From positions 1 through 64,000 of the forward strand of contig JAFSPS010000043.1 in the NCBI GenBank assembly GCA_017451385.1: a stretch of DNA of 64,000 bases, in the 5' to 3' direction. The position numbers were made by a program, and so were the translations under genes. This DNA comes from Bacteroidales bacterium (GTDB lineage: Bacteria > Bacteroidota > Bacteroidia > Bacteroidales > P3). The notes beneath the pieces were generated by a model. It had not been told where the DNA came from. It made no database searches and worked only from the letters and a program-made list of their open reading frames with translations. Below, in pieces: positions 1-64,000 of this stretch. How positions within the stretch are numbered: the first letter of the stretch is position 1; the number at the start of each line of letters is the position of its first letter.

Positions 1-418
1 AGCCATGCTTTTATCTCTCCCCTTGCATAGTCGAACATACGGCTCACCTGGCTTGTGCTATACTCCCTCCCATATATCCTCTCGAATAGCGTGCCCACCT
101 GTCGCGTCGTCAGCCCTGCCCCGTATAGCTCGAATGCTATCTCGCGCGCCTCTTCCTCCTGTTGCTTCAGTATCCCCAATATCAGCGGATAAAACGCTCC
201 TCCACGTACCCTCGGTACCCGAACTCGAATACCTTCCCACATCCGTACACCTTGCGTGGCCGGTATCCATTCCGATACAATTCTGTCTGTTTTATATACT
301 CTTCCTGCTCGGCACGCATCATTATTTCCATGCTGGCCTTGATTAATTCCTCGAACCCGTTATCTTTTTTTAACTGGTCTCTAAGAATTTCGTACTTTTG
401 CGTCTGTGTAAAGTCCAT
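1..418 (-). pseudogene. IS256-family transposase, N-terminal part, frameshifted
   Basis: Reading begins at the minus-strand ATG at 418 (MDFTQTQKYEIL...), with an alternative ATG at 448. The reading frame gives a helical N-terminus followed by NGYRPRKVYGCGKVFEF, then stops soon after. The expected continuation VPRVRGGAFYPLILGIL, then GLTTRQVGTLFERIYGREYS and SQVSRMFDYARGEI, is present in the next frame up to position 1. Loss of one base near 217-222, in what would be the arginine codon before VPR, explains the break. The match to the Mutator-type transposase family rests on this conserved N-terminal pattern. The DDE catalytic part is outside the window. I infer a degenerate copy, but a sequencing error of one base in a short C/G run is also possible. 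Confidence 0.8.
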
Positions 419-467
419 TTTTTTTATTTTTTTTTTTTCACTTTGCAAAACTACTGAAAGTTTTGCT

Positions 468-497
468 GGACTTTACACACTTTTTTAGGACAGTATC
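468..497. repeat. Terminal inverted repeat of the IS256-family element
   Basis: About 30 bp form the outer end of the element. On the minus strand it reads GATACTGTCCTAAAAAAG followed by TGTGTAAAGTCC, pointing into the transposase gene. Only this copy is visible, so the exact outer boundary is approximate. Confidence 0.7.
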
Positions 498-522
498 GGA
501 GTAGTAATGTAATAACGCTTAT

Positions 523-571
523 GATAGCACAACCGGCAGCCAAGTAGTATGTGGCTGCCGGTTGTGCTATC
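523..571 (-). terminator. Perfect 20-bp palindrome after the RyR channel gene
   Basis: Arms 523-542 and 552-571 (GATAGCACAACCGGCAGCCA and its exact complement) enclose a 9-nt loop. The hairpin sits 49 bp past the stop of the channel gene and 26 bp from the IS end, so it probably ends the minus-strand transcript. There is no U-tract on either side, so it is not a textbook intrinsic terminator. It could act as a 3' stabilising structure instead. Confidence 0.55.
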
Positions 572-619
572 TATCTTGCTCTTTTCCCGTTATTATCTCA
601 CAAAATGAGATGGCGTGGG

Positions 620-2800
620 CTATTCTGATGTCGCTTCGGCTATCTCGTCGGATTTGGTTATTATCCAAGGGATGTAGCGGCTAATCTCGTAGTCGTAGAG
701 TTTTGCGTCTTTCCCCAATTTGTCGAAGGGGCGTATGTCGTGGTGGATGAATAATTTTTTGTTGTTTTTTAGTTTCTTGGAGTGTTGTTCGTCGTGTTCG
801 TACTTGTCCTCTTTGGGGCGAGCTTTGCGGTAGCCCATGAGTAGTTTTTCCACGTTCCAGCGGTTGTGCTCCATTATGGCGAGTGTCTCTTTCTCGTTGT
901 CGGTCAGGGGTGCGTTGTCGTGACTCATGTCGTCGGGTGCGAGGTGCCGCATCTGTCGTAGTGTGGCGAGTTTGCATGGTATGCTGTAGGCGCAGTAGTA
1001 GTTGGACCAGCGATGGGCAACGGGTATCTCGTTCCATCTTTCCTCTGCTGCTTTCAGCAGTTCGGCAGGCAGCATGGTGTTAAATATCGCTATGTCTTTG
1101 AAGCCTTTTTCGTCGCAGGTAGAGTAGAGGTAGTTGATGAGTTTGGCACGTATCATGGCTTTTTCATCGATGAAGAAAGAGGTATTGTCCATGCCGAAGG
1201 GGTAGATGTTGGCGTAGCGGTGTTTGCGCTCTTGAGTCTGTAGGTTGCCTTCGTCATCTATGTAGGCGTAGGTATTTATTTGTTCGTCATCGGTCTTTTG
1301 CAGGTTGGCGACGAAGTTGTCGGAGCGTTGCTGACGAATGAAGATGGGGATAGCATTGTCGTAAACGGCATCGGGCATATTCATCCCCATGACGAAATTC
1401 ATGCGTTGGTTGCTCATGGCGAGGAAGATAGAGAGATGCTGAGAGTCGTCTTTAGCCCATTCGGCAATGAGTTCTTGCACGGGAGCAGAGAGAATGTCGC
1501 CACGAATGAACTCAAAATCTATGTCGAGGAAGTTGCCCTCCTTGCCAAATATTTGTTTTGGAGTGGATGTGGGGTGCATGCTGCTGTCGGGGGAGAGGTC
1601 GCGGTAAGCCATATCCTGCACTTCGAAGAAGTGACGGTTGCGGGTGGCAAACTCGTCTTTCTCGTGGTCGGCGTTGAGTTCGATGAAGGTAATGCGTGTA
1701 CGTATGCCGTGGGTGTAGAAATTGGGGAAATGCAGTATGTGTGCTGCTTCTATGGCGAGGCTCACGGCGAAGGAGGTGGTGCCGACAAATACAAGATGCA
1801 CCTGCTTCTTGCTGTCGGGGCCTATCCCGTCGCCATAGATGGAAGGGTAACGGTTTAATCCTCCAGATGTTTTGTGCCCCTTATACTGTCGGAGATAGAA
1901 TATCTGCTGAGCCCATGCGGAATAGACGTTGTAGGGCATGAACTCGATGCCTAATTTGTGTATCTGGTTGAATATCTCGCTGGTTTTGAACGCCGCATAT
2001 GTGTCGATGTTGTCAAAGACACAGGTGATGCGCTGCGGCAATGTGGTGTCGGCGTAGTCTTGAAGGTAGGAGCAGATGCTGTCGATACATTCGATGTTGG
2101 TTGCATCATGTGCCGGCAGAGAGCGCTTGCCGACGATGAATATTTCGCGTGCTTGATGCAGATAGATGTCGGGATAGGTGTCGGACGAGGTGCGGTGGCC
2201 GTGGTTGATGATGATGTGGTCGAGATGCTTGGAGACGATAGATTTCTCAAGATAACTGTGCAATGTCTGTTTATCGACAGAGGAGAGCAGCAGAACGTAT
2301 GCGTCGTGGTCTTTCGAGAAGATGTGGTCCATGATGGATGGCACCATCTCGTCGTAACCCATGATGATGTAGTGTCCCGACTTGAGATAGTGGATGAGCC
2401 CTTTGCGGTGGTCGTCGATGCGTCGATTCATGGTGCTGACAATCACGCCGATGATGGCGCCGTTGAACACTATCACGCCAAGGACGTAGATGATAATGCT
2501 GGCGGTGAGCATCCATCCGCGGCCGTGGGCATCGAAGTAGAGATTGTTGAGCGCGTTGGAGTCAATGAGCAGGTAGAGAGGGAGCAAGAAAGGCGTGGTG
2601 TTTTTGTTTTTGCAAAACTCGTTCAAATCGTCGTTGACAGAGAGCGATATGAGCAGAAGCGAAAGCCCGTAAAGCACTATTAGGGTAATGAGGAGAATGG
2701 CAATCTGGCGCAGAAGGCTGCGAGAGAGTGCGCGGTCCAGCCATAGCACAAGGCGTTTATGTTGTTTGCTGTTGCTCATAGTATTGTGATTATGTGTCAA
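620..2800 (-). CDS. Two-helix RCK-like channel protein with C-terminal RyR domain
   Basis: The 726-residue protein has two hydrophobic helices (about 31-54 and 98-123) with a short polar loop between them, as in minimal cation-channel pore modules. A large cytoplasmic part follows, with two beta-alpha-beta segments resembling RCK/TrkA-N nucleotide-binding folds (starting near 142, HYIIMGYDEMV, and near 333, VHLVFVGTTSFAV). At the C-terminus (about 635-715) lies an RyR domain, marked by EHNRWNVEKLLMGYRKARP and later IRPFDKLGKDAKLYDYEI. This layout recalls CASTOR/POLLUX-type and prokaryotic ligand-gated RCK channels; RyR domains are thought to bind small ligands. Neither Rossmann-like segment has a clean GxGxxG, so the ligand is unknown. 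It is the third gene of a cassette after two minus-strand partners (44-bp gap). The start could also be the internal Met at 2779. Channel function is inferred, not shown. Confidence 0.7.
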   Translation of the reverse strand: MTHNHNTMSNSKQHKRLVLWLDRALSRSLLRQIAILLITLIVLYGLSLLLISLSVNDDLNEFCKNKNTTPFLLPLYLLIDSNALNNLYFDAHGRGWMLTASIIIYVLGVIVFNGAIIGVIVSTMNRRIDDHRKGLIHYLKSGHYIIMGYDEMVPSIMDHIFSKDHDAYVLLLSSVDKQTLHSYLEKSIVSKHLDHIIINHGHRTSSDTYPDIYLHQAREIFIVGKRSLPAHDATNIECIDSICSYLQDYADTTLPQRITCVFDNIDTYAAFKTSEIFNQIHKLGIEFMPYNVYSAWAQQIFYLRQYKGHKTSGGLNRYPSIYGDGIGPDSKKQVHLVFVGTTSFAVSLAIEAAHILHFPNFYTHGIRTRITFIELNADHEKDEFATRNRHFFEVQDMAYRDLSPDSSMHPTSTPKQIFGKEGNFLDIDFEFIRGDILSAPVQELIAEWAKDDSQHLSIFLAMSNQRMNFVMGMNMPDAVYDNAIPIFIRQQRSDNFVANLQKTDDEQINTYAYIDDEGNLQTQERKHRYANIYPFGMDNTSFFIDEKAMIRAKLINYLYSTCDEKGFKDIAIFNTMLPAELLKAAEERWNEIPVAHRWSNYYCAYSIPCKLATLRQMRHLAPDDMSHDNAPLTDNEKETLAIMEHNRWNVEKLLMGYRKARPKEDKYEHDEQHSKKLKNNKKLFIHHDIRPFDKLGKDAKLYDYEISRYIPWIITKSDEIAEATSE

Positions 2801-2844
2801 AAGAGATTAGCTCAAAAACAATATCCTATTTAGTATAGGCATTT

Positions 2845-3336
2845 TCAATCCGCTCTTACTTGTTCGTGATTATCATTGTGGTGTGTTTCGTTGCTTCTGT
2901 TGACATCATTAGGGACGGGAATACCGAAACACTTTTTTTCGTAGTCTATCATATCCATGAGTTGTGATTTGTATTCGGAAGCCGTAGTCGCTTGCTCTTT
3001 TTGTTCTTTTTCGTATTCTAGCAGTTTGTTGCAGAGTTCGATGTATTGATTGTAGTGTTTATGTAGCAAATCTGATTCGTTTTTCTTTCGGTTTTTGTAA
3101 TTCTCGCATATTCGATTGTATATGTTCAATAGCAGTATGCATACGGCAGCGATGAGTACAATCAGTACGATGGTATCACAAATTATCTTGGTTGATTCGG
3201 AACCATTGGTTGTTGCGTTTTGAGCCGTCTGTAGTAACTCGGAATTGCAGAGTACGGGAATGGTGTCCTTAAATGTGTAAAGAATAGCGTATTTTTCCAT
3301 TGTTATTAGATTTATAAATTCGATAATTTTTGTCAA
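2845..3336 (-). CDS. Small one-helix membrane protein of the RyR cassette
   Basis: I do not recognise a family. The 163-residue product (or 151 residues from the internal Met at 3300, MEKYAILYTF) has a short N-terminal stretch and one strong membrane helix near 52-73 (IVLIVLIAAVCILLLNIY). A lysine/glutamate-rich segment likely to form a coiled coil follows (about 78-135), and the tail is polar and rich in Asn and His. The sequence looks more AT-rich than the neighbouring housekeeping genes. It lies between the two RyR-domain genes with an 18-bp gap from the upstream one, so it is probably co-transcribed. An accessory or scaffolding subunit of the channel is a guess from context only. Confidence 0.6.
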   Translation of the reverse strand: MTKIIEFINLITMEKYAILYTFKDTIPVLCNSELLQTAQNATTNGSESTKIICDTIVLIVLIAAVCILLLNIYNRICENYKNRKKNESDLLHKHYNQYIELCNKLLEYEKEQKEQATTASEYKSQLMDMIDYEKKCFGIPVPNDVNRSNETHHNDNHEQVRAD

Positions 3337-3354
3337 TTCACGATACGCTTTTCG

Positions 3355-4248
3355 TTACCTGCTAATTTTGAAACCGAGTTTCAGTATAAGTTTTAGGACT
3401 TCGATGCTGGTGTTGCGGTCGTAGGTCTTTTCGTCTTCTGGCAGTTGGTTGTAAGCAATGAGGCAGGGGTGCAGTTTGCGTGCGTCGTCACGTTCGGTGC
3501 CATAGCTCCATCCTTGGCTGATGCGTGTGGCAGCCCATACCTCGTGGGTGTTCTCAGCCATCTGCTCTACCAGTTGCATCAGTTCGTCGGATAGATGTAT
3601 GTCGCTGGTGTCAATGGGATGCGGCGTATAGGTGGTGTCGTTATCGATGGTAGCCGTAGTCTGTATGTCGAGGTTGGATATGTGCTCTTGCAGGTTGTTA
3701 AGATAAGACAGCGTGCGCTCCTTTATCAGACGCTTACATGCCCACACGGTGTTGTCCATCAGTGCGTGATGAAAGGCTATGATGTCGGCTTTGTTGTTGT
3801 TCAGGAGGCGTTCTATGAGGGTGCGTCGTTTGGCTTCCTCAAAAAGGCGTTGCAGGCGTTGTTGGTCAATATAGGTGTCCGAGTAGGCATTGACCCATTT
3901 CTCTACAAGGGTTATGGCTGTGCGTATGCTCTCGAGGAGTGGCGAGTGCATGTCGGGCGTGAAGTTGTTGTTCTCGCTTTTGTATATCTCGTTCAGGATG
4001 GCATGGGTCAGGTTGTCGTTGTAGAGTGTGTCGGCCATGACGGAGAAGTCATTGACGACTTTTTCTTTTAGTTCGAAGTTAAGCTCGTCGGGGATAGTCT
4101 CGCAGTCGCGTGAGATATTGTTGAAATAGTCAATGTCGATATCGAGTGTTTTGCGTAGCATCTGGTTGTAGGGAGACTGCTCGTCGTTGACCACGAGGTC
4201 CATAATGATATTGTAGAATTTCTCTTTGAGGTTGTCAATATTTGTCAT
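3355..4248 (-). CDS. Soluble RyR-domain protein
   Basis: The 297-residue protein has no signal peptide or membrane helix. The first 215 residues are acidic and alpha-helical and match no family I know. Residues about 222-294 form a classical RyR domain: AENTHEVWAATRISQGWSYG, then TERDDARKLHPCL, LPEDEKTYDRNTS and VLKLILKLGF. This follows the W-x(n)-GW-YG / HP-L-PY / YDRNT pattern of ryanodine-receptor repeats and their bacterial homologues. It starts 6 bp after the stop of the C25 peptidase gene and 18 bp before the small membrane-protein gene, so read-through transcription is likely. Because the channel protein downstream also ends in an RyR domain, the two may sense the same ligand. That functional link is inference. 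Confidence 0.78.
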   Translation of the reverse strand: MTNIDNLKEKFYNIIMDLVVNDEQSPYNQMLRKTLDIDIDYFNNISRDCETIPDELNFELKEKVVNDFSVMADTLYNDNLTHAILNEIYKSENNNFTPDMHSPLLESIRTAITLVEKWVNAYSDTYIDQQRLQRLFEEAKRRTLIERLLNNNKADIIAFHHALMDNTVWACKRLIKERTLSYLNNLQEHISNLDIQTTATIDNDTTYTPHPIDTSDIHLSDELMQLVEQMAENTHEVWAATRISQGWSYGTERDDARKLHPCLIAYNQLPEDEKTYDRNTSIEVLKLILKLGFKISR

Positions 4249-4254
4249 AGGTGA

Positions 4255-7200
4255 TTACTGTTTTGTTATTTTATGTATCGAGGTATATGCAGGAGAGGAG
4301 AGGTGTAAGAGGTAAAGCCCGTTGGGCAGGTGGGCGAGGTTGAGACTGTGTGAGTTGAAACTGTCGTGGATGGTTTGGGTGATGAGCGTGCGGCCATAGA
4401 GGTCGGTTAGCGTCATGGCGGTGAGGTTGTCTGCCACGATGGTGACGGACGATGTGGTGGGGTTGGGGTAGATGGAGGGAGCAGATGACGTGATGCCGTC
4501 TATGGAGAGCGGGCGAATGCCTATGGTGATGGAGGCTGTGTCGGTGCAGGAGGCGAGGAAGCCTATGACGGTGTAGGTGGTGGTGTCGGTAGGAGCCACT
4601 TCGATGGTGGCGGAGGTTTGACCGGTGTTCCAGAGGTAGGTGCTGGCGCCGCGAGCGGTGATGAAGGTGGACTGTCCGGGGAGCACGCTGGTGTCGGTAG
4701 ATACTATGTGCAGCGAGGGGTGTGGCAGGATGAGGAGGGAGGTGTGATAGGCGGTGTCGTTGCTCGTGAAGGAGAGGTGGAGGTAGCCTGTGGTGTCGGT
4801 GTTGATGGACTGGTCGTAGAACGAGTATTCGCTACCCTGACAGATGGTGTCGATGGTGTGGATGGTGGTCTGGGAGGATGTGTCGGGCAGGAATAGTGCG
4901 TCAATCCAAACACAGTCGTCCACGGTGGCGTAGGCATCGTCTTTAGAGTAGGTGAACGTGATGACATGGAAGCCGGCAGCTACGGGGAGTGCGGCACGAT
5001 GCCACTGAGGGTCTATGCCGCTGGCGGTGAGTAGCGTGTTACCGTCGATGGAGACAATCAGCTTGTCGATGCCGCGCTCGCTGGCGGTGCGGTAGAAGAA
5101 TGTCACGCTGTCGTTGTTCTTGGCTTCGAAAGGCAGGGTGAGGGTCGATTTGCTTGAGTTGGGCAGGTTGGGGTAGGAGCGTGCACAGCGGTCACCGTGG
5201 TAGGATAAGGTGTCGATGACGACCCACGGGTAGGAGGTGCTGTTCTGCCAGTTGAGAGCGGAGAAGTCGCCACTCTCGAAGTCGTCGCTGTAGATTGGTA
5301 TGGTCAGCGGGATGCTTTGTATCTCTTCGCCCTGCTGGAGGATGACCAGTTGAAGTGGCAGCTCTCTGAGCAAGTGTGCCTCGCTGTTTATAGTGAGGCG
5401 GTAGTGGACCTCGATAGTTTCATTTTGCCGTAGGATGTTTACGGCTATCGGGGGCTCTGTAGCCACAGCGAGGTCGTAGGGCTGGCGTATAGCGCAGGAG
5501 AAGTTTTGAGCGTCGGCATGGCCGATGTTGGCGAGCGTGAGGTCTATTTCGAGCCCGTTTCCGGGCTTAACAATGCCGTGGACTATGTGGTTTTTTATGC
5601 TAAAGCGCGGTGCGTTGACGGTCATTCGGATGGTGCAAGAGGAGACAATGGTGTCGGCGATGAACTGCATGGTGAGTGGCACAATGGTCTGGTCGGGTAT
5701 GGTGGAGGCAAGGATGCTGTGGCAGCGATGCTCTATGTGTGCTGCGGTGTGTGGTGCGATGCTGTCAATATACTCGTTAGGTCTGAGTGGCTCTATATGG
5801 AGCGGATTGCCTCGCAAGGTGTAGTTGACATTGCGTAGGGTGTTGTCGGAGAGGTTGTGGAGAGAGAAGGAGAAATCGACGGTGTCGCCAGCTATGGCAT
5901 TGTTTATGCGTAGGTTGGTGACGCTCATTTGTAGGTTGGTGTCGAAAGATAGCTCTATGGAGCCGAAGGCGGTGATGCGGTTTTGTGCAGAAGCCACGAT
6001 GTTGATGATAGTGTCGGCCACTGTCGGGTCGTTGGAGAGGACTGCATGGCCGTCGGCATCGGCAAAGGCTGCAGATATGACGCGCGAGCCATCGGCTGTG
6101 GTGATGGCTATATAGGCGTAGGGCTCTGTGGTTACGGCAATAGATTCGGCGTTGCGGCTGATGGGTTGCTGATAGTCGAGCGTCATCTGGCGTGGGCGTC
6201 CGAGCCAGGGCGACAGAGATGGGTCGCCCAAGAGGTTGTAGATTTCCCAGTAGTAGTCGGCGTATTCTGCATATTCGATGTCTTCGCTCACTGCCATGTT
6301 GCCGGCATGAATCATGGCGCCCATAGTGGTATAGCGTTCGGCAAAGGGTTCGTTGGCGGTGTGGAAGAGTCGGTCGTACATGCCGAGGTGGTCGGCATCA
6401 TATACGGCGCCGTCGGCGAACATGTCGTAGTACACAAACTCGCGGAAGCCTACGCACCAGAAGAAATCGTCATCCCAATAGGTGTCGTTGGTAGCACCTA
6501 TGTAGGCTACGGCTCCCGCGTTGTCGCTACGACGCATGAGTGCTTCGCCAAGGCATACATCGGTGTTGAAGTGGTTGGAGAGGCAGCAGTTGCCTATCAT
6601 GATGCTTGGCATGCCGTAGTTTGTCATAGTGGCGGCATTATTGACTTTGAAACTGGGATTGCTCCAACCATTGGTGAGTCCGTGCCCTGAGTAGTTGATG
6701 ATGCCTTGTCCCTCGTTGTAGAGTGATTGCAGTTCGCCAGCGGCGGCGTTGTTGGTAGAGAGGCCTGTGATGGTTATAGACGGGGGGAAGCTGTTGTTGT
6801 TGTAACGGTAGTAGGAGAGGTTGCTGAATCCGTTGGCGGTGGTGTAGTAGCGAGCGGCGGCATAGTCCATGGCGGGGTTACAGTATCGGCTGCTAAATTC
6901 GTCGTCCACGCCGGCAATGACGGTGGCGCGCTGGAGGTAGCTGTCGTCGGCAAAGGCGTATTGCTCATATAGCAGTATCTTGCTGATTTGAGCCTGCAGT
7001 TCGTCGGCGTTGGTTGCCGACAGTCGTCCGTAGAGGCAGTCGGGGATGAAGTCGTCTGTCCATTCGGCGAAATAGAGGTCGGTGATGTGATTGGTGCCAA
7101 TCTCGTAGTGTCCGGTGCGACTGCTGAAGGCACTTATCTGCTCGTGGTCGCCCACGAGGAGTAGGTAGGAGGGTGCTGGTAGGGCGGCGGAGGCGTTGGT

Positions 7201-8043
7201 GTATTGGCGACGTATGTAGGCGGCAATGTCGCTGTTGGAGGTGCCAACCTCGGGGTCATCGGTATAGGCTATGTCGGTGATGAATCCCTGTCGTCGTTTC
7301 CAAGCGATGAACTCGTCAAGCTGTCCGCGGAACATGGAATGAGCAACGATGAGGTAGCGTAGTGGAGCCTGCGACTGCAGCCTTTTGGAGGGTTTGGTGA
7401 GCGGGATGAAGTGGGATGGTGCTGGCAGGACTGGCGATGCCTGCTGTGCGAGGGCAGCGGTGGCTTTGTCATCGGCGTTTATATAGTCGATTTGTATGTC
7501 TATTTTTCGTCGTACGGTGAGTTGTTGGCGTTGTGGGTTGTAGGCAACGGGATAGATGGTGAGGCGTGCGAGACGATGGCTGCGTGCGATGCCGAGTATC
7601 TCGATGTTGGCGATGCCGGCGCACAATGTGGTGTCGGCATCATAAGCTGCGTGGTCTATGAACAGCGTGAGTGGAGTGGTGTCGGTACGCCGGCGGTGGG
7701 GCTGGGAGGGTAGCAGAGGGTGGCTGATGCCGAGGTCGGCTACGGAGACGGTGATGCTGTCGGCAGTGGAGGCAGAGAGCTTGATGTTGCCACAAACGGG
7801 TATCTCTATGATGCGCGAGAAGCATGGCAGTTGCGGCAGCCCCACATTGTTGGTGTGGGATGCTGAGGGGAGCGAAAGCATGGAGTATGTGTGGCCGAGA
7901 TATTGTGTGGTTGTGGTTGTCGGCATGGGTGTGGAGAGCTGCATGACGGCTCCCCGTATGCTGTTGCGCTTCACTACAAGTTGTTGTGCCGAAGAGGCGA
8001 GCGTGATGAGTGAGAGCACGAATAGTATGAAAAGATGTCTCAT
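4255..8043 (-). CDS. Secreted gingipain-like C25 cysteine peptidase with T9SS sorting domain
   Basis: This 1262-residue protein carries a signal peptide (MRHLFILFVLSLITLASSAQ) and a gingipain-type N-terminal prodomain. The C25 peptidase domain spans about 228-630. The catalytic histidine is His454 in IINYSGHGLTNGW, and the likely nucleophile is Cys487 in IGNCCLSNHF, matching the gingipain pattern C-x-N-x-x-F. CARDB/Ig-like repeats follow, then a jelly-roll-like segment (about 920-1060). The C-terminus, IYPNPTTSSVTIVADN through GLYLLHLSS, is a type A T9SS domain, so the protein should be exported across the outer membrane and attached to the surface. Unlike PorU, it carries its own sorting domain, which argues for cargo. 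Its ATG overlaps the stop of the pseudouridine synthase gene by 4 bp. Confidence 0.88.
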   Translation of the reverse strand: MRHLFILFVLSLITLASSAQQLVVKRNSIRGAVMQLSTPMPTTTTTQYLGHTYSMLSLPSASHTNNVGLPQLPCFSRIIEIPVCGNIKLSASTADSITVSVADLGISHPLLPSQPHRRRTDTTPLTLFIDHAAYDADTTLCAGIANIEILGIARSHRLARLTIYPVAYNPQRQQLTVRRKIDIQIDYINADDKATAALAQQASPVLPAPSHFIPLTKPSKRLQSQAPLRYLIVAHSMFRGQLDEFIAWKRRQGFITDIAYTDDPEVGTSNSDIAAYIRRQYTNASAALPAPSYLLLVGDHEQISAFSSRTGHYEIGTNHITDLYFAEWTDDFIPDCLYGRLSATNADELQAQISKILLYEQYAFADDSYLQRATVIAGVDDEFSSRYCNPAMDYAAARYYTTANGFSNLSYYRYNNNSFPPSITITGLSTNNAAAGELQSLYNEGQGIINYSGHGLTNGWSNPSFKVNNAATMTNYGMPSIMIGNCCLSNHFNTDVCLGEALMRRSDNAGAVAYIGATNDTYWDDDFFWCVGFREFVYYDMFADGAVYDADHLGMYDRLFHTANEPFAERYTTMGAMIHAGNMAVSEDIEYAEYADYYWEIYNLLGDPSLSPWLGRPRQMTLDYQQPISRNAESIAVTTEPYAYIAITTADGSRVISAAFADADGHAVLSNDPTVADTIINIVASAQNRITAFGSIELSFDTNLQMSVTNLRINNAIAGDTVDFSFSLHNLSDNTLRNVNYTLRGNPLHIEPLRPNEYIDSIAPHTAAHIEHRCHSILASTIPDQTIVPLTMQFIADTIVSSCTIRMTVNAPRFSIKNHIVHGIVKPGNGLEIDLTLANIGHADAQNFSCAIRQPYDLAVATEPPIAVNILRQNETIEVHYRLTINSEAHLLRELPLQLVILQQGEEIQSIPLTIPIYSDDFESGDFSALNWQNSTSYPWVVIDTLSYHGDRCARSYPNLPNSSKSTLTLPFEAKNNDSVTFFYRTASERGIDKLIVSIDGNTLLTASGIDPQWHRAALPVAAGFHVITFTYSKDDAYATVDDCVWIDALFLPDTSSQTTIHTIDTICQGSEYSFYDQSINTDTTGYLHLSFTSNDTAYHTSLLILPHPSLHIVSTDTSVLPGQSTFITARGASTYLWNTGQTSATIEVAPTDTTTYTVIGFLASCTDTASITIGIRPLSIDGITSSAPSIYPNPTTSSVTIVADNLTAMTLTDLYGRTLITQTIHDSFNSHSLNLAHLPNGLYLLHLSSPAYTSIHKITKQ

Positions 8044-8717
8044 AGGTTGAATATTTTTGCATCATCCCACGGTGCCGTGATGGTTATTGGTTCGTGGCTT
8101 ACGGGGTGCTGAAAACTGACGGCGTGAGCGTGGAGCGAGATACTGCCATCGGGATTGGAGCGAGGGGCTCCATATTTGAGGTCGCCTCGTATGGGGCATC
8201 CTATGTACGCGAGTTGGCATCGTATCTGGTGGTGGCGGCCGGTGTGGAGGTTTATCTCTATGAGGTTGTAGCCGCCAGAGGAGGTGGCGAGCAGGCGATA
8301 GTCGAGACGTGCCTCTTTGGCATCGGGGGTGTTAGGGGCGACGACGAAGCTTTTGTTCAGTCGCTCGTTGCGCAGCAGATAGTGGCATAGGGAGCCTTCG
8401 GTGGGGTCGGGACGGTTGCGCGAGATAGCCCAATATGTTTTGTGAAAGTCGCGCTGCTTGACCATCTCATTCATTCGAGCGAGGGCTTTGCTGGTTTTGG
8501 CAAAGACGACAACGCCGCTTACAGGGCGGTCGAGACGATGGATGACGCCACAGAATACGTTGCCGGGCTTGTTGTCGCGCTGCTTGATGAAGAGCTTAAT
8601 CTCGTCGGCCATGCAGCGATCGCCGGTACGGTCGCCTTGAACAATCTGTCCTGCCCTTTTGTTGAGCACTATCAGATGGTTATCCTCGTAGAGTATTTGT
8701 TGAGCGAGGTCGTTCAT
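8040..8717 (-). CDS. RluA-family RNA pseudouridine synthase
   Basis: The 225-residue protein contains the RluA-family core and no S4 domain. The catalytic aspartate is Asp63 in HRLDRPVSGVVVFAK, within the conserved HRLDxxTSG-type motif. Further family motifs are KTYWAISRN and LHTGRHHQIRCQLAYIGCPI. It isomerises uridines in rRNA or tRNA; the exact target cannot be told from the sequence. The short form is common in Bacteroidetes. The gene overlaps the C25 peptidase start by 4 bp and follows psd by 71 bp, so it is part of the long minus-strand run. Confidence 0.9.
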   Translation of the reverse strand: MNDLAQQILYEDNHLIVLNKRAGQIVQGDRTGDRCMADEIKLFIKQRDNKPGNVFCGVIHRLDRPVSGVVVFAKTSKALARMNEMVKQRDFHKTYWAISRNRPDPTEGSLCHYLLRNERLNKSFVVAPNTPDAKEARLDYRLLATSSGGYNLIEINLHTGRHHQIRCQLAYIGCPIRGDLKYGAPRSNPDGSISLHAHAVSFQHPVSHEPITITAPWDDAKIFNL

Positions 8718-8788
8718 GGCTGCCTCCCTATGTGCATGGTGATACTTGATGAAAGGATGGATGTTGAAAACGATATAATTGGTGTGTT

Positions 8789-9475
8789 TTATTCGCTTGC
8801 CTGTTCAGCGGCAATAGGCATAATGCGTGCTATGGGGCTCACGGCGTTGCGTACGCGGTCCTGCAAGTCAACGTTTACCTCGAACGTCTTGGGAATGAAA
8901 AGGTCGATGCGCGAGCCGAATTTGATGAATCCCATTTCTTGGTTTTGTTTTACATGTTCGCCTTCGCGAGCGTAGCATACAATGCGACGAGCCATAGTGC
9001 CAGCCACTTGGCGTATGGCAATCTTCTGTCCGTCGGGCAGGCGCATGCCTACCGTAGTGCGCTCGTTGAGGTCGCTGCTCTTGGGATAGGAGGCGATGAA
9101 ATAGTTGCCGCGGTGGTATTTGGCATATTCCACAACGCCGTCGCAAGGGTAGCGGTTGACGTGCACGTCGGTGCCACTCATGAAGATGCTTATCTGCAGA
9201 CATTCTTCTTTGATATACTCTTTCTCAAAGACCTCTTCGATGGTCACTATGGTGCCGTCGGCAGGCGAGATGAGTTGCTGCTCGTCCTCGGTGAAAATGC
9301 GGCGAGGGATGCGGAAGAAGAGCGATACGGCTACCCATGCTACAAACAGGATGCATAAGAACAGGCCGTGGAAGAAGGTCCACTCTTTGATAAAGAAAAT
9401 CATGGCAGCATAGATGAGCAGGACTACTGCCAAGGAGATTAGAATAATTTTGCGTCCTTCTTTGTGGATTTTCAT
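8789..9475 (-). CDS. psd: Phosphatidylserine decarboxylase (short Psd type)
   Basis: The enzyme converts phosphatidylserine to phosphatidylethanolamine. The 228-residue proenzyme has two N-terminal membrane helices (about 10-30 and 33-52). The catalytic core follows: LISPADGTIV, MSGTDVHVNRYPCDG and MGFIKFGSRIDLFIP. Self-cleavage between Gly and Ser in FGSR should create the pyruvoyl group. The FGSR form belongs to the compact Psd type common in Bacteroidetes, which is shorter than the E. coli enzyme. It lies next to cdsA, which makes the CDP-diacylglycerol needed upstream in the same pathway. Confidence 0.93.
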   Translation of the reverse strand: MKIHKEGRKIILISLAVVLLIYAAMIFFIKEWTFFHGLFLCILFVAWVAVSLFFRIPRRIFTEDEQQLISPADGTIVTIEEVFEKEYIKEECLQISIFMSGTDVHVNRYPCDGVVEYAKYHRGNYFIASYPKSSDLNERTTVGMRLPDGQKIAIRQVAGTMARRIVCYAREGEHVKQNQEMGFIKFGSRIDLFIPKTFEVNVDLQDRVRNAVSPIARIMPIAAEQASE

Positions 9476-9582
9476 GGTTGCTATATGGTTGTTTTTCTGA
9501 AAAAATGGTTTAATAATCTGTTCCTGTGTTAGAATGTCGAGTGTTTAAGATGTAGATGAAAAAAGGTGTTTAGTTTCGGTCG

Positions 9583-10449
9583 CTATATCCTACATATAAT
9601 GCGTAAAGCCACGATGAAAGGCATGATGATGAGCAGGCTGTCGAAGCGGTCGAGAAAGCCTCCGTGTCCCGGCATGATGTTGCCGCTGTCTTTAAGACCT
9701 ACGGAACGCTTGAGCATAGATTCTACGAGGTCGCCAAGAGTACCGATAATGCTGCAAATGAGTGCTATGGCCAGCCAAAGGCTCCAATGAATCTCGGGTT
9801 CTTTGACAAAGAGGGGTCCGACGAATACGGCAACGAGACAGGCGATGACGACACCTGTTGCCGTTCCTTCCCACGTCTTGCCGGGGGAGTGGCGAGGCCA
9901 CATCTTGTGTTTGCCGTAGAGCGAGCCACCTATGTAGGCAAAAGAATCGTTAATCCACACGAGTGCAAGGATGGACATCATAAGGTTTGGCGATGTTGCA
10001 GCAGTAATAGGCATGAGACCGAGAGGCAAACCAATGTATATGGCTGGGAAGAGGGTGTAGGTTATGTCACGAATAGGCTGGTCGGACATTCTCCATAGTT
10101 GAGCGATGAGCAGTGTGGGAACGAGTAGGAATAGCAGAACGGCGTAGATGACAATAAATGTACTGTAGATATTATACTCTGTGCCATTTTTGCACATAGA
10201 TGCAAGGCTTACTACGAGGCATGTCAGTATGCTTGTGATGTAGCCTATTGTACGCATGGGCTTGGCTCCTTGCATCTCAACAATGCGGAAGAATTCAAAC
10301 GTGCCGCCAACGGTTACGAAGAGCGTAAAGGCGATGAAAAACATGGCACCTATTTCTACATCTTCAAATATCTTCGTGGCGTAGATGCAGAACACGAAAA
10401 GCGCAGCATAGACAGTGGCTGAGAGTGTGCGTATCCAAAAATTCTTCAC
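9583..10449 (-). CDS. cdsA: Phosphatidate cytidylyltransferase
   Basis: CdsA makes CDP-diacylglycerol from CTP and phosphatidic acid in the inner membrane. The 288-residue protein has about eight hydrophobic helices. It carries the family signature near the C-terminus, LKDSGNIMPGHGGFLDRFDS, preceded by SFAYIGGSLYGKHKMWPRHS and PGKTWEGTATG. The length is normal for the family. It sits between ftsH and psd, a gene order often seen in Bacteroidales. Confidence 0.95.
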   Translation of the reverse strand: MKNFWIRTLSATVYAALFVFCIYATKIFEDVEIGAMFFIAFTLFVTVGGTFEFFRIVEMQGAKPMRTIGYITSILTCLVVSLASMCKNGTEYNIYSTFIVIYAVLLFLLVPTLLIAQLWRMSDQPIRDITYTLFPAIYIGLPLGLMPITAATSPNLMMSILALVWINDSFAYIGGSLYGKHKMWPRHSPGKTWEGTATGVVIACLVAVFVGPLFVKEPEIHWSLWLAIALICSIIGTLGDLVESMLKRSVGLKDSGNIMPGHGGFLDRFDSLLIIMPFIVALRIICRI

Positions 10450-10540
10450 GATGCGTGATGGTGTTTAATGGTGATAGAAAAGTCGTTAATGTGTAACGGC
10501 GAGAGTTTCTTTTAGTGACTGACGATGTGAGGGATAGATT

Positions 10541-12658
10541 TTAGTCTTTGTTTTCTGGCGTGGCGGTGTCGTCCTCTTTGTCTGTAGCGTTTTCGCTCTC
10601 TTTGGTTGTAGCGGCGACCTCCTCTGCCTCGTCGTTGTCGCTGGCGGCCTCATCGTTGGTGTTGTCGGAGGTGTTGCTGCGGTTGAGGTCATTGCTTTGG
10701 TCGGCTTCCCACGGGCGCTGACCGAAGATGCGTTCAAGGTCTTCGCGGAAGAGTACCTCTTTCTCGTACAGTTGTGTTGCAAGTTGTTCTATTTGGTCGC
10801 GGTGTTCGGCGATGAGCGAGAGTGCACGCTGATAGGCAGATTCCACAATGCGGTGTACCTCGGCGTCAATCTTGCGGTTGGTCTCTTCGCTGAAGGGTTT
10901 GGAGAAACCATACTCGTTTTGGCCGGTGGAGTCGTAGAAACTGACGTTGCCTATTTCGGGGCTCATGCCATAGTAAGCCACCATGGCGTGAGCCATCTTG
11001 GTGGCGCGTTCGATGTCGTTGAGTGCTCCGGTGCTGATTTTGCCGTAGAAAGTCTCTTCGGCAGCGCGGCCTGCCATGAGTGATGTCATCTCGTCGTACA
11101 TCTGCTCGTAGGTGGTAATCTGTCTTTCTTCGGGCAGATACCATGCTGCTCCCAGTGCTTTGCCGCGAGGCACAATGGTTACCTTGACCAGCGGGCTTGC
11201 CCAACGCAGCAGCCAACTGACGGAAGCGTGCCCCGACTCGTGATGTGCTATGGTGTGTTTCTCGTGGTCGGTTAGCACTTTGGTGCGTTTCTCCAGTCCG
11301 CCGACGATACGGTCTATGGCATCGAGGAAGTCCTGTTTCTCGATGTTTTTCTTGTTCTTGCGTGCCGCCACGAGGGCTGCCTCGTTGCATACGTTGGCGA
11401 TGTCGGCACCAGAGAATCCGGGTGTCTGTTTTGCGAGGAAGCTGCGATTTATTTTGCCGTCGCCCTCTTTGCAAATCTTCAGCCCTTTCATGTGGACTTT
11501 GAATATGGCTTTGCGTTCTTCGATGTCGGGCAGTTCGACATAGATTTGGCGGTCGAAGCGTCCGGCGCGAAGCAGGGCTTTGTCGAGCACGTCGGCGCGG
11601 TTGGTGGCAGCCATGACGATGACGTTGGTGCCGCTGCTGAAGCCGTCCATCTCGGTGAGAAGAGCGTTGAGGGTGTTTTCGCGTTCGTCGTTGGCGTTGC
11701 TGAATCCGTTGTGGCCGCGGGCGCGTCCGACAGCGTCAATCTCATCGATGAAGATTATGCAAGGTGCTTTCTTCTTGGCATCGTCAAAGAGGTCTCGTAC
11801 ACGCGAGGCACCTACGCCGACAAACATCTCGACGAAGTCACTGCCCGAAAGCGAGAAGAAGGGCACGTTGGCTTCGCCTGCCACGGCTTTGGCGAGGAGC
11901 GTCTTGCCGGTGCCCGGAGGGCCTACGAGGAGTACACCCTTAGGAATCTTGCCGCCGAGGTCGGTGTAGCGTTTGGGGTTCTTGAGGAAGTCCACCACTT
12001 CCATCACCTCTTCTTTGGCTCCTGCCAGACCGGCGACATCCTTGAAAGTGATGTTGGTGGGTGTCTTGCCGTCATACATCTTGGCGCGGGATTTGCCTAC
12101 GCCGAAGATGCCGCCACCGCCGCCGCCCATCTGGCGTGTTGCTGAGCGGCTCATGAAGAAGAAGAAAAGAATGATGAGGACGAAGGGTCCAAAGAGTACG
12201 AGGATTTCGCGCCAAGTGTTGGAGCGTTGCTCGATGGAGTAGGTTACATGGCAGCCGGTTTCCTGCTCTATGCGGTCGAGCAGGCGGTCGAAGTGCTCGA
12301 GAGAACCCACACTGTTGAAGGTGTAGTGGCCGCGTTCTACGGCACGCTGTCCGGTGATGGTGCGCGCATAGAGCTCGCGGTAGGAGGTGTCGCGCTGCAT
12401 GCCTTTGTCGCTTATATATACTTCGGCATATTCCTCATTGACGACGATTATTTTCTCGTAGTCCTCATGCTCTATGATGGCGACAAAGCGGTCCCAGTCT
12501 ATTTCTTTGGTGTTGCTGCCGCTTCCGGAGAGGAGCAGGCTGCCCAATCCGATGACAATGACGGCATAGATAATATACATTATTATAGAGCCCTTAGACT
12601 GTGGTGAGCGTGGAGGCTGCTGTGGCTGGTTTTGGTTGTTCTGCTGTTGTTGTGGCAT
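10541..12658 (-). CDS. ftsH: ATP-dependent zinc metalloprotease FtsH
   Basis: FtsH is a membrane-bound AAA+ protease that degrades misfolded membrane proteins and short-lived regulators. The 705-residue protein has membrane helices at about 24-44 and 153-170 flanking a periplasmic domain, followed by a Gly-rich linker. Walker A is GPPGTGKT (246-253), Walker B is IIFIDEID, and the second region of homology is near [19 protein letters not shown]. The zinc site is HESGH (473-477). The C-terminal 60 residues are an acidic, Thr/Asn/Glu-rich tail. The N-terminus is Gln/Pro rich ([16 protein letters not shown]). It is preceded by rsfS and followed by cdsA. Confidence 0.97.
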
Positions 12659-12762
12659 AGGATGCTGTTGTTGTATGTAAAACGAATTATTAAGGCTGGA
12701 TTGATGTCTCAGCAGTATTAGAATTTCTTTTCTTTTGTAGTCATAATGCTGAAAGGGTTGGA

Positions 12763-13110
12763 TTATAGTTGGATTTTATTGCCGTCTTCCCACAGTTGGT
12801 CGAGGCGGTAGAAGTCGCGTTTGTCCTTTTGGAAGATATGGACTACGACATCGAAATAGTCCATCAGAATCCATTCGGCATTGGCGTAGCCCTCCACCTT
12901 AGATGGATTGATGCCGAGAGCTTTCTTCACCATTTCGTGTACGGCATCGCTCATGGCACTGACGTGGGACGGTACATTGCCTGAGGCAATGACGAAAAAC
13001 TCAGCAGGTGCTGATGCTATGTTGCGAAGGTCGAGGATAGAGATGTCGATACCTTTCTTATTGTCTATGGCTTCGGCAGCCAGACGTGCTAATACTTCAG
13101 ATTCTTTCAC
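12763..13110 (-). CDS. rsfS: Ribosomal silencing factor RsfS
   Basis: RsfS (Iojap/YbeB family) binds ribosomal protein uL14 and blocks subunit joining when nutrients are scarce. The 115-residue product shows the usual fold: ISILDLRNIASAPAEFFVIA, GNVPSHVSAMSDAV, and the C-terminal VEGYANAEWILMDYFDVVVH followed by FYRLDQLWEDG. The length is typical. It precedes ftsH, as in many Bacteroidales genomes. Confidence 0.95.
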   Translation of the reverse strand: MKESEVLARLAAEAIDNKKGIDISILDLRNIASAPAEFFVIASGNVPSHVSAMSDAVHEMVKKALGINPSKVEGYANAEWILMDYFDVVVHIFQKDKRDFYRLDQLWEDGNKIQL

Positions 13111-13158
13111 TTTGGTTGTAGTTTTTTAGTATGTGGCAAAAAGTTTGTTGTTTGATTG

Positions 13159-13581
13159 TTAGTGTTCTATGACGGTTGCCGTAAGTGTGCGTTGTCCGTT
13201 TTTCTCGACAATGTCTATGCGCAAATAGTGGTCTGGCAGGAGTTGTTCTATCTTCTCGGTCCATTCGGTAAAGCAGTAGTTGCCGGAGTAGAAATATTCT
13301 TCGTAGCCAATGTCGTAGGCTTCGTCAGCATTCTTGAGGCGGTAGAAGTCGAAGTGATACATTGGGTCTCCGTTGGGCAGGGCATACTGGTTGATTATGG
13401 CGAAGGTGGGGCTGCATACGTTGTCGCTCACTCCCAGCTGATGGCATATCTCCTTGATAAGCGTTGTTTTGCCGACCCCCATGTTGCCGAAAAAGGCGAA
13501 GAAACGCTCATCGGCATAGGTGTGGAGCAGCCGGCGCGCGATGTCGGGCAGTTGTTCTAATCTGTCAAACTGAAGTGTCAT
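13159..13581 (-). CDS. tsaE: tRNA threonylcarbamoyladenosine biosynthesis ATPase TsaE
   Basis: TsaE is the ATPase of the t6A37 tRNA-modification complex with TsaB and TsaD. The 140-residue product has Walker A in FFGNMGVGKTTLIKEI, then SPTFAIINQY, YHFDFYRLKNADEAYDIGYE and FTEWTEKIEQLLP, all TsaE hallmarks. I chose the ATG at 13581 (MTLQFDRLEQL). The frame stays open upstream to 13713, but that part overlaps the DUF4293 gene and does not resemble TsaE. The gap to the DUF4293 gene is 20 bp. Confidence 0.94.
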   Translation of the reverse strand: MTLQFDRLEQLPDIARRLLHTYADERFFAFFGNMGVGKTTLIKEICHQLGVSDNVCSPTFAIINQYALPNGDPMYHFDFYRLKNADEAYDIGYEEYFYSGNYCFTEWTEKIEQLLPDHYLRIDIVEKNGQRTLTATVIEH

Positions 13582-13601
13582 GTTGTCAGTCGTGTTAGGG
13601 A

Positions 13602-14144
13602 TTAGCGCAGATGGTCGGCGGAGCGCACTTTCATCTCGTCGCTGCGAATGGCGCGTTGGGCGAGGAACATGAGGATGGTGCCTGCCACGGGAGCCCATGT
13701 GCCGATGCTCCATGTTACGGCTGGTTCGGCGGCACCTATTATAGAGCTGAAGGCTTTGCCGTAGGCATCAACAGCCCAGATGAATACAAGAAAGATGTAC
13801 ACCACGCCGAGCATGAAGCCGCAGGCTACTATGCGCATTTGTAATACTCTGTTGGAGAAGAGGGCAATGCTGATGGCAGCGATGGCCATGCAAAGCACAA
13901 TGAGCGTTACGAGAGGCCATGTCTTGATGAATCCCTTTTCGGTGGGATAGACATATTCTGACAGCCCTTGAGCCATGTCGATGCCGTCGGAGGCAACGGT
14001 TTTGGGTATTAGGTTGAGTTCGGACTTCACGGTCTGGTGTGTCTGTTCGATGGGTGCCGCATAGCGCGCTATGGGGAAGAAGAATGCGAGACAGAAGGCA
14101 AAGACTGCGAAGAAAAGATAGACGGTTTGAATGCGTTGTAACAT
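13602..14144 (-). CDS. DUF4293 family membrane protein
   Basis: The 180-residue protein has four membrane helices (about 8-26, 76-96, 104-126 and 140-162) and starts MLQRIQTVYLFFAV, the typical opening of the Bacteroidetes-specific DUF4293 family. The family's function is unknown. It is the first gene of the minus-strand run leading to tsaE and rsfS. I saw no TAnnTTTG box in the 136 bp upstream. Confidence 0.85.
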   Translation of the reverse strand: MLQRIQTVYLFFAVFAFCLAFFFPIARYAAPIEQTHQTVKSELNLIPKTVASDGIDMAQGLSEYVYPTEKGFIKTWPLVTLIVLCMAIAAISIALFSNRVLQMRIVACGFMLGVVYIFLVFIWAVDAYGKAFSSIIGAAEPAVTWSIGTWAPVAGTILMFLAQRAIRSDEMKVRSADHLR

Positions 14145-14280
14145 ATTGAAGAATTGGGGGTTGTTGTTTGGCGGATTTGTATGGCGATTATAGTTAAGAA
14201 GGTGTTTGAATACCGTTCAAAAGGGTGTTAAATACTGTTTGTATGGTATTAGAGTATTGTACTAAAAAAAGCTGAAACAA

Positions 14281-16890
14281 TTAGAATACCATAATTTTGC
14301 GTGCTGACGAGTTGGCAGGTTTTACTATGTAAACGCCTGCCGCAGGTGCTGTGAAGGAGGCATGAGTGGTGTTGCTGTTGCGTTGCAGCTGACGGCCATC
14401 GATGGTGTAGAAGGTCAGCGTTGTGGGTGATGGTGTTGTGACGGAGATGGTGCGTTGGCGCACGCTGATGTCCATTAGGGAGATGCTTATGTCGTCTATT
14501 GCCGACGGTTCTGTTGATTCGGCATCAATCTCTATGTCGTCTATATATAGGAACTTGCCGTTGGATGGGCAATAAAGGATTGCCACATAGCGTGCTTCGG
14601 TGGGCAAGGCTACGGAGTGCTGTGTCCATTCGGTGGTGGCTGTCTCAATGGTATCGCCTATGGGAATGAAACATTCGGGCGTGCTGCCTGTAGTGGAATA
14701 GAGGACGACGAAACGTTCGGTGCCGCTGCTGCTGTGGCGGTAGTAGAAGGAGAAAGTGGCGTTGTTGCCGAGTGCGAGACGAGGTGAGATGAGATATTGC
14801 CATTTGTCGGCAGCAGAATATTTGGCGGTAAAGCGGAATACGGAACGTGGCGAGTGGGCTTGGTTGTAAACCGTTATATTGTTGAGTTCCATATTCTCGG
14901 TGTTGCGGCTCATGGCTTTCCAGCCGTCGTTGTCGGCATCAAATGATTGCGAGTATGGGAAAGTGCTTATGAGTGCCTCGGGAGTCTCTGTGGTGTTGAA
15001 ATTGATGTCATCGATAGTCCATGTGCGTCCTTCGAAGCCGGGGTTTTCATAGACTACAGCCACATGGCGTGCCTCGGAGGGGATGAGCGCAGAGAAGGTA
15101 TGCCAGTCGGCATTATCCATATACCCATTGCCGACATAGTATATGAAGCTGGATGGGTCATCGTCGGTGGTGGAGTAGAGGACGAGGAAACGCTCGTTGT
15201 AGCTCCATTGGCGGCGATAGCGGAAAGTCATCTGCACCGCTTGGCCGAAGTTGAGTTCGGGGCTTATGAGATATTGACGCCGTGTCGGTTCGCCCTTGCT
15301 ATATACAAACTGTAGAGCTTGTTCGCCTTCGGCGATGCCGTTGCTGTTGTCTGTAAGTCCGAAAGACGAGTCGCTGGAGCCATCTACCGTGATGGTGTGC
15401 CAGCATGAGGTTGTCATACCTTCGAAGCCTTCGATGTAAGGCAGTGAGGAGACTGCCCCGCAGCTATACTGGTAAACGGTTACGGGGATTTGCTGTCCGC
15501 CCTGTTTGACGATGATGGTGGCACTACGTTCTTCATTGGTGGTGTTGGTATCTACGTAGAAGCTGAGGTTGTAGCGTCCGCCCTCGCCCTCGCCCGACGA
15601 TGCGGTGAGATGCAGCCACGATGCTTCGGTGGTGGCGTTCCAGCGTGAGGAGCTACTTGATGGGAATACGTGTATCGTGATGCTGTCGCCATCTACAGAG
15701 ACGGGTATGTGGCTGGCTGGCACGCGTAAGTCGTCGGCAGGGATGAGACCAAAGATGATGTGGTTCATTTCGTTGAATTGGCTGCTGCCGCCACTGCCTA
15801 TTCCTTCGCTGCCTGGGTTGAGCGCGTTCATGACGTAGAAGCCGTTGCCGTAGCCGCTCCAACCCCAATTCATGTGATATTTGCTGTTTTCGTCGTATCC
15901 ATCGCATACCCATGCGTGGCCTGATTCGTTGCCGTAGCCTACATAGAACATCGGGCGGCCGTTGTTCAGTTCGCGTTGCAGGGTGGCATGCCATCTTTCG
16001 TTGTTCACGTCGTCACGAGACATGAAATTGTTTTCTACGGTTATAGGGCGGTTGTTGTAGTCGCGATAGCCGAAATTGTTCACCAGAGCCATCATGGCGT
16101 AGTCTGTGCGTGAGCCGCTGCCGCCCTCGGCCGACACGTTGTAGTCCATATTGACCGACACGCCACAGTGGTACATCAGCAGGGCAACGGCGTCGCGTTG
16201 AGCTTTGATGCCATTAGCCTTTATTTGTCTCTTCATGTTATACCAGTCGTATGTGGCAGAGGCAAAATCGGCGCTGATGGTGCCGTATCGCTCGCTGTTG
16301 TAACTGTTGCTGCCTTTGCCGTGGGCAGGATATTCGTAGTATCGCATAATCTGAGCCATAGCTGTTGCGGCGCATCCCGTCACGGCGTTGTCGTTGTGTT
16401 GCTCGTCGTAGGGGCACATGTCGTTGTATGGTGCGCCTTGCCCCCATGCTGTCTCCAAGAGTGGCTCCACGCCGCCTTTGGCAGACTTAATGCGTCCCCG
16501 CTCTATGTTATCCCACTCGCTGCTCGTCATCTCATTGGCAGTGATGCCGTTGGCTTGGGCGTAGGCTATCTGTTTGTCATAGCTTTGCAACCATAGCTCC
16601 ACATGTGCTGGCATCCTGCTGAGGGTTATGCTGTTGTTGGTGGAATAGCCGAGGATGGGGAGTGCCGCATCGTCGGCAGACACTATAACAAATGAATTGG
16701 GGGATGAAAAAACAAAAAGGTGCGGAAAAATGCCTTTACTATCTATGTTTTTCAGTTGTAGCGATTTGCATCCTCGGGAGCTCAAAAAAGCCTCGCCTAC
16801 GCGCATGGCGCGCTGCTCGTCAACAGGGCTTGCAGAAATTGTGTTAAAACCTGCTATACAGAGCGTTAGTAAATACAGTAATTGTTTCAT
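14281..16890 (-). CDS. Secreted C10 (streptopain-like) peptidase with BACON and T9SS domains
   Basis: The 869-residue protein begins with a signal peptide (MKQLLYLLTLCIAGFNTISA), then a SpeB-type propeptide (about 22-140). The papain-like C10 domain has Cys173 in TGCAATAMAQIMRYYEYPAH and His325 in NESGHAWVCDGYDENSKYH, followed by MNWGWSGYGNGFY. After it come a BACON-like domain (about 395-475) and two cleaved-adhesin/MAM-like jelly rolls (about 485-630 and 640-790), each with the WxTISLPxEARYVAI-type strand. The C-terminal 70 residues form a T9SS type A domain ending AAGVYIVKPANSSARKIMVF. A surface-attached or secreted protease is the likely role. A -7 box lies upstream on the minus strand. 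Confidence 0.88.
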   Translation of the reverse strand: MKQLLYLLTLCIAGFNTISASPVDEQRAMRVGEAFLSSRGCKSLQLKNIDSKGIFPHLFVFSSPNSFVIVSADDAALPILGYSTNNSITLSRMPAHVELWLQSYDKQIAYAQANGITANEMTSSEWDNIERGRIKSAKGGVEPLLETAWGQGAPYNDMCPYDEQHNDNAVTGCAATAMAQIMRYYEYPAHGKGSNSYNSERYGTISADFASATYDWYNMKRQIKANGIKAQRDAVALLMYHCGVSVNMDYNVSAEGGSGSRTDYAMMALVNNFGYRDYNNRPITVENNFMSRDDVNNERWHATLQRELNNGRPMFYVGYGNESGHAWVCDGYDENSKYHMNWGWSGYGNGFYVMNALNPGSEGIGSGGSSQFNEMNHIIFGLIPADDLRVPASHIPVSVDGDSITIHVFPSSSSSRWNATTEASWLHLTASSGEGEGGRYNLSFYVDTNTTNEERSATIIVKQGGQQIPVTVYQYSCGAVSSLPYIEGFEGMTTSCWHTITVDGSSDSSFGLTDNSNGIAEGEQALQFVYSKGEPTRRQYLISPELNFGQAVQMTFRYRRQWSYNERFLVLYSTTDDDPSSFIYYVGNGYMDNADWHTFSALIPSEARHVAVVYENPGFEGRTWTIDDINFNTTETPEALISTFPYSQSFDADNDGWKAMSRNTENMELNNITVYNQAHSPRSVFRFTAKYSAADKWQYLISPRLALGNNATFSFYYRHSSSGTERFVVLYSTTGSTPECFIPIGDTIETATTEWTQHSVALPTEARYVAILYCPSNGKFLYIDDIEIDAESTEPSAIDDISISLMDISVRQRTISVTTPSPTTLTFYTIDGRQLQRNSNTTHASFTAPAAGVYIVKPANSSARKIMVF

Positions 16891-16934
16891 GATTTGTAGT
16901 GTTATAGTTTGTATGTTAGTATCTATTAAATATG

Positions 16935-16942
16935 CAAAATTA
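16935..16942 (-). promoter_or_regulatory. -7 box for the C10 peptidase gene
   Basis: The minus strand reads TAATTTTG, a perfect match to the Bacteroidetes -7 consensus TAnnTTTG, 45 bp upstream of the ATG at 16890. No convincing -33 TTTG is seen at the usual distance. The divergent MFS gene has its own box 12 bp away on the other strand. Confidence 0.5.
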
Positions 16943-16953
16943 CATTTTTTTTG

Positions 16954-16961
16954 TATTTTTG
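16954..16961 (+). promoter_or_regulatory. -7 box for the MFS transporter gene
   Basis: TATTTTTG matches TAnnTTTG and is followed by C, 62 bp before the chosen ATG at 17023. A clear -33 element is missing. It overlaps a T-rich tract, so a chance match is possible. Confidence 0.4.
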
Positions 16962-17022
16962 CATTTCGTTAATGACAGAATACCGTCTTGAAAACTTAAA
17001 AAAATATAAAAACCAAAATACT

Positions 17023-18642
17023 ATGACAGAAACCATAAAAAAAACAATGCGTGACAGTGCGGCCATGCGATGGGCTGCCCTCTTGCTTCTGGCATTAGCC
17101 ATGTTCTGTGCCTATATCTTTATGGACATCCTTTCGCCCATCAAAGACCTTATGGAGTCAACCCGCGGGTGGGATTCAACAGCCTTTGGCACAATGCAGG
17201 GCGCTGAGACGTTTCTGAACGTCTTTGTGTTCTTCCTCATCTTTGCTGGTATTATCCTTGACAAGATGGGCGTTCGTTTCACTGCTGTCCTTTCTGGTGC
17301 GGTGATGCTCATCGGCGGTCTGATAAAGTACTATGCAATTAGCGAATCCTTTATGGGTAGCAGCCTTGAGACATGGTTCACCAACAACCTTAACTACATC
17401 CCAGGCTTTGACGAGCTGGGCGTATCGCCTTTTTATCGTGGTATGCCTGCTTCGGCCAAGCTGGCTGCTATAGGCTTTATGATTTTCGGATGTGGTGCCG
17501 AGATGGCGGGCATTACGGTGAGCCGTGGCATTGTTAAATGGTTCAAAGGTCGTGAGACGGCTTTGGCTATGGGTTCCGAGATGGCTCTGGCACGTCTTGG
17601 CGTTGCCACCTGCATGATTTTCTCTCCCTATTTCGCTAAGTTGGGTGGCGAGGTCAATGTTAGCCGCTCCGTAGCCTTCGGCGTTGTGCTGCTCTGTATA
17701 GCCCTTATCATGTTCGTCACCTATTTCTTTATGGACAAGAAGCTCGATGCTCAGACCGGCGAAGCCGAGGAGAAGGACGACCCGTTCAAAATCAGCGACA
17801 TCGGCAAGATTTTCTCCAGCCTTGGTTTCTGGCTCGTGGCTCTGCTCTGCGTGCTCTACTATAGTGCTATCTTCCCCTTCCAGAAATACGCTGTCAATAT
17901 GTTGCAGTGCAACCTCACCCTCACCGAGGCTGACCCCAGCACCTTCTGGGGCGGCAGCAGCGTGACCATCATACAATACTGCGTGATGCTCCTCGTGGCT
18001 GTATGTGCTTTTGCAAGCAACTTCTCGAAAAACAAAGGGTTGAAATACGGCCTTATGGCTGTGGCTATCGTTGCGCTTGTGGTTTACTGCTATATGGGCT
18101 TCATGCGCGGCACTGCCGAGACCATCTTCGCCGTGTTCCCGTTATTGGCTGTTGCCATCACCCCTATCCTTGGCAACTATGTTGACCACAAGGGTAAGGC
18201 TGCGTCGATGCTCATGATTGGTTCCATCCTCTTGGTGCTCTGCCATCTGACGTTTGCTTTCGTGCTGCCTATGTTCAAGGGCAATGCCGTCGGTGGTGTC
18301 GTTGTGGCATACGTCACAATTCTTGTGCTTGGTGCTTCCTTCTCGCTGGTGCCCGCAGCCCTCTGGCCTTCGGTGCCGAAGCTGGTGGACGAGAAAATCA
18401 TCGGTTCTGCTTACGCCTTGATTTTCTGGATACAGAACATCGGTCTCTGGCTCTTCCCACTTCTCATCGGCAAGGTGCTCACCAACACCAACCCCGGTGT
18501 CGATGACCCACACAACCTTAATTATACTTGGGCACTCGTCATGCTCGCTTGCCTCGGCGTTGCCGCCCTCTTGATAGGCATCTACCTCAAAGCCGTTGAT
18601 AAGAAGAAACACCTCGGTCTCGAAGAGCCGAATATCAAATAG
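17023..18642 (+). CDS. Major facilitator superfamily transporter
   Basis: This 539-residue inner-membrane protein has about 12 hydrophobic helices and a cytoplasmic loop near the middle (EAEEKDDPFKISDIGKIFSS). An MFS-like motif, FAGIILDKMGVRFTAVLSGA, follows the second helix, and the second half contains LGNYVDHKGKAASMLMIGSI. The substrate cannot be told from the sequence. I chose the ATG at 17023 (MTETIKKTMRDSA). The frame is open from 16951, but that extension would begin inside the promoter region and is not membrane-compatible. It is transcribed away from the C10 peptidase and is followed by a strong terminator. Confidence 0.88.
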   Translation: MTETIKKTMRDSAAMRWAALLLLALAMFCAYIFMDILSPIKDLMESTRGWDSTAFGTMQGAETFLNVFVFFLIFAGIILDKMGVRFTAVLSGAVMLIGGLIKYYAISESFMGSSLETWFTNNLNYIPGFDELGVSPFYRGMPASAKLAAIGFMIFGCGAEMAGITVSRGIVKWFKGRETALAMGSEMALARLGVATCMIFSPYFAKLGGEVNVSRSVAFGVVLLCIALIMFVTYFFMDKKLDAQTGEAEEKDDPFKISDIGKIFSSLGFWLVALLCVLYYSAIFPFQKYAVNMLQCNLTLTEADPSTFWGGSSVTIIQYCVMLLVAVCAFASNFSKNKGLKYGLMAVAIVALVVYCYMGFMRGTAETIFAVFPLLAVAITPILGNYVDHKGKAASMLMIGSILLVLCHLTFAFVLPMFKGNAVGGVVVAYVTILVLGASFSLVPAALWPSVPKLVDEKIIGSAYALIFWIQNIGLWLFPLLIGKVLTNTNPGVDDPHNLNYTWALVMLACLGVAALLIGIYLKAVDKKKHLGLEEPNIK

Positions 18643-18666
18643 TGGTAAACAAGGATATAAATAAGA

Positions 18667-18697
18667 ATACAGCCTATTTTTATAGGCTGTATTTTTA
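18667..18697 (+). terminator. Intrinsic terminator after the MFS gene
   Basis: An 11-bp perfect stem (ATACAGCCTAT with ATAGGCTGTAT) closes a TTTT loop and is followed by a T-rich run. It lies 25 bp after the transporter stop codon. Confidence 0.85.
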
Positions 18698-18882
18698 GAT
18701 TATAGAGATTTGGTATTAAGAATAATATGGTGAATATCCCCCAAAAACTGATGCAGACATGGTCAGTGCAAGGTAAAATTAATAGTAAATAAAACTTATG
18801 TAGATGATATATTGGACATTGGACTGACTCACGAACGAAGAAAGCGTGATTAATCAAAAGGCTCATATAACTTAAATATGTT

Positions 18883-19428
18883 ATGAAATATTCTATATTG
18901 TTGTGTGTTTGTGTGTTGGCACTTATGTTATCTGGCTGTACGCAAACGGTATATGTAACATCTGCGAATCAGTTTGTTCGTTCTTTGGATGAAATAGACT
19001 CCACTCTTGCTGAAAAGGGTTTTGTAAAGTCAGGTGAGGATAATTCTAACAAGAATAATTTACATGTTGCTGGAATTTCGTATGATTCACATGGCGGGTA
19101 CAATACGGTACTGGGCAATGATTATGTATATTCTTATACATCACGATATAAGAATGAGGATGGCAATACTTTAAGTTATACGCTTGATTATAGAATGGAC
19201 AAAGTGTTTAATGAAAATGAATATCTTTATGTTTATTCCGTATCTGTCAATGGTTGTAACGTTTCTGAGCCAGAAGATTTTATTCCATTATGCAATCAGA
19301 CGATTGCCCCAAAGATAGACACGATGCCACGAGATATGCCAGTTGATGTGTATAACTCAGAACGAACGTTGGGATTGGTATCAATTCTTGCAATTATTGC
19401 TATCGTAATAGTTTTTGCAGTGATATAA
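18883..19428 (+). CDS. Hypothetical lipoprotein with C-terminal membrane helix
   Basis: I do not recognise a family. The 181-residue product has a signal peptide with a lipobox, LMLSGC, so Cys19 should be lipidated. A Ser/Thr/Tyr/Asn-rich domain follows, and the last 20 residues form a very hydrophobic helix (GLVSILAIIAIVIVFAVI) at the extreme C-terminus. The coding sequence looks AT-rich compared with both neighbours, which may indicate recent acquisition. It stands alone between a terminator and murF. I saw no TAnnTTTG box in front of it. Confidence 0.6.
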   Translation: MKYSILLCVCVLALMLSGCTQTVYVTSANQFVRSLDEIDSTLAEKGFVKSGEDNSNKNNLHVAGISYDSHGGYNTVLGNDYVYSYTSRYKNEDGNTLSYTLDYRMDKVFNENEYLYVYSVSVNGCNVSEPEDFIPLCNQTIAPKIDTMPRDMPVDVYNSERTLGLVSILAIIAIVIVFAVI

Positions 19429-19495
19429 AAGTTAGTGTCATAATGGAAAATAGAATCCATTTTGTTTGATGTATAACCAAGAAGTGGTATTCGTT

Positions 19496-20887
19496 ATGAA
19501 AAATACGCTTATAGAACTTCTTTATGCCCATTATCTGCGCTCTCGCTGTGTCACTACCGACACGAGGCAGATTAGTGAGGGATGTATCTTTTTTGCCTTT
19601 CGCGGTGCGACGTATGATGGCAATGCTTTTGCTGGCGAGGCCCTTGCCAAAGGGGCAGCGCTATGCGTGATAGATGATGAACGCTACAAGGTTGACGACC
19701 GATGCGTGGTAGTGGACGATGTTTTGCTGACGTTGCAGGAGTTGGCGCGCTATCACCGTCAGCAAATCAGCATACCCGTCATAGGTATCACTGGTACCAA
19801 CGGCAAGACTACCACCAAGGAGCTGGTGCGCGAGGTGCTGTCTATGCGCTATCGAGTCCATGCTACCACGGGCAACCATAACAACCATATCGGTGTGCCG
19901 CTGACGTTGCTCTCTATGCCTGCCGATACCGATATTATGATTGTGGAGATGGGAGCAAACCATCCTGGCGAGATAGAGGCGCTGTGTGCCATAGCGATGC
20001 CTACCTGTGGATTGATAACCAATGTGGGATGTGCTCACTTGGAGGGTTTCGGCTCGTTGGAGGGGGTTGTGCGTACGAAGACGGAGCTCTATCGGCACTT
20101 GTCTGTTGTAGGAGGCACTATCTTTGTTAGTGCCGACAACGAACGGCTTATGGATGAGGCCTGCAAGGTGTGCGAGGTGCCTGCTGTGGAGTCGCCCGTG
20201 CCGGGCTATCTGCCCAACTACCCGCTGACGGATTTTGATGCTGCCGAGGGTGCGGTAAGCCTTGTTACCTACGGGCAGTCGGAGAATGCCGCCGTCAAAG
20301 GGTCGTTGATGAGCAGCGACCCCTATATGCGGTTCTACATAGAGCAAGACGACGTTGTATATACCATACAGTCGCATTTGGTGGGCGGCTACAATTTTGA
20401 TAACGCTATGGCTGCTGCTGCCGTAGGTCTGCATTTCGGTGTCGAGCCTTTTGGGGTGAAGGAGGCCATAGAGGCGTATATGCCATCCAATAACCGCTCG
20501 CAGTATAAGGAGACAGGACGAAACCGATTGCTGCTGGACTGCTACAACGCCAATCCGTCGAGCATGCGTGTGGCGGTAGATAATTTTAAGAAGATTGATA
20601 TGCCGCACAAGATGGTGATACTCGGTGCTATGCGTGAGTTGGGCAAGGTGTCGGCAGAAGAGCACCGGCGGCTGTATGAGCAGGTGATGTCTGGCGGCTT
20701 CGAGAGTGCGCTTTTTGTAGGCGATGAGTTCTCTTTTGTTCAGAATGAGGATGTCGCCAATGTGGTATGGGTGGCGGATACAGAGCAACTGATACGGTAT
20801 GTCGCGGGTCAACAGTATGCTGACCGTACTATCCTTGTCAAGGGTTCCAATTCTAACCGCTTGTGGCTGATAGAGGAATTGCTTTAG
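19496..20887 (+). CDS. murF: UDP-N-acetylmuramoyl-tripeptide--D-alanyl-D-alanine ligase
   Basis: MurF adds D-Ala-D-Ala to the UDP-MurNAc tripeptide in the cytoplasm. The 463-residue protein has the Mur-ligase ATP loop GITGTNGKTTTKELV (motif at about 100-107), TGNHNNHIGVPLTLL and VEMGANHPGEI. The C-terminal domain includes LLDCYNANPSSM, MVILGAMRELG and ILVKGSNSNRLW, all typical of MurF. I prefer the ATG at 19496 (MKNTLIELLYAHYL). In-frame starts at 19466 and 19469 would add ten residues with no family match. It is separate from other mur genes; ddl, which makes its dipeptide substrate, lies at 43802-44788. Confidence 0.95.
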   Translation: MKNTLIELLYAHYLRSRCVTTDTRQISEGCIFFAFRGATYDGNAFAGEALAKGAALCVIDDERYKVDDRCVVVDDVLLTLQELARYHRQQISIPVIGITGTNGKTTTKELVREVLSMRYRVHATTGNHNNHIGVPLTLLSMPADTDIMIVEMGANHPGEIEALCAIAMPTCGLITNVGCAHLEGFGSLEGVVRTKTELYRHLSVVGGTIFVSADNERLMDEACKVCEVPAVESPVPGYLPNYPLTDFDAAEGAVSLVTYGQSENAAVKGSLMSSDPYMRFYIEQDDVVYTIQSHLVGGYNFDNAMAAAAVGLHFGVEPFGVKEAIEAYMPSNNRSQYKETGRNRLLLDCYNANPSSMRVAVDNFKKIDMPHKMVILGAMRELGKVSAEEHRRLYEQVMSGGFESALFVGDEFSFVQNEDVANVVWVADTEQLIRYVAGQQYADRTILVKGSNSNRLWLIEELL

Positions 20888-20990
20888 GCCGATAGAGAGT
20901 GCTAAAAAAACTTAAAAAGCAATAAGAAAAAACGTGTGTCGTTAATTTTTAATGAAATAGTAAAAAAAAGAACATAAACACAATCGTAAT

Positions 20991-21986
20991 ATGAACGAGA
21001 CTGTCGATATTAAAGAACTGAATGAACGCATCGAGCGCGAGAGTGCTTTCGTTGATGCGCTGACCATGGAGCTGCGCAAGCAGATAGTGGGGCAGAAACA
21101 CATGGTGGAGAGCCTGCTGATAGGCATGCTCAGCAACGGGCATATACTGCTCGAAGGTGTGCCGGGATTGGCCAAGACGCTGACCATTACGACGCTTGCC
21201 AAGGCCATCGATGCCAAATTCAGCCGCATACAGTTCACCCCCGACCTGCTGCCCGCCGACCTTGTGGGTACCCTGATTTACAGTCAGAAGAGTGAGTCTT
21301 TCAGTGTCAAGAAAGGACCCATCTTCTCCAACTTCATTCTTGCCGACGAGATAAACCGTGCTCCTGCCAAGGTGCAGAGTGCGTTGCTGGAGGCCATGCA
21401 GGAGCGTCAGGTGACGATAGGAGAGGAGACGTTCCGCCTCGACGAGCCTTTCCTCGTTATGGCTACGCAGAACCCCATAGAGCAGGAGGGTACTTATCCG
21501 CTGCCCGAGGCTCAGGTGGACCGTTTTATGCTTAAAGTTGTCATCAGTTATCCGCAGAAGGACGAGGAACGCACCATCCTGCACCAGCAGTTGGCAGGCG
21601 TGAAGATGGAGCAGCGTCCCATCCTGCAGCCGGCGGACATCCTGCGCGCTCGCAGCGTCATGCGCGAAGTCTATATGGACGAGAAGATAGAGAACTACAT
21701 TACCGACATCATCTTCGCCAGCCGTTATCCGGAGGAGTACGGCATGCAGAAGCTGAAGGGCATGATAAGCTATGGTGCATCGCCCCGCGGCAGCATCAAT
21801 CTGGCTCTGGCCTCCAAGGCATACGCTTTCATGAAACGTCGCGGCTATGTCATCCCCGAGGACGTGCGTGCCGTGGCAATGGATGTATTGCGTCACCGTG
21901 TGGGACTGACCTATGAGGCTGAGGCCGAGAATGTGACTACGGAAGAGATGGTGAACGAGATACTGAACCGCGTAGATGTGCCTTGA
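20991..21986 (+). CDS. moxR: MoxR-type AAA+ ATPase of the bat operon
   Basis: The 331-residue protein is a MoxR-family ATPase. It has the characteristic Walker A variant LEGVPGLAKTLTITTLAKAI, Walker B ILADEINRAPAKVQSALLEA, MQERQVTIGEETFRLDEPF and sensor ATQNPIEQEGTYPLPEAQVD. MoxR ATPases act with von Willebrand A proteins as chaperone-like factors. It starts a run of seven plus-strand genes (to 29058) that matches the Bacteroides bat (aerotolerance) locus. No clear -7 box was found in the 103 bp upstream. Confidence 0.94.
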   Translation: MNETVDIKELNERIERESAFVDALTMELRKQIVGQKHMVESLLIGMLSNGHILLEGVPGLAKTLTITTLAKAIDAKFSRIQFTPDLLPADLVGTLIYSQKSESFSVKKGPIFSNFILADEINRAPAKVQSALLEAMQERQVTIGEETFRLDEPFLVMATQNPIEQEGTYPLPEAQVDRFMLKVVISYPQKDEERTILHQQLAGVKMEQRPILQPADILRARSVMREVYMDEKIENYITDIIFASRYPEEYGMQKLKGMISYGASPRGSINLALASKAYAFMKRRGYVIPEDVRAVAMDVLRHRVGLTYEAEAENVTTEEMVNEILNRVDVP

Positions 21987-22089
21987 TGATGGGCGGAGAG
22001 AAGAGAGATGAGAATGATGGCTGAGGGTGAGACAAATAAGAAAGGTACGTTTTAATAAAGCGGATTAGTGAGGTTCGACCCCAACAACG

Positions 22090-22962
22090 ATGAACGAAAA
22101 CAGCAACGAAATACTGCGCAAGGTGCGCAAAGTGGAGATTAAGGCGCGCGGGCTCTCGCGGCAGCTCTTCTCTGGCGAATACCACAGCGCCTATAAGGGA
22201 CGCGGCATGGCGTTCAGCGAGGTGCGAGAGTACCAGTATGGAGACGATGTGCGAGCAATAGACTGGAACGTTACGGCACGTCTTAATCACCCTTATATAA
22301 AGATTTTCGAGGAAGAGCGCGAGCTGACGATGATGCTGCTTGTTGATGTTAGTGGCAGCAATCGTTTCGGCACCCACCATCAGTTTAAGGAAGAGCTGGT
22401 TGCCGAAGTGGCGGCAACGCTGGCGTTTAGTGCAATAACCAATAACGACAAGGTGGGTGTCATCTTCTTTAGCGACAAGATAGAGAAATTTATCCCGCCT
22501 AAGAAAGGTAGCAGCCACATACTGCGTATCATCCGGGAGCTTATAACCTTCCAGCCTACGCAGAAAGGCACTAATCTTGCAGAGGCCTTGCGCTATTTCA
22601 CCAACGTGTGTCGCAAGCGTTGCACTGCTTTCCTGTTGAGTGACTGCATGGACAGTGGCTATGGTGACGCCCTGAAGATAGCCGCCAAGAAACACGACCT
22701 TGCTGTGCTGCGCATCGTTGATGAGCGTGAGCGTACGTTGCCCGACATAGGGCTGGCGAAATTCTATGACCCTGAGAGCGGCAGCACCACCACCATCGAC
22801 ACCTCAAGCCGCAGCGTGCGACACAGCTACCAGCAGGCCTTTGCCTTGCAGGAGCAGCTGACACTCGATTTGCTCACTCGCTATGGCATTGACAATATAG
22901 AGCTGAATACCGGCGAGGACTTTGTGCGTCCACTGATGAAACTCTTCAAAATGAGAAGCTGA
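22090..22962 (+). CDS. DUF58 domain protein of the bat operon
   Basis: The 290-residue soluble protein carries the DUF58 signature GRGMAFSEVREYQYGDDVRA followed by IDWNVTARLNHPYIKIFEE. A VWA-like core follows, with MMLLVDVSGSNRFGTHH, a MIDAS-type DxSxS. DUF58 proteins regularly lie between moxR and bat VWA genes and probably form part of the same machine. The next gene follows after 3 bp. Confidence 0.9.
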   Translation: MNENSNEILRKVRKVEIKARGLSRQLFSGEYHSAYKGRGMAFSEVREYQYGDDVRAIDWNVTARLNHPYIKIFEEERELTMMLLVDVSGSNRFGTHHQFKEELVAEVAATLAFSAITNNDKVGVIFFSDKIEKFIPPKKGSSHILRIIRELITFQPTQKGTNLAEALRYFTNVCRKRCTAFLLSDCMDSGYGDALKIAAKKHDLAVLRIVDERERTLPDIGLAKFYDPESGSTTTIDTSSRSVRHSYQQAFALQEQLTLDLLTRYGIDNIELNTGEDFVRPLMKLFKMRS

Positions 22963-22965
22963 GCC

Positions 22966-23859
22966 ATGAAACAAATACTATTCATACTCGCCCTTGTCTG
23001 TGCCGTCCTTGCCACGGCACAGACGCCCTATATGATGGACACGGCAACGATAGTCATTGGCGACCAAACTACGCTGACCATCAGCGACAGCACCCGTTTC
23101 CTGTCGTCGCAGCGGTTGTCGCAGGGTCCTATAGTCGTCGTGGAGCAGCATATAGACACCTTTGCCACAAAGGGGGAGCGGCAGATGCAGCAGCGCAATG
23201 TGCTGACGTGTTTCGATACGGGCATCTTCACTCTTCACCTCACGGAGCAAGACTCTGTCCGCCTCGTCGTGCTGGATATGCAGGGCGTTGACACCGCCAG
23301 TGCCGAGATACGCGACATCGCGTCCATCATGCGAGAGCCTTACACCTTTTGGGAGATTGCGCGCTGGATATTGCTTGTCCTCGTCGTTGCGGCAGCGGCA
23401 TGGTATGCTGTCCGCCGCTATCGCCGTCGCACGCCGCCTCCGGCTGTCGTAGAGCCACAGGAAGAGAAACGGCGCGAGCCTGCCGACATCAGTGCATTGC
23501 GTGATATAGAGGCGTTGAGGCAGCGTCAGCTGTGGCAGCAGGGCAAGGTGAAAGAATATCACACCGAGCTGACCGACATCCTGCGTCGCTATCTTGAAGA
23601 GGCCTATGCCATCCGTTCCACCGAGATGACCAGCGATGAGACCCTTGACGCCTTCTCAGCCACCAGAGCCTACAGTGTTGATGCAGCCACATTGCTGCGT
23701 CAGATATTGCGCACTGCCGACATGGTGAAATTTGCTAAGTCGGAGCCCCAGCCCTATGAGCATGACCGTTCTATGACTAATGCTATAGACTTTATCCGTC
23801 TGACGGCACCTGTACGGTCTGAGGCATCATCACAACCGTTAAACGACAACAAACAATGA
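22966..23859 (+). CDS. Membrane-anchored protein of the bat operon (DUF4381-like)
   Basis: The 297-residue protein has a signal peptide (MKQILFILALVCAVLATAQ), an extracytoplasmic region of about 105 residues, and one membrane helix (about 128-147, ARWILLVLVVAAAAWYAV). The cytoplasmic part is basic then helical, with LWQQGKVKEYHTELTDILRR and YLEEAYAIRSTEMTSDETLD. That last part resembles DUF4381-type proteins coded between DUF58 and VWA genes in many bacteria. The function is unknown; coupling to the neighbouring VWA proteins is likely. Its stop overlaps the batA start by 4 bp, which suggests translational coupling. Confidence 0.75.
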   Translation: MKQILFILALVCAVLATAQTPYMMDTATIVIGDQTTLTISDSTRFLSSQRLSQGPIVVVEQHIDTFATKGERQMQQRNVLTCFDTGIFTLHLTEQDSVRLVVLDMQGVDTASAEIRDIASIMREPYTFWEIARWILLVLVVAAAAWYAVRRYRRRTPPPAVVEPQEEKRREPADISALRDIEALRQRQLWQQGKVKEYHTELTDILRRYLEEAYAIRSTEMTSDETLDAFSATRAYSVDAATLLRQILRTADMVKFAKSEPQPYEHDRSMTNAIDFIRLTAPVRSEASSQPLNDNKQ

Positions 23860-24845
23860 ACGATATAACATTTGCCAACGGATGGGTGCTGTGGTTGCTG
23901 CTGGTGCTGCCCCTGCTGGTGGTATGGTATGTGTTGCGCTACCGCAAACAACATGCCGCGTTGCAGTTCTCCACCCTTCGGCTGTTCGGACGCACTAAGA
24001 GCCTGAGGCAGCGGCTGCTGTGGCTGCCCTACGCTTTGCGCACACTTGCCGTGGCTCTGCTCATCATAGCCCTTGCACGGCCACAGAGCAAGCTGAGCCG
24101 CGAGGAGATGAAGGTAGAAGGCATAGACATAGTGCTGGCGATGGATGTCAGCGGAAGCATGCTTGCCGAGGACTTTCGTCCCAACCGTCTGCAGGCTGCC
24201 AAGGCTGTAGCCACGCAGTTTATTGACGGGCGCCCCAATGACCGTATAGGTCTCGTGGTGTTCTCGGGCAAAGCCTTCACGCAGGTGCCGCTGACCATTG
24301 ACCATCACATCCTCCTGCAGCAGCTCAACGCTTTGAAAAATGGAATGCTCAAAGATGGGACTGCCATAGGCGACGGACTTGCTACCGCCGTCAACCGCAT
24401 TAAGGACAGCGATGGCAAGAGCAAGGTCATCATCCTGCTCACCGACGGCGAGAACAACCAAGGCTCCATAGACCCGCTCAACGCTGCCGAGATAGCTTCG
24501 CTCTACAATATTCGCCTCTATACCATAGGCATTGGGTCGCGCGGCAAAGCCCCCTATCCGTTCAAAGACCAGTTCGGTCGCACGATATATCAGAATATTG
24601 ATGTGGAACTTGACGAAGATTTGCTGACGCGTATGGCTCATTGCACGTCGGAAGGACGCTATTTCCGTGCTACCAATAAGCAGTCGCTACAGCAGATTTT
24701 TGACCAGATAGACAGCATGGAGAAGAGCAAGATAGACGTCGCCAAATATGCGCAGACCAAAGACGAGCACCAGCCGTTGCTCATAGCGGCACTTATCGTC
24801 ATGCTCATAGAGTTCCTGCTCTCTACCTTCTATCTAAGACGTTAA
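23856..24845 (+). CDS. batA: BatA, membrane VWA-domain protein
   Basis: The 329-residue protein has two N-terminal helices (about 7-27 and 56-73), a periplasm-facing von Willebrand A domain, and a C-terminal helix. The MIDAS motif is LAMDVSGSMLAEDFRPNRLQ, with DRIGLVVFSGKAFTQVPLT and ILLTDGENNQGSIDP. The Bat proteins were described in Bacteroides fragilis as aiding oxygen tolerance. Their biochemical role remains unclear. It overlaps the upstream gene by 4 bp and precedes batB by 36 bp. Confidence 0.93.
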   Translation: MNDITFANGWVLWLLLVLPLLVVWYVLRYRKQHAALQFSTLRLFGRTKSLRQRLLWLPYALRTLAVALLIIALARPQSKLSREEMKVEGIDIVLAMDVSGSMLAEDFRPNRLQAAKAVATQFIDGRPNDRIGLVVFSGKAFTQVPLTIDHHILLQQLNALKNGMLKDGTAIGDGLATAVNRIKDSDGKSKVIILLTDGENNQGSIDPLNAAEIASLYNIRLYTIGIGSRGKAPYPFKDQFGRTIYQNIDVELDEDLLTRMAHCTSEGRYFRATNKQSLQQIFDQIDSMEKSKIDVAKYAQTKDEHQPLLIAALIVMLIEFLLSTFYLRR

Positions 24846-24881
24846 AAGGCAAATCATAAAGACTGATAAGAAAAAATAAAG

Positions 24882-25943
24882 ATGCTCTCTTTTCAACATA
24901 CCGAACTTCTGTGGCTCCTGCTCATGGTGCCAGTGATGGTGGCTGTGTGGCTCTGGATGCGAGCCCGCCATCGTAGGCGTCTTGAGCTTTTTGCCGACCG
25001 TGAGATGTTCCATCGCCTTATTCCTGATGCGTCGCGCTGGCGTCCCGTCTTCAAGCTGTCACTGTTGATGCTTGCCTACATCTTCCTAATTCTCGCTATA
25101 GCCAATCCGCGTCTTGGCACCAAGATGGTGAAGGGCGAACATCGGGGTAGCGACATAGCTGTGTGCCTTGACATAAGCAACAGCATGATGGCAGAGGACC
25201 TGCAGCCCAACCGCCTTGAGCGCAGCAAACGCATAGTGACAAACATTATGAGCCAGTTGACGGGCGATAAGGCTTCGCTGGTGGTCTTTGCGGGCGAGAG
25301 CTACATACAGATGCCACTTACCAGCGACTATGGCGCTGTGCGCCTCTTTCTCGACAATATAGACTGCGACCTCATTGAGACGCAAGGCACCGCCATTGGT
25401 GATGCTATAGACAAGGCAATGGAATCGCTCGGCTATGGCGATAAGGACCGTGAGTGGCAACGCAATAGCAATCGTGCTATCATTGTCATTTCGGATGGTG
25501 AGAACTTTGAAGACGATGCTGTAGGGGCGGCACGCAAGGCCGCATCGGAAGGCATCAGGGTATGTACCATAGGACTCGGGTTGCCGGAGGGTGCTCCCAT
25601 CCCTATATATAACAAAAACCATCAGCGTACAGGGTATAAGAGTGACCGCGACGGCAACCTCGTGATGACACACCTCGACGAATCCACTCTCAGCGAGATT
25701 GCTCGTGCCGGTGGTGGCGTCTATGTGCGTGCGGGCAATATCAACACCAGTTTCGACGAGATAATAAAACTTATCTCGAACCTTGACAAGGATAGCTTCG
25801 ACGAGGAGATGTTCCTTGAATACGAGAGTCGTTACCAGTATCCCCTTGCGGTGGCTTTGCTGTGTCTTGTCGTAGAGGTGCTCGTTTTCGAGCGGCGCAA
25901 CCGCAAGATAGACCTGCGCAAAATCATAGCACGTCATGAGTAA
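24882..25943 (+). CDS. batB: BatB, membrane VWA-domain protein
   Basis: The 353-residue protein is a paralogue of the batA product with the same plan: two N-terminal helices (about 10-27 and 56-74), a VWA domain, and a C-terminal helix. The MIDAS is variant but intact, VCLDISNSMMAEDLQPNRLE, followed by ASLVVFAGESYIQMPLTSDY and IIVISDGENFEDDA. Its stop codon overlaps the first possible batC start by 8 bp. Confidence 0.93.
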   Translation: MLSFQHTELLWLLLMVPVMVAVWLWMRARHRRRLELFADREMFHRLIPDASRWRPVFKLSLLMLAYIFLILAIANPRLGTKMVKGEHRGSDIAVCLDISNSMMAEDLQPNRLERSKRIVTNIMSQLTGDKASLVVFAGESYIQMPLTSDYGAVRLFLDNIDCDLIETQGTAIGDAIDKAMESLGYGDKDREWQRNSNRAIIVISDGENFEDDAVGAARKAASEGIRVCTIGLGLPEGAPIPIYNKNHQRTGYKSDRDGNLVMTHLDESTLSEIARAGGGVYVRAGNINTSFDEIIKLISNLDKDSFDEEMFLEYESRYQYPLAVALLCLVVEVLVFERRNRKIDLRKIIARHE

Positions 25944-27039
25944 ACAATCAAAGAACGCCAAAATGCTAATAATGATGAAACATCTGCTCTTCACGCTATG
26001 CCTCCTTGCCACCCTCTCGGTTGTGGCGCAGAATAGCCATTCGCGTAGCTCTGTGCGCGAGGGCAACCGTGCCTTCAAGCGTGGCAACTATGAGCAGGCC
26101 ATCAACGCCTACCAGAAAGACAGTACCTACTACAAGTCACAATATAATGCAGGCAACGCCTACTACCGTCAGCGGCAGTATGACAAGGCGGCGAATAGCT
26201 ATAGCAGTGCGCTCGCTGATGCCACAATGAGTCGCAAGCAACGCAGTCAAGTGTTGCATAATATTGGCAACTGCAGATTGCAGCAGGCTCTCGGCAGCGC
26301 CACTCCCGATATGGGGCATCTGCAACAGGCTGTGGAGAGTTATAAAGAGGCCTTGAAGCTTGACCCCAAGAATAACGACACACGCTACAACCTCTCTTAT
26401 GCACAGAAGAAGCTCGCTATGGCGCGTCAGCAGATGACGTCGCAGCAGATGCAACAACAGATGCAGCAGATGCAACAGCAGACGCAACAGATGCAGCAAC
26501 AGGTGCAACAGATGCAGCAGCAGAGTGGCGACAAGCAGGAGCAACAACAGCTGCAGCAGATGCAGCAACAGCTTGGACAGCAGCAGCAGGAGCAACAGCA
26601 GATGCAGCAGAAACTCCAAGACCTCCAGAGGCAAGAGCAGCAGGCACAGCAAAACAGCGAGCAACAACGTCGGAACGAACAGATGAAGCAGGAGCTGCAG
26701 GACAAGATGCAAGAGCAACAGCAGAAACTCGACCAGCAGCAGCAACAGCTGCAGCAGATGAAAGACAAGCACGATAAGGACGGCAAGCACGACGAAGGCA
26801 ACGAGCAAGAACAACAGGACAAGCAGGACGGCAAACAGCAGCCTGATGACGGCGGAGAGGAAGAGAACAATACCGACCAGCAAAAGACGGAAGATGCCAG
26901 TGCCGAACCGTTGCCAGACATCAGCAAGGAGGATGCCGAGCGCATGCTCCGTGCTATCGGGAATAGCGAGAAAGAGACATTCCGCGAACAGCAGCAGAAA
27001 AATACGAAAAAAGGACGTGTGGTGAAGAAAGACTGGTAG
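25936..27039 (+). CDS. batC: BatC, secreted TPR protein with long Gln-rich coiled coil
   Basis: The protein has a signal peptide (MKHLLFTLCLLATLSVVAQ), two to three TPR-like repeats (SSVREGNRAFKRGNYEQAIN, YDKAANSYSSALADATMS, AVESYKEALKLDPKNNDTRY), then a long Gln/Met-rich segment from about 165 to 275, and a Lys/Glu/Asp-rich tail ending KKGRVVKKDW. TPR plus signal peptide at this place fits BatC. The longest frame (367 residues) overlaps batB. The Met at 25975 gives a more normal signal peptide, so the true start may be 25972-25975. The CAG-rich repeat makes length variation by slippage plausible. Confidence 0.88.
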   Translation: MSKQSKNAKMLIMMKHLLFTLCLLATLSVVAQNSHSRSSVREGNRAFKRGNYEQAINAYQKDSTYYKSQYNAGNAYYRQRQYDKAANSYSSALADATMSRKQRSQVLHNIGNCRLQQALGSATPDMGHLQQAVESYKEALKLDPKNNDTRYNLSYAQKKLAMARQQMTSQQMQQQMQQMQQQTQQMQQQVQQMQQQSGDKQEQQQLQQMQQQLGQQQQEQQQMQQKLQDLQRQEQQAQQNSEQQRRNEQMKQELQDKMQEQQQKLDQQQQQLQQMKDKHDKDGKHDEGNEQEQQDKQDGKQQPDDGGEEENNTDQQKTEDASAEPLPDISKEDAERMLRAIGNSEKETFREQQQKNTKKGRVVKKDW

Positions 27040-27180
27040 TCGGTGGTATGCGTCTGTCGTTTTGTTGTCAGCATAATGTCGAAATAGGTAACGGAGAATA
27101 GAAAGATGAAAAAACAAAGTAACAGGATGTTGCAGTAGTATTGTAGCAATCTGCCTATCATTGAAAACATATCACAAGTA

Positions 27181-29058
27181 ATGTATCGTCATATCATATT
27201 TATACTATTCTTTGTCATTGGTGTCAGTGCCGTGGCGCAGGAGATGAAGGTCATAGCCCCTCAGACCGTATATGAGGGACAGCGTTTCAGCGTAAGATTC
27301 GAGGTCAACGACCGTGCCAGCAATTTTCGTGGTCCGTCGTTCAAAGGATTCTCGAGCTATGGCGGTCCCAGCACTATGAACAGCTCCAGTACGCAGTTTG
27401 TCAATGGCAAGATGAGTCGTCAGGTAACGACAACATTCAGCTATACACTTATGGCAGATAAGGTCGGCACGTTCTCCATCGGCAGTGCCTCATGCACTGT
27501 TGATGACAAGCAGTTGACAAGTCAGCCCTTCACCATAAAAGTAGAGAAAGCGTCGGCACAGCAACAGCAGGCACAGCAGGGACAGAATAATAATGGCGGA
27601 TATGTGGACCCGTGGGACGAGTTTTTCAACGACCCGTGGGGTAATGGGCAATCACAGCGGCAGCAGCGGCAACAGCCTCATCAGGAACAGCCGGCAACCA
27701 TTGACAGCAAGAGCCTCTTCACGCGTGCCACCATCAGCAAGAGCAACCTCTATCAGGGTGAGCAGGCCATCATTATCTATAAGATATATACGCAGGTATC
27801 CATACAGCAGTTTCAGATAGACAAACTGCCTGGCAACAAAGGCTTTTGGGCAGAAGACCTCAGCGAAGGCAAGGAGCTGAAACAGTATGAGGAAACCATA
27901 GACGGCCGTCGCTATCATGTGGCTGAGATACGTCGTGGCGCTCTCTTTGCTCAAGAGAACGGCCAGCTGCGCATTGCGCCTCTTGATATCGACGTGCTGG
28001 CAATGGTGCCGCAACAACGCCGTCGCACGGGTACTATATGGGATATTTTCGACGACCCATTCTTTAACCGTGCTCAGGCTGTGGAGAAACATCTGTCCAC
28101 AAATGCTATATCAGTAAACGTCAAGCCGCTGCCACCAGCACCCGATGGGTTCTGTGGTGCTGTGGGTTCTTATGAGGTCACGGCCGATGTGGATAATAAC
28201 ACAGTGCGAGCCAATGAAGCCATCACCTATCGTATAACCATCAACGGCTCGGGCAACTTGATGCTCATCAATGAGCCTAAGGTGGATTTTGGCAACGCCT
28301 TTGAGGTCTATGACCCGCAGGTGAAGGACAAGATAACGCGTGGCGACGGCGGCATCAGCGGCAGCCGTACCTACGAGTGGGTGGTTATCCCGCGTTCGCA
28401 AGGCGACTACGAGATTCCTGCTGTTCGTTTTGCCTATTTCGACCCCAAGAGTGGCCGTTATGTAGAGAAGACGCTTCCTGCCGTGGCTCTCCATGTGGAG
28501 AAAGGCGACCCGTCGTCAATGCGCAGTGTCAGCAGCGCTAAGAGTGATGTGAAGGTTATCAATAATGACATCAATTATATCAAGACGGGCGGCACACTTG
28601 TCGAGCGAGGCAAGTCTGCTGCTATAGGGTTGTGGTTCTGGCTGTTGCTCGCTATTATTGTTATGGCTGGCGTGACGGTGATAGCTGTTGGACGTAAACG
28701 GCAGAGCGATGAACGCGACATAGCGGGCACACGCCTTCGTCGCGCCACGCGCGAGGCACGCCGACGCCTCAAGCAGGCCGCACGCCATCTCGACGATGGC
28801 AACGACAATGCCTTCTACGAAGAGATATACAAAGCCATCTGGGGATGCCTCTCCGATAAGTTTAGCATCCCGCTGTCATCGCTCTCCTCCGATACGGTGC
28901 GCGACATTCTGACAGAACATAAGATAGCCGAAGATAAGCGTGAGCATATACTGCGTACCCTCGCCGATGTGGATTTTGCTCGCTTTGCTCCGGGCGACCC
29001 CGCCGAACGCAAACACCAAATCTACGACGAAGCACTCCAAATGATTGCGGCACTGTGA
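27181..29058 (+). CDS. batD: BatD, membrane-anchored oxygen-tolerance protein
   Basis: The 625-residue protein has a signal peptide (MYRHIIFILFFVIGVSAVAQ). The large extracytoplasmic part opens with Ig-like strands, including YEGQRFSVRFEVNDRASNFR, then a Gln-rich linker with YVDPWDEFFNDPWGNG. A membrane helix near 482-503 (LWFWLLLAIIVMAGVTVIAV) leads into a helical cytoplasmic tail. BatD proteins follow batC in Bacteroides. The gene lies 141 bp after batC with no promoter box seen in the gap. No batE follows; the next gene is a T9SS cargo gene behind a terminator. Confidence 0.92.
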   Translation: MYRHIIFILFFVIGVSAVAQEMKVIAPQTVYEGQRFSVRFEVNDRASNFRGPSFKGFSSYGGPSTMNSSSTQFVNGKMSRQVTTTFSYTLMADKVGTFSIGSASCTVDDKQLTSQPFTIKVEKASAQQQQAQQGQNNNGGYVDPWDEFFNDPWGNGQSQRQQRQQPHQEQPATIDSKSLFTRATISKSNLYQGEQAIIIYKIYTQVSIQQFQIDKLPGNKGFWAEDLSEGKELKQYEETIDGRRYHVAEIRRGALFAQENGQLRIAPLDIDVLAMVPQQRRRTGTIWDIFDDPFFNRAQAVEKHLSTNAISVNVKPLPPAPDGFCGAVGSYEVTADVDNNTVRANEAITYRITINGSGNLMLINEPKVDFGNAFEVYDPQVKDKITRGDGGISGSRTYEWVVIPRSQGDYEIPAVRFAYFDPKSGRYVEKTLPAVALHVEKGDPSSMRSVSSAKSDVKVINNDINYIKTGGTLVERGKSAAIGLWFWLLLAIIVMAGVTVIAVGRKRQSDERDIAGTRLRRATREARRRLKQAARHLDDGNDNAFYEEIYKAIWGCLSDKFSIPLSSLSSDTVRDILTEHKIAEDKREHILRTLADVDFARFAPGDPAERKHQIYDEALQMIAAL

Positions 29059-29145
29059 CGTAATGAATGGAGCAATCAGAAGGTGGTGAAAAAGGCGGTA
29101 TAATAGGAACAGTTTTTCCCACTTCATTATAGACGAAGCTCAAGG

Positions 29146-29204
29146 TAAAAGGAGGTGCGATAACTGGCCAAAACGGTTTGCTGTTGTCGCTCCTCTTTTA
29201 TTTT
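29146..29204 (+). terminator. Terminator at the end of the bat operon
   Basis: A long imperfect stem pairs TAAAAGGAGGTGCGA (from 29146) with TCGCTCCTCTTTTA (to 29200) and is followed by TTTTC. It lies 88 bp past the batD stop. Confidence 0.65.
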
Positions 29205-29262
29205 CAACACCGCTGTTGCGCAGTGCGTTGTCAAAAAAAATGCGGTATATTGAAAAAAAATG

Positions 29263-29270
29263 TATCTTTG
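29263..29270 (+). promoter_or_regulatory. -7 box before the T9SS propeller gene
   Basis: TATCTTTG matches the Bacteroidetes TAnnTTTG box and is followed by C. It lies 55 bp upstream of the ATG at 29325. No good -33 element is seen. Confidence 0.55.
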
Positions 29271-29324
29271 CTATTTGTCTTAATTATGCACAAAAAAAAT
29301 ATATAATTAAATATCAACTGATTT

Positions 29325-32300
29325 ATGAAAAGCAGAAGAGTACTTTTGGGTCTGTTCGTTGGTTTGTTCGCACTTGTTGCTGGCACTACCAAGGCACAGG
29401 ACAGCAAGGAACTTATCGAGATTGGTCCGGACAATATCGGCGGTCGTGTTACTTCGCTTGTTGTTGACCAGCGCGATGCCACTCACAACACAATCTTTGC
29501 GGGTACCTCTACGGGTGGTCTCTATGTGCGTTCTAACAACAGCGACTATGCTGAGTATGCCGATTTGTGGAACTATGTTAGATGTGTCCTTGATGGCAAG
29601 GAGCGCGTGTTGCCCATCAGCCACATGGTGCAGCTGCCAGACAATACTCTCGTCATCGCTACTGGCGAGGGATGCTTGGACAAGGGTACCAAGTTCAAAT
29701 CCATGGCCGCTAAGGGTATAGGTATTGTCCTTTACAATCCTGACAAAAACGAATTCACACGTTTAGCAAAGACCGACCCTGCCAAGGACACCGTATGGAC
29801 CAATATCAACAAGTTGGGCTTTGCTGTGGCCGATGGCGTGACCTATGTGTATGCTGCTACGCTTGGTGGTGCTTATCGTTGGGCAATCTCGCAGAGCAGC
29901 GATTGGGAGAAAGCTCCCCAGCAGATTGTTGCCAATGAGGAGATTTTTGATGTCGCTGTTGTGAGAGCTCACAACATGGTCTATTTTGCCGGCAAGAACT
30001 CACTGCATCGTCTCTCTGACTATAAAGGCGACAATGTGCTCAATGTCACTGCTTCGGATACCAATTTTGCCAAAGCATCGCGCATCCGTCTTGCCACCTC
30101 TGAGCTTGATGCCGACTATCTCTATGCTATGCTGACTAACAGTCGTGGCACCTTGATGACCATCCTCCACACCACCAACCAAACTCACTGGGAGACCATC
30201 ACCACCAGTACGATGACTCCCTTTGTTTCTGGTGCTGCTGCCACTTGTGGCGCTCTCTGTGTTGATGCTGACAACAGCAGCCATCTGTATGTCGGTGGCT
30301 CTTCGCTCTGGAGCGGTCAGGGCTATCGCGGCAACAATATCTTCCAGTGGACACGTTCGTCCTACAACGAGGTAGATTTCGGTACGTCTAACTTCATGGA
30401 CAACGTTTTCACCAACAGCATGTATGTCCATTCTGGCGTCAACTGCATAGTGCAGACCACTGTGACCGACACACTCGGTGAAAGCAAAAAGGTATTCTAT
30501 ATTGCTACTAACGCCGGTGTCTTTGAGGCTGACGAGAGTTTTAGCACGTTTGCCAATATTAACCGTGGTTTGAACAATGTTCAGGTAAACGGTGTGGCTG
30601 TCTGCACGGACGGTTCCCTGCTTTTGGGTGCTGACTACAACGCCAACTTGTTCATACAGTCGCGTAGTGACCATGACCTTTCCGGTACTGCTTCTGGCGA
30701 AGGTGTCCGCATCAAATCGTGGTATGACCCCGATGGTTCCGGTACCAATCATCTCGCTAATGTCTATTGGCAGGGCAATGGTGGACAGGTGGCTGCCTCG
30801 CGTTTCCAGCAGTATGCTCCTGATACGCGTCGCACCCTCTTCTTCTCTGCCGAGAATGGTCTCTATGCTCGCAGCTATAAGGACTACAACGACTACAGCA
30901 ACACGCAGACATGGACTATTGGCGACGCCTTCCTCAGCAATGAAAACAATTCGGGTATGCGTGTGGCACAGATGCATCTTTGGGAGACCACTAACGCAAA
31001 GAACGTGAGCGATGTCTCTTACAAGCTGGACACTAACGATGTCATTATCCGTAATGGAGAGACGCTGCGTGTCGGTTTTGTCGGCTCCAATGTTGAGGGT
31101 TCTGCCAACGGTCACCTCCGTGCTGGCGATATCGTGACTATACCTAATATTGCTACCGCCTACTATCCTATCCGTGCCAAACTGACTGAGGATTTTGATT
31201 TCGACCGTAGCGACAAGCGTATCGAAATAGACAATCCTATCCAGAGCCACCTCTTTGTTCTGACCAGCAACGTTGGTGCTGCTTCCAGCGGTATTGTCAA
31301 GACTGAGCAACGCGTCTCGATGACATGGATGCCGAGTGACTTCACCCATACGTTCAACGCCGATGCATCTACTGGTCGCGACACCATGCCTTCCACTATG
31401 GGTTGGGCTGATATTTATGCCCTCAATACTTTGGCATACTCTGGTGTTGAGCTCACCACTTTTGGTGTCTCTGCCGACAACAACCAGATTCTTGTCGTAG
31501 TGGCAAGCATCAAGGGCGACTCCTGCTTCATCGTTCGTGTCAAGGGTATCATGGACAGCGTTGACTATCACAAGAAAATTTCCGAGATAGCCCTTCAGCT
31601 GGGTTATGGCGATGGTAGCAAAGTTATGGGTCCCACACTTGTTGCCGACACGCTTGTGCGTGAGAATGGCAGCATCTGGTTCCCCCGCAAGATTTCCTCC
31701 ATCGTATGTGATGCCAAAGACCGTGCTATCATAACGTTCGAGGGTCATAACAATGATTTCGCCAATGTCCTTCTCCTCAACAACGCATCGAGAGCCAACT
31801 ACTATTTTACCGATAAGTCTATCAATGGTAAGATGGCTGCCTACAGCGCATTGGTGGAGAAAACAAAGGGTGATGTGTTCATCGGCACCGAGGATGGTCT
31901 CTTTATGGCTTCCAAGGATTCGTTCAACGGTAACCCCACATGGAATGAGTATGGTAACTTTGCTGGTGTGCCTATCACCGCTCTGACACAGCAGACTGAC
32001 AGCATGCACCTACAGCGTGTTACTCTCACCGAGGGTATCAATGTAAACAAATATATCTTCCCCCGCACTAAGTATCCGTTCGCCATCTATATTGGTACCT
32101 ACGGTCGCGGAGTTTTCATGGACCCCACCTACATCCCACCGGCATGGAGCGACAACGAGATTCTTGACGAAGAGGACTATGTTGGCATCTCGCCCGTAGT
32201 GAATGGCAATGGCCTCAACAATATCTCTATCTATCCTAATCCTGCTTCTGTGCGTGCCTCGATGGAGATGACTATTGCCAAGGGTGGCAACGCTGTGTTG

Positions 32301-32468
32301 CGCATCTATGACATCAGCGGCAAGATGGTTGTCAACAAGAGTCTTGGACATATCGCCGAAGGTACTTATACGCAGCAGATTGACTGCTCGTCGCTTATGA
32401 AGGGTATGTATCTTGTAAACCTCACCGTTGGCGGCGAGTCGGCAGCTACGAAGTTTATTGTAAGATAA
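29325..32468 (+). CDS. T9SS cargo protein with beta-propeller domain
   Basis: The 1047-residue protein has a signal peptide (MKSRRVLLGLFVGLFALVAG) and propeller-type blades of the VPS10/BNR-like kind: GPDNIGGRVTSLVVDQRDAT, IFAGTSTGGLYVRSN, FYIATNAGVFEADES, VFIGTEDGLFMASKD and YIGTYGRGVFMDPTYIPP. A T9SS type A domain ends it (ISIYPNPASVRASMEMTIAK through GMYLVNLTVGGE). The function is unknown; a surface binding or scaffolding role fits the fold. It has its own promoter box upstream and a strong terminator downstream. Confidence 0.82.
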   Translation: MKSRRVLLGLFVGLFALVAGTTKAQDSKELIEIGPDNIGGRVTSLVVDQRDATHNTIFAGTSTGGLYVRSNNSDYAEYADLWNYVRCVLDGKERVLPISHMVQLPDNTLVIATGEGCLDKGTKFKSMAAKGIGIVLYNPDKNEFTRLAKTDPAKDTVWTNINKLGFAVADGVTYVYAATLGGAYRWAISQSSDWEKAPQQIVANEEIFDVAVVRAHNMVYFAGKNSLHRLSDYKGDNVLNVTASDTNFAKASRIRLATSELDADYLYAMLTNSRGTLMTILHTTNQTHWETITTSTMTPFVSGAAATCGALCVDADNSSHLYVGGSSLWSGQGYRGNNIFQWTRSSYNEVDFGTSNFMDNVFTNSMYVHSGVNCIVQTTVTDTLGESKKVFYIATNAGVFEADESFSTFANINRGLNNVQVNGVAVCTDGSLLLGADYNANLFIQSRSDHDLSGTASGEGVRIKSWYDPDGSGTNHLANVYWQGNGGQVAASRFQQYAPDTRRTLFFSAENGLYARSYKDYNDYSNTQTWTIGDAFLSNENNSGMRVAQMHLWETTNAKNVSDVSYKLDTNDVIIRNGETLRVGFVGSNVEGSANGHLRAGDIVTIPNIATAYYPIRAKLTEDFDFDRSDKRIEIDNPIQSHLFVLTSNVGAASSGIVKTEQRVSMTWMPSDFTHTFNADASTGRDTMPSTMGWADIYALNTLAYSGVELTTFGVSADNNQILVVVASIKGDSCFIVRVKGIMDSVDYHKKISEIALQLGYGDGSKVMGPTLVADTLVRENGSIWFPRKISSIVCDAKDRAIITFEGHNNDFANVLLLNNASRANYYFTDKSINGKMAAYSALVEKTKGDVFIGTEDGLFMASKDSFNGNPTWNEYGNFAGVPITALTQQTDSMHLQRVTLTEGINVNKYIFPRTKYPFAIYIGTYGRGVFMDPTYIPPAWSDNEILDEEDYVGISPVVNGNGLNNISIYPNPASVRASMEMTIAKGGNAVLRIYDISGKMVVNKSLGHIAEGTYTQQIDCSSLMKGMYLVNLTVGGESAATKFIVR

Positions 32469-32492
32469 GTTTCGATAAATAACATATAGCAT

Positions 32493-32530
32493 AAGGTACT
32501 CGCCCCGCCAAACGGGTGAGTACCTTTTTT
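32493..32530 (+). terminator. Intrinsic terminator after the T9SS propeller gene
   Basis: A 13-bp stem (AAGGTACTCGCCC with GGGTGAGTACCTT, one G-U pair) closes an 8-nt loop and runs into T6. It starts 25 bp after the stop codon. Confidence 0.9.
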
Positions 32531-32650
32531 GCTTAAATGAACAGGAAAAAGTGTGGTTGAATGTCATCTGTAGAGCGGCTGTATTCCGTGAGCCGAATGA
32601 TGGCAAAAGATAGATAAATACTAACTATAACTAAAAAAAACTATAAGACT

Positions 32651-33931
32651 ATGAATAGTAATTTGGTTCAGGAGTTGCAGTGGCGCGGCATGATACATAA
32701 CATGATGCCAGGCACCGAAGAACAGCTCGCCAAAGAGGTTACTACGGCATACGTTGGCATTGACCCTACGGCCGACTCGTTACATATTGGACACCTTGTC
32801 TCTATCATGTTGCTCAAGCACCTGCAGATGGCAGGGCACAAACCTCTGGCGCTTGTTGGCGGTGCTACGGGTATGATAGGCGACCCTTCGTTCAAGGCTG
32901 CTGAACGCAAGTTGCTGACTCTTGAGGACGTGCAGCACAATGTGGAGTGTATAAAGAAGCAGCTCTCCAAGTTTCTTGATTTTGACAATCCTGTAAATGG
33001 TGCTGAGATTGTCAATAACTATGATTGGATGAAGGACTATCTCTTCCTCGACTTCATACGCGATGTCGGCAAGCACATCACGGTCAACTATATGATGGCG
33101 AAAGACTCTGTGCAGAAGCGCATGGAGACGGGTATTTCGTTCACGGAGTTCAGCTACCAGCTGCTGCAGGGTTTTGATTTCCTCACACTCTACCGCACCA
33201 AAGGGTGTCGTTTGCAGATGGGCGGTAGCGACCAGTGGGGCAATATAACAACGGGTACCGAGCTCATCCGCCGTATGGAGGGTGGCGAGGCCTATGCTTT
33301 GACATGTCCGCTCATCACCAAAGCCGATGGCACTAAGTTTGGCAAGACAGAGGGTGGCAACGTGTGGCTTGACCCTAAGCGCACCAGCCCGTATAAGTTC
33401 TATCAGTTTTGGTTGAACTGCTCTGATGTCGATTCTACGCGATATATCCGCATCTTCACTCTCTTCAGCAAGGAGGAGATAGAGGCTCTTGAGCGCGAAC
33501 ACGCTGAGGCGCCAGAGCGTCGTGTGTTGCAGAAGGCTTTGGCCAAGGACATCACCTGTCGTGTACATAGTGTTCAGGATTATGAGGCTGCCGTGGCTGC
33601 CAGCGAGTTGCTTTTCGGCAAAGGTACCACAGAGCAGCTCAATAGCCTTGACCGCGAGACGCTGCTCGGCGTCTTTGAGGGTGTGCCGCAGTACAATGTC
33701 TCGCGCAGTGTCATAGAGCAGGGCATCAGCCTTATTGACCTTGCCGCCAGCGAGACCAACATGTTTGCCTCGAAAGGCGAGATACGCCGTGAGCTGAAGC
33801 AGAATTCCATCTCCGTCAATAAGTCCAAGGTTGGCGAGGACTGCCAGATTACTACTAATGATATTCTTCCGTGCGGTCTCATTCTTATCCAGAAGGGTAA
33901 GAAAAACTACTACATGGTTAATGTGGAGTAG
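32651..33931 (+). CDS. tyrS: Tyrosyl-tRNA synthetase
   Basis: TyrRS charges tRNA-Tyr with tyrosine. The 426-residue class I enzyme has HIGH at 45-48 ([14 protein letters not shown]), tyrosine-site residues in [19 protein letters not shown], and the KMSKS-loop variant [14 protein letters not shown] (229 onward). A C-terminal S4 RNA-binding domain ends the protein (about 360-426). The length matches bacterial TyrRS. It is flanked by terminators or long gaps and is probably a single transcription unit. No leader structure was recognised. Confidence 0.97.
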
Positions 33932-34133
33932 TGCGGGTGACGCTATGGTCTCCAACCAGTAAGTAGCGAATTGATATATAGACGACTCTACATTCAGATT
34001 GTTGTGTCAGGGTTATAAAAATATTATTTAACGAAGAAATGAGGGAAAATGTATGGTGTGGTTTGGTACCGATAAAAGGCTTTAAGGCATAGCGGTTTGA
34101 TTAGTTTTTGAGAGATAAACAACAGATGCACCG

Positions 34134-35339
34134 ATGACAGAGAAACGATATATATCAATGCTGCTGTTGCTGCTACTCGCCTACGGCGTTGTAAAGGCGC
34201 AGCATGATGTGGTGCCTGCCGGTGGCGGTGTTACCAATTCAAGTGGGTCGCTGGAGGTTACCTACGGACAGGTCACATGCGACTATGCTACCAACACTGG
34301 TGGTCGCTACTATGTAGGGCAGGGTGTCCAGCAACCTTTTTGCCCCACGGTGTACGACACTATCTATGACGAGGTGTGTCAGGGCAGCCGTTTCCAGCGC
34401 GGTGTTTTTGACCTCACAGGCGACAGCACGCGCACCGCAGGCGTTGTCAACTACTATCGTCACCATATTGAGGGTGGATGCGATACCGTGACAACCCTTG
34501 TCCTGACGGTGCATCCCACATATTATATGACCGAGCCCGTCGTGGCATGTGATTATTATGAGTATGGGGACAGCGTGCTGCGCGAATCGGGCAATGTGAA
34601 GAGGACAGCGTTGAGCCAATATGGATGTGACAGCATTGATGATTTCCAGTTGACGATAGTCCACTCGTCAGTATCACGACAGACGGTTTTGTTCCGCAAT
34701 CCAACCTATTGGAATGGCAATACATACACAGAGGCAGGCATCTACAGCGATACGCTGCGTGGCGTGGCATCCAATGGATGCGATAGTATTGTGATGCTCG
34801 TTCTTGAGGAAGGCCAGTTTGCCGCACCGGTCATCTACTGTTTCAGTAATCGTCTGCTGATGGTGGACCATTATCCCAACGGGGAGGATGGAGAGCGTGT
34901 TGACTACCTCGCCTATCGCTGGTATCACAGCGACAACCCCATACCGCAAGCCAACAGGGATAATTATTATGAGTATCGTATGGGGGCTTATCAGACTCTT
35001 ACGGGTTGCTACTATGTGGAGGTGCCTGCCGACCGCGGTTTTAACGAATGGCTACGCTCCAATGTGTTGTGTATAATGGATAATGTCGCTGCTATGCCGC
35101 TGACGTTAGGGCTCTATCCTAACCCCGCCACAGCTGGTGGCATTGTGACGGCAGAAGTCAGCGAGGTGGCACATGGTGGCATGCTCAATGTTTTCGATGC
35201 TTACGGACGTATGCTTTGCAGTACGGCGGTAGAGAGTTCTTCGTTTGTCATCCCAATGCGTTTTGCCGCCGGCACCTATACCGTTCAATTGAAGAGTCCG
35301 GAGGGAGAGAGCGTGAGCAAAAAACTTGTTGTCAGATAA
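34134..35339 (+). CDS. T9SS cargo protein with Cys-rich adhesin-like repeats
   Basis: The 401-residue protein has a signal peptide (MTEKRYISMLLLLLLAYGVV) and GGGVTNSSGSLEVTYGQV, a start common to Bacteroidetes surface proteins. Three copies of a module follow with the pattern C-D-x...G-x-Y...GCDS-x-x-x-L-x-L (for example ACDYYEYGDSVLRESG and SNGCDSIVMLVLEEG). A T9SS type A domain ends it (LGLYPNPATAGGIVTAEVSE to KKLVVR). It is the first gene of a tight cluster with an outer-membrane barrel (12-bp gap) and the 1879-residue modular protein. I infer a surface adhesin. No TAnnTTTG box was found in the 202 bp upstream. Confidence 0.8.
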   Translation: MTEKRYISMLLLLLLAYGVVKAQHDVVPAGGGVTNSSGSLEVTYGQVTCDYATNTGGRYYVGQGVQQPFCPTVYDTIYDEVCQGSRFQRGVFDLTGDSTRTAGVVNYYRHHIEGGCDTVTTLVLTVHPTYYMTEPVVACDYYEYGDSVLRESGNVKRTALSQYGCDSIDDFQLTIVHSSVSRQTVLFRNPTYWNGNTYTEAGIYSDTLRGVASNGCDSIVMLVLEEGQFAAPVIYCFSNRLLMVDHYPNGEDGERVDYLAYRWYHSDNPIPQANRDNYYEYRMGAYQTLTGCYYVEVPADRGFNEWLRSNVLCIMDNVAAMPLTLGLYPNPATAGGIVTAEVSEVAHGGMLNVFDAYGRMLCSTAVESSSFVIPMRFAAGTYTVQLKSPEGESVSKKLVVR

Positions 35340-35351
35340 AAAGATAGAGTC

Positions 35352-36326
35352 ATGCGAAAGGTAATAGTCTCAACGATGCTTCTCCTTCTGCTGACGGCCC
35401 CCGTGTCGGCACAGATGCGCTATGGACGGCATACCTCGCAGCGGCAGCTGTTCAACCGACAGGGACGCAACGCGTTCACGCTTGAGGTCGGCAGTTCGGC
35501 AACGGCCTATCTCTTTGAAGGAAACCTCGCTGCCGTGCGTCCTGGCATAGGCGGTCGTCTGCAGGCGGGTTACAGCATATTCAGCGACCGCACTTTTGGT
35601 TTCCATTTTGGACTTGGTTTCGCCTACTCCCATTGCGGAATGGAGGTTAGCGACATTGAGTCGTCAACCATAGGCACCATAGATGCCTACAACAACAGTC
35701 AGCAGGTGACGCGTACGGCGCATTATACTACACAGACGCCTACGGCGCGCGAGAAATACCATTCGTTTTTTATTGAGATGCCGCTCCAGATGTCGTTTCG
35801 CGACGACCATTTCTGGATGGATGCGGGTGTAAAGGTATTGCTTCCTATCACTGTCGAAGCAGCCTACGACTATGACGAGACCACCATCGGCGTGGGCTAC
35901 GACATAGATGGTTTCGGCACCTCAGTGCCGGTGCCTATAGAGGTGGAGCATCTGCCTCAGACTACGGGAAACCATCATGTGGCTGATATTGCTGGTGGCA
36001 CGTTGTGCTATCCGGCCTATGTGCTCTTTGCCGTGAGTGGCGGTTACCGCTGGGCTGTCGATGAGCGAAAAATATGCCAGATAGGCTTCTACCTCGACGT
36101 GGCAATAAACCGCACCCATGCCGGTGGCGACAACGGGATAGTTGATGTCAGCGAGCAGCCGTTTCACTATACCAACCTGCTACGTAGTGACAATGTCAAA
36201 GCCCTCCGCTATGTTGATGCCGGCATAGTGTTCACCTATAACTTCTCGTTTGGACGTAAGATTTCGTATGTACTCCGCACGGAACGTAGCCAATACAACT
36301 ACCGCGGAGCCCGTACGCGCCGATAG
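35352..36326 (+). CDS. Outer-membrane beta-barrel protein
   Basis: The 324-residue protein has a signal peptide (MRKVIVSTMLLLLLTAPVSA) and alternating amphipathic strands (FTLEVGSSATAYLFEGN, GRLQAGYSIFSDRTFGFHFG, LGFAYSHCGMEVS, FFIEMPLQMSF, GIVFTYNFSFGRKISYVL) typical of small porin-like barrels. No closer family is recognised. It is coded 12 bp after the T9SS protein and 55 bp before the large modular protein, so a shared surface role is likely. Confidence 0.7.
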   Translation: MRKVIVSTMLLLLLTAPVSAQMRYGRHTSQRQLFNRQGRNAFTLEVGSSATAYLFEGNLAAVRPGIGGRLQAGYSIFSDRTFGFHFGLGFAYSHCGMEVSDIESSTIGTIDAYNNSQQVTRTAHYTTQTPTAREKYHSFFIEMPLQMSFRDDHFWMDAGVKVLLPITVEAAYDYDETTIGVGYDIDGFGTSVPVPIEVEHLPQTTGNHHVADIAGGTLCYPAYVLFAVSGGYRWAVDERKICQIGFYLDVAINRTHAGGDNGIVDVSEQPFHYTNLLRSDNVKALRYVDAGIVFTYNFSFGRKISYVLRTERSQYNYRGARTRR

Positions 36327-36381
36327 GCCGAGACTTTGATTGTTGTTTTTTGTATAAAGTAACCATAGAAAAACTATATAT

Positions 36382-39300
36382 ATGTTGCATAAAAGATATC
36401 TTGGACTCATAGCCTTTTTGATGCTCGCCGTTGCTGCTGTGGCACAGGTGCCGCAGAGTATGACGTCGCAGGCTGTATTGCGCAATAGTTCTGGTGCGCT
36501 GGTTGCCAACCGGCAGGTGTCGGTGCGTGTCTCCATCCTTCAGGGTTCTGCCGAAGGGACTGCCGTTTATGTGGAGAAGCATAGCCCCACCACCAACGCT
36601 AATGGCTTATACACCATCAGCGTGGGACAGGGTACCGTAGAGCAGGGTGCCTTCTCTGCTATCAACTGGGCCAGTGGTCCGTATTTCATCAAGTCGGAGG
36701 CCGACCCTACGGGAGGAGAATTCTACAGCCTCGTCACTACGCAGCAGCTGCAGAGCGTTCCATACGCGCTCTATGCGGTGCAGGCGGGGACGGCCATCAA
36801 TGCCGTCACAGCTCATCGGGCTGACACGGCGGCTATAGCCCTCAACAGTTCGGAGCAGCAGATGCTCACCCTCAATGGCGACACGGTGTTCCTCATCGGA
36901 GGAAATTTCGTGAGCCATGTGGTGCTTCCGCAGTCGCAGATAGACCCCAACATGGCCAATGACATCATCAACACTATACGACGTGAGATACGCGACTCGC
37001 TATCTGCTGTGCGCGACACGATAGCCGTGGTGCGCAATGAGGGTGCCGAACTTGACGGATGCTATGCCACCTGTGGGCAGATAGATAGCCTGCGCCGTGA
37101 GATAGACTCCATCACACGCCATTATGATTCGCTCATCCATGAGATTTCCAATGATACCACACCCTTCTGTCCTACCTCACGTTACACTGTCAGCGAGACA
37201 GCCTGCGACAGCTATACATGGACCTCTGGCGATGGTCAGACCTATACCGCCACAGGGTCGGCGGTACACATCATAACCAACCATTGCGGCGCCGACTCCA
37301 TCATCACGCTACAGGTTACGATAAACCACGGCTCTCATAATGTGATGACGCAGTATCTGCAAGAGGGTCAGTCTTATACATGGCATGGCACAGCCTACTC
37401 CGCCGAGAATACCTATACTTATTCATACACCGACGGCAATGGATGTGCCAGCACGGACACGCTGCATTTGGTAGTGACATCGGTGCCATGTGCGCCTACG
37501 ATGGGTATAGACAATCAGACTGCTTGCGACAGCTATACATGGATTAACGGCACCACCTATACACAGAGCACCACGACGCCGACACATGTCATCACGGGTG
37601 GCAACTATTGCGGTGCCGACAGTACGGTGACGCTTGCCCTGACTATCAACAGCAGTACGCACCTCGTCACATCCCAGACCTTACAGAGCGGTCAGACCTA
37701 CACATGGCATGGCACCGCCTACTCCGTCGGAGGTACCTACACCTATTCCTACACCGATGGCAATGGATGCGCCAGCACCGACACGCTACACCTAATCATA
37801 GAGAGTGCCCCCGTGGAGGGCGATGTAGAGGGGTCGGGCAACGGACTCTTCACCTCCGATGCTAATGGCACCACGGTGCGTTTCGCTGTAGGCAACCTGC
37901 AATACCAAGCATCTACCGCCACATGGCGCTTCGCAGAGCACCAGTATGACTTTGTTGGCAATGCAGCGGGCAATAACACGGCAGACGGTGGACGCCCCAC
38001 GGAGTCGGCATGGATAGACCTCTTCGGGTGGGGCACCAGCGGATGGGCCAGCGGGGCAAACCATATACAGCCGTATGCAACATACACTACGGCATCCGCC
38101 TACATGCCGGGCAACGATGTGAACAACGACCTTACGGGTGCATACGCTAATGCCGACTGGGGCGTGTATAACCCCATCAGCAATGGCGGCAATCAGGCTG
38201 GCTTATGGCGCACGCCTACGGGTGACGAGTGGGTCTATATCTTCAATACCCGTAGCGCATCTACGGTGGGCGGCACTGCCAATGCCCGCTATGTGGCGGC
38301 GACAGTCAATAATGTAAAGGGCATCATCCTTTTCCCTGACACCTATACTCATCCGTCGGGCGTCGCTACGCCGACGGGCATCAACACACGTACCACAACC
38401 TTCCAGACCAACACTTATAGCGAGACGGCATGGCAGAGCATGGAGTCGGCGGGATGCGTCTTTCTTCCCGCGGCAGGCCATCGTTCAGGCACAACCGTAA
38501 CACTGGCATCAACGCCATACGTTGGACAAAATGCCTATGGTTACTATTGGTCATCCACACATCTTGGCATTGGTGGCAATGGCGCAACTGCCAAATACGT
38601 TCTCTTCTATGCTAATAGTGGCAATTTGGTAAGTCTTCCCACCTCGTCGTCGGCATCCGATTATTCTACGCCGCGCTCCGAGGGACTCTCCGTCCGTCTC
38701 GTGCGCAATAGCACGGCTACGGCTTCCTGCGAACCTACCTTTGGAACAGATGTGCAGACTGCCGAGGGCAGCTTCACATGGATTGACGGCAACACCTACA
38801 CCGAGAGCAACAACACTGCCACCTATGTCATTGCAAACGGCAACCACTGCGGAGCCGACAGTACGGTGACGCTCAACCTCACTATCACACCTGCCCCCGT
38901 AGAAGCGGGCGATGGCAGCCTCGTAGGTGGTTTCACCATTAATGGTAACGGCGACCGCATACAGTTCTCGAAAGGCAACTTGCAGTACAGGGCTTCAACA
39001 AATACATGGCGCTTTGCCGTGAACCAATATGATTTCGTAGGAACTGCAACACTGGGTAATGTCTATGAGGGTGGCACGAAGAGCAGCAATACTAATATTT
39101 CGGCGACCTATGCAGGCTGGATAGACCTTTTCGGATATGCCACAAGCGGATGGAACAGCGGAATAACGGGCAAGACCTCATATCAGCCGTATTCTAAAAG
39201 TACATACGATAATACCTATCTCGGCGAAAACCTCACAGGAGCCTATGCCAATGGCGATTGGGGCGTATATAATGCCATCTCTAACGGCGGTAACGAAGCC

Positions 39301-42021
39301 GGCCAGTGGAGGACATTGACTCATGACGAATTAAAATACCTGTTGCGTTACAGAACCAACGCTTTGCAGAAACGTTCGTTCGGAAGGGTCAATGGAGTGG
39401 AAGGCCTAATTATTCTCCCCGACAGCTGGTCGCTCCCATCAAGTTGTAGCTTTACGCCAAACGTCACGTCCAATTTCACCACAAATACATACAGCATTGA
39501 CCAGTGGAACGACATGGAGATATCTGGTGCTGTGTTCTTGCCCAAGACAGGGTCGCGTGGCAACTTCACCACCTCTTCGGGCACCTCATACACGACTGTT
39601 ATCACCGCCGACTTTCAGTCGTACTATTGGACATCCTCGCGCAAGAACTCTAATCAGTATGGTTGGGTGTTATCGTTCTGTACGGGAACACTTAATGATA
39701 GTACTGTCTATTCCTCCAATGGCGGCATAGCAGTGCGTTTGGTACGTCCCTACCAAGCCCCTGCCACGGCTTGCGGAACCACATACGGCACGGATGTGCA
39801 GACTGCCGAGGGCAGCTTCACATGGATTGACGGCAACACCTACACCGAGAGCAACAACACAGCCACCTACACCCTCACGGGCGGCAACCATTGCGGTGGC
39901 GACAGTGTCGTGACACTCAATCTCACTATCACGGCATCACCTACGGAGCCTTCGGGCAATGGCGTTCTGCCGGGCCTCTTCACGGTGAACGAGGATGGTG
40001 GCACCGTGCAGTTCTCGCAAGGCAACTTGCAGTGGTTGGCAAGAAGCAACACCGACATCAACGGTACCACATACCCCGACAATACATGGCGTTTTGCCAA
40101 TTTGCAGTACGACTTTGTCGGTGGAATATGTACATACGGATGTAGTTACACGGGCATCAGTTCTGTCCAAATGTCAAATGGTACGTTTTGCAGTAACAAT
40201 AGCGTGAGTGCCAATCTCGCATATTGGATAGACCTCTTCGGATGGGGCACCAGCGGATGGAACAGTGGAGCAACAGCCTATCAGCCGTGGAATACGAGCA
40301 CTAATGCGGGTGACTACATCTCGGGTAGCCTTGTGGGAGATAATGCCAATGCTGACTGGGGCGTGTATAACAACATCGTCAATGGCGGCGGTTCGGAACG
40401 CTGGCGTCTGCTCACTCGTGACGAATGGAACTATCTGCTCAACACGCGCACTAATGCATCACAGAAGAAGTCTCTCGGCAGGATATATGTGTCGGGTACC
40501 ATCAACTACATTCATGGTATGATACTTTTGCCGGACGAGTTCACCCTGCCATCAGGATGTTCGTTTAGTGTTGATTATGCGCGTTCTTATTATGGGTATC
40601 AGACAAATACATATTCCGAAACGCAATGGGAGGCTATGGAGGAGGCCGGTGCCGTTTTTCTGCCTATGACGGGATATATGTTGGGTACTGACTACTACCC
40701 GTTGGGCGACGCCTATCTCGGCTCTTATTGGACATCTACCACTGTCACAAACGAATACTCAAATACTATCAATTTTTCGCAGAATGCAACTACTCAAAAC
40801 GGTAGTATCACGATAGGTAGCTCATATTATTATGGCAATCACGACCGTCGTAATGCGGTACGCCTTGTGCGCGATGTCGAAACGACAGCCTGCCTCCCCT
40901 CTACGGGCGTTGATGTCCGCACCGAGGAAAGTCCTTTTACTTGGATTGACGGCAACACCTACACCGAAAGCAATAATACAGCTACATTTGTCATCGTTGG
41001 TGGCAACTATTGCGGTGCCGACAGCACGGTGACGCTCAACCTCACCATCACGCAGCCTTCGCTGCCTGTCGTCTCGATGGAGGGCACATTGCCCGGGGCG
41101 TTCACCGTCAACAGTGGTGGCACGCAGATACAGTTCAGCAAAGGCAATTTGCAGTATCTCGGCTCTACCAACACCTTTCGGTTTGCCGACCACCAGTATG
41201 ACTACTGTGGCGGCTATGATGTGCGCAACAGCAGCACCTATGGCAATGTCAGCGGAGGTTCAAATACTACACACACTACTACCTATCAGCGTCAGAACAG
41301 CGGCTATCTGATAGACCTCATGCCCTACGGCACCAGCAACTGGGCGGATGGCGACTATGACTACTATCAGCCTTATCTTGTGGCTACCGCCACCGAGTAT
41401 TGCAAGCACAGCATGACGGGCGACTATGCCAATGCCGACTGGGGCGTATATAATTCCATATCGGGAGGTGGCAGTCAGGCAGGGGTGTGGCGTACTCCTA
41501 CCTACGACGAGTGGAACTACCTGCTCAATGAACGCACTAATGCGGCTAACCTAAAATCGTTGGCGACCATTGTCAAGAGCTATGGCGAGGAGTACCCCGG
41601 TATGATTATCCTGCCGGATGATTTTCAGCTGCCGTCAGAATGTTCGGGATGTGAGTTCAATACGGGCTATGCTGCCTCTCATTATGCGGGTTTCTCCACC
41701 AACGAATATACTCTTGAACAGTGGGGATATATGGAGGCGGCAGGTGCCGTATTCCTACCCGCTACAGGCTTTCGCTACAGTACGAGCTATTATTTCGGCT
41801 CATACAACTACATAGGCATCTATTGGACTGCCACCACCTACGACGATGAATATGCTTATTATATGGGTTTTGCCGATGCTGGCAGTAGCTCGTCAAGCCG
41901 TGCGTGGATAAGTCTTAACCACAGTGATTCAGAAGCATATATAGGCTACGACTATGGCAACAAGGTCAACGGCCACGCTATACGCCTTGTGCGCAATGCG
42001 CCGTCAGGTGATGTGGATTGA
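36382..42021 (+). CDS. Giant modular surface protein with four FISUMP/DUF1566-like domains
   Basis: The 1879-residue protein starts with a signal peptide (MLHKRYLGLIAFLMLAVAAV) and an N-terminal domain common in Bacteroidetes surface proteins (MTSQAVLRNSSGALVANRQV, SVPYALYAVQAG). Then follow five Cys modules (ACDSYTWxxGxTYTxS...CGADSxVTLxLTI) at about 37191, 37513, 38746, 39788 and 40907, and two TYTWHGTAYS modules at about 37327 and 37645. Four ~290-residue domains (about 37834, 38920, 39958, 41080) share GNLQY, WRFAxxQYDFVG, WIDLFGWGTSGW, NADWGVYN, WRTPTxDEW and AxRLVR. These resemble FISUMP/DUF1566-type, C-type-lectin-like domains. It ends in VRNAPSGDVD with no T9SS sorting domain. Adhesion or ligand binding is inferred. 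Confidence 0.78.
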   Translation: MLHKRYLGLIAFLMLAVAAVAQVPQSMTSQAVLRNSSGALVANRQVSVRVSILQGSAEGTAVYVEKHSPTTNANGLYTISVGQGTVEQGAFSAINWASGPYFIKSEADPTGGEFYSLVTTQQLQSVPYALYAVQAGTAINAVTAHRADTAAIALNSSEQQMLTLNGDTVFLIGGNFVSHVVLPQSQIDPNMANDIINTIRREIRDSLSAVRDTIAVVRNEGAELDGCYATCGQIDSLRREIDSITRHYDSLIHEISNDTTPFCPTSRYTVSETACDSYTWTSGDGQTYTATGSAVHIITNHCGADSIITLQVTINHGSHNVMTQYLQEGQSYTWHGTAYSAENTYTYSYTDGNGCASTDTLHLVVTSVPCAPTMGIDNQTACDSYTWINGTTYTQSTTTPTHVITGGNYCGADSTVTLALTINSSTHLVTSQTLQSGQTYTWHGTAYSVGGTYTYSYTDGNGCASTDTLHLIIESAPVEGDVEGSGNGLFTSDANGTTVRFAVGNLQYQASTATWRFAEHQYDFVGNAAGNNTADGGRPTESAWIDLFGWGTSGWASGANHIQPYATYTTASAYMPGNDVNNDLTGAYANADWGVYNPISNGGNQAGLWRTPTGDEWVYIFNTRSASTVGGTANARYVAATVNNVKGIILFPDTYTHPSGVATPTGINTRTTTFQTNTYSETAWQSMESAGCVFLPAAGHRSGTTVTLASTPYVGQNAYGYYWSSTHLGIGGNGATAKYVLFYANSGNLVSLPTSSSASDYSTPRSEGLSVRLVRNSTATASCEPTFGTDVQTAEGSFTWIDGNTYTESNNTATYVIANGNHCGADSTVTLNLTITPAPVEAGDGSLVGGFTINGNGDRIQFSKGNLQYRASTNTWRFAVNQYDFVGTATLGNVYEGGTKSSNTNISATYAGWIDLFGYATSGWNSGITGKTSYQPYSKSTYDNTYLGENLTGAYANGDWGVYNAISNGGNEAGQWRTLTHDELKYLLRYRTNALQKRSFGRVNGVEGLIILPDSWSLPSSCSFTPNVTSNFTTNTYSIDQWNDMEISGAVFLPKTGSRGNFTTSSGTSYTTVITADFQSYYWTSSRKNSNQYGWVLSFCTGTLNDSTVYSSNGGIAVRLVRPYQAPATACGTTYGTDVQTAEGSFTWIDGNTYTESNNTATYTLTGGNHCGGDSVVTLNLTITASPTEPSGNGVLPGLFTVNEDGGTVQFSQGNLQWLARSNTDINGTTYPDNTWRFANLQYDFVGGICTYGCSYTGISSVQMSNGTFCSNNSVSANLAYWIDLFGWGTSGWNSGATAYQPWNTSTNAGDYISGSLVGDNANADWGVYNNIVNGGGSERWRLLTRDEWNYLLNTRTNASQKKSLGRIYVSGTINYIHGMILLPDEFTLPSGCSFSVDYARSYYGYQTNTYSETQWEAMEEAGAVFLPMTGYMLGTDYYPLGDAYLGSYWTSTTVTNEYSNTINFSQNATTQNGSITIGSSYYYGNHDRRNAVRLVRDVETTACLPSTGVDVRTEESPFTWIDGNTYTESNNTATFVIVGGNYCGADSTVTLNLTITQPSLPVVSMEGTLPGAFTVNSGGTQIQFSKGNLQYLGSTNTFRFADHQYDYCGGYDVRNSSTYGNVSGGSNTTHTTTYQRQNSGYLIDLMPYGTSNWADGDYDYYQPYLVATATEYCKHSMTGDYANADWGVYNSISGGGSQAGVWRTPTYDEWNYLLNERTNAANLKSLATIVKSYGEEYPGMIILPDDFQLPSECSGCEFNTGYAASHYAGFSTNEYTLEQWGYMEAAGAVFLPATGFRYSTSYYFGSYNYIGIYWTATTYDDEYAYYMGFADAGSSSSSRAWISLNHSDSEAYIGYDYGNKVNGHAIRLVRNAPSGDVD
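38749..38816 (+). repeat. 68-bp direct repeat, copy 1
   Basis: This stretch is identical, base for base, to 39793-39860. It codes for the Cys-module segment VQTAEGSFTWIDGNTYTESN. The two copies are 1044 bp apart, an exact multiple of three, and flank one whole FISUMP-like domain. Confidence 0.9.
39793..39860 (+). repeat. 68-bp direct repeat, copy 2
   Basis: This is the second identical copy of the repeat at 38749-38816. A third, diverged copy around 40930-40980 keeps 26 identical bases (40942-40967). Confidence 0.9.
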
Positions 42022-42064
42022 AGGGTAAATATGAAAAATAAATATATATAATTGTATATTTTTA

Positions 42065-42072
42065 TATCTTTG
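42065..42072 (+). promoter_or_regulatory. -7 box for the arginine decarboxylase gene
   Basis: TATCTTTG matches TAnnTTTG and lies 65 bp before the ATG at 42137. The predicted transcription start (about 6-8 bp downstream) falls inside the terminator hairpin at 42074-42101. No -33 box is obvious in the AT-rich upstream sequence. Confidence 0.6.
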
Positions 42073-42073
42073 T

Positions 42074-42106
42074 ACGGCAATCCGAATCAGTCGGATTGCC
42101 GTTTTT
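42074..42106 (+). terminator. Intrinsic terminator after the giant surface-protein gene
   Basis: A 12-bp perfect stem (ACGGCAATCCGA with TCGGATTGCCGT) closes a 5-nt loop and runs into T5. It ends transcripts arriving from the 36382-42021 gene. It begins directly after the -7 box of the next gene, so transcripts from that promoter would lack the 5' arm. Confidence 0.88.
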
Positions 42107-42136
42107 CTAACAATCTAACTGAATTACATTGCAAAG

Positions 42137-43537
42137 ATGAAAAACAAGTATTACGATTTAATTGAGCAGACATTTGATTTTCCACAGGACGAGTTCCGTA
42201 CTGAGGATGGTGAGCTGATGTTTCATGACATACCGCTAATGGAAATCATCAAGCAGTATGGTACGCCGCTCAAGATAACCTATCTGCCCAAGATAAGTTC
42301 GCAGATACAGCGTGCCAAGCGTATGTTTAATGTGGCTATCGCCAAGACCGACTATCGGGGCACCTACAACTACTGCTATTGCACCAAGAGCAGCCATTTC
42401 GAGTTTGTTCTCGAAGAAGCGTTGAAAAACGATATCAATCTTGAAACATCATCGGCGTTCGACATCAATCTGATACGGGAACTGTATGAGCAGAAGCTCA
42501 TAGACAAAGACATCTTCGTGGTCTGCAATGGTTACAAGAAGCAGCAGTATCTGGAAAATATCGCAGAACTGTATGCTGATGGCTTTCACAATGTAGTGCC
42601 TGTCCTTGACAACAAGAATGAGTACTATGCTCTCGACAGGCTCATACCAGATGACGTGGAGCCGATGAAGCTGGGCATCCGTATCGCGTCTGAGGAGGAA
42701 CCAAAGTTTGACTTCTACACATCGCGACTCGGCATCCGCTATAACGATATTCTGAGTTTCTATGAGGAACAGGTGAAGCCAAATAAGAAGTTCCAATTCA
42801 AGATGCTGCACTTCTTCATCAACACTGGCATCCGCGATACCGCCTACTATTGGAACGAGCTGGCTAAATGTGTCAATGTCTATTGCGACCTGAAACAGGT
42901 ATGTCCCGAACTCGACTCGCTCAACATAGGGGGCGGTTTCCCGCAGAAGACATCGTTGGCCAGCAACTTCGACTATGAGTATATGGCGGAGGAGATACTT
43001 GCGCAGATAAAGAACATCTGTGCTTCGCGCAATGTGGCGGAACCTAATATCTTCACCGAGTTTGGTTCGTTTACTGTCGGTGAGAGTGGCGCTACGCTCT
43101 ATAGCATCCTCGACCAGAAGCAGCAGAACGACCGCGAGCTGTGGTATATGATTGATAGTTCGTTCATCACCACGCTGCCCGACACGTGGGGCATCAATCA
43201 GCGTTTCATCATGCTGCCCATCAACCACTGGGACAGCGAGTATCAGCGCGTATTCCTTGGTGGCCTGACATGCGACAGCGAGGACTACTACAACGCCGAC
43301 TCGCACGCCAACGCCATCTTCCTGCCCAAGCTGCAGAAGGATGAGCCTCTGTATATAGGTTTCTTCCATACAGGAGCCTATCAGGAGAGCCTCGGCGGCT
43401 ACGGCGGCATACAGCACTGCCTCATCCCTGCTCCGAAGCACATCATCATCGACAAGGACGAGAACGGAGAATACACCACTAAACTCTTTGCTAAAGAGCA
43501 GTCGCACAAGTCGATGCTAAAAATATTGGGCTATTGA
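42137..43537 (+). CDS. speA: Arginine decarboxylase, short Bacteroidetes type
   Basis: This PLP enzyme of the alanine-racemase-fold decarboxylases makes agmatine for polyamine synthesis. The 466-residue protein has the PLP lysine (Lys84) in YNYCYCTKSSHFEFVLEEAL, the phosphate-binding LNIGGGFPQKTS, EFGSFTVGESGATLY, and the catalytic cysteine region LGGLTCDSEDYYNADSHANA. It is much shorter than E. coli SpeA (about 650 residues), but it matches the family annotated as arginine decarboxylase in Bacteroidetes. Substrate assignment therefore rests on family naming; a related diamino-acid substrate is not excluded. Strong hairpins follow its stop. Confidence 0.82.
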   Translation: MKNKYYDLIEQTFDFPQDEFRTEDGELMFHDIPLMEIIKQYGTPLKITYLPKISSQIQRAKRMFNVAIAKTDYRGTYNYCYCTKSSHFEFVLEEALKNDINLETSSAFDINLIRELYEQKLIDKDIFVVCNGYKKQQYLENIAELYADGFHNVVPVLDNKNEYYALDRLIPDDVEPMKLGIRIASEEEPKFDFYTSRLGIRYNDILSFYEEQVKPNKKFQFKMLHFFINTGIRDTAYYWNELAKCVNVYCDLKQVCPELDSLNIGGGFPQKTSLASNFDYEYMAEEILAQIKNICASRNVAEPNIFTEFGSFTVGESGATLYSILDQKQQNDRELWYMIDSSFITTLPDTWGINQRFIMLPINHWDSEYQRVFLGGLTCDSEDYYNADSHANAIFLPKLQKDEPLYIGFFHTGAYQESLGGYGGIQHCLIPAPKHIIIDKDENGEYTTKLFAKEQSHKSMLKILGY

Positions 43538-43554
43538 TGTCAAACAAGTCTTTT

Positions 43555-43600
43555 CTACCACTAGACGACCGCTGGTAAACCAGCTGTCGTCTGGTGGTAG
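43555..43600. terminator. Long hairpin between convergent speA and ddl genes
   Basis: A 15-bp outer stem (CTACCACTAGACGAC with GTCGTCTGGTGGTAG, one G-U pair) continues through one mismatch into a 5-bp inner stem (GCTGG with CCAGC) around a TAAA loop. There is no T-run on either side. It lies 18 bp past the speA stop and probably serves as a 3' end or stabiliser. Confidence 0.6.
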
Positions 43601-43611
43601 ATTGTTAGAGC

Positions 43612-43653
43612 AAACGGCCGATGCTACAATGTAATAGCATCGGCCGTTTTTTT
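43612..43653 (+). terminator. Intrinsic terminator between speA and ddl
   Basis: A 15-bp perfect stem (AAACGGCCGATGCTA with TAGCATCGGCCGTTT) closes an 8-nt loop and continues into a T-run on the plus strand. On the minus strand the stem is followed by TTTGCTC, so some bidirectional activity is possible. Confidence 0.9.
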
Positions 43654-43801
43654 GAATTCAGGACAAAATCTTGACAATTTGTGATATGTAGTATCTACAG
43701 AATGTTCACCATCACATATCATCTTATGTATCAGAAGGAAATCATGATGTGTTTGCTCCTTTGTACTCTATTCAGGAATCATTGGTGTTGCTTAATAGTC
43801 C

Positions 43802-44788
43802 CTACACGGCGCTGTCTATTATCATATCGTAGAGTTCGGTGGTGCTGATGCCTACGGAGCGAGCCTGTTTGGGGACGATGCTCTCGGCGCTCTGGCCGGG
43901 GATGGTGTTCACTTCGAGGAAGAAGAGCTCTTTGCGTTCGGTGTTGTAGATGAAGTCGAAGCGTACCATGCCGCGGCAGTCGAGCAGGTCGTATAGTTTG
44001 GCGGAGACCTCCTGTATGTGCTGGCTTATGTCATTCTCAACCTCGGCAGGTGTTACCTCGTCGGCAAAACCGTTGTATTTGGCCTCGTAGTCGAAGAACT
44101 CGTGACCGCCTTTGGGTATGAGCTCCGTGATGGGGAAGACGTGCAGCTTGCCGCGGGAGCGTATCACGCCGCAGTCGAATTCGCGTCCAGCGATAAATTG
44201 TTCTATCATCACAGCGCTGTCTTTCTCCAACGCCCATTCTATTGCTGGGCGCAGCTGGTCGCGTGTCTTGACTTTTGTGGTTGCCACACTGCTACCGCCA
44301 GAGGCTGGTTTGACGAAGAGAGGCAGTCCGAGGCGCGAGATGATGTCGTCCTCGTTGATGGGTTGATTGCGGAAGAGGGTGATGCTCTGAGCCACGCTGA
44401 CGATGCCGAAGGAGCGCACTACGGGGTTGCAGAGGCTCTTGTTGAAGGTGAGCGACGAGCAGTAGAAGCCGCAGGTGGTGTAGGGGAGTCCTATCATGTC
44501 GAAATAGCCTTGCAGCATGCCGTTCTCGCCCGGGGTGCCGTGGATGATGATGAAGGCAATGTCGAAGGTGATTTTCTTGCCATCGTCAATGATGGAGAAA
44601 TCGTTTTTGTCCACGGGGCCGTGGCTCTCATCATCTCGCAGCTGATACCATCCGCTTTTGTCGATGACTATCTTATATACGTTGTATTTTTGGCGGTCGA
44701 GGGCGGCATATACTTGTTTTCCGCTACCTAAGGAGATGACGCACTCGTCGGAGTAGCCACCCATCACTAGGGCAATGTTTTTTTTCAT
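43802..44788 (-). CDS. ddl: D-alanine--D-alanine ligase
   Basis: Ddl makes the D-Ala-D-Ala dipeptide used by MurF. The 328-residue ATP-grasp enzyme has IALVMGGYSDECVISLGSGK at the N-terminus, IIHGTPGENGMLQGYFDMIG, YTTCGFYCSSLTFNKSLCN, FVKPASGGSSVATTKV, and the metal-binding end MVRFDFIY...FFLEVNTIPGQSAESIVPKQ. The length is normal. The region upstream of its start carries a tandem repeat (44813-44972), and no TAnnTTTG box was found there. Confidence 0.95.
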   Translation of the reverse strand: MKKNIALVMGGYSDECVISLGSGKQVYAALDRQKYNVYKIVIDKSGWYQLRDDESHGPVDKNDFSIIDDGKKITFDIAFIIIHGTPGENGMLQGYFDMIGLPYTTCGFYCSSLTFNKSLCNPVVRSFGIVSVAQSITLFRNQPINEDDIISRLGLPLFVKPASGGSSVATTKVKTRDQLRPAIEWALEKDSAVMIEQFIAGREFDCGVIRSRGKLHVFPITELIPKGGHEFFDYEAKYNGFADEVTPAEVENDISQHIQEVSAKLYDLLDCRGMVRFDFIYNTERKELFFLEVNTIPGQSAESIVPKQARSVGISTTELYDMIIDSAV

Positions 44789-44812
44789 GGATGTAGGATA
44801 TTGAGATATTCG

Positions 44813-44972
44813 GATGTTAAGATTTGATAGATATTAAGATTTAGAGATGTTAAGATTTGATAGATATTAAGATTTAGAGAAGTTAAGATTTGATAGATGT
44901 TAAGATTTAGAGATGTTAAGATTTAGAGATGTTAAGATTTAGAGATGTTAAGATATTAAGATATAAAGATTG
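44813..44972. repeat. 16/17-bp tandem repeat upstream of ddl
   Basis: Eight units with consensus GATRTTAAGATTTRGA (alternating 17-bp units ending GATA and 16-bp units ending AGA in the first half, then pure 16-bp units) run from 44813 to 44943. Decayed units (GATGTTAAGATA, TTAAGATATAAAG) continue to about 44972. It lies 25 bp upstream of the ddl ATG, between ddl and the GSCFA gene. There are no unique spacers, so this is a minisatellite, not a CRISPR array. Confidence 0.93.
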
Positions 44973-45003
44973 AAATGTCAATTCACAATCCACTAATTAT
45001 AAT

Positions 45004-45894
45004 TCACAATTTACTATTCGCTATTGGGCGGTGCTGGTGGCGGCGGTAGTCTTTTTCGGCAATGCGGCACTGGTTCTGTGTTACGGAGGAGAAGAAGGTG
45101 TCTTGGAAGCGTTGCCATATAATATCTACCGCCAAGGATGAGGGATGCGTCATGTCGGTGTCGTAGAAACGGTAGTCGCGCATCTCGTCGAGTAGCAGTT
45201 CGTAGGCGGGGAAGTAGTAGGCGTTGGTGCGGTTGTTCAGGTAGCGTTCTGAGGCCAGCAGGAGTGTTGCTTTGCTTATCTGGTTGCCGTGAGCACCGTC
45301 GGCGAGGTGGCGTATAGGGCTGATGGTGAGGATGACGCGTTTGCCCTCGAAGGGCATGCTCTCTAAGGCTACCATGCACTGTTCTATGCTGGCGAGACGC
45401 CGCTCGAAGTGTTCGGCAGGCACGCGGTGGCAGTTGGCAACGACGGGGCGTTGTGTAGAGCACTCCGAGGAAGCATCAGGATTGCTAATGAGGTGATATA
45501 CGAAGGCGGTGCCGAGTGTGATGATGATGGTATTGCAGATGGTGAGGAACTGCCGAGTTTTGTTGAGCGAGGCGTTGCAGCGTGCCAGGCACTCTTCGCG
45601 CTCCGTTGCCGAGAAGCGGCTGTGGTGCAGCCATGAGTGCCACATCCCGTCGTGGAATACAAGGTCGTCGTCGTGCAGTGTGTCGCCTGTTGTGCTGCGT
45701 AGCAGGCAGGTAGCTATGGAGAGCGGATTGTAGAGCACACCGAAGGGGTTGCATAGCACGTCGAAGCCTGCCTGTTGCAGGCGTGCGCCGATGTTGTCTG
45801 TGAAGCACGAGCCCATGAGTAGCACCTTGTCGGCATGGCTAATGCCGAAGGGGGCTGGGGCGATGGCTACGGGTGTGGATAGTGCTATGGACAT
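45004..45894 (-). CDS. GSCFA-domain protein (SGNH-like)
   Basis: The 296-residue cytoplasmic protein belongs to the GSCFA family. The naming motif is at VLLMGSCFTDNIGARLQQAG, followed by NPFGVLYNPLSIA and, near the end, FYDTDMTHPSSLAVDIIWQR, the likely Asp/His part of an SGNH-hydrolase-type triad. The substrate is unknown. The stop lies in an AT-rich stretch with repeated AATTCACAAT. It is coded on the minus strand between dnaE and ddl. Confidence 0.87.
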   Translation of the reverse strand: MSIALSTPVAIAPAPFGISHADKVLLMGSCFTDNIGARLQQAGFDVLCNPFGVLYNPLSIATCLLRSTTGDTLHDDDLVFHDGMWHSWLHHSRFSATEREECLARCNASLNKTRQFLTICNTIIITLGTAFVYHLISNPDASSECSTQRPVVANCHRVPAEHFERRLASIEQCMVALESMPFEGKRVILTISPIRHLADGAHGNQISKATLLLASERYLNNRTNAYYFPAYELLLDEMRDYRFYDTDMTHPSSLAVDIIWQRFQDTFFSSVTQNQCRIAEKDYRRHQHRPIANSKL

Positions 45895-46009
45895 GGGGCT
45901 CTGTGTGGCGTATTATAGTATTATTTTATTCGGTAGTCGGCAGGTTGGGGGTTCTTCGTATGTTTTTTCTAATATCAAGGTGCTGATTATCTGATGTACT
46001 GGGGCGTTA

Positions 46010-49000
46010 TTATTTTGTCACAATAGATGTGTGGCTTGCCCAGTCTTGCGTCTTCAGTGCATCGATGAAAGTGCGCGGGTTGATGCGGAGGCTGGGGTTG
46101 CGCATGCATAGTGACACTTCGCTATTCTGATGCACACGGACGGAGAATGGCACATTGCCTTGGCATGACTCGGTGATGTCCCTGAGCGAGGTAATCATTT
46201 TGTCGTTGACATCGTTCAGAAGTACATCCACTTTGACCTCGCGCGAGTATTCGTTTAGCAATGTGTTGAGCATTGTTATGTTGATGACCTCAAAGCGAGG
46301 TGGCGAGACTTTCATTATGCCGTCGGCGGTGACGCGTGGTGGGAATTGTCTTGCCGTGGCACGGCAGAAGACGAAGAGCCCTTGCACGAAATATTGCTGG
46401 TATTTGAGGTATTTGTCGTCGAAGAGAGCCACCTCGAACGAGGAGTCGTAGTCGGTGATGGTCATAACGCCGAAGGGGGAGCCCCGTTTGGTGGTACCGG
46501 TTTTGACGGAGGTAATCAAGCCTGCGATGCGTATATCCTTGTCCACCCACTCTTCGAGCTTGTTTTCGATGCGTGAGATGGGAATAGCGAATGTCTGCAT
46601 CTCTAAACGGAAATCATCGAGGGGATGACCGCTGATGTAGAAGCCGATGACCTCTTTCTCATAGCGGCAGCGTTCCAGCGTGCTCCATGGCTCGCATTGC
46701 GGTATGGCGGGGTGTGCTTCGGAGCGTATATCTTCGCCAAGGTCGAAGATGCTCATCTGTGCCGACTCTTTGCTTTCCTGTTCGCGAAGAGCCCAGCGCA
46801 CAAGGCGTTCAACGTAGGTGGGTGCGTTCTCGCTGTTGCCCTCGGTGACGAAATATTGGGCGCGGTGCATAGAGCCTACGCCGTCAAAGGCACCTGCCTT
46901 GACCATCACTTCGATGTTTTTGCGATTGACGGTGCGCAGGTTGACGCGCTGCATGAAGTCGAAGATGTCCTTGTAGGGGCCATTCTTCTCACGCTCCTCG
47001 ATGATGGCGTTGGCGGCGGCCTCGCCCATGCCTACTATGCCTTGCAGTCCGAAGCGTATCTGCCCGTCCTTGGTGGCGGCGAAGTCGGACATAGACTCGT
47101 TGATGGAGGGTAGCATCACGTTGATGTTGTTCTTGCGGCAGTCCTCCATGAGTTCGGTGACGCGCTTGTTGTCGGCTTGCTCGCTGGTGAGCACGGCAGC
47201 CATGTATTCTGGCGTGTAGTGTGCTTTGAGGTATGCCGTCTGGTAGGCCACCCACGAGTAGCAGGCGGCGTGCGACTTGTTGAAGGCGTAGGAGGCGAAT
47301 TTCTCCCAGTCTGCCCATATCTTCTCCAGTTTGTCTTTGGGGTGACCGTTGGCCTGTCCGCCTTCGAGGAATTTGCCCTTCAGCTCCATCATCTTCTCTA
47401 TCTGCTTCTTACCCATAGCTTTGCGCAGGGTGTCGCTCTCGCCTCGTGTGAAGTTGGCCAGCAGGCGGCTCAGGAGCATGACTTGCTCCTGATAGACCGT
47501 CACGCCGTAGGTCTCTTTGAGGTATTTCTCCATCACGGGGATGTCGTAGGTGATGGGTTCGTCGCCATGTTTGCAGCGTATGAAACGCGGGATATAGTCC
47601 ATAGGGCCTGGGCGGTAGAGGGCGTTCATAGCTATGAGGTCGCCGAACACTTCGGGGTGCAGCTCGCGCAGGTATTTCTGCATTCCGGGACTTTCGAACT
47701 GGAAGGTGCCCACGGTGTTGCCCTTGCAGTAAAGGTCGTAGGTGAGTGGGTCGTCGATGGGTATATTGTCTATGTCGATGTCTATGCCGCGGTTGCGTTT
47801 GACGGCGCGTATGGTGTCCTTGATGATGGAGAGGTTGGAGAGGCCGAGGAAGTCCATCTTGATGAGTCCCACGCTCTCTACCACATGGCCGTCGTACTGC
47901 GTCACCACCACATCCTCGCCAGTTTTTTTGTCGTTGATGGTGCAGATGGGAGCGAAGTTGGTCAGGTCGTCGGCGCCGATGATGACGCCGCAGGCGTGGA
48001 TGCCCACCTGCCGGTTGGTGTTCTCCAGCTCTTCGGCATAGGTAAGCATGTGGCGCAGCCCCTCCTGTGCGGGGTCGTTGCCTTCCATAATCGAACGGAA
48101 TTCGGGCACATACTTGTAGCAGTTGGAGAGGTTCACTTTGGGCGATTTGCCTTTCTCGTCCTTGATGTTGTCTGGGAACGATTTTTCAGGCACATAGCTT
48201 TTGAGTTGTGCCACCACGTTGAGCGGCACATCCTCTACGCGCCCCACGTCGGCAATGGACGATTTGGTGGCCATAGCGCCGTAGGTGATGATATGAGCCA
48301 CCTTCTCTTTGCCGTATTTCTCTGTGACCCATTCAAGCACGCGTCCGCGTCCGGAGTCCTCGAAGTCCACATCTATATCGGGCAGTGAGATACGGTCGGG
48401 GTTAAGGAAACGTTCGAACAGCAGGTCGTATTTCAGTGGGTCGAGGTCGGTGATTTTGAGGCAGTAGGCCACCACGCTGCCTGCTGCCGAGCCACGTCCG
48501 GGTCCCACGCTGACATCGAGCTCCTCGCGGGCGCCGCGTATGTAGTCCTGCACGATGAGGAAGTAGCCAGGGAAGCCCATGGTCTTGATGGTGTGGAGCT
48601 CGAAGATGATGCGGTCGCGTTGTGCCTCGCTCAGCTCGTCGCCGTAGCGTTTGTGTGCGCCATCCCATACCAGTTTGGCCAGATAGTCGGCTTCGAACTT
48701 GATGCGGTACAGCTTGTCGTAGCCGCCCAGTTTCTTAATCTTCTTCTCGGCATCGGCTTGGCTCAGTACCACCTCGCCGCGCTCGTTGCGTGTGAACTCG
48801 TCAAAGAGCTCCTGCTCGGTGATGCGGCTGCGGTACTCCGCCTCGCTGCCGAAGCTTGCGGGGATAGGGAAGACGGGCATGATGGGGTCGCTGTTTATGC
48901 TGTAGGTCTCCACCTTATCGACAATCTCTTGTGTGTTGGCGAGGGCTTCGGGCAGGTCGCTGAAGATGGCAGCCATCTCATCCGGCGTTTTCAGCCATTC

Positions 49001-49903
49001 CTGCTTGGTGTAGTGCATGCGGTTGGGGTCGTTGATTTTGGCCTGCGTGCTGATGCAGATGAGGTGGTCGTGGGCATCGCCGTGTTCTTCCTCCACGAAG
49101 TGGACGTCGTTGGTGCAGATGATTTTGATGTTGTGCTTGCGCGCCATCTCTATCAGTATGGGGTTCACCTGCTGCTGCCGTTCATAGACGGTCTGGTCGC
49201 CTCCGGGCTTGTCGGTCTTGTGGCGTTGCAGCTCTATGTAGTAGTCGTCGCCAAAGACGCGCTTGTACCATAGCACGGCCTCCTCCACGGCTGCGAGGTT
49301 GCCACGCAGTATCTTCTGTGGCAGCTCGCCACCCAGACAAGCCGAGCATACTATCAGTCCTTCGTGGTACTGCTCCAGCACGTTGCGGTCTATGCGGGGA
49401 CGGTTGTAGAAGCCGTCGGTGAAGGCTATGGAGCTCAGTTTGCATAGGTTTTTGTAGCCTTGCTTGTTTTTAGCCAGTAGGATGAGGTGGTAGCCCGACG
49501 AATCGACTATCCGTTCGCGTCCTGTCTCTGGATTAGTCTCCCTGACGTTTTTATCCTTGTCGTAGAGTGTGCGGCGGGCGCAGTAGGCCTCAATGCCTAC
49601 TATGGGCTTGAAGAGCTGGCTCTGCAAGGTGGCTATCTGCTGTTGCGCTGCCTCTTTCTCTTCGGCGGTGGCTTCGTCTTTTTTCAGTATGGCTTGCTGC
49701 TCCTTGATGGCATCGTTCACCTTATCGTTCTCTTTATTCACGGTGTCCAGCAAGTCTTTGATGCCGTACATGTTGCCGTGGTCGGTCAGAGCCATGGCGT
49801 ACATGCCGTTCTTCTTGCATTTCTTGATGAGGTCGGGTATCTTCGACATGCCGTCGAGGATAGAATAGTGTGAGTGGACGTGCAGATGGGTGAATTGTGT
49901 CAT
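46010..49903 (-). CDS. dnaE: DNA polymerase III alpha subunit
   Basis: DnaE is the replicative polymerase catalytic subunit. The 1297-residue protein starts with a PHP domain (FTHLHVHSHYSILDGMSKIP, MALTDHGNMYGIKDLL). The polymerase core contains SVGPGRGSAAGSVVAYCLKI and the catalytic aspartates in LPDIDVDFEDSGRGRVLEWV. Helix-hairpin-helix and OB-fold parts (DIRIAGLITSVKTGTTKRGS) lie toward the C-terminus. A Lys/Glu/Gln-rich insertion (about 55-90) in the PHP domain helps make it longer than E. coli DnaE (1160). It starts 55 bp after the stop of the upstream C10 peptidase gene on the same strand. Confidence 0.97.
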   Translation of the reverse strand: MTQFTHLHVHSHYSILDGMSKIPDLIKKCKKNGMYAMALTDHGNMYGIKDLLDTVNKENDKVNDAIKEQQAILKKDEATAEEKEAAQQQIATLQSQLFKPIVGIEAYCARRTLYDKDKNVRETNPETGRERIVDSSGYHLILLAKNKQGYKNLCKLSSIAFTDGFYNRPRIDRNVLEQYHEGLIVCSACLGGELPQKILRGNLAAVEEAVLWYKRVFGDDYYIELQRHKTDKPGGDQTVYERQQQVNPILIEMARKHNIKIICTNDVHFVEEEHGDAHDHLICISTQAKINDPNRMHYTKQEWLKTPDEMAAIFSDLPEALANTQEIVDKVETYSINSDPIMPVFPIPASFGSEAEYRSRITEQELFDEFTRNERGEVVLSQADAEKKIKKLGGYDKLYRIKFEADYLAKLVWDGAHKRYGDELSEAQRDRIIFELHTIKTMGFPGYFLIVQDYIRGAREELDVSVGPGRGSAAGSVVAYCLKITDLDPLKYDLLFERFLNPDRISLPDIDVDFEDSGRGRVLEWVTEKYGKEKVAHIITYGAMATKSSIADVGRVEDVPLNVVAQLKSYVPEKSFPDNIKDEKGKSPKVNLSNCYKYVPEFRSIMEGNDPAQEGLRHMLTYAEELENTNRQVGIHACGVIIGADDLTNFAPICTINDKKTGEDVVVTQYDGHVVESVGLIKMDFLGLSNLSIIKDTIRAVKRNRGIDIDIDNIPIDDPLTYDLYCKGNTVGTFQFESPGMQKYLRELHPEVFGDLIAMNALYRPGPMDYIPRFIRCKHGDEPITYDIPVMEKYLKETYGVTVYQEQVMLLSRLLANFTRGESDTLRKAMGKKQIEKMMELKGKFLEGGQANGHPKDKLEKIWADWEKFASYAFNKSHAACYSWVAYQTAYLKAHYTPEYMAAVLTSEQADNKRVTELMEDCRKNNINVMLPSINESMSDFAATKDGQIRFGLQGIVGMGEAAANAIIEEREKNGPYKDIFDFMQRVNLRTVNRKNIEVMVKAGAFDGVGSMHRAQYFVTEGNSENAPTYVERLVRWALREQESKESAQMSIFDLGEDIRSEAHPAIPQCEPWSTLERCRYEKEVIGFYISGHPLDDFRLEMQTFAIPISRIENKLEEWVDKDIRIAGLITSVKTGTTKRGSPFGVMTITDYDSSFEVALFDDKYLKYQQYFVQGLFVFCRATARQFPPRVTADGIMKVSPPRFEVINITMLNTLLNEYSREVKVDVLLNDVNDKMITSLRDITESCQGNVPFSVRVHQNSEVSLCMRNPSLRINPRTFIDALKTQDWASHTSIVTK

Positions 49904-49958
49904 TGGATTTAGGATAGTGGGTTGAGAGATGTGTTATTGCCTAATGATGGATGTTCTG

Positions 49959-52097
49959 CTATTTTGCCATAACGACAATTTTTCTTGATGCTGAGGAGCC
50001 TATGCGTAGAATGTATATGCCTTGAGAGGGTACGGCGAAGAGCTGATTGTCGTCGGTGGCGGCAGCGGTGTGAGCTATGCGGCGTCCCATGATGTCGTAT
50101 AGCGCTATGGCTTCGCCGCGGCATCCGCCTACCACAATCTGGTTGCCTGAGGTGACGATGCTGTATTGCGCAGCCTCTATGTCGCTGATGCCTTCGGGTT
50201 TAGGCATGACGGCATCTATCTTGATGTCGTCGATGGAGAGGGTGCGCTGATGTTGCGAGGTGTAGTGCAGTGCCACGAAGTGGGTCTCTTTGGGCAGTTT
50301 GAAGGAGGTCTGCTTCCATCCTGTCTTGTTGACGGTGATGCGCCGCACCCTGTTGGTGAACGAGTCGAAGTGTGCCACGCTGTCAGTGGAAGCGAGCACT
50401 TCGAAGGTCTCGTCGTAGCTGTAGTCCCTTTTGTAGTAGAGCGACATGGTGGCTTCCGAGGGCAGCTCCATATATGGCGAGATGAGGTATTGGTCGTAGT
50501 TGGGGGCGGTGTTGACGCTGGAGAAGCGAAACACGTTGCTGCCGCTGTTGGCGTCGTTGCCAACACTGACCACGCGGTTGTCGCCGCTGTTAAGTTTGTC
50601 GAGGGCTATGCTGTTCCAGCATACTATCGAGTCCTCGAACGACTCGAAGTATGGGAAAGAGTCGATGATGCTACATTCGGTCTGGCAGAGCGTCATCACG
50701 GCGATGTCGCCATCCTGTGCGAACGTTATGGTTGCCGAGCGTCGCTCGTTGCTGGTGTTGGGTGCTATGTTGATGGTCACTATGGTGGTGTCGCCCATGC
50801 CGTTGCCGGAGGTGGGGTCGAAGCTCACCCAGTCGGCATCGGAGGAGACGCTCCACGGTGAGTCCTTCAGCACGTTGCTGCTGACAAAGGTGGTTGCCAC
50901 GCCGCCGCGTTGTCCAATGGTGGCCCGTTCGGGCGTGCATTTCAGCACACCGTTGGGGATGATGCCCATGATGGCGGCGTTGTTGAGGTTGAAGGTGTAT
51001 GTGGCGTTGCCGCCGGCGCCGCCAGCTCCGGGGCTGAAGGCTCCTACGGCATAGTGGCCGTCCCATCCGCCGCCCCATCCCCAGTTGATGTGGAAACGGC
51101 TCTCGTCGTCGGTGCCGTCGAGGATGAAGGCATGTCCTGCCGAGGGGTCGCTGCCCGTCATCAGGATGGGACGGGCGGACTCTATCTCGCTGGCAAGCAT
51201 GGCAATCCATGTGTTGTCATCGTAGTTGTCGCGGTGCAGGCAGGAGAGGGTGGGCTGATAGTCGAAGAAGGTGGCAAGCGAGGTCTGTGCCTTGGGCACT
51301 CCGTCGGGAGCCAGACAGGTATAGGCACCGCTCTCGCCCACGCCGTAGCCCATGTTGACCGCCACGCCACAATGATAGACCAGCTCCGCCACGGCGTGCT
51401 GCTGCTCGGCGGTCTCAAAATGGGCATCGGGCATGTTTGCCCAGTCATAATATGTATTCTCGAAGTCGGCACTCTGCAATCCGAAGTTGGGGGCGCTATA
51501 TCTATGCGTCCCTTTGCCGTGGAGGGGATAGTTCCAGTATTTCATAATTTGTGCCATGGCTATGGCCACGCATCCAGCCACGCAGCGGCGCTGGCGCACG
51601 GTGTCGATAGGGCACATCAGGTTGTAGGGTGCGCCTTGATTCCACTTGGTGGTTATCAGTGCCGGCACGCCGCCCTTGGTCGTCTTGCCCTCGCCAGCTG
51701 TCAGCAGGCGGTGCCATTCTGCTGCCACACCATCCTCCTGTGCTATGCCGTCACGCTCTATCTGACCTATCACCGAGGCGTAGTCGTCTATCCACTCCAC
51801 CATCTGCGGCGGCATATTGTCTGACTGGGCATCGCAACCGAAGCCGTAGGCGAGCACGGGGCGCACGCTGTAGCTGCCTGCCACGATGACGAAGCCGCTG
51901 TCGCTTGTCCAGAGGTAGAGGTTGTCGCCATAGCGTGTTGAGGCAATTTGCTGTAGGGGCAGCTCTTTGAGATGCTGTGGGGCGTTCATGCGCCAGAAGG
52001 CGGTGGCGACCCGCTCGGCGGTGGCGTGGTCCACCCCTCGTGCAAAGGTGGTGAGAGAGAGGAATATAATGGTAAATATCAAGAGTATATGTCTCAT
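49959..52097 (-). CDS. Secreted C10 (streptopain-like) peptidase with BACON and T9SS domains
   Basis: The 712-residue protein has a signal peptide (MRHILLIFTIIFLSLTTFAR), a SpeB-type propeptide, and a C10 peptidase domain with Cys176 in CVAGCVAIAMAQIMKYWNYP and His322 in SAGHAFILDGTDDESRFHIN, followed by WGWGGGWDGHYAV. Then follow a BACON-like domain (about 395-470, with DTTIVTINIAPNTSNERRSA), one cleaved-adhesin/MAM-like domain (about 475-630), and a C-terminal T9SS type A domain ending QGIYILRIGSSASRKIVVMA. It is a paralogue of the gene at 14281-16890 but has only one jelly-roll domain. A -7 box lies 152 bp upstream. Confidence 0.88.
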   Translation of the reverse strand: MRHILLIFTIIFLSLTTFARGVDHATAERVATAFWRMNAPQHLKELPLQQIASTRYGDNLYLWTSDSGFVIVAGSYSVRPVLAYGFGCDAQSDNMPPQMVEWIDDYASVIGQIERDGIAQEDGVAAEWHRLLTAGEGKTTKGGVPALITTKWNQGAPYNLMCPIDTVRQRRCVAGCVAIAMAQIMKYWNYPLHGKGTHRYSAPNFGLQSADFENTYYDWANMPDAHFETAEQQHAVAELVYHCGVAVNMGYGVGESGAYTCLAPDGVPKAQTSLATFFDYQPTLSCLHRDNYDDNTWIAMLASEIESARPILMTGSDPSAGHAFILDGTDDESRFHINWGWGGGWDGHYAVGAFSPGAGGAGGNATYTFNLNNAAIMGIIPNGVLKCTPERATIGQRGGVATTFVSSNVLKDSPWSVSSDADWVSFDPTSGNGMGDTTIVTINIAPNTSNERRSATITFAQDGDIAVMTLCQTECSIIDSFPYFESFEDSIVCWNSIALDKLNSGDNRVVSVGNDANSGSNVFRFSSVNTAPNYDQYLISPYMELPSEATMSLYYKRDYSYDETFEVLASTDSVAHFDSFTNRVRRITVNKTGWKQTSFKLPKETHFVALHYTSQHQRTLSIDDIKIDAVMPKPEGISDIEAAQYSIVTSGNQIVVGGCRGEAIALYDIMGRRIAHTAAATDDNQLFAVPSQGIYILRIGSSASRKIVVMAK

Positions 52098-52249
52098 CGT
52101 TGCTGTTGTTAGATTGTTGTTCGTTTATGTAGATGCAAGTGGTTGCGGATGGCTATATTATTGGTTAGCGTGGCCTTGCATTTATTGTAGGTAGCCTTTG
52201 CGCTATTGCACAGCGTCTCGCGTCAGTCCACTTGTTGGACTATCGTTTG

Positions 52250-52257
52250 CAAAAATA
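52250..52257 (-). promoter_or_regulatory. -7 box for the C10 peptidase gene
   Basis: The minus strand reads TATTTTTG followed by C, matching TAnnTTTG. It would give an untranslated leader of about 145 nt before the ATG at 52097. Confidence 0.45.
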
Positions 52258-52464
52258 AACTATTTCCCCGAAACGGCAACGCTAAAAATACTACTTGTTA
52301 AAAACATTTTTTGTCAGGAGCCGCAGTGAATCCTAAACCGAGGCGAGCAAAGTAGTTTTTTCCTCTCGCCAGATGCACCCACGCAGCTCTTTGTTGCACT
52401 TAGGTATTTAGTCCATTGTTGTGCTGGGTGCTACTTCTTCTGCTGGACTATCATTTCTTTTTTG

Positions 52465-52472
52465 TACCTTTG
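52465..52472 (+). promoter_or_regulatory. -7 box for mfd
   Basis: TACCTTTG followed by C is a perfect TAnnTTTG box. It ends 15 bp before the ATG at 52488, so transcription would begin about 8-10 nt upstream of that start. This supports 52488 over the earlier in-frame ATG at 52416. Confidence 0.6.
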
Positions 52473-52487
52473 CACGTTTGTAGTGCT

Positions 52488-55400
52488 ATGTTATTAACTG
52501 AGATATATCAACATTCCGCCGTGGTGGAGCGTCTGCGGCAGTTGCTTGACGGCGGAGACAATCGTTTGCATGTCAGTGGATTGACGGGGTCTTTGCAGGC
52601 CGTGCTGTGTGCCGCTATGGCGCAGCAGTGCCCTGAGATGCGCCAGCTTGTGATAGTGGGCAGCAAGGAGGATGCCTACTACATGCAGAATGACATCGAG
52701 GCCCTCCTTGACGACCGCGACAACGAGATAGAGCGCAAGCGGGTCATGCTTTTCCCCACCTCGTATCGTCGTCCCTATGCCAAGCGCGACGGCAGCGAGG
52801 AGGTGGACAACGCCAATGTGCTGATGCGTTCCGAGGTGCTGAAGCAGCTTGGGGCGGGGCGCCCGCTGCTGGTGGTGTCGTACCCCGAAGCGTTGAGCGA
52901 GAAGGTGGTTAGCGTCAAGACGCTCACGCACAACACGCTGACGGTGAGTCGTGGCAGCCATCTGGATATAGACAAGGTGATAGATGTGATGCAGGATTAC
53001 GAGTTCGAGCGTGTCGATTTCGTTGTGGAGCCGGGGCAGTATGCTGTGCGTGGCGGTATCGTTGACGTGTTCTCCTATGCCAACGACAATCCGTTCCGCA
53101 TAGAGCTGTTTGACGACGAGGTGGACTCGTTGCGCACGTTTGACCCATCCACGCAGCTCTCTATACGACAGTATGACCAAGTGACTATATTGCCCAATCT
53201 GGAGGGGCGTCAAGAGGCTGTGCGTGTAGAGGAGAAGGTTCCTCTGACGGCCTATTTCGACCGTCGCGATGTGGCGTGGGTGCAGGGACTGCTCTTCGTC
53301 AGCGAGGCTATAGAAAGTCAGATGGCGGCGGCGCGCACGCAGTATGAGCAGTACGGCAAGGAGAACCCTAATGCCGTCATAGCCCCCATGAAGCCTGACG
53401 AGCTCTACTGCTCTGCCAATGAGTTTCTGCATCACCTGCTCGAATGTCGCATCATTGAGTCGGGCAACAGCACCTTTTTTACTAAGAGTGTGGAGGTGAA
53501 AGTGAGCAGCGAGGCGCAGCCGGTATTTAACAAGCAATTCGACCTGCTGGCGGAAAGCCTCAACAGCTATGCCGAACGTGGCTACAGACTCTATGTGGCT
53601 GTGGCAGGCGACTCGCAGCTGGCGCGACTGAACAAGATTTTCGAGAGCGACGAGTTTCGTGTGCGTGGGGCACACTTGGGCGAGGACGGCTCGTCGGTGG
53701 AGGCCTTGCAGTGCACGCTGGGTAAGGGTTTCATAGACCACGATGAACATCTGCTGTGTTTCACTGACCACGAGATATTTGAACGATACCACAAATATAC
53801 CGTCCGCGACCTCTCTAAGAGTCGCGAAGCCATGACGCTCAAGGAACTCTTCGAGTTGAAGCCGGGCGACTTTGTGACGCATATAGACTATGGCGTGGGG
53901 CGCTTCAGCGGGCTGGAGAAGGTGACTGCCAACGGCCACACGCAAGAGGTCATACGCTTGATGTATAAGAACAACGACGTGCTGTATATCAGCATCCATG
54001 CCCTTCACAAGATAAGTCGCTATGTTGGCAAGGATGGTGTGCCGCCGGTGCTCAACAAGCTGGGTAGCAGCACATGGCAGGTGCTGAAGCAGAAGACCAA
54101 GAAGCAGGTGAAGGACATAGCCAAGGACCTCATCGCACTCTATGCGAAGCGCAAGGCATCGCAGGGCTTCTCATTCAGTGCCGACGGCTATCTTCAGAAT
54201 GAGTTGGAGGCCTCGTTTATTTATGAGGACACTCCTGACCAGCTGAAAGCCACCCTCGATGTGAAGCGCGATATGGAGGACTCTGCCCCTATGGACCGCC
54301 TTGTGTGTGGCGATGTGGGCTTTGGCAAGACAGAGGTAGCCATACGTGCTGCCTTCAAGGCTGTGTGCGACAGCAAGCAGGTGGCGGTGCTTGTGCCCAA
54401 CACTATCCTCGCCTTCCAGCACTACAACACTTTCAGTGAGCGTCTTAAGGGGCTGCCGGTAAATATAGACTATCTCAACCGCTTCCGTACCACCAAGGAA
54501 CGCAATCAGATAATGCGCGATGTGGAGAGCGGCAAGATAGATATTCTTATTGGTACCCATGCCATATTAAATAAGAATATCAAGTTCAAAGACCTTGGCC
54601 TGCTCATCATTGACGAGGAGCAGAAGTTTGGCGTGTCGGCCAAGGAGCGGTTGCGCCAGATGAAGGTTAACGTGGACTGCCTGACGCTGACAGCCACACC
54701 CATACCGCGCACGTTGCAGTTCTCGCTGATGGGAGCGCGCGACCTGAGCATCATACAGACGCCGCCGCCCAACCGTCAGCCCATAGAGACCGAGTTGTGT
54801 GTCTTCAGCGAGGATGTGATACGCGATGCGGTGCTCTACGAGATGTCGCGTGGCGGACAGACCTTTTTCGTCAGCAACCGCGTGGAGAACCTGCAGGAGA
54901 TGGCAGGCCTCGTGCAACGGCTGGTGCCCGATGCGCGTGTGGCCATAGCCCACGGGCAGATGGACGGCAAGGTGGTGGAGGAACGGTTGGTGCAGTTTCT
55001 TGAGGGCGATATTGATGTTCTTGTCGCCACATCCATCGTGGAGAACGGATTGGATATCCCCAATGCCAACACAATGATTATCAATAATGCGCAGAACTTC
55101 GGCCTCAGCGGTCTGCATCAGATGCGTGGACGTGTGGGACGTAGCAACCGCAAGGCTTTCTGTTACATGCTTATCCCCTCATTCTCCGTCCTCACACCTG
55201 AAGCGCAGAAGCGTATGCGTGCCATAGAGGAGTTCAGCTCCATAGGCAGTGGCTTTAACATAGCCATGCGCGACCTCGACATACGCGGTGCCGGCAATAT
55301 CCTCGGTGCCGAGCAGAGCGGCTTCATCAGCGACATAGGCTACGACATGTACCACAAGATACTCAACGAAGCCATCGAAGAACTCAAAGAGACCGAATTT

Positions 55401-55895
55401 CGCGAGCTCTTCCAAGAGGAGTTGGCACGCGACAACAGCTATGTGCGTGAATGTGTCATAGAGACCGACCTCGAGGTGATGCTGCCCGACAGCTATGTGT
55501 CCAGCGGCACCGAGCGTCTGGTGTTATACAAGGAACTCAACGACCTCACAACGGAGGAGGAACTGGATGCCTTCCGCACTCGTCTGATAGACCGCTTCGG
55601 TCCCATCCCGCAAGCCACGGAGGAGCTGATACGCACCATCACGCTTCGCCGCATGGCGCGTGAGGTTGCCATAGAACGCCTCGTGCTGAAGCAAGAACGT
55701 ATGCTGTGCCAGTTCGTATCCAATCAGGACAACCCGTTCTACAAGTCGGCTAAGTTCATGAAGATGATACACTATGTGCAGACTCATCCGCAGGTGGCAC
55801 GACTGAAAGAGACCTCTGGACACCTGACGCTTACTTTCGCTCCCGTAGGACGCATAGAGGAAGCCATCAGGCTGCTGATAGGACTGACGAAATAG
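52488..55895 (+). CDS. mfd: Transcription-repair coupling factor
   Basis: Mfd removes RNA polymerase stalled at DNA lesions and recruits the UvrABC system. The 1135-residue protein has the UvrB-like N-terminal part (VIVGSKEDAYYMQNDIEALL). The RNA-polymerase-interacting CarD-like domain is near 455 (KPGDFVTHIDYGVGRFSGLE). Superfamily 2 helicase motifs follow: Walker A VCGDVGFGKTEVA (about 604), DEEQKFGVSAKERLRQMKV (about 709) and LTATPIPRTLQFSLMGARD. A TRCF C-terminal domain closes it. The ATG at 52488 (MLLTEIYQHSAVV) is chosen because the promoter box lies just upstream. The 24-residue extension from 52416 would precede transcription. Confidence 0.96.
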   Translation: MLLTEIYQHSAVVERLRQLLDGGDNRLHVSGLTGSLQAVLCAAMAQQCPEMRQLVIVGSKEDAYYMQNDIEALLDDRDNEIERKRVMLFPTSYRRPYAKRDGSEEVDNANVLMRSEVLKQLGAGRPLLVVSYPEALSEKVVSVKTLTHNTLTVSRGSHLDIDKVIDVMQDYEFERVDFVVEPGQYAVRGGIVDVFSYANDNPFRIELFDDEVDSLRTFDPSTQLSIRQYDQVTILPNLEGRQEAVRVEEKVPLTAYFDRRDVAWVQGLLFVSEAIESQMAAARTQYEQYGKENPNAVIAPMKPDELYCSANEFLHHLLECRIIESGNSTFFTKSVEVKVSSEAQPVFNKQFDLLAESLNSYAERGYRLYVAVAGDSQLARLNKIFESDEFRVRGAHLGEDGSSVEALQCTLGKGFIDHDEHLLCFTDHEIFERYHKYTVRDLSKSREAMTLKELFELKPGDFVTHIDYGVGRFSGLEKVTANGHTQEVIRLMYKNNDVLYISIHALHKISRYVGKDGVPPVLNKLGSSTWQVLKQKTKKQVKDIAKDLIALYAKRKASQGFSFSADGYLQNELEASFIYEDTPDQLKATLDVKRDMEDSAPMDRLVCGDVGFGKTEVAIRAAFKAVCDSKQVAVLVPNTILAFQHYNTFSERLKGLPVNIDYLNRFRTTKERNQIMRDVESGKIDILIGTHAILNKNIKFKDLGLLIIDEEQKFGVSAKERLRQMKVNVDCLTLTATPIPRTLQFSLMGARDLSIIQTPPPNRQPIETELCVFSEDVIRDAVLYEMSRGGQTFFVSNRVENLQEMAGLVQRLVPDARVAIAHGQMDGKVVEERLVQFLEGDIDVLVATSIVENGLDIPNANTMIINNAQNFGLSGLHQMRGRVGRSNRKAFCYMLIPSFSVLTPEAQKRMRAIEEFSSIGSGFNIAMRDLDIRGAGNILGAEQSGFISDIGYDMYHKILNEAIEELKETEFRELFQEELARDNSYVRECVIETDLEVMLPDSYVSSGTERLVLYKELNDLTTEEELDAFRTRLIDRFGPIPQATEELIRTITLRRMAREVAIERLVLKQERMLCQFVSNQDNPFYKSAKFMKMIHYVQTHPQVARLKETSGHLTLTFAPVGRIEEAIRLLIGLTK

Positions 55896-56005
55896 AGAAG
55901 AATGTTTATACTCAATGACATTACGAGAAACTGCTTTTCGCTGATTTTGTATAATGATGTTGTACTTGGTTGCTGGGGCTTCGATTTCTCATGCGGGCAC
56001 ATTTT

Positions 56006-56039
56006 TTTGCCGTAAAATGGAAATGGTTTTGTAAATTTG
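56006..56039 (+). promoter_or_regulatory. Promoter of the 'asparagine synthetase B'-like gene
   Basis: A -33 TTTG (56006-56009) and a -7 TAAATTTG (56032-56039) are spaced by 22 bp, slightly longer than the usual 19-21 bp. The ATG at 56116 is 76 bp downstream. This is the most complete Bacteroidetes-type promoter seen in the window. Confidence 0.6.
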
Positions 56040-56115
56040 CATTTTCATACGCATGGCGCGCTACGGTGTGGCACTGCGTATGGTGTCGTTCAAATGGTGG
56101 TTAAACGCTGATTAA

Positions 56116-57387
56116 ATGTTGTTCAAACGGGTATATACTATAGCGGTTGTTCTTCTTTTTGCCTTCCATGCGCAGGCGGCATACATATTGCTGCCAATGG
56201 ACGAGGTGCAGAAGAACCACCTGAAAGCCTACGGCATAGCCTACTGGACGTTGGAGCGCGATGTGGAGGTTACGTGGTTGCTCAACTACCGTGGTGGTGC
56301 GTTCATGATGAAGTATGCAGAGAGTATAGAGCGCGAATGTCGTCTGCGGGGAGTGTCGTGTGAGGTCATTGCTGACGGACAATCGACGGCCATACTCTCC
56401 GAGATTGCCGACCCTGCTGTCAATATGGATGCCGTGCGGCTGCAGAAAGCACCCCGCATAGCGGTCTATTCGCCCAAGAACAAGCTGCCGTGGGATGATG
56501 CTGTGACGTTGGTGCTCACCTATGCCGAAATACCCTACGATGTGGTGTATGACGAAGAGGTGATAGGCGGCGTGTTGCCCACCTACGACTGGTTGCATCT
56601 GCACCACGAGGACTTCACAGGGCAGTATGGCAAGTTTTGGGGCAGCTACCGCAACCAGCAGTGGTATGTTGAAGATGTGCGGGCGCAGGAGGCTATGGCT
56701 GCCAAACTGGGCTTCAATAAGGTCTCTATGCTTAAACTGGCTGTGGCGCACAAGATACGCGATTTCGTCATGGGAGGAGGATTCCTCTTTGCTATGTGTT
56801 CGGCACCGGACAGCTACGATGTGGCGTTGGCTGCCGAGAATGTGGATATTTGCGATGTGATGTTTGACGGCGACCCCATGCAGCCCGATGCACAGGAGCA
56901 ACTTGACTTCAGCAAGACCTTTGCTTTCAAAGATTTCCGTATCAGCGTAAATCCTGCCGAATACGAAATATCATCCATTGACATCGACACTCGCGCCCAT
57001 CAGCGTGCCGTCAAGCAGGAGACTGACTTCTTCGTCCTCTTTGACTTCTCCGCCAAGTGGGACTGGATTCCCACCATGCTCACGCAGAACCATACGCGCA
57101 TAGTGCATGGCTTCATGGGGCAGACAACGGCATTCCGTAAGGAGACCGTCAAGTCGTCGGCACTTATCATGGGTGAGAATCGTGAGCTGGGCGAGGTACG
57201 ATACCTGCATGGTGAATATGGCAAAGGCACGTGGACATTCCTTGGCGGTCACGACCCGGAGGACTACAGCCATTTCGTTGGCGACCCGCCCACCGACCTT
57301 AATCTCTATCCGAACTCTCCTGGCTACCGGTTGATACTTAACAATATACTCTTTCCTGCCGCCAAGAAGGAGAAGCACAAGACTTGA
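56116..57387 (+). CDS. Secreted protein of the Bacteroidetes 'asparagine synthetase B' family
   Basis: The 423-residue protein has a signal peptide (MLFKRVYTIAVVLLFAFHAQA) and begins its mature part with YILLPMDEVQKNHLKAYGIA, then YWTLERDVEVTWLLNYRGGA. This family is commonly labelled asparagine synthetase B in Bacteroidetes. It lacks the N-terminal Cys2 amidotransferase and the ATP-pyrophosphatase of real AsnB, so the name is not a function. The middle part, with FVMGGGFLFAMCSAPDSYDV and later YGKGTWTFLGGHDPEDYSHF, looks like a class I glutamine-amidotransferase-like fold. The role is unknown. It has its own promoter and is followed by a propeller gene 120 bp downstream. Confidence 0.7.
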   Translation: MLFKRVYTIAVVLLFAFHAQAAYILLPMDEVQKNHLKAYGIAYWTLERDVEVTWLLNYRGGAFMMKYAESIERECRLRGVSCEVIADGQSTAILSEIADPAVNMDAVRLQKAPRIAVYSPKNKLPWDDAVTLVLTYAEIPYDVVYDEEVIGGVLPTYDWLHLHHEDFTGQYGKFWGSYRNQQWYVEDVRAQEAMAAKLGFNKVSMLKLAVAHKIRDFVMGGGFLFAMCSAPDSYDVALAAENVDICDVMFDGDPMQPDAQEQLDFSKTFAFKDFRISVNPAEYEISSIDIDTRAHQRAVKQETDFFVLFDFSAKWDWIPTMLTQNHTRIVHGFMGQTTAFRKETVKSSALIMGENRELGEVRYLHGEYGKGTWTFLGGHDPEDYSHFVGDPPTDLNLYPNSPGYRLILNNILFPAAKKEKHKT

Positions 57388-57507
57388 CAACGCTCTATCT
57401 GTCGGCTCATGCCATTACTGTTCTCACTGCCACCAACAAAGAGTCTTATGAGTAAATGGAAATGCAGCATCACAATATACTATACACGCACCACAAAAGA
57501 ACTGAAT

Positions 57508-58782
57508 ATGCAGAAAATACTTTTTATAGTTGTATTTATGTCTCTCGCTGTGTCGGCAATGGCACAGGGCACATGGCGTTTCTACAACACCTCCAATTCG
57601 GAAATCAATAGCAACACCGTCCTTGCCCTCGGATGCGACAGCAAGAACAACCTATGGGTTGGCACTACGTTGGGCCTCTGCCGACTGTCGGGGCGCAACA
57701 GCTGGACGGACTACACTATGTTCAACCGCAAGCTGCGCGGTCAGTCTGTCAACTGTCTCACTGTCGATAAGCGCGGATGGGTGTGGATAGGCACCGACGA
57801 CTACGGCGTCCTCTCTTTTGATGGCTCCAACTGGAAGGAATACACGGGCGACGCACGTCGTTTGAATATGCGTTTCATTGGTGACATAGCCATAGACTAT
57901 GAGGGTGTCAAGTGGTTCGGCGTAACCCTCGTTGGCCTTGTCCGTTTTGACGACCGCAACTGGGAGCTGATGACGCCAAAGGATTCAGGCCTGCCGAGCG
58001 ATTTCATCCTCTGCACCGCTATAGACCATCGCAACCGCAAATGGGTCGGCACCAATGGTGGGCTTGGCCTCTTCAACGAGCGGCGCTGGATTTCCTACAC
58101 GCCGTCCAACAGCGATATAGCCCATGAGATTGTCCCCGCTGTGGTGGTGGACAAGGATGATGTGAAATGGGTCGGCACCCTCGGCGGTCTCTGTCGCTAC
58201 GATGGCGAACGCTGGATAACCTATAACAAGAGTAACAGCGAGATGCCTGGCTCGCAGGTCAATGCGTTGGCTCTCGACAGTCGGGGCTATCTGTGGATAG
58301 GTACCGATGGCGGTGTGGCTGTATATGACCGCGACCGTCGTTGGGCCACCTTCACCACGGAGAGCAGCAAGTTGCCCAAAGGCTCTATCACTGCCATTGT
58401 TACCGACAATAACAATGATGTCTTCGTAGGCTATGACCTCTACGGCATAGCACGTCTGTCGGGCTTTGAGTTCCCCGAGCAGGTGGCTGCCAACAAGTCT
58501 AAGCCTGCCGCTCCGTCGCAGCCGTCGGAAGCTGCCGACGAAGGTGCTATTGGCGACAATGTACGTGTGGTGCCATACCTCGACCAAGGCTATGTCACCA
58601 TAGTGTTCGATGGATTGGAGGCTGACGTAGAGTTTATCAACTCTGCCGGTCGTTCGGTGCGCCATCTGCCACACTACAAGAAAGGCGCTCGTATCAACAT
58701 CACCAATATGCAACGTACACTCTACACCCTCAAAGTAAAGACCTCAAAAGTCGATAAAACATTGCAATTCAATTTGAAATAG
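57508..58782 (+). CDS. Secreted beta-propeller protein (two-component-regulator propeller type)
   Basis: From the ATG at 57508 the product has 424 residues and a signal peptide (MQKILFIVVFMSLAVSAMAQ). At least six propeller blades follow: NLWVGTTLGLCRLSG, WVWIGTDDYGVLSFDG, KWFGVTLVGLVRFDD, KWVGTNGGLGLFNE, KWVGTLGGLCRYDG and YLWIGTDGGVAVYD. After a Pro/Ala/Ser linker, the last 70 residues (VEFINSAGRSVRHLP ... LKVKTSKVDKTLQFNLK) look like a T9SS type A domain. The plan recalls a shortened PorZ, but PorZ is nearly twice as long, so cargo is more likely. The frame is open from 57409, but that extension hides the signal peptide. Confidence 0.78.
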   Translation: MQKILFIVVFMSLAVSAMAQGTWRFYNTSNSEINSNTVLALGCDSKNNLWVGTTLGLCRLSGRNSWTDYTMFNRKLRGQSVNCLTVDKRGWVWIGTDDYGVLSFDGSNWKEYTGDARRLNMRFIGDIAIDYEGVKWFGVTLVGLVRFDDRNWELMTPKDSGLPSDFILCTAIDHRNRKWVGTNGGLGLFNERRWISYTPSNSDIAHEIVPAVVVDKDDVKWVGTLGGLCRYDGERWITYNKSNSEMPGSQVNALALDSRGYLWIGTDGGVAVYDRDRRWATFTTESSKLPKGSITAIVTDNNNDVFVGYDLYGIARLSGFEFPEQVAANKSKPAAPSQPSEAADEGAIGDNVRVVPYLDQGYVTIVFDGLEADVEFINSAGRSVRHLPHYKKGARINITNMQRTLYTLKVKTSKVDKTLQFNLK

Positions 58783-58854
58783 TAGTTAGTAATGCTCGTC
58801 GGGCCAGCATCCTCGTTGTGGGTTAGGTGTAAATCTCTCTAAAAAAGAACGACT

Positions 58855-60930
58855 ATGATGCACAGAATTCTTTCTATTAGAAGTATCAATCGCATATTTA
58901 GGAACGCGCTTGTTGCTGTTCTGTTGATGTTGGGTCCTATCGCTGCGGTGTCGCAGCCGTTGGAGCCTTCGCATTGGTCTTTTGCTGTGGAGGAGGCTAC
59001 GGCGGAGAGTGCCGAGCTGGTTTTCACTGTGCGTCTCGACGAGGGGTGGCATATCTATTCCACGCGTACCGACGACGGCGGCCCGTTGCCTACGGAGTTT
59101 CACTTTGACAAAAGTCCGAGCTACAGCCTTAGCGGTGGCATCAAGGAGCCTAAGCCGCATGAGGAGTATGACGAGTTGTTCAAAGTCACGGTGCGTGATT
59201 TCTCTGGCGTGGTGACGTTCCGTCAGCGTGTCAAGCGAAGTACTAATGAGGCGTTTAAGGTTCAGGGCACTTACTCGTTTCAGCTGTGTAACAATGGTAG
59301 TTGTATTGCTCCGGAGGAACATTCTTTTGTGTTTGATGTTCCCGCTGTGGCGGTGGAGGCTGTTGTGGAGCCGCTGCCTGTTGCTGATTCGTCAGTGGTG
59401 CTGCCGCAGGATAGTGGCGTGTCGATTGGCGACGGTGTTGATGCCACGGTGCCTGCCGAAGGAGTGGAGGCTACGAATGGTGACGAACGTGGGGAGCAAT
59501 CGCTATGGATGGCTTTCCTCATAGCCCTGCTGGGTGGTCTGCTCACAATGATAACGCCCTGCGTTTTTCCCATGGTGCCTATGACGGTCAACTACTTTAT
59601 CCATGACGGCAAGCGACGTCAGGCATGGATATTTGGCATCAGCATTGTGCTAATCTTTGCTGTCATGGGAGCGATACTCACACTGCTGTTCGGTCCTGAG
59701 GCACTCTATTTCCTCGGCACCCATTGGATACCGAACCTCTTGTTCTTCATCATCTTCTTGCTGTTCTCGCTCTCTTTCTTTGGCCTGTTTGAGTTGCAGC
59801 TGCCGTCGCGGTGGGTTAACCGCAGTGATGCCGAGGCTGGCAAGGGCGGATGGCTGGCACCTTTCTTCATGGCGCTCACTACGGTGCTGGTCTCTTTCAG
59901 TTGTACGGGTCCCATACTGGGGGCTGCCCTTGTGGGGCTTGCCACAAGCACTACCAATGCGTGGGTGTCGTTGGTCACAATGCTTGGCTTCGGCATAGGC
60001 TTTGCGCTGCCGTTCACGCTGTTGGCACTCTTCCCACAGTGGCTCAAGGGGTTGAAGTCCGGCAGCTGGCTTGCCACGGTGAAGGTTGTCTTTGCTTTTC
60101 TTGAGTTGGCTTTTGGCCTCAAATTTCTCTCTATGGCCGACCTCTACTGCGGGTGGCACCTGCTTGACCGCGAGGTGTATCTCGCACTATGGATAGTCAT
60201 CTTTGCCCTCTTAGGTTTTTATCTGCTTGGCAAACTGCGATTCAAGGATGAGGCACCGGTTGAACATCTCGGCGTGGTGCGTCTTTTCCTTGCCATTGCG
60301 GTCTTTGCTTTCGTGGTGTATATGGTGCCGGGCATGTTCGGTGCTCCACTCAAAGCCATATCGGGATTCCTTCCGCCTATGGAGACGCAAGATTTCAATA
60401 TTGAGAAAATCGTAGGCCAGCAGCGGTCCGACGAGGTTGCCGTCGCATGGGATGGGCAACGCAAATATGCCGACAAACTACAGCTGCCCGTGGGGTATGA
60501 AGGCTATTTTGACCTTGACGAGGCAAAGGAAGCCGCGCGGAAGGAAAGCAAGCCAATATTTATTGACTTCACGGGCAAGACTTGCGCCAACTGTCGCGAA
60601 ATGGAGCACTATGTGTGGGCAGACCCTTCGGTGAGACAGATGATGAATGACGATTTTGTCATCTGTGCACTTTATGTAGATGAGAATACCATAGAACTGC
60701 CCGAAGAGGAGTGGCTGACTACGGAGGACGGGAAAGTCCTCAAGACGCTGGGGAGGCGCAACCTGCATATAGAAAAGACGCTATACAACATGAATGCTCA
60801 GCCCTACTACGTCATCATTGATGCTGATGGCAATAGGCTCACGAGGGAGAACTACCAGTATAATCGTAATCCTCGCAAATTTGAGCAGTGGCTGTCAGAA
60901 GGTCTTGCCAACTACGGGCAGCAACGCTAA
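58855..60930 (+). CDS. DsbD-like thiol:disulfide interchange protein
   Basis: DsbD passes electrons from cytoplasmic thioredoxin to periplasmic thiol proteins. The 691-residue protein has an N-terminal signal/anchor and a DsbD-alpha-like domain with the cysteine pair Cys145/Cys150 (CNNGSCIAPEEHSF). Eight membrane helices follow with the redox cysteines in MITPCVFPMVPMTVNYF and VSFSCTGPILGAALVG. A C-terminal thioredoxin-like domain has CANC (577-580) in DFTGKTCANCREMEHY. All three redox centres are present, so it should be active. A role in folding the many Cys-bearing secreted proteins coded nearby is inference. Confidence 0.9.
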   Translation: MMHRILSIRSINRIFRNALVAVLLMLGPIAAVSQPLEPSHWSFAVEEATAESAELVFTVRLDEGWHIYSTRTDDGGPLPTEFHFDKSPSYSLSGGIKEPKPHEEYDELFKVTVRDFSGVVTFRQRVKRSTNEAFKVQGTYSFQLCNNGSCIAPEEHSFVFDVPAVAVEAVVEPLPVADSSVVLPQDSGVSIGDGVDATVPAEGVEATNGDERGEQSLWMAFLIALLGGLLTMITPCVFPMVPMTVNYFIHDGKRRQAWIFGISIVLIFAVMGAILTLLFGPEALYFLGTHWIPNLLFFIIFLLFSLSFFGLFELQLPSRWVNRSDAEAGKGGWLAPFFMALTTVLVSFSCTGPILGAALVGLATSTTNAWVSLVTMLGFGIGFALPFTLLALFPQWLKGLKSGSWLATVKVVFAFLELAFGLKFLSMADLYCGWHLLDREVYLALWIVIFALLGFYLLGKLRFKDEAPVEHLGVVRLFLAIAVFAFVVYMVPGMFGAPLKAISGFLPPMETQDFNIEKIVGQQRSDEVAVAWDGQRKYADKLQLPVGYEGYFDLDEAKEAARKESKPIFIDFTGKTCANCREMEHYVWADPSVRQMMNDDFVICALYVDENTIELPEEEWLTTEDGKVLKTLGRRNLHIEKTLYNMNAQPYYVIIDADGNRLTRENYQYNRNPRKFEQWLSEGLANYGQQR

Positions 60931-61068
60931 CAACGGTACTGTGCTTTTTTTTAGTGTGATGGATACATAGAGGTTGTGAGACATTGTTTGAGGCATTGAG
61001 GTTGGGGAGGAAAACGGTCTTTTGCACTTCCAGCATTATATTTTGTGGTTAGTTATCATTTATTTTCA

Positions 61069-61076
61069 TATCTTTG
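61069..61076 (+). promoter_or_regulatory. -7 box for the third C10 peptidase gene
   Basis: TATCTTTG followed by C matches TAnnTTTG, 24 bp before the ATG at 61101. A TTTG at 61042-61045 is 23 bp upstream, slightly too far for a normal -33 box. Confidence 0.55.
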
Positions 61077-61100
61077 CAGAAAAATATATTTTGTAGAGAT

Positions 61101-64000
61101 ATGAAAAGATTGATACTCTTTATCTTATTGCTCTGGGGGGTTGCTGCCGTATGGGCAGCACCTGTCACATCCTATGAGGCATTGCAGGTAGCAAAGAATT
61201 TCATAAGGCACTATGAGCCGGAAGCCTATAAGGGAATGACCTTTGCAGAGCCTCAGCATGTGGGAGGCATGGAGGAGATATATGTTGTTCAGATGGTGCC
61301 GCAGGGTTATGTGCTTGTGGCGGCAGATGATGTGGCTATACCTATTCTCGCCTACTCGTTGGATAACGTGTTTGATATCAGTGATATTCCGCCACATGTA
61401 TATGGGTGGCTGAACCAGTATGCTGCCGAGATACGCCACTGTCGCAAGATGGGCGAGCAGCAGAACGACCTTGTGCGCAAGGAGTGGAGCAAGTTGCAGA
61501 GCGACAGGATGGAAAAGCCTACAAAGGCTGGCGTGGGTCCGCTCGTCACTACCACATGGGCACAGGACCCCTACTATAACATCAAATGCCCCTACGACCG
61601 CAGCAATGGTGGCTATTCGGTGACGGGATGTGTGGCAACAGCAATGGCGCAAATCATGAAGTTCTGGAACCATCCGGAGCAGGGCAATGGGTCGCACAGC
61701 TACCGTCTGAGCGGTTTTGGCACCATCAGTGCCGACTTTGGTGCTACTACCTACGACTGGCAGAATATGCCCAACGCCCTCTCACAGTATAGCTCAACGA
61801 CGCAGAAGAATGCTGTGGCAACATTGATGTTTCATTGTGGCGTGAGTGTGGAGATGGAATACAGCGCAGGAGCGTCGGGCAGCGGGGCGCAGATATATAT
61901 GCCCTATCGTGGTTACCCTGCTGTCAACTGGGCTTTGATAGACTATTTTGACTACAACGGTAGTACTATAATAGGCCGCTATAAGAGCGACTACAGCGAT
62001 TCGCAGTGGAAACAGTATCTGAAAAATGACCTCGACAATGGTCGTCCCATTCTCTACGGCGGCGGCGACAACGAGAGTGGACACGCTTTCGTGTGTGACG
62101 GATACAATAGCAATGGCAAATTCCATTTCAATTGGGGCTGGGGCGGTTATTATGATGGCTTTTATTATATTGGCTCGCTGACGCTTAGTGGTGGTGGTAC
62201 GGGTTCTACGAGCTCCTACTCGTTCAATCAATACAACCATGCTATCTTCGGCATACAGCCCAACTCGACAGTGGAGCAGTCGCAATATACGGTCAGTGCT
62301 ACGGTGAACAATAGTGCTATGGGCAGTGTGAGCGGCACTGGTACCTTCGACCGAGGCCGACAGACCACGCTGTATGCTACTGCCAATGACGGCTATCGTT
62401 TCGACCATTGGAATGTCGATTCGCTCAACCCTTTCACCGTCAGCGTAAACCGCAACCTGAACTATACAGCAACCTTTGCCACCCTTGGTGACGATACGTT
62501 GCACTACGACAACGGTACGCCCCTTCTTCGCCTGCGTGCATCCGACGAGGCCGATACTCTATTTTGGGCTATACGCCTACGTCCGGAGGACATTGCTGGC
62601 TTTACCTCGCTGACGGATGTTATGACGCCAGCCTTTGAGTCTGGCAGTTATGTGGTGAAAATCTACCAAGGTGGCACCACGTCACCGCAGACCCTCGTGA
62701 GCGTGCAGCATTCTACGTTGGAGGCCTCTAACGCATGGGGCATCATCACGCTCGACAATCCTGTGACGCTCAACACGAGTCAGCCGCTATGGATAGTCGT
62801 AGGTCATAAAGGCGGTTCGCCAGCGGCGGTGGCCACCTATGCTGGCACGGTGCAGGGTAGCTGGTTTGCCGAAGGCAACGGAGAGTGGGGTAATCTCACC
62901 GATAACGAATTTGTATATACATGGATGCTGCGCGGCGTGTTCAAGAGTGACCAGACGGGGCAATGCCGCATCAGCACGCTGCCCTATACGCAGAATTTTG
63001 AGACAGGCATGAAATGCTGGCAACGCGGTCATCAGGTAGCGTCATACAATGACTATTATTTCGGTCGTTGTGTGGGCAGCGACTACGCTTATGCTGGCGA
63101 CTACGCCTTTGTGTTCAGCAGCTACTACTATTCGAGCAACTACAACTTATACCTCATCTCGCCAGAAATAGCCATCAACGGCGATGTTCAGGTGTCGTTC
63201 TATTATAATGCTCCTATGGCGGCACAGGAAGAGGAGGAATTTCGCATCCTCTATTCCACCACCGACGACGATGTGGAGAGCTTCAACCGCACGCTGCGTA
63301 CCATCAATGTGTCAACGGCAGGATGGCACCAAATTAGTTTCACTCTGCCGTCCAATGCCAAGTATATGGCTATCAACTACACGTCGAACCATAAGAAATT
63401 CCTTTATATTGACAATATCGAGTTCTCTGTGCCTCAGGATGGGGGTGGTGACGAGACAGACTGCGTGGTGGCGGCTCCATGGCGTGAGACTTTTACTACG
63501 CAGAGTGCTACCATCAACTGTTGGAACACCTACGACATGGACCGCGATGGCTACTCGTGGCGCATCTTCCCCTCATATGGCAACGCAGCCTCGGCATCAT
63601 ACGTTAACTATGTGGGTGCTCTGACGCCCGACAACTGGCTCGTCTCGCCTGGTATCAGCATCCCCGCCGCCGGTACCTATCAGCTTTCATGGCAGGCATC
63701 GGGTGTTGGCGAAGATTTTGCCGAGAATTACAGCGTATATATCTCGAACAATCCTAATGACTTCGAGACCCTCCTCTTTTCTGAGACTATCCCCGATACT
63801 AATGTGCAAACCCATGCCATATCGCTTGCTAACTATGCAGGGCAGACGGTATATATCGCGTTTCGCCACCATGCCTGCACGGGGCTGTATTACCTTGTGC
63901 TTGCCAATGTGGCAGTGACAGAGGTTGGTGGCGGAGGTACGGAGGTCGAGTGCAACGTCACGCTGCCGTGGGTGGAGACCTTCGAGGCAACCAGCGCTAC
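61101..64000 (+). CDS. Secreted C10 (streptopain-like) peptidase, 3' end beyond window
   Basis: The frame stays open from the ATG at 61101 to the window end (966 codons seen). It has a signal peptide (MKRLILFILLLWGVAAVWAA), a SpeB-type propeptide, and a C10 domain with Cys177 in VTGCVATAMAQIMKFWNHPE and His328 in NESGHAFVCDGYNSNGKFHF. An InlB-like B-repeat (about 394-460: AMGSVSGTGTFDRGRQTTLY, GYRFDHWNVD) and at least two cleaved-adhesin/MAM-like domains follow (SYNDYYFGRCVGS..., NWLVSPGISIPAAGTYQLSW). The missing end probably codes a T9SS domain, as in its two paralogues in this window. The InlB-like repeat sets it apart from those two. Confidence 0.85.
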   Translation, partial: MKRLILFILLLWGVAAVWAAPVTSYEALQVAKNFIRHYEPEAYKGMTFAEPQHVGGMEEIYVVQMVPQGYVLVAADDVAIPILAYSLDNVFDISDIPPHVYGWLNQYAAEIRHCRKMGEQQNDLVRKEWSKLQSDRMEKPTKAGVGPLVTTTWAQDPYYNIKCPYDRSNGGYSVTGCVATAMAQIMKFWNHPEQGNGSHSYRLSGFGTISADFGATTYDWQNMPNALSQYSSTTQKNAVATLMFHCGVSVEMEYSAGASGSGAQIYMPYRGYPAVNWALIDYFDYNGSTIIGRYKSDYSDSQWKQYLKNDLDNGRPILYGGGDNESGHAFVCDGYNSNGKFHFNWGWGGYYDGFYYIGSLTLSGGGTGSTSSYSFNQYNHAIFGIQPNSTVEQSQYTVSATVNNSAMGSVSGTGTFDRGRQTTLYATANDGYRFDHWNVDSLNPFTVSVNRNLNYTATFATLGDDTLHYDNGTPLLRLRASDEADTLFWAIRLRPEDIAGFTSLTDVMTPAFESGSYVVKIYQGGTTSPQTLVSVQHSTLEASNAWGIITLDNPVTLNTSQPLWIVVGHKGGSPAAVATYAGTVQGSWFAEGNGEWGNLTDNEFVYTWMLRGVFKSDQTGQCRISTLPYTQNFETGMKCWQRGHQVASYNDYYFGRCVGSDYAYAGDYAFVFSSYYYSSNYNLYLISPEIAINGDVQVSFYYNAPMAAQEEEEFRILYSTTDDDVESFNRTLRTINVSTAGWHQISFTLPSNAKYMAINYTSNHKKFLYIDNIEFSVPQDGGGDETDCVVAAPWRETFTTQSATINCWNTYDMDRDGYSWRIFPSYGNAASASYVNYVGALTPDNWLVSPGISIPAAGTYQLSWQASGVGEDFAENYSVYISNNPNDFETLLFSETIPDTNVQTHAISLANYAGQTVYIAFRHHACTGLYYLVLANVAVTEVGGGGTEVECNVTLPWVETFEATSA

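What the first reader, a model, noticed from the sequence alone, without database searches (positions are those of the whole stretch)
620..4248. Three-gene RyR / RCK-channel cassette, candidate ligand-gated channel system
Seen: a soluble protein ending in a clear RyR domain (TERDDARKLHPCL, YDRNTS), a small one-helix membrane protein, and a two-helix RCK-like protein that also ends in an RyR domain, all on one strand with gaps of 18 and 44 bp. Known: RyR domains were first defined in ryanodine receptors and occur in bacteria; RCK-type domains gate channels on ligand binding. Inferred: the two RyR domains sense one ligand, and the channel opens or closes in response. Such a layout would fit a stress, signalling or abortive-infection system. 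I know of no described system with this trio.
Basis: partly seen in the sequence, partly recalled or inferred. Interest (0 to 1): 0.75.

Follow-up and report, generated by a model that had tools for sequence, protein, structure and literature searches.

The report
TIR-linked ryanodine-domain ion channel cassette
A bacterium carries a three-gene set that looks like an ion channel switched by an NAD-derived alarm signal; related bacteria often place a likely alarm-making enzyme beside it, so it may be an immune or stress switch built from the same sensor domain found in animal calcium-release channels.

Summary
The trio is real: A (3355-4248) ends in a RyR domain (PF02026, E=1e-35); B (2845-3300) has one helix; C (620-2779) has two helices, a BK-like pore region and RCK1 domain, and a divergent RyR-like C-terminus. 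Pfam does not see C alone; a profile of homologues does.

The order A>B>C was seen once more (L061), followed by TIR genes. C matches in 34 of 148 related genomes. A separate RyR gene is present in 26 of those 34 against 3 of the other 114. TIR loci lie within 5 kb of 16 of 41 C loci (19 TIR loci, 0.36 expected). In two genomes a TIR gene directly precedes a channel that holds the genome's only RyR match. The RyR pockets keep the residues with which phage RyDEP binds 2'/3'cADPR.

Most likely: a Thoeris-like system in which a TIR makes an ADP-ribose signal, RyR pockets sense it and a non-K+-type RCK channel is the effector. Ligand, ion and phage defence are inferred. Against: no TIR on this contig, which ends 620 bp beyond C; no defence-island signal; most C loci lack a nearby TIR. 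I found no printed description, but a key 2025 preprint could not be read.

The parts
3361..3630 (-). RyR domain (PF02026) of protein A, residues 207-296; H235, W238, H260, D277 have the RyDEP H75/W78/H100/D117 spacing
   Evidence: (E=3.7e-36 on DNA); RyDEP residues from PMC13232231
3631..4248 (-). N-terminal part of A (residues 1-206), no predicted membrane helix, no known family; similar N-terminus on RyR proteins in G030, G028 and G053
   Evidence: (E 9e-10, 1.4e-9, 1.3e-6)
2845..3300 (-). Gene B, 151 aa, one membrane helix (about 3130-3186) followed by a charged tail
   Evidence: weakly similar small genes directly upstream of C in L025, L032, L033, L036, L039, L061
620..2779 (-). Gene C, 719 aa: two-helix RCK channel with RyR-like C-terminus
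2441..2704 (-). Pore region of C: helix 1 (2648-2704), pore loop with D80 (LIDSNALNN, about 2531-2587), helix 2 (2441-2497)
   Evidence: aligns over the BK filter but lacks TVGYG; resembles CASTOR AD265S(A)GNHA (PMC6697748, passages)
2051..2383 (-). RCK1-type Rossmann domain of C (approximate limits)
   Evidence: Slo-like_RCK at E<=0.1 in 7 of 20 homologues
647..928 (-). RyR-like C-terminal domain of C, with H645, W648, H686, D703 (726-aa numbering)

Best explanation
The cassette is the sensor-effector half of a TIR-type nucleotide signalling system. A TIR enzyme, encoded near the channel in many relatives and not seen on this contig, is set off by a danger (infection or stress) and turns NAD+ into an ADP-ribose-type signal, perhaps 2'cADPR or 3'cADPR. 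RyR pockets in A and in the tail of C bind it. Binding moves the RCK ring of tetrameric C and opens a pore that lacks the K+ filter and may pass cations or Ca2+; ion flow then stops growth or kills the cell, as an effector in place of Thoeris ThsA. B is probably an accessory subunit. Shown: the domains, conserved pocket residues, RyR/TIR/channel linkage, and the TIR>channel-RyR arrangement of G004 and G024. Inferred: the ligand, tetramer, ion, direction of gating, B's role and the biological purpose.
For: C matches in 34 of 148 relatives (some matches are partial). A separate RyR gene is in 26 of those 34 genomes against 3 of 114 without C (Fisher p 8e-19; 7 of 40 RyR rows dropped: 6 inside 621-757-aa frames, 1 in a 36-aa frame); 21 of 41 C loci have one within 5 kb (0.18 RyR genes expected near C). 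TIR loci within 5 kb of C: 19 of 58, 0.36 expected, at 16 of 41 C loci. TIR by Pfam near C: L028, L029, L033, L041, L042, L045, L053, L054, L061, L065 and own-genome L049. Of 31 TIR rows in the fetched loci, 29 have the catalytic Glu, 1 has Gly and 1 is a fragment. In G004 and G024 a TIR gene directly precedes a channel whose tail is the only PF02026 match in the genome. In L061 the order A>B>C is followed by TIR, SIR2-TIR and nSTAND1 genes. STAND-type proteins also lie upstream of C in L025 and L078, and a DUF4062-TPR protein with a sub-threshold NACHT match in L035. H-W-H-D spacing in 19 of 24 RyR domains, HWHD in 39 of 48 C tails. RyDEP uses these residues to bind and cleave 2'/3'cADPR (PMC13232231).
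Against: No TIR is on the window's contig (one search finds the genome's two TIRs on contigs 29 and 49); the contig ends 620 bp beyond C. The own-genome TIR beside the second channel copy lacks the catalytic Glu. 25 of 41 C loci have no TIR within 5 kb. An intact C pocket does not track significantly with a RyR/TIR partner (25 of 39 against 3 of 9, p=0.14; that ORF set misses some RyR genes found). PADLOC at 1e-10 gave only E1-E2 (2 members) and IetA (1) among 96 of 132 non-TIR neighbours, and the Pfam families listed for them (first 25 of 79) are largely housekeeping or transport. One viral-contig scan confirmed no relative. The Poisson figures ignore relatedness, contig ends and gene clustering. 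No structure could be predicted.
Confidence: 0.55

Rival explanations
1. A is the off-switch, not the sensor: a host-encoded RyDEP-like glycosidase or sponge that removes the TIR signal, while the RyR-like tail of C alone senses it. This sets a threshold for a dangerous channel.
For: A keeps both RyDEP catalytic residues at the same spacing. In G004 and G024 the only PF02026 match in the genome is in the channel, so C could be the sensor by itself. RyDEP-family members hydrolyse or sequester the signal (PMC13232231).
Against: 5 of 24 RyR domains have lost the second His. A carries an unexplained N-terminal region, and other RyR genes carry N-termini that look anti-sigma-like by eye or match a C39 peptidase weakly, which fits sensors better than scavengers. 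In the paper one phage protein hydrolysed the signals; the eight homologues tested did not.
Confidence: 0.25
2. A physiological channel: C adjusts ion balance in response to NAD+/ADP-ribose-type metabolites in ordinary stress; TIR neighbours only reflect that such genes share regulated loci.
For: Largely housekeeping surroundings and no PADLOC islands; sigma-factor-like and anti-sigma-like RyR genes in L032, L033 and L066 (judged by eye), with PrsW in L032 and L033, look like transcriptional stress control; nucleotide-gated RCK channels are known (PMC6957272 and PMC3510474, abstract starts in the listing). Five 673-aa C homologues without the full pocket have no RyR or TIR partner in view.
Against: Patchy presence (34 of 148), strong TIR linkage, STAND, DUF4062 and CHAT neighbours and the TIR>channel-RyR arrangement.
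Confidence: 0.25
3. C is not an ion channel but a membrane-disrupting effector that oligomerises on ligand binding, like the macrodomain ThsA of type II Thoeris (PMC12948488, passages).
For: No recognised selectivity filter; the pore loop varies between subfamilies, with Asp at the aligned column in 24 of 48 (my count from the listing).
Against: Helix-loop-helix-RCK order aligns colinearly with BK over 230 profile positions, and a CASTOR-like D-x-G-N loop occurs in divergent members L040, L044, L049 and L079.
Confidence: 0.12

Closest known systems
Thoeris anti-phage systems (ThsB TIR + ThsA effector)
   Same: TIR gene near a protein that couples a ligand pocket for an ADP-ribose-type signal (here inferred) to an effector; TIRs of L033, L049 and L065 score near the cut-off of the Pfam ThsB_TIR model
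   Different: Sensor is a RyR domain and effector a two-helix RCK channel, instead of SLOG-SIR2 or macrodomain ThsA; RyR and small TM genes added; no defence shown
Phage RyDEP (RyR-domain defence evasion protein, PMC13232231)
   Same: RyR domain with the H, W, H, D ligand residues at identical spacing in A
   Different: RyDEP is a phage anti-defence enzyme or sponge; here the domain is host-encoded and fused or linked to a channel
BK/Slo, MthK and plant CASTOR/POLLUX/DMI1 RCK channels
   Same: Two pore helices followed by an RCK1 domain; Asp in a CASTOR-like filter position in half of the homologues compared
   Different: No TVGYG, only two helices, RyR-like tail; only RCK1 is supported by profiles
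Animal ryanodine receptors (R12 tandem repeat)
   Same: Same PF02026 domain attached to an ion channel
   Different: Different pore and far smaller; RyR repeats sit in the cytosolic periphery, here the domain is C-terminal to an RCK domain

Membership tests
PF02026 RyR domain (protein A) | Score above the curated cut-off over the full domain | tested here: met
   122.3 bits against 27.4, profile positions 1-90 of 91
PF02026 RyR domain (tail of C) | Score above the curated cut-off | tested here: not met
   No match for the window protein; 5 of 20 homologues match at E<=0.1; the G004 and G024 homologues pass; profile-profile 93.7%. Filed as RyR-like
RyDEP-type ADP-ribose ligand pocket | H75, W78, H100, D117 equivalents | tested here: met
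   A: H235, W238, H260, D277; C: H645, W648, H686, D703 by alignment, with a longer insert before the second His
RyDEP-type ADP-ribose ligand pocket | Binding or cleavage of 2'/3'cADPR | not testable with these tools
   Needs purified protein
RCK-gated two-helix channel | Helix-pore loop-helix followed by RCK domain | tested here: met
   (by profile of homologues and hydropathy)
RCK-gated two-helix channel | Tetrameric, ion-conducting | not testable with these tools
   Structure prediction failed and was then switched off
Canonical K+ channel | TVGYG-type selectivity filter | tested here: not met
   LIDSNALNN in its place
CASTOR/POLLUX/DMI1 | AD(S/A)GNHA-type filter with critical Asp | tested here: inconclusive
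   Asp at the column in 24 of 48 homologues, window included (listing); RCK match to DMI1 0.0017, CASTOR 0.015
Thoeris | TIR gene adjacent to the effector gene | tested here: inconclusive
   Met in part of the relatives; no TIR on the window's contig, which ends 620 bp beyond C
Thoeris | ThsA-type effector (SLOG-SIR2 or macrodomain) | tested here: not met
   No such domain found in A, B or C
Thoeris | Anti-phage protection | not testable with these tools
   Needs phage challenge
Defence-island gene | Known defence systems among neighbours | tested here: not met
   96 of 132 non-TIR neighbours of 17 TIR-bearing loci: only E1-E2 and IetA models at 1e-10; the window locus itself was not in this set

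The most novel reading that the evidence does not exclude
Bacteria possess a TIR-made-cADPR-gated, Ca2+- or cation-conducting RyR-RCK channel as an immune effector: the long-suspected 'cADPR opens a ryanodine-domain channel' logic exists, with a different pore, as a prokaryotic defence circuit, and host RyR genes act both as sensors and as signal erasers.
Probability: 0.3. Interest if true: 0.92.

Novelty: new variant of a known kind. Interest (0 to 1): 0.7.

Why it matters
Whether cyclic ADP-ribose acts directly on ryanodine-receptor domains is an old question in calcium signalling. Here a compact bacterial set joins a RyR pocket and a gated pore, often near a TIR enzyme that could make the ligand, so the link can be tested with a few small genes. 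It would also add a ligand-gated ion channel with a RyR sensor to the effectors of TIR-based immunity, suggest what host-encoded RyR domains do in these bacteria, and suggest what RyR domains in phages are made to counter (249 of 50,697 phage records matched A's RyR domain at E<=0.01; at least one of these is probably a bacterial contig).

Tried and rejected
Plasmid search with C: no match. PDB search with C alone: no match at E<=1; the profile was needed. Viral contig scan with the C profile: 13 pattern matches, none confirmed. PADLOC gave no system for the trio. Internal RCK duplication: not detected. Link between intact C pocket and partners: not significant. Papers: the rows listed by the searches (most lists were capped; I saw titles and abstract starts) showed no description of a TIR/RyR/RCK system. 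[quoted passage not shown]) and PMC13243611; any of these might describe it. Two 'phage' records with close RyR genes (H1, H2) were examined: H2 holds RyR overlapping a partial C (L094) and is probably bacterial; H1 has RyR without C, TIR or the other profiles in the 7.2 kb looked at. Neither was taken as phage carriage.
Full report
WHAT IS THERE. Three minus-strand genes occupy 620-4248. A (3355-4248, 297 aa, no membrane helix by hydropathy) has an unfamiliar N-terminal region and a full RyR domain at residues 207-296 (PF02026, E=1e-35). B (2845-3300, 151 aa from its ATG) has one strong hydrophobic helix and a charged tail. C (620-2779, 719 aa from its ATG) has two hydrophobic helices. C alone matches no Pfam family at E<=1 and nothing in the PDB at E<=1. 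A profile of 20 homologues matches BK channels from the first helix through RCK1 (best E=1.5e-7), RyR1 at the C-terminus (1.2e-4), DMI1 (0.0017), MthK (0.0098) and CASTOR (0.015). Among the 20 members, 7 match Slo-like_RCK and 5 match RyR at E<=0.1; 5 also match Cation_ATPase_C and 4 EI24, which I take as matches to membrane helices. Profile-profile comparison puts the C-terminus of C with the stand-alone RyR domains (93.7%, E=1.8e-7), while six other alignments gave at most 0.65%.

THE PORE. In the HMMER alignment to BK, the loop of C falls on BK's filter, but TVGYG is missing. In the window protein the loop reads LIDSNALNN. Plant CASTOR, a Ca2+-selective channel, has AD265S(A)GNHA there, and its D265N mutant gave no current (PMC6697748, passages read). 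An Asp sits at the aligned column in 24 of 48 homologues by my count of the listing, including D-P-G-N in L040, L044, L049 and L079; a partial C in L094 reads ADPGN. The other 24 lack it. A non-K+ or Ca2+-permeable pore is an inference.

THE POCKET. A 2026 preprint (PMC13232231; [quoted passage not shown] In A the same residues appear at the same spacing (H235, W238, H260, D277). Of 24 RyR domains outside C in the fetched loci, 19 keep the exact spacing; the five exceptions have another residue for the second His. C tails keep H, W, H, D in 39 of 48 (one truncated copy and the frames under 550 aa left out). Whether these host domains bind the same molecules is not tested.

DOES IT RECUR? C is found in 34 of 148 related genomes at E<=0.001, some by partial matches; 13 more loci came from named records, 9 of them labelled Prevotella or Prevotellaceae. 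PF02026 is found in 33 of 148. Of 40 RyR rows I dropped 7 (6 inside 621-757-aa frames, taken as channels, and 1 in a 36-aa frame). With the remaining 33, 26 of 34 C genomes have a separate RyR gene against 3 of 114 others, and 21 of 29 RyR genes in C genomes lie within 5 kb of C (0.18 expected). In some genomes the RyR gene and C are on different contigs (G035, G045, G053, G054), so the co-occurrence is not only adjacency, though contigs are short. B-like genes sit directly upstream of C in six other loci (L025, L032, L033, L036, L039, L061); five of these went into the model, and L061 did not (E=1.4e-4; 716 ORFs scanned). The exact order A>B>C was seen again only in L061; A-type RyR proteins also lie beside C in L062 and, without C on its 7 kb contig, in L063.

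THE TIR LINK. Neighbours of C include TIR proteins with WG, FGE or Sel1 partners or two TIR domains and one with WD40 repeats. In the 34 C genomes, 27 have a TIR; 69 TIR rows merge to 58 loci; 19 lie within 5 kb of a C locus, 0.36 expected, and 16 of 41 C loci in 15 genomes have one. Of the 13 named loci, 5 have a TIR and 5 a RyR gene in view, and 6 have neither. The expectation treats positions as random and genomes as independent, so it is only indicative. Of 31 TIR rows in the fetched loci (distances to C), 29 have the catalytic Glu. In G004 and G024 a TIR gene directly precedes the channel (15 bp apart in G024, overlapping frames in G004), the channel tail passes the Pfam RyR cut-off and is the only PF02026 match in the genome, and a 650-aa gene lies just upstream of the TIR in both. 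L061 continues after C with a 67-aa TIR piece, a SIR2-TIR protein and an nSTAND1 NTPase. An nSTAND1-LRR protein lies upstream of B and C in L025, a DUF4062-NB-ARC-TPR protein directly upstream of C in L078, a DUF4062-TPR protein with a NACHT match below cut-off upstream of RyR and C in L035, and a CHAT-TPR protein near a partial C in L069. By general knowledge such proteins are common in bacterial conflict systems.

MECHANISM. Taken together, a TIR would be triggered by a sensor part, make an ADP-ribose-type signal, and RyR pockets in A and C would read it and gate the RCK pore. The arrangement in G004 and G024 argues that C's own RyR tail can suffice. A may be a second sensor subunit or, with its intact catalytic pair, an eraser of the signal. 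I give the TIR-signal-channel reading 0.55.

RESULTS AGAINST. The window's contig carries no TIR, and window base 1 is contig base 1, so only 619 bp beyond C are seen. The own genome has two TIR genes elsewhere: one beside a second C copy on contig 29, lacking the Glu, and one running into the end of contig 49. Of 41 C loci, 25 have no TIR within 5 kb. PADLOC at 1e-10 found only E1-E2 (2 members) and IetA (1 member) models among 96 of 132 non-TIR, non-RyR neighbours of 17 TIR-bearing loci; the Pfam families listed for them (first 25 of 79) are largely housekeeping or transport. There was no matched control for that scan. One viral-contig scan confirmed no relative. Pocket integrity in C does not track significantly with partners (p=0.14). 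In a sample of 395 genomes of the phylum, 29 match the C profile and 27 match PF02026, 20 of the latter in one genus and mostly in frames of about 880-940 aa. Outside the own genome the C matches there are partial, mostly helices plus RCK1 or only the tail; G149 and G363 have the RyR match in the same frame as the C match. How far the cassette extends beyond the order is therefore open.

NOVELTY. The rows listed by eight searches showed no paper describing this combination; the most relevant preprint on new TIR systems was not held. I therefore rate it a new variant of a known kind (TIR-nucleotide signalling), with the RyR sensor and RCK channel as the new parts.

Noticed in passing
L049 (G000:C29), 3-11982: Second channel copy in the same genome: kinase-AAA gene, then a 1210-aa C homologue with FGE sequence after the RyR-like tail, then a TIR-membrane protein with a weak prokaryotic STING match (PF20300, 4e-5, below cut-off) and Gly for the catalytic Glu, then a gene with a sub-threshold TerB match; a cation P-type ATPase follows.
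   Followed up: partly
L032, L033, L066: Larger operons add a sigma-factor-like gene (by eye; no Pfam family above cut-off), RyR proteins with anti-sigma-like N-termini (by eye) and, in L032 and L033, a PrsW protease: RyR domains may also control transcription.
   Followed up: partly
window 182-448 (-): An 88-aa frame near the contig end resembles the start of an IS256-type transposase (recalled; Pfam gave no match at 1e-3); a repeat may explain the contig break.
   Followed up: partly
window 4255-8043 (-): A C25 (gingipain-type) peptidase with a Por secretion tail lies directly upstream of the trio, 6 bp from A.
   Followed up: no
L048, L073, L074, L075, L077: Five 673-aa C homologues have other residues for the second His and Asp of the pocket and no RyR or TIR neighbour in view; perhaps a channel with another trigger.
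   Followed up: partly
L094 (MT836850.1), 5980-7427: A record filed as a faecal bacteriophage holds a RyR gene overlapping a C homologue with an ADPGN loop; probably a bacterial contig.
   Followed up: partly
genus g118 genomes: Proteins of about 880-940 aa with two RyR matches in tandem recur in one genus of the phylum; several also match the tail of the C profile.
   Followed up: no
L064 6627-8579, L065 5782-7734: A 650-aa gene lies just upstream of the TIR>channel-RyR pair in both G004 and G024; not identified.
   Followed up: no
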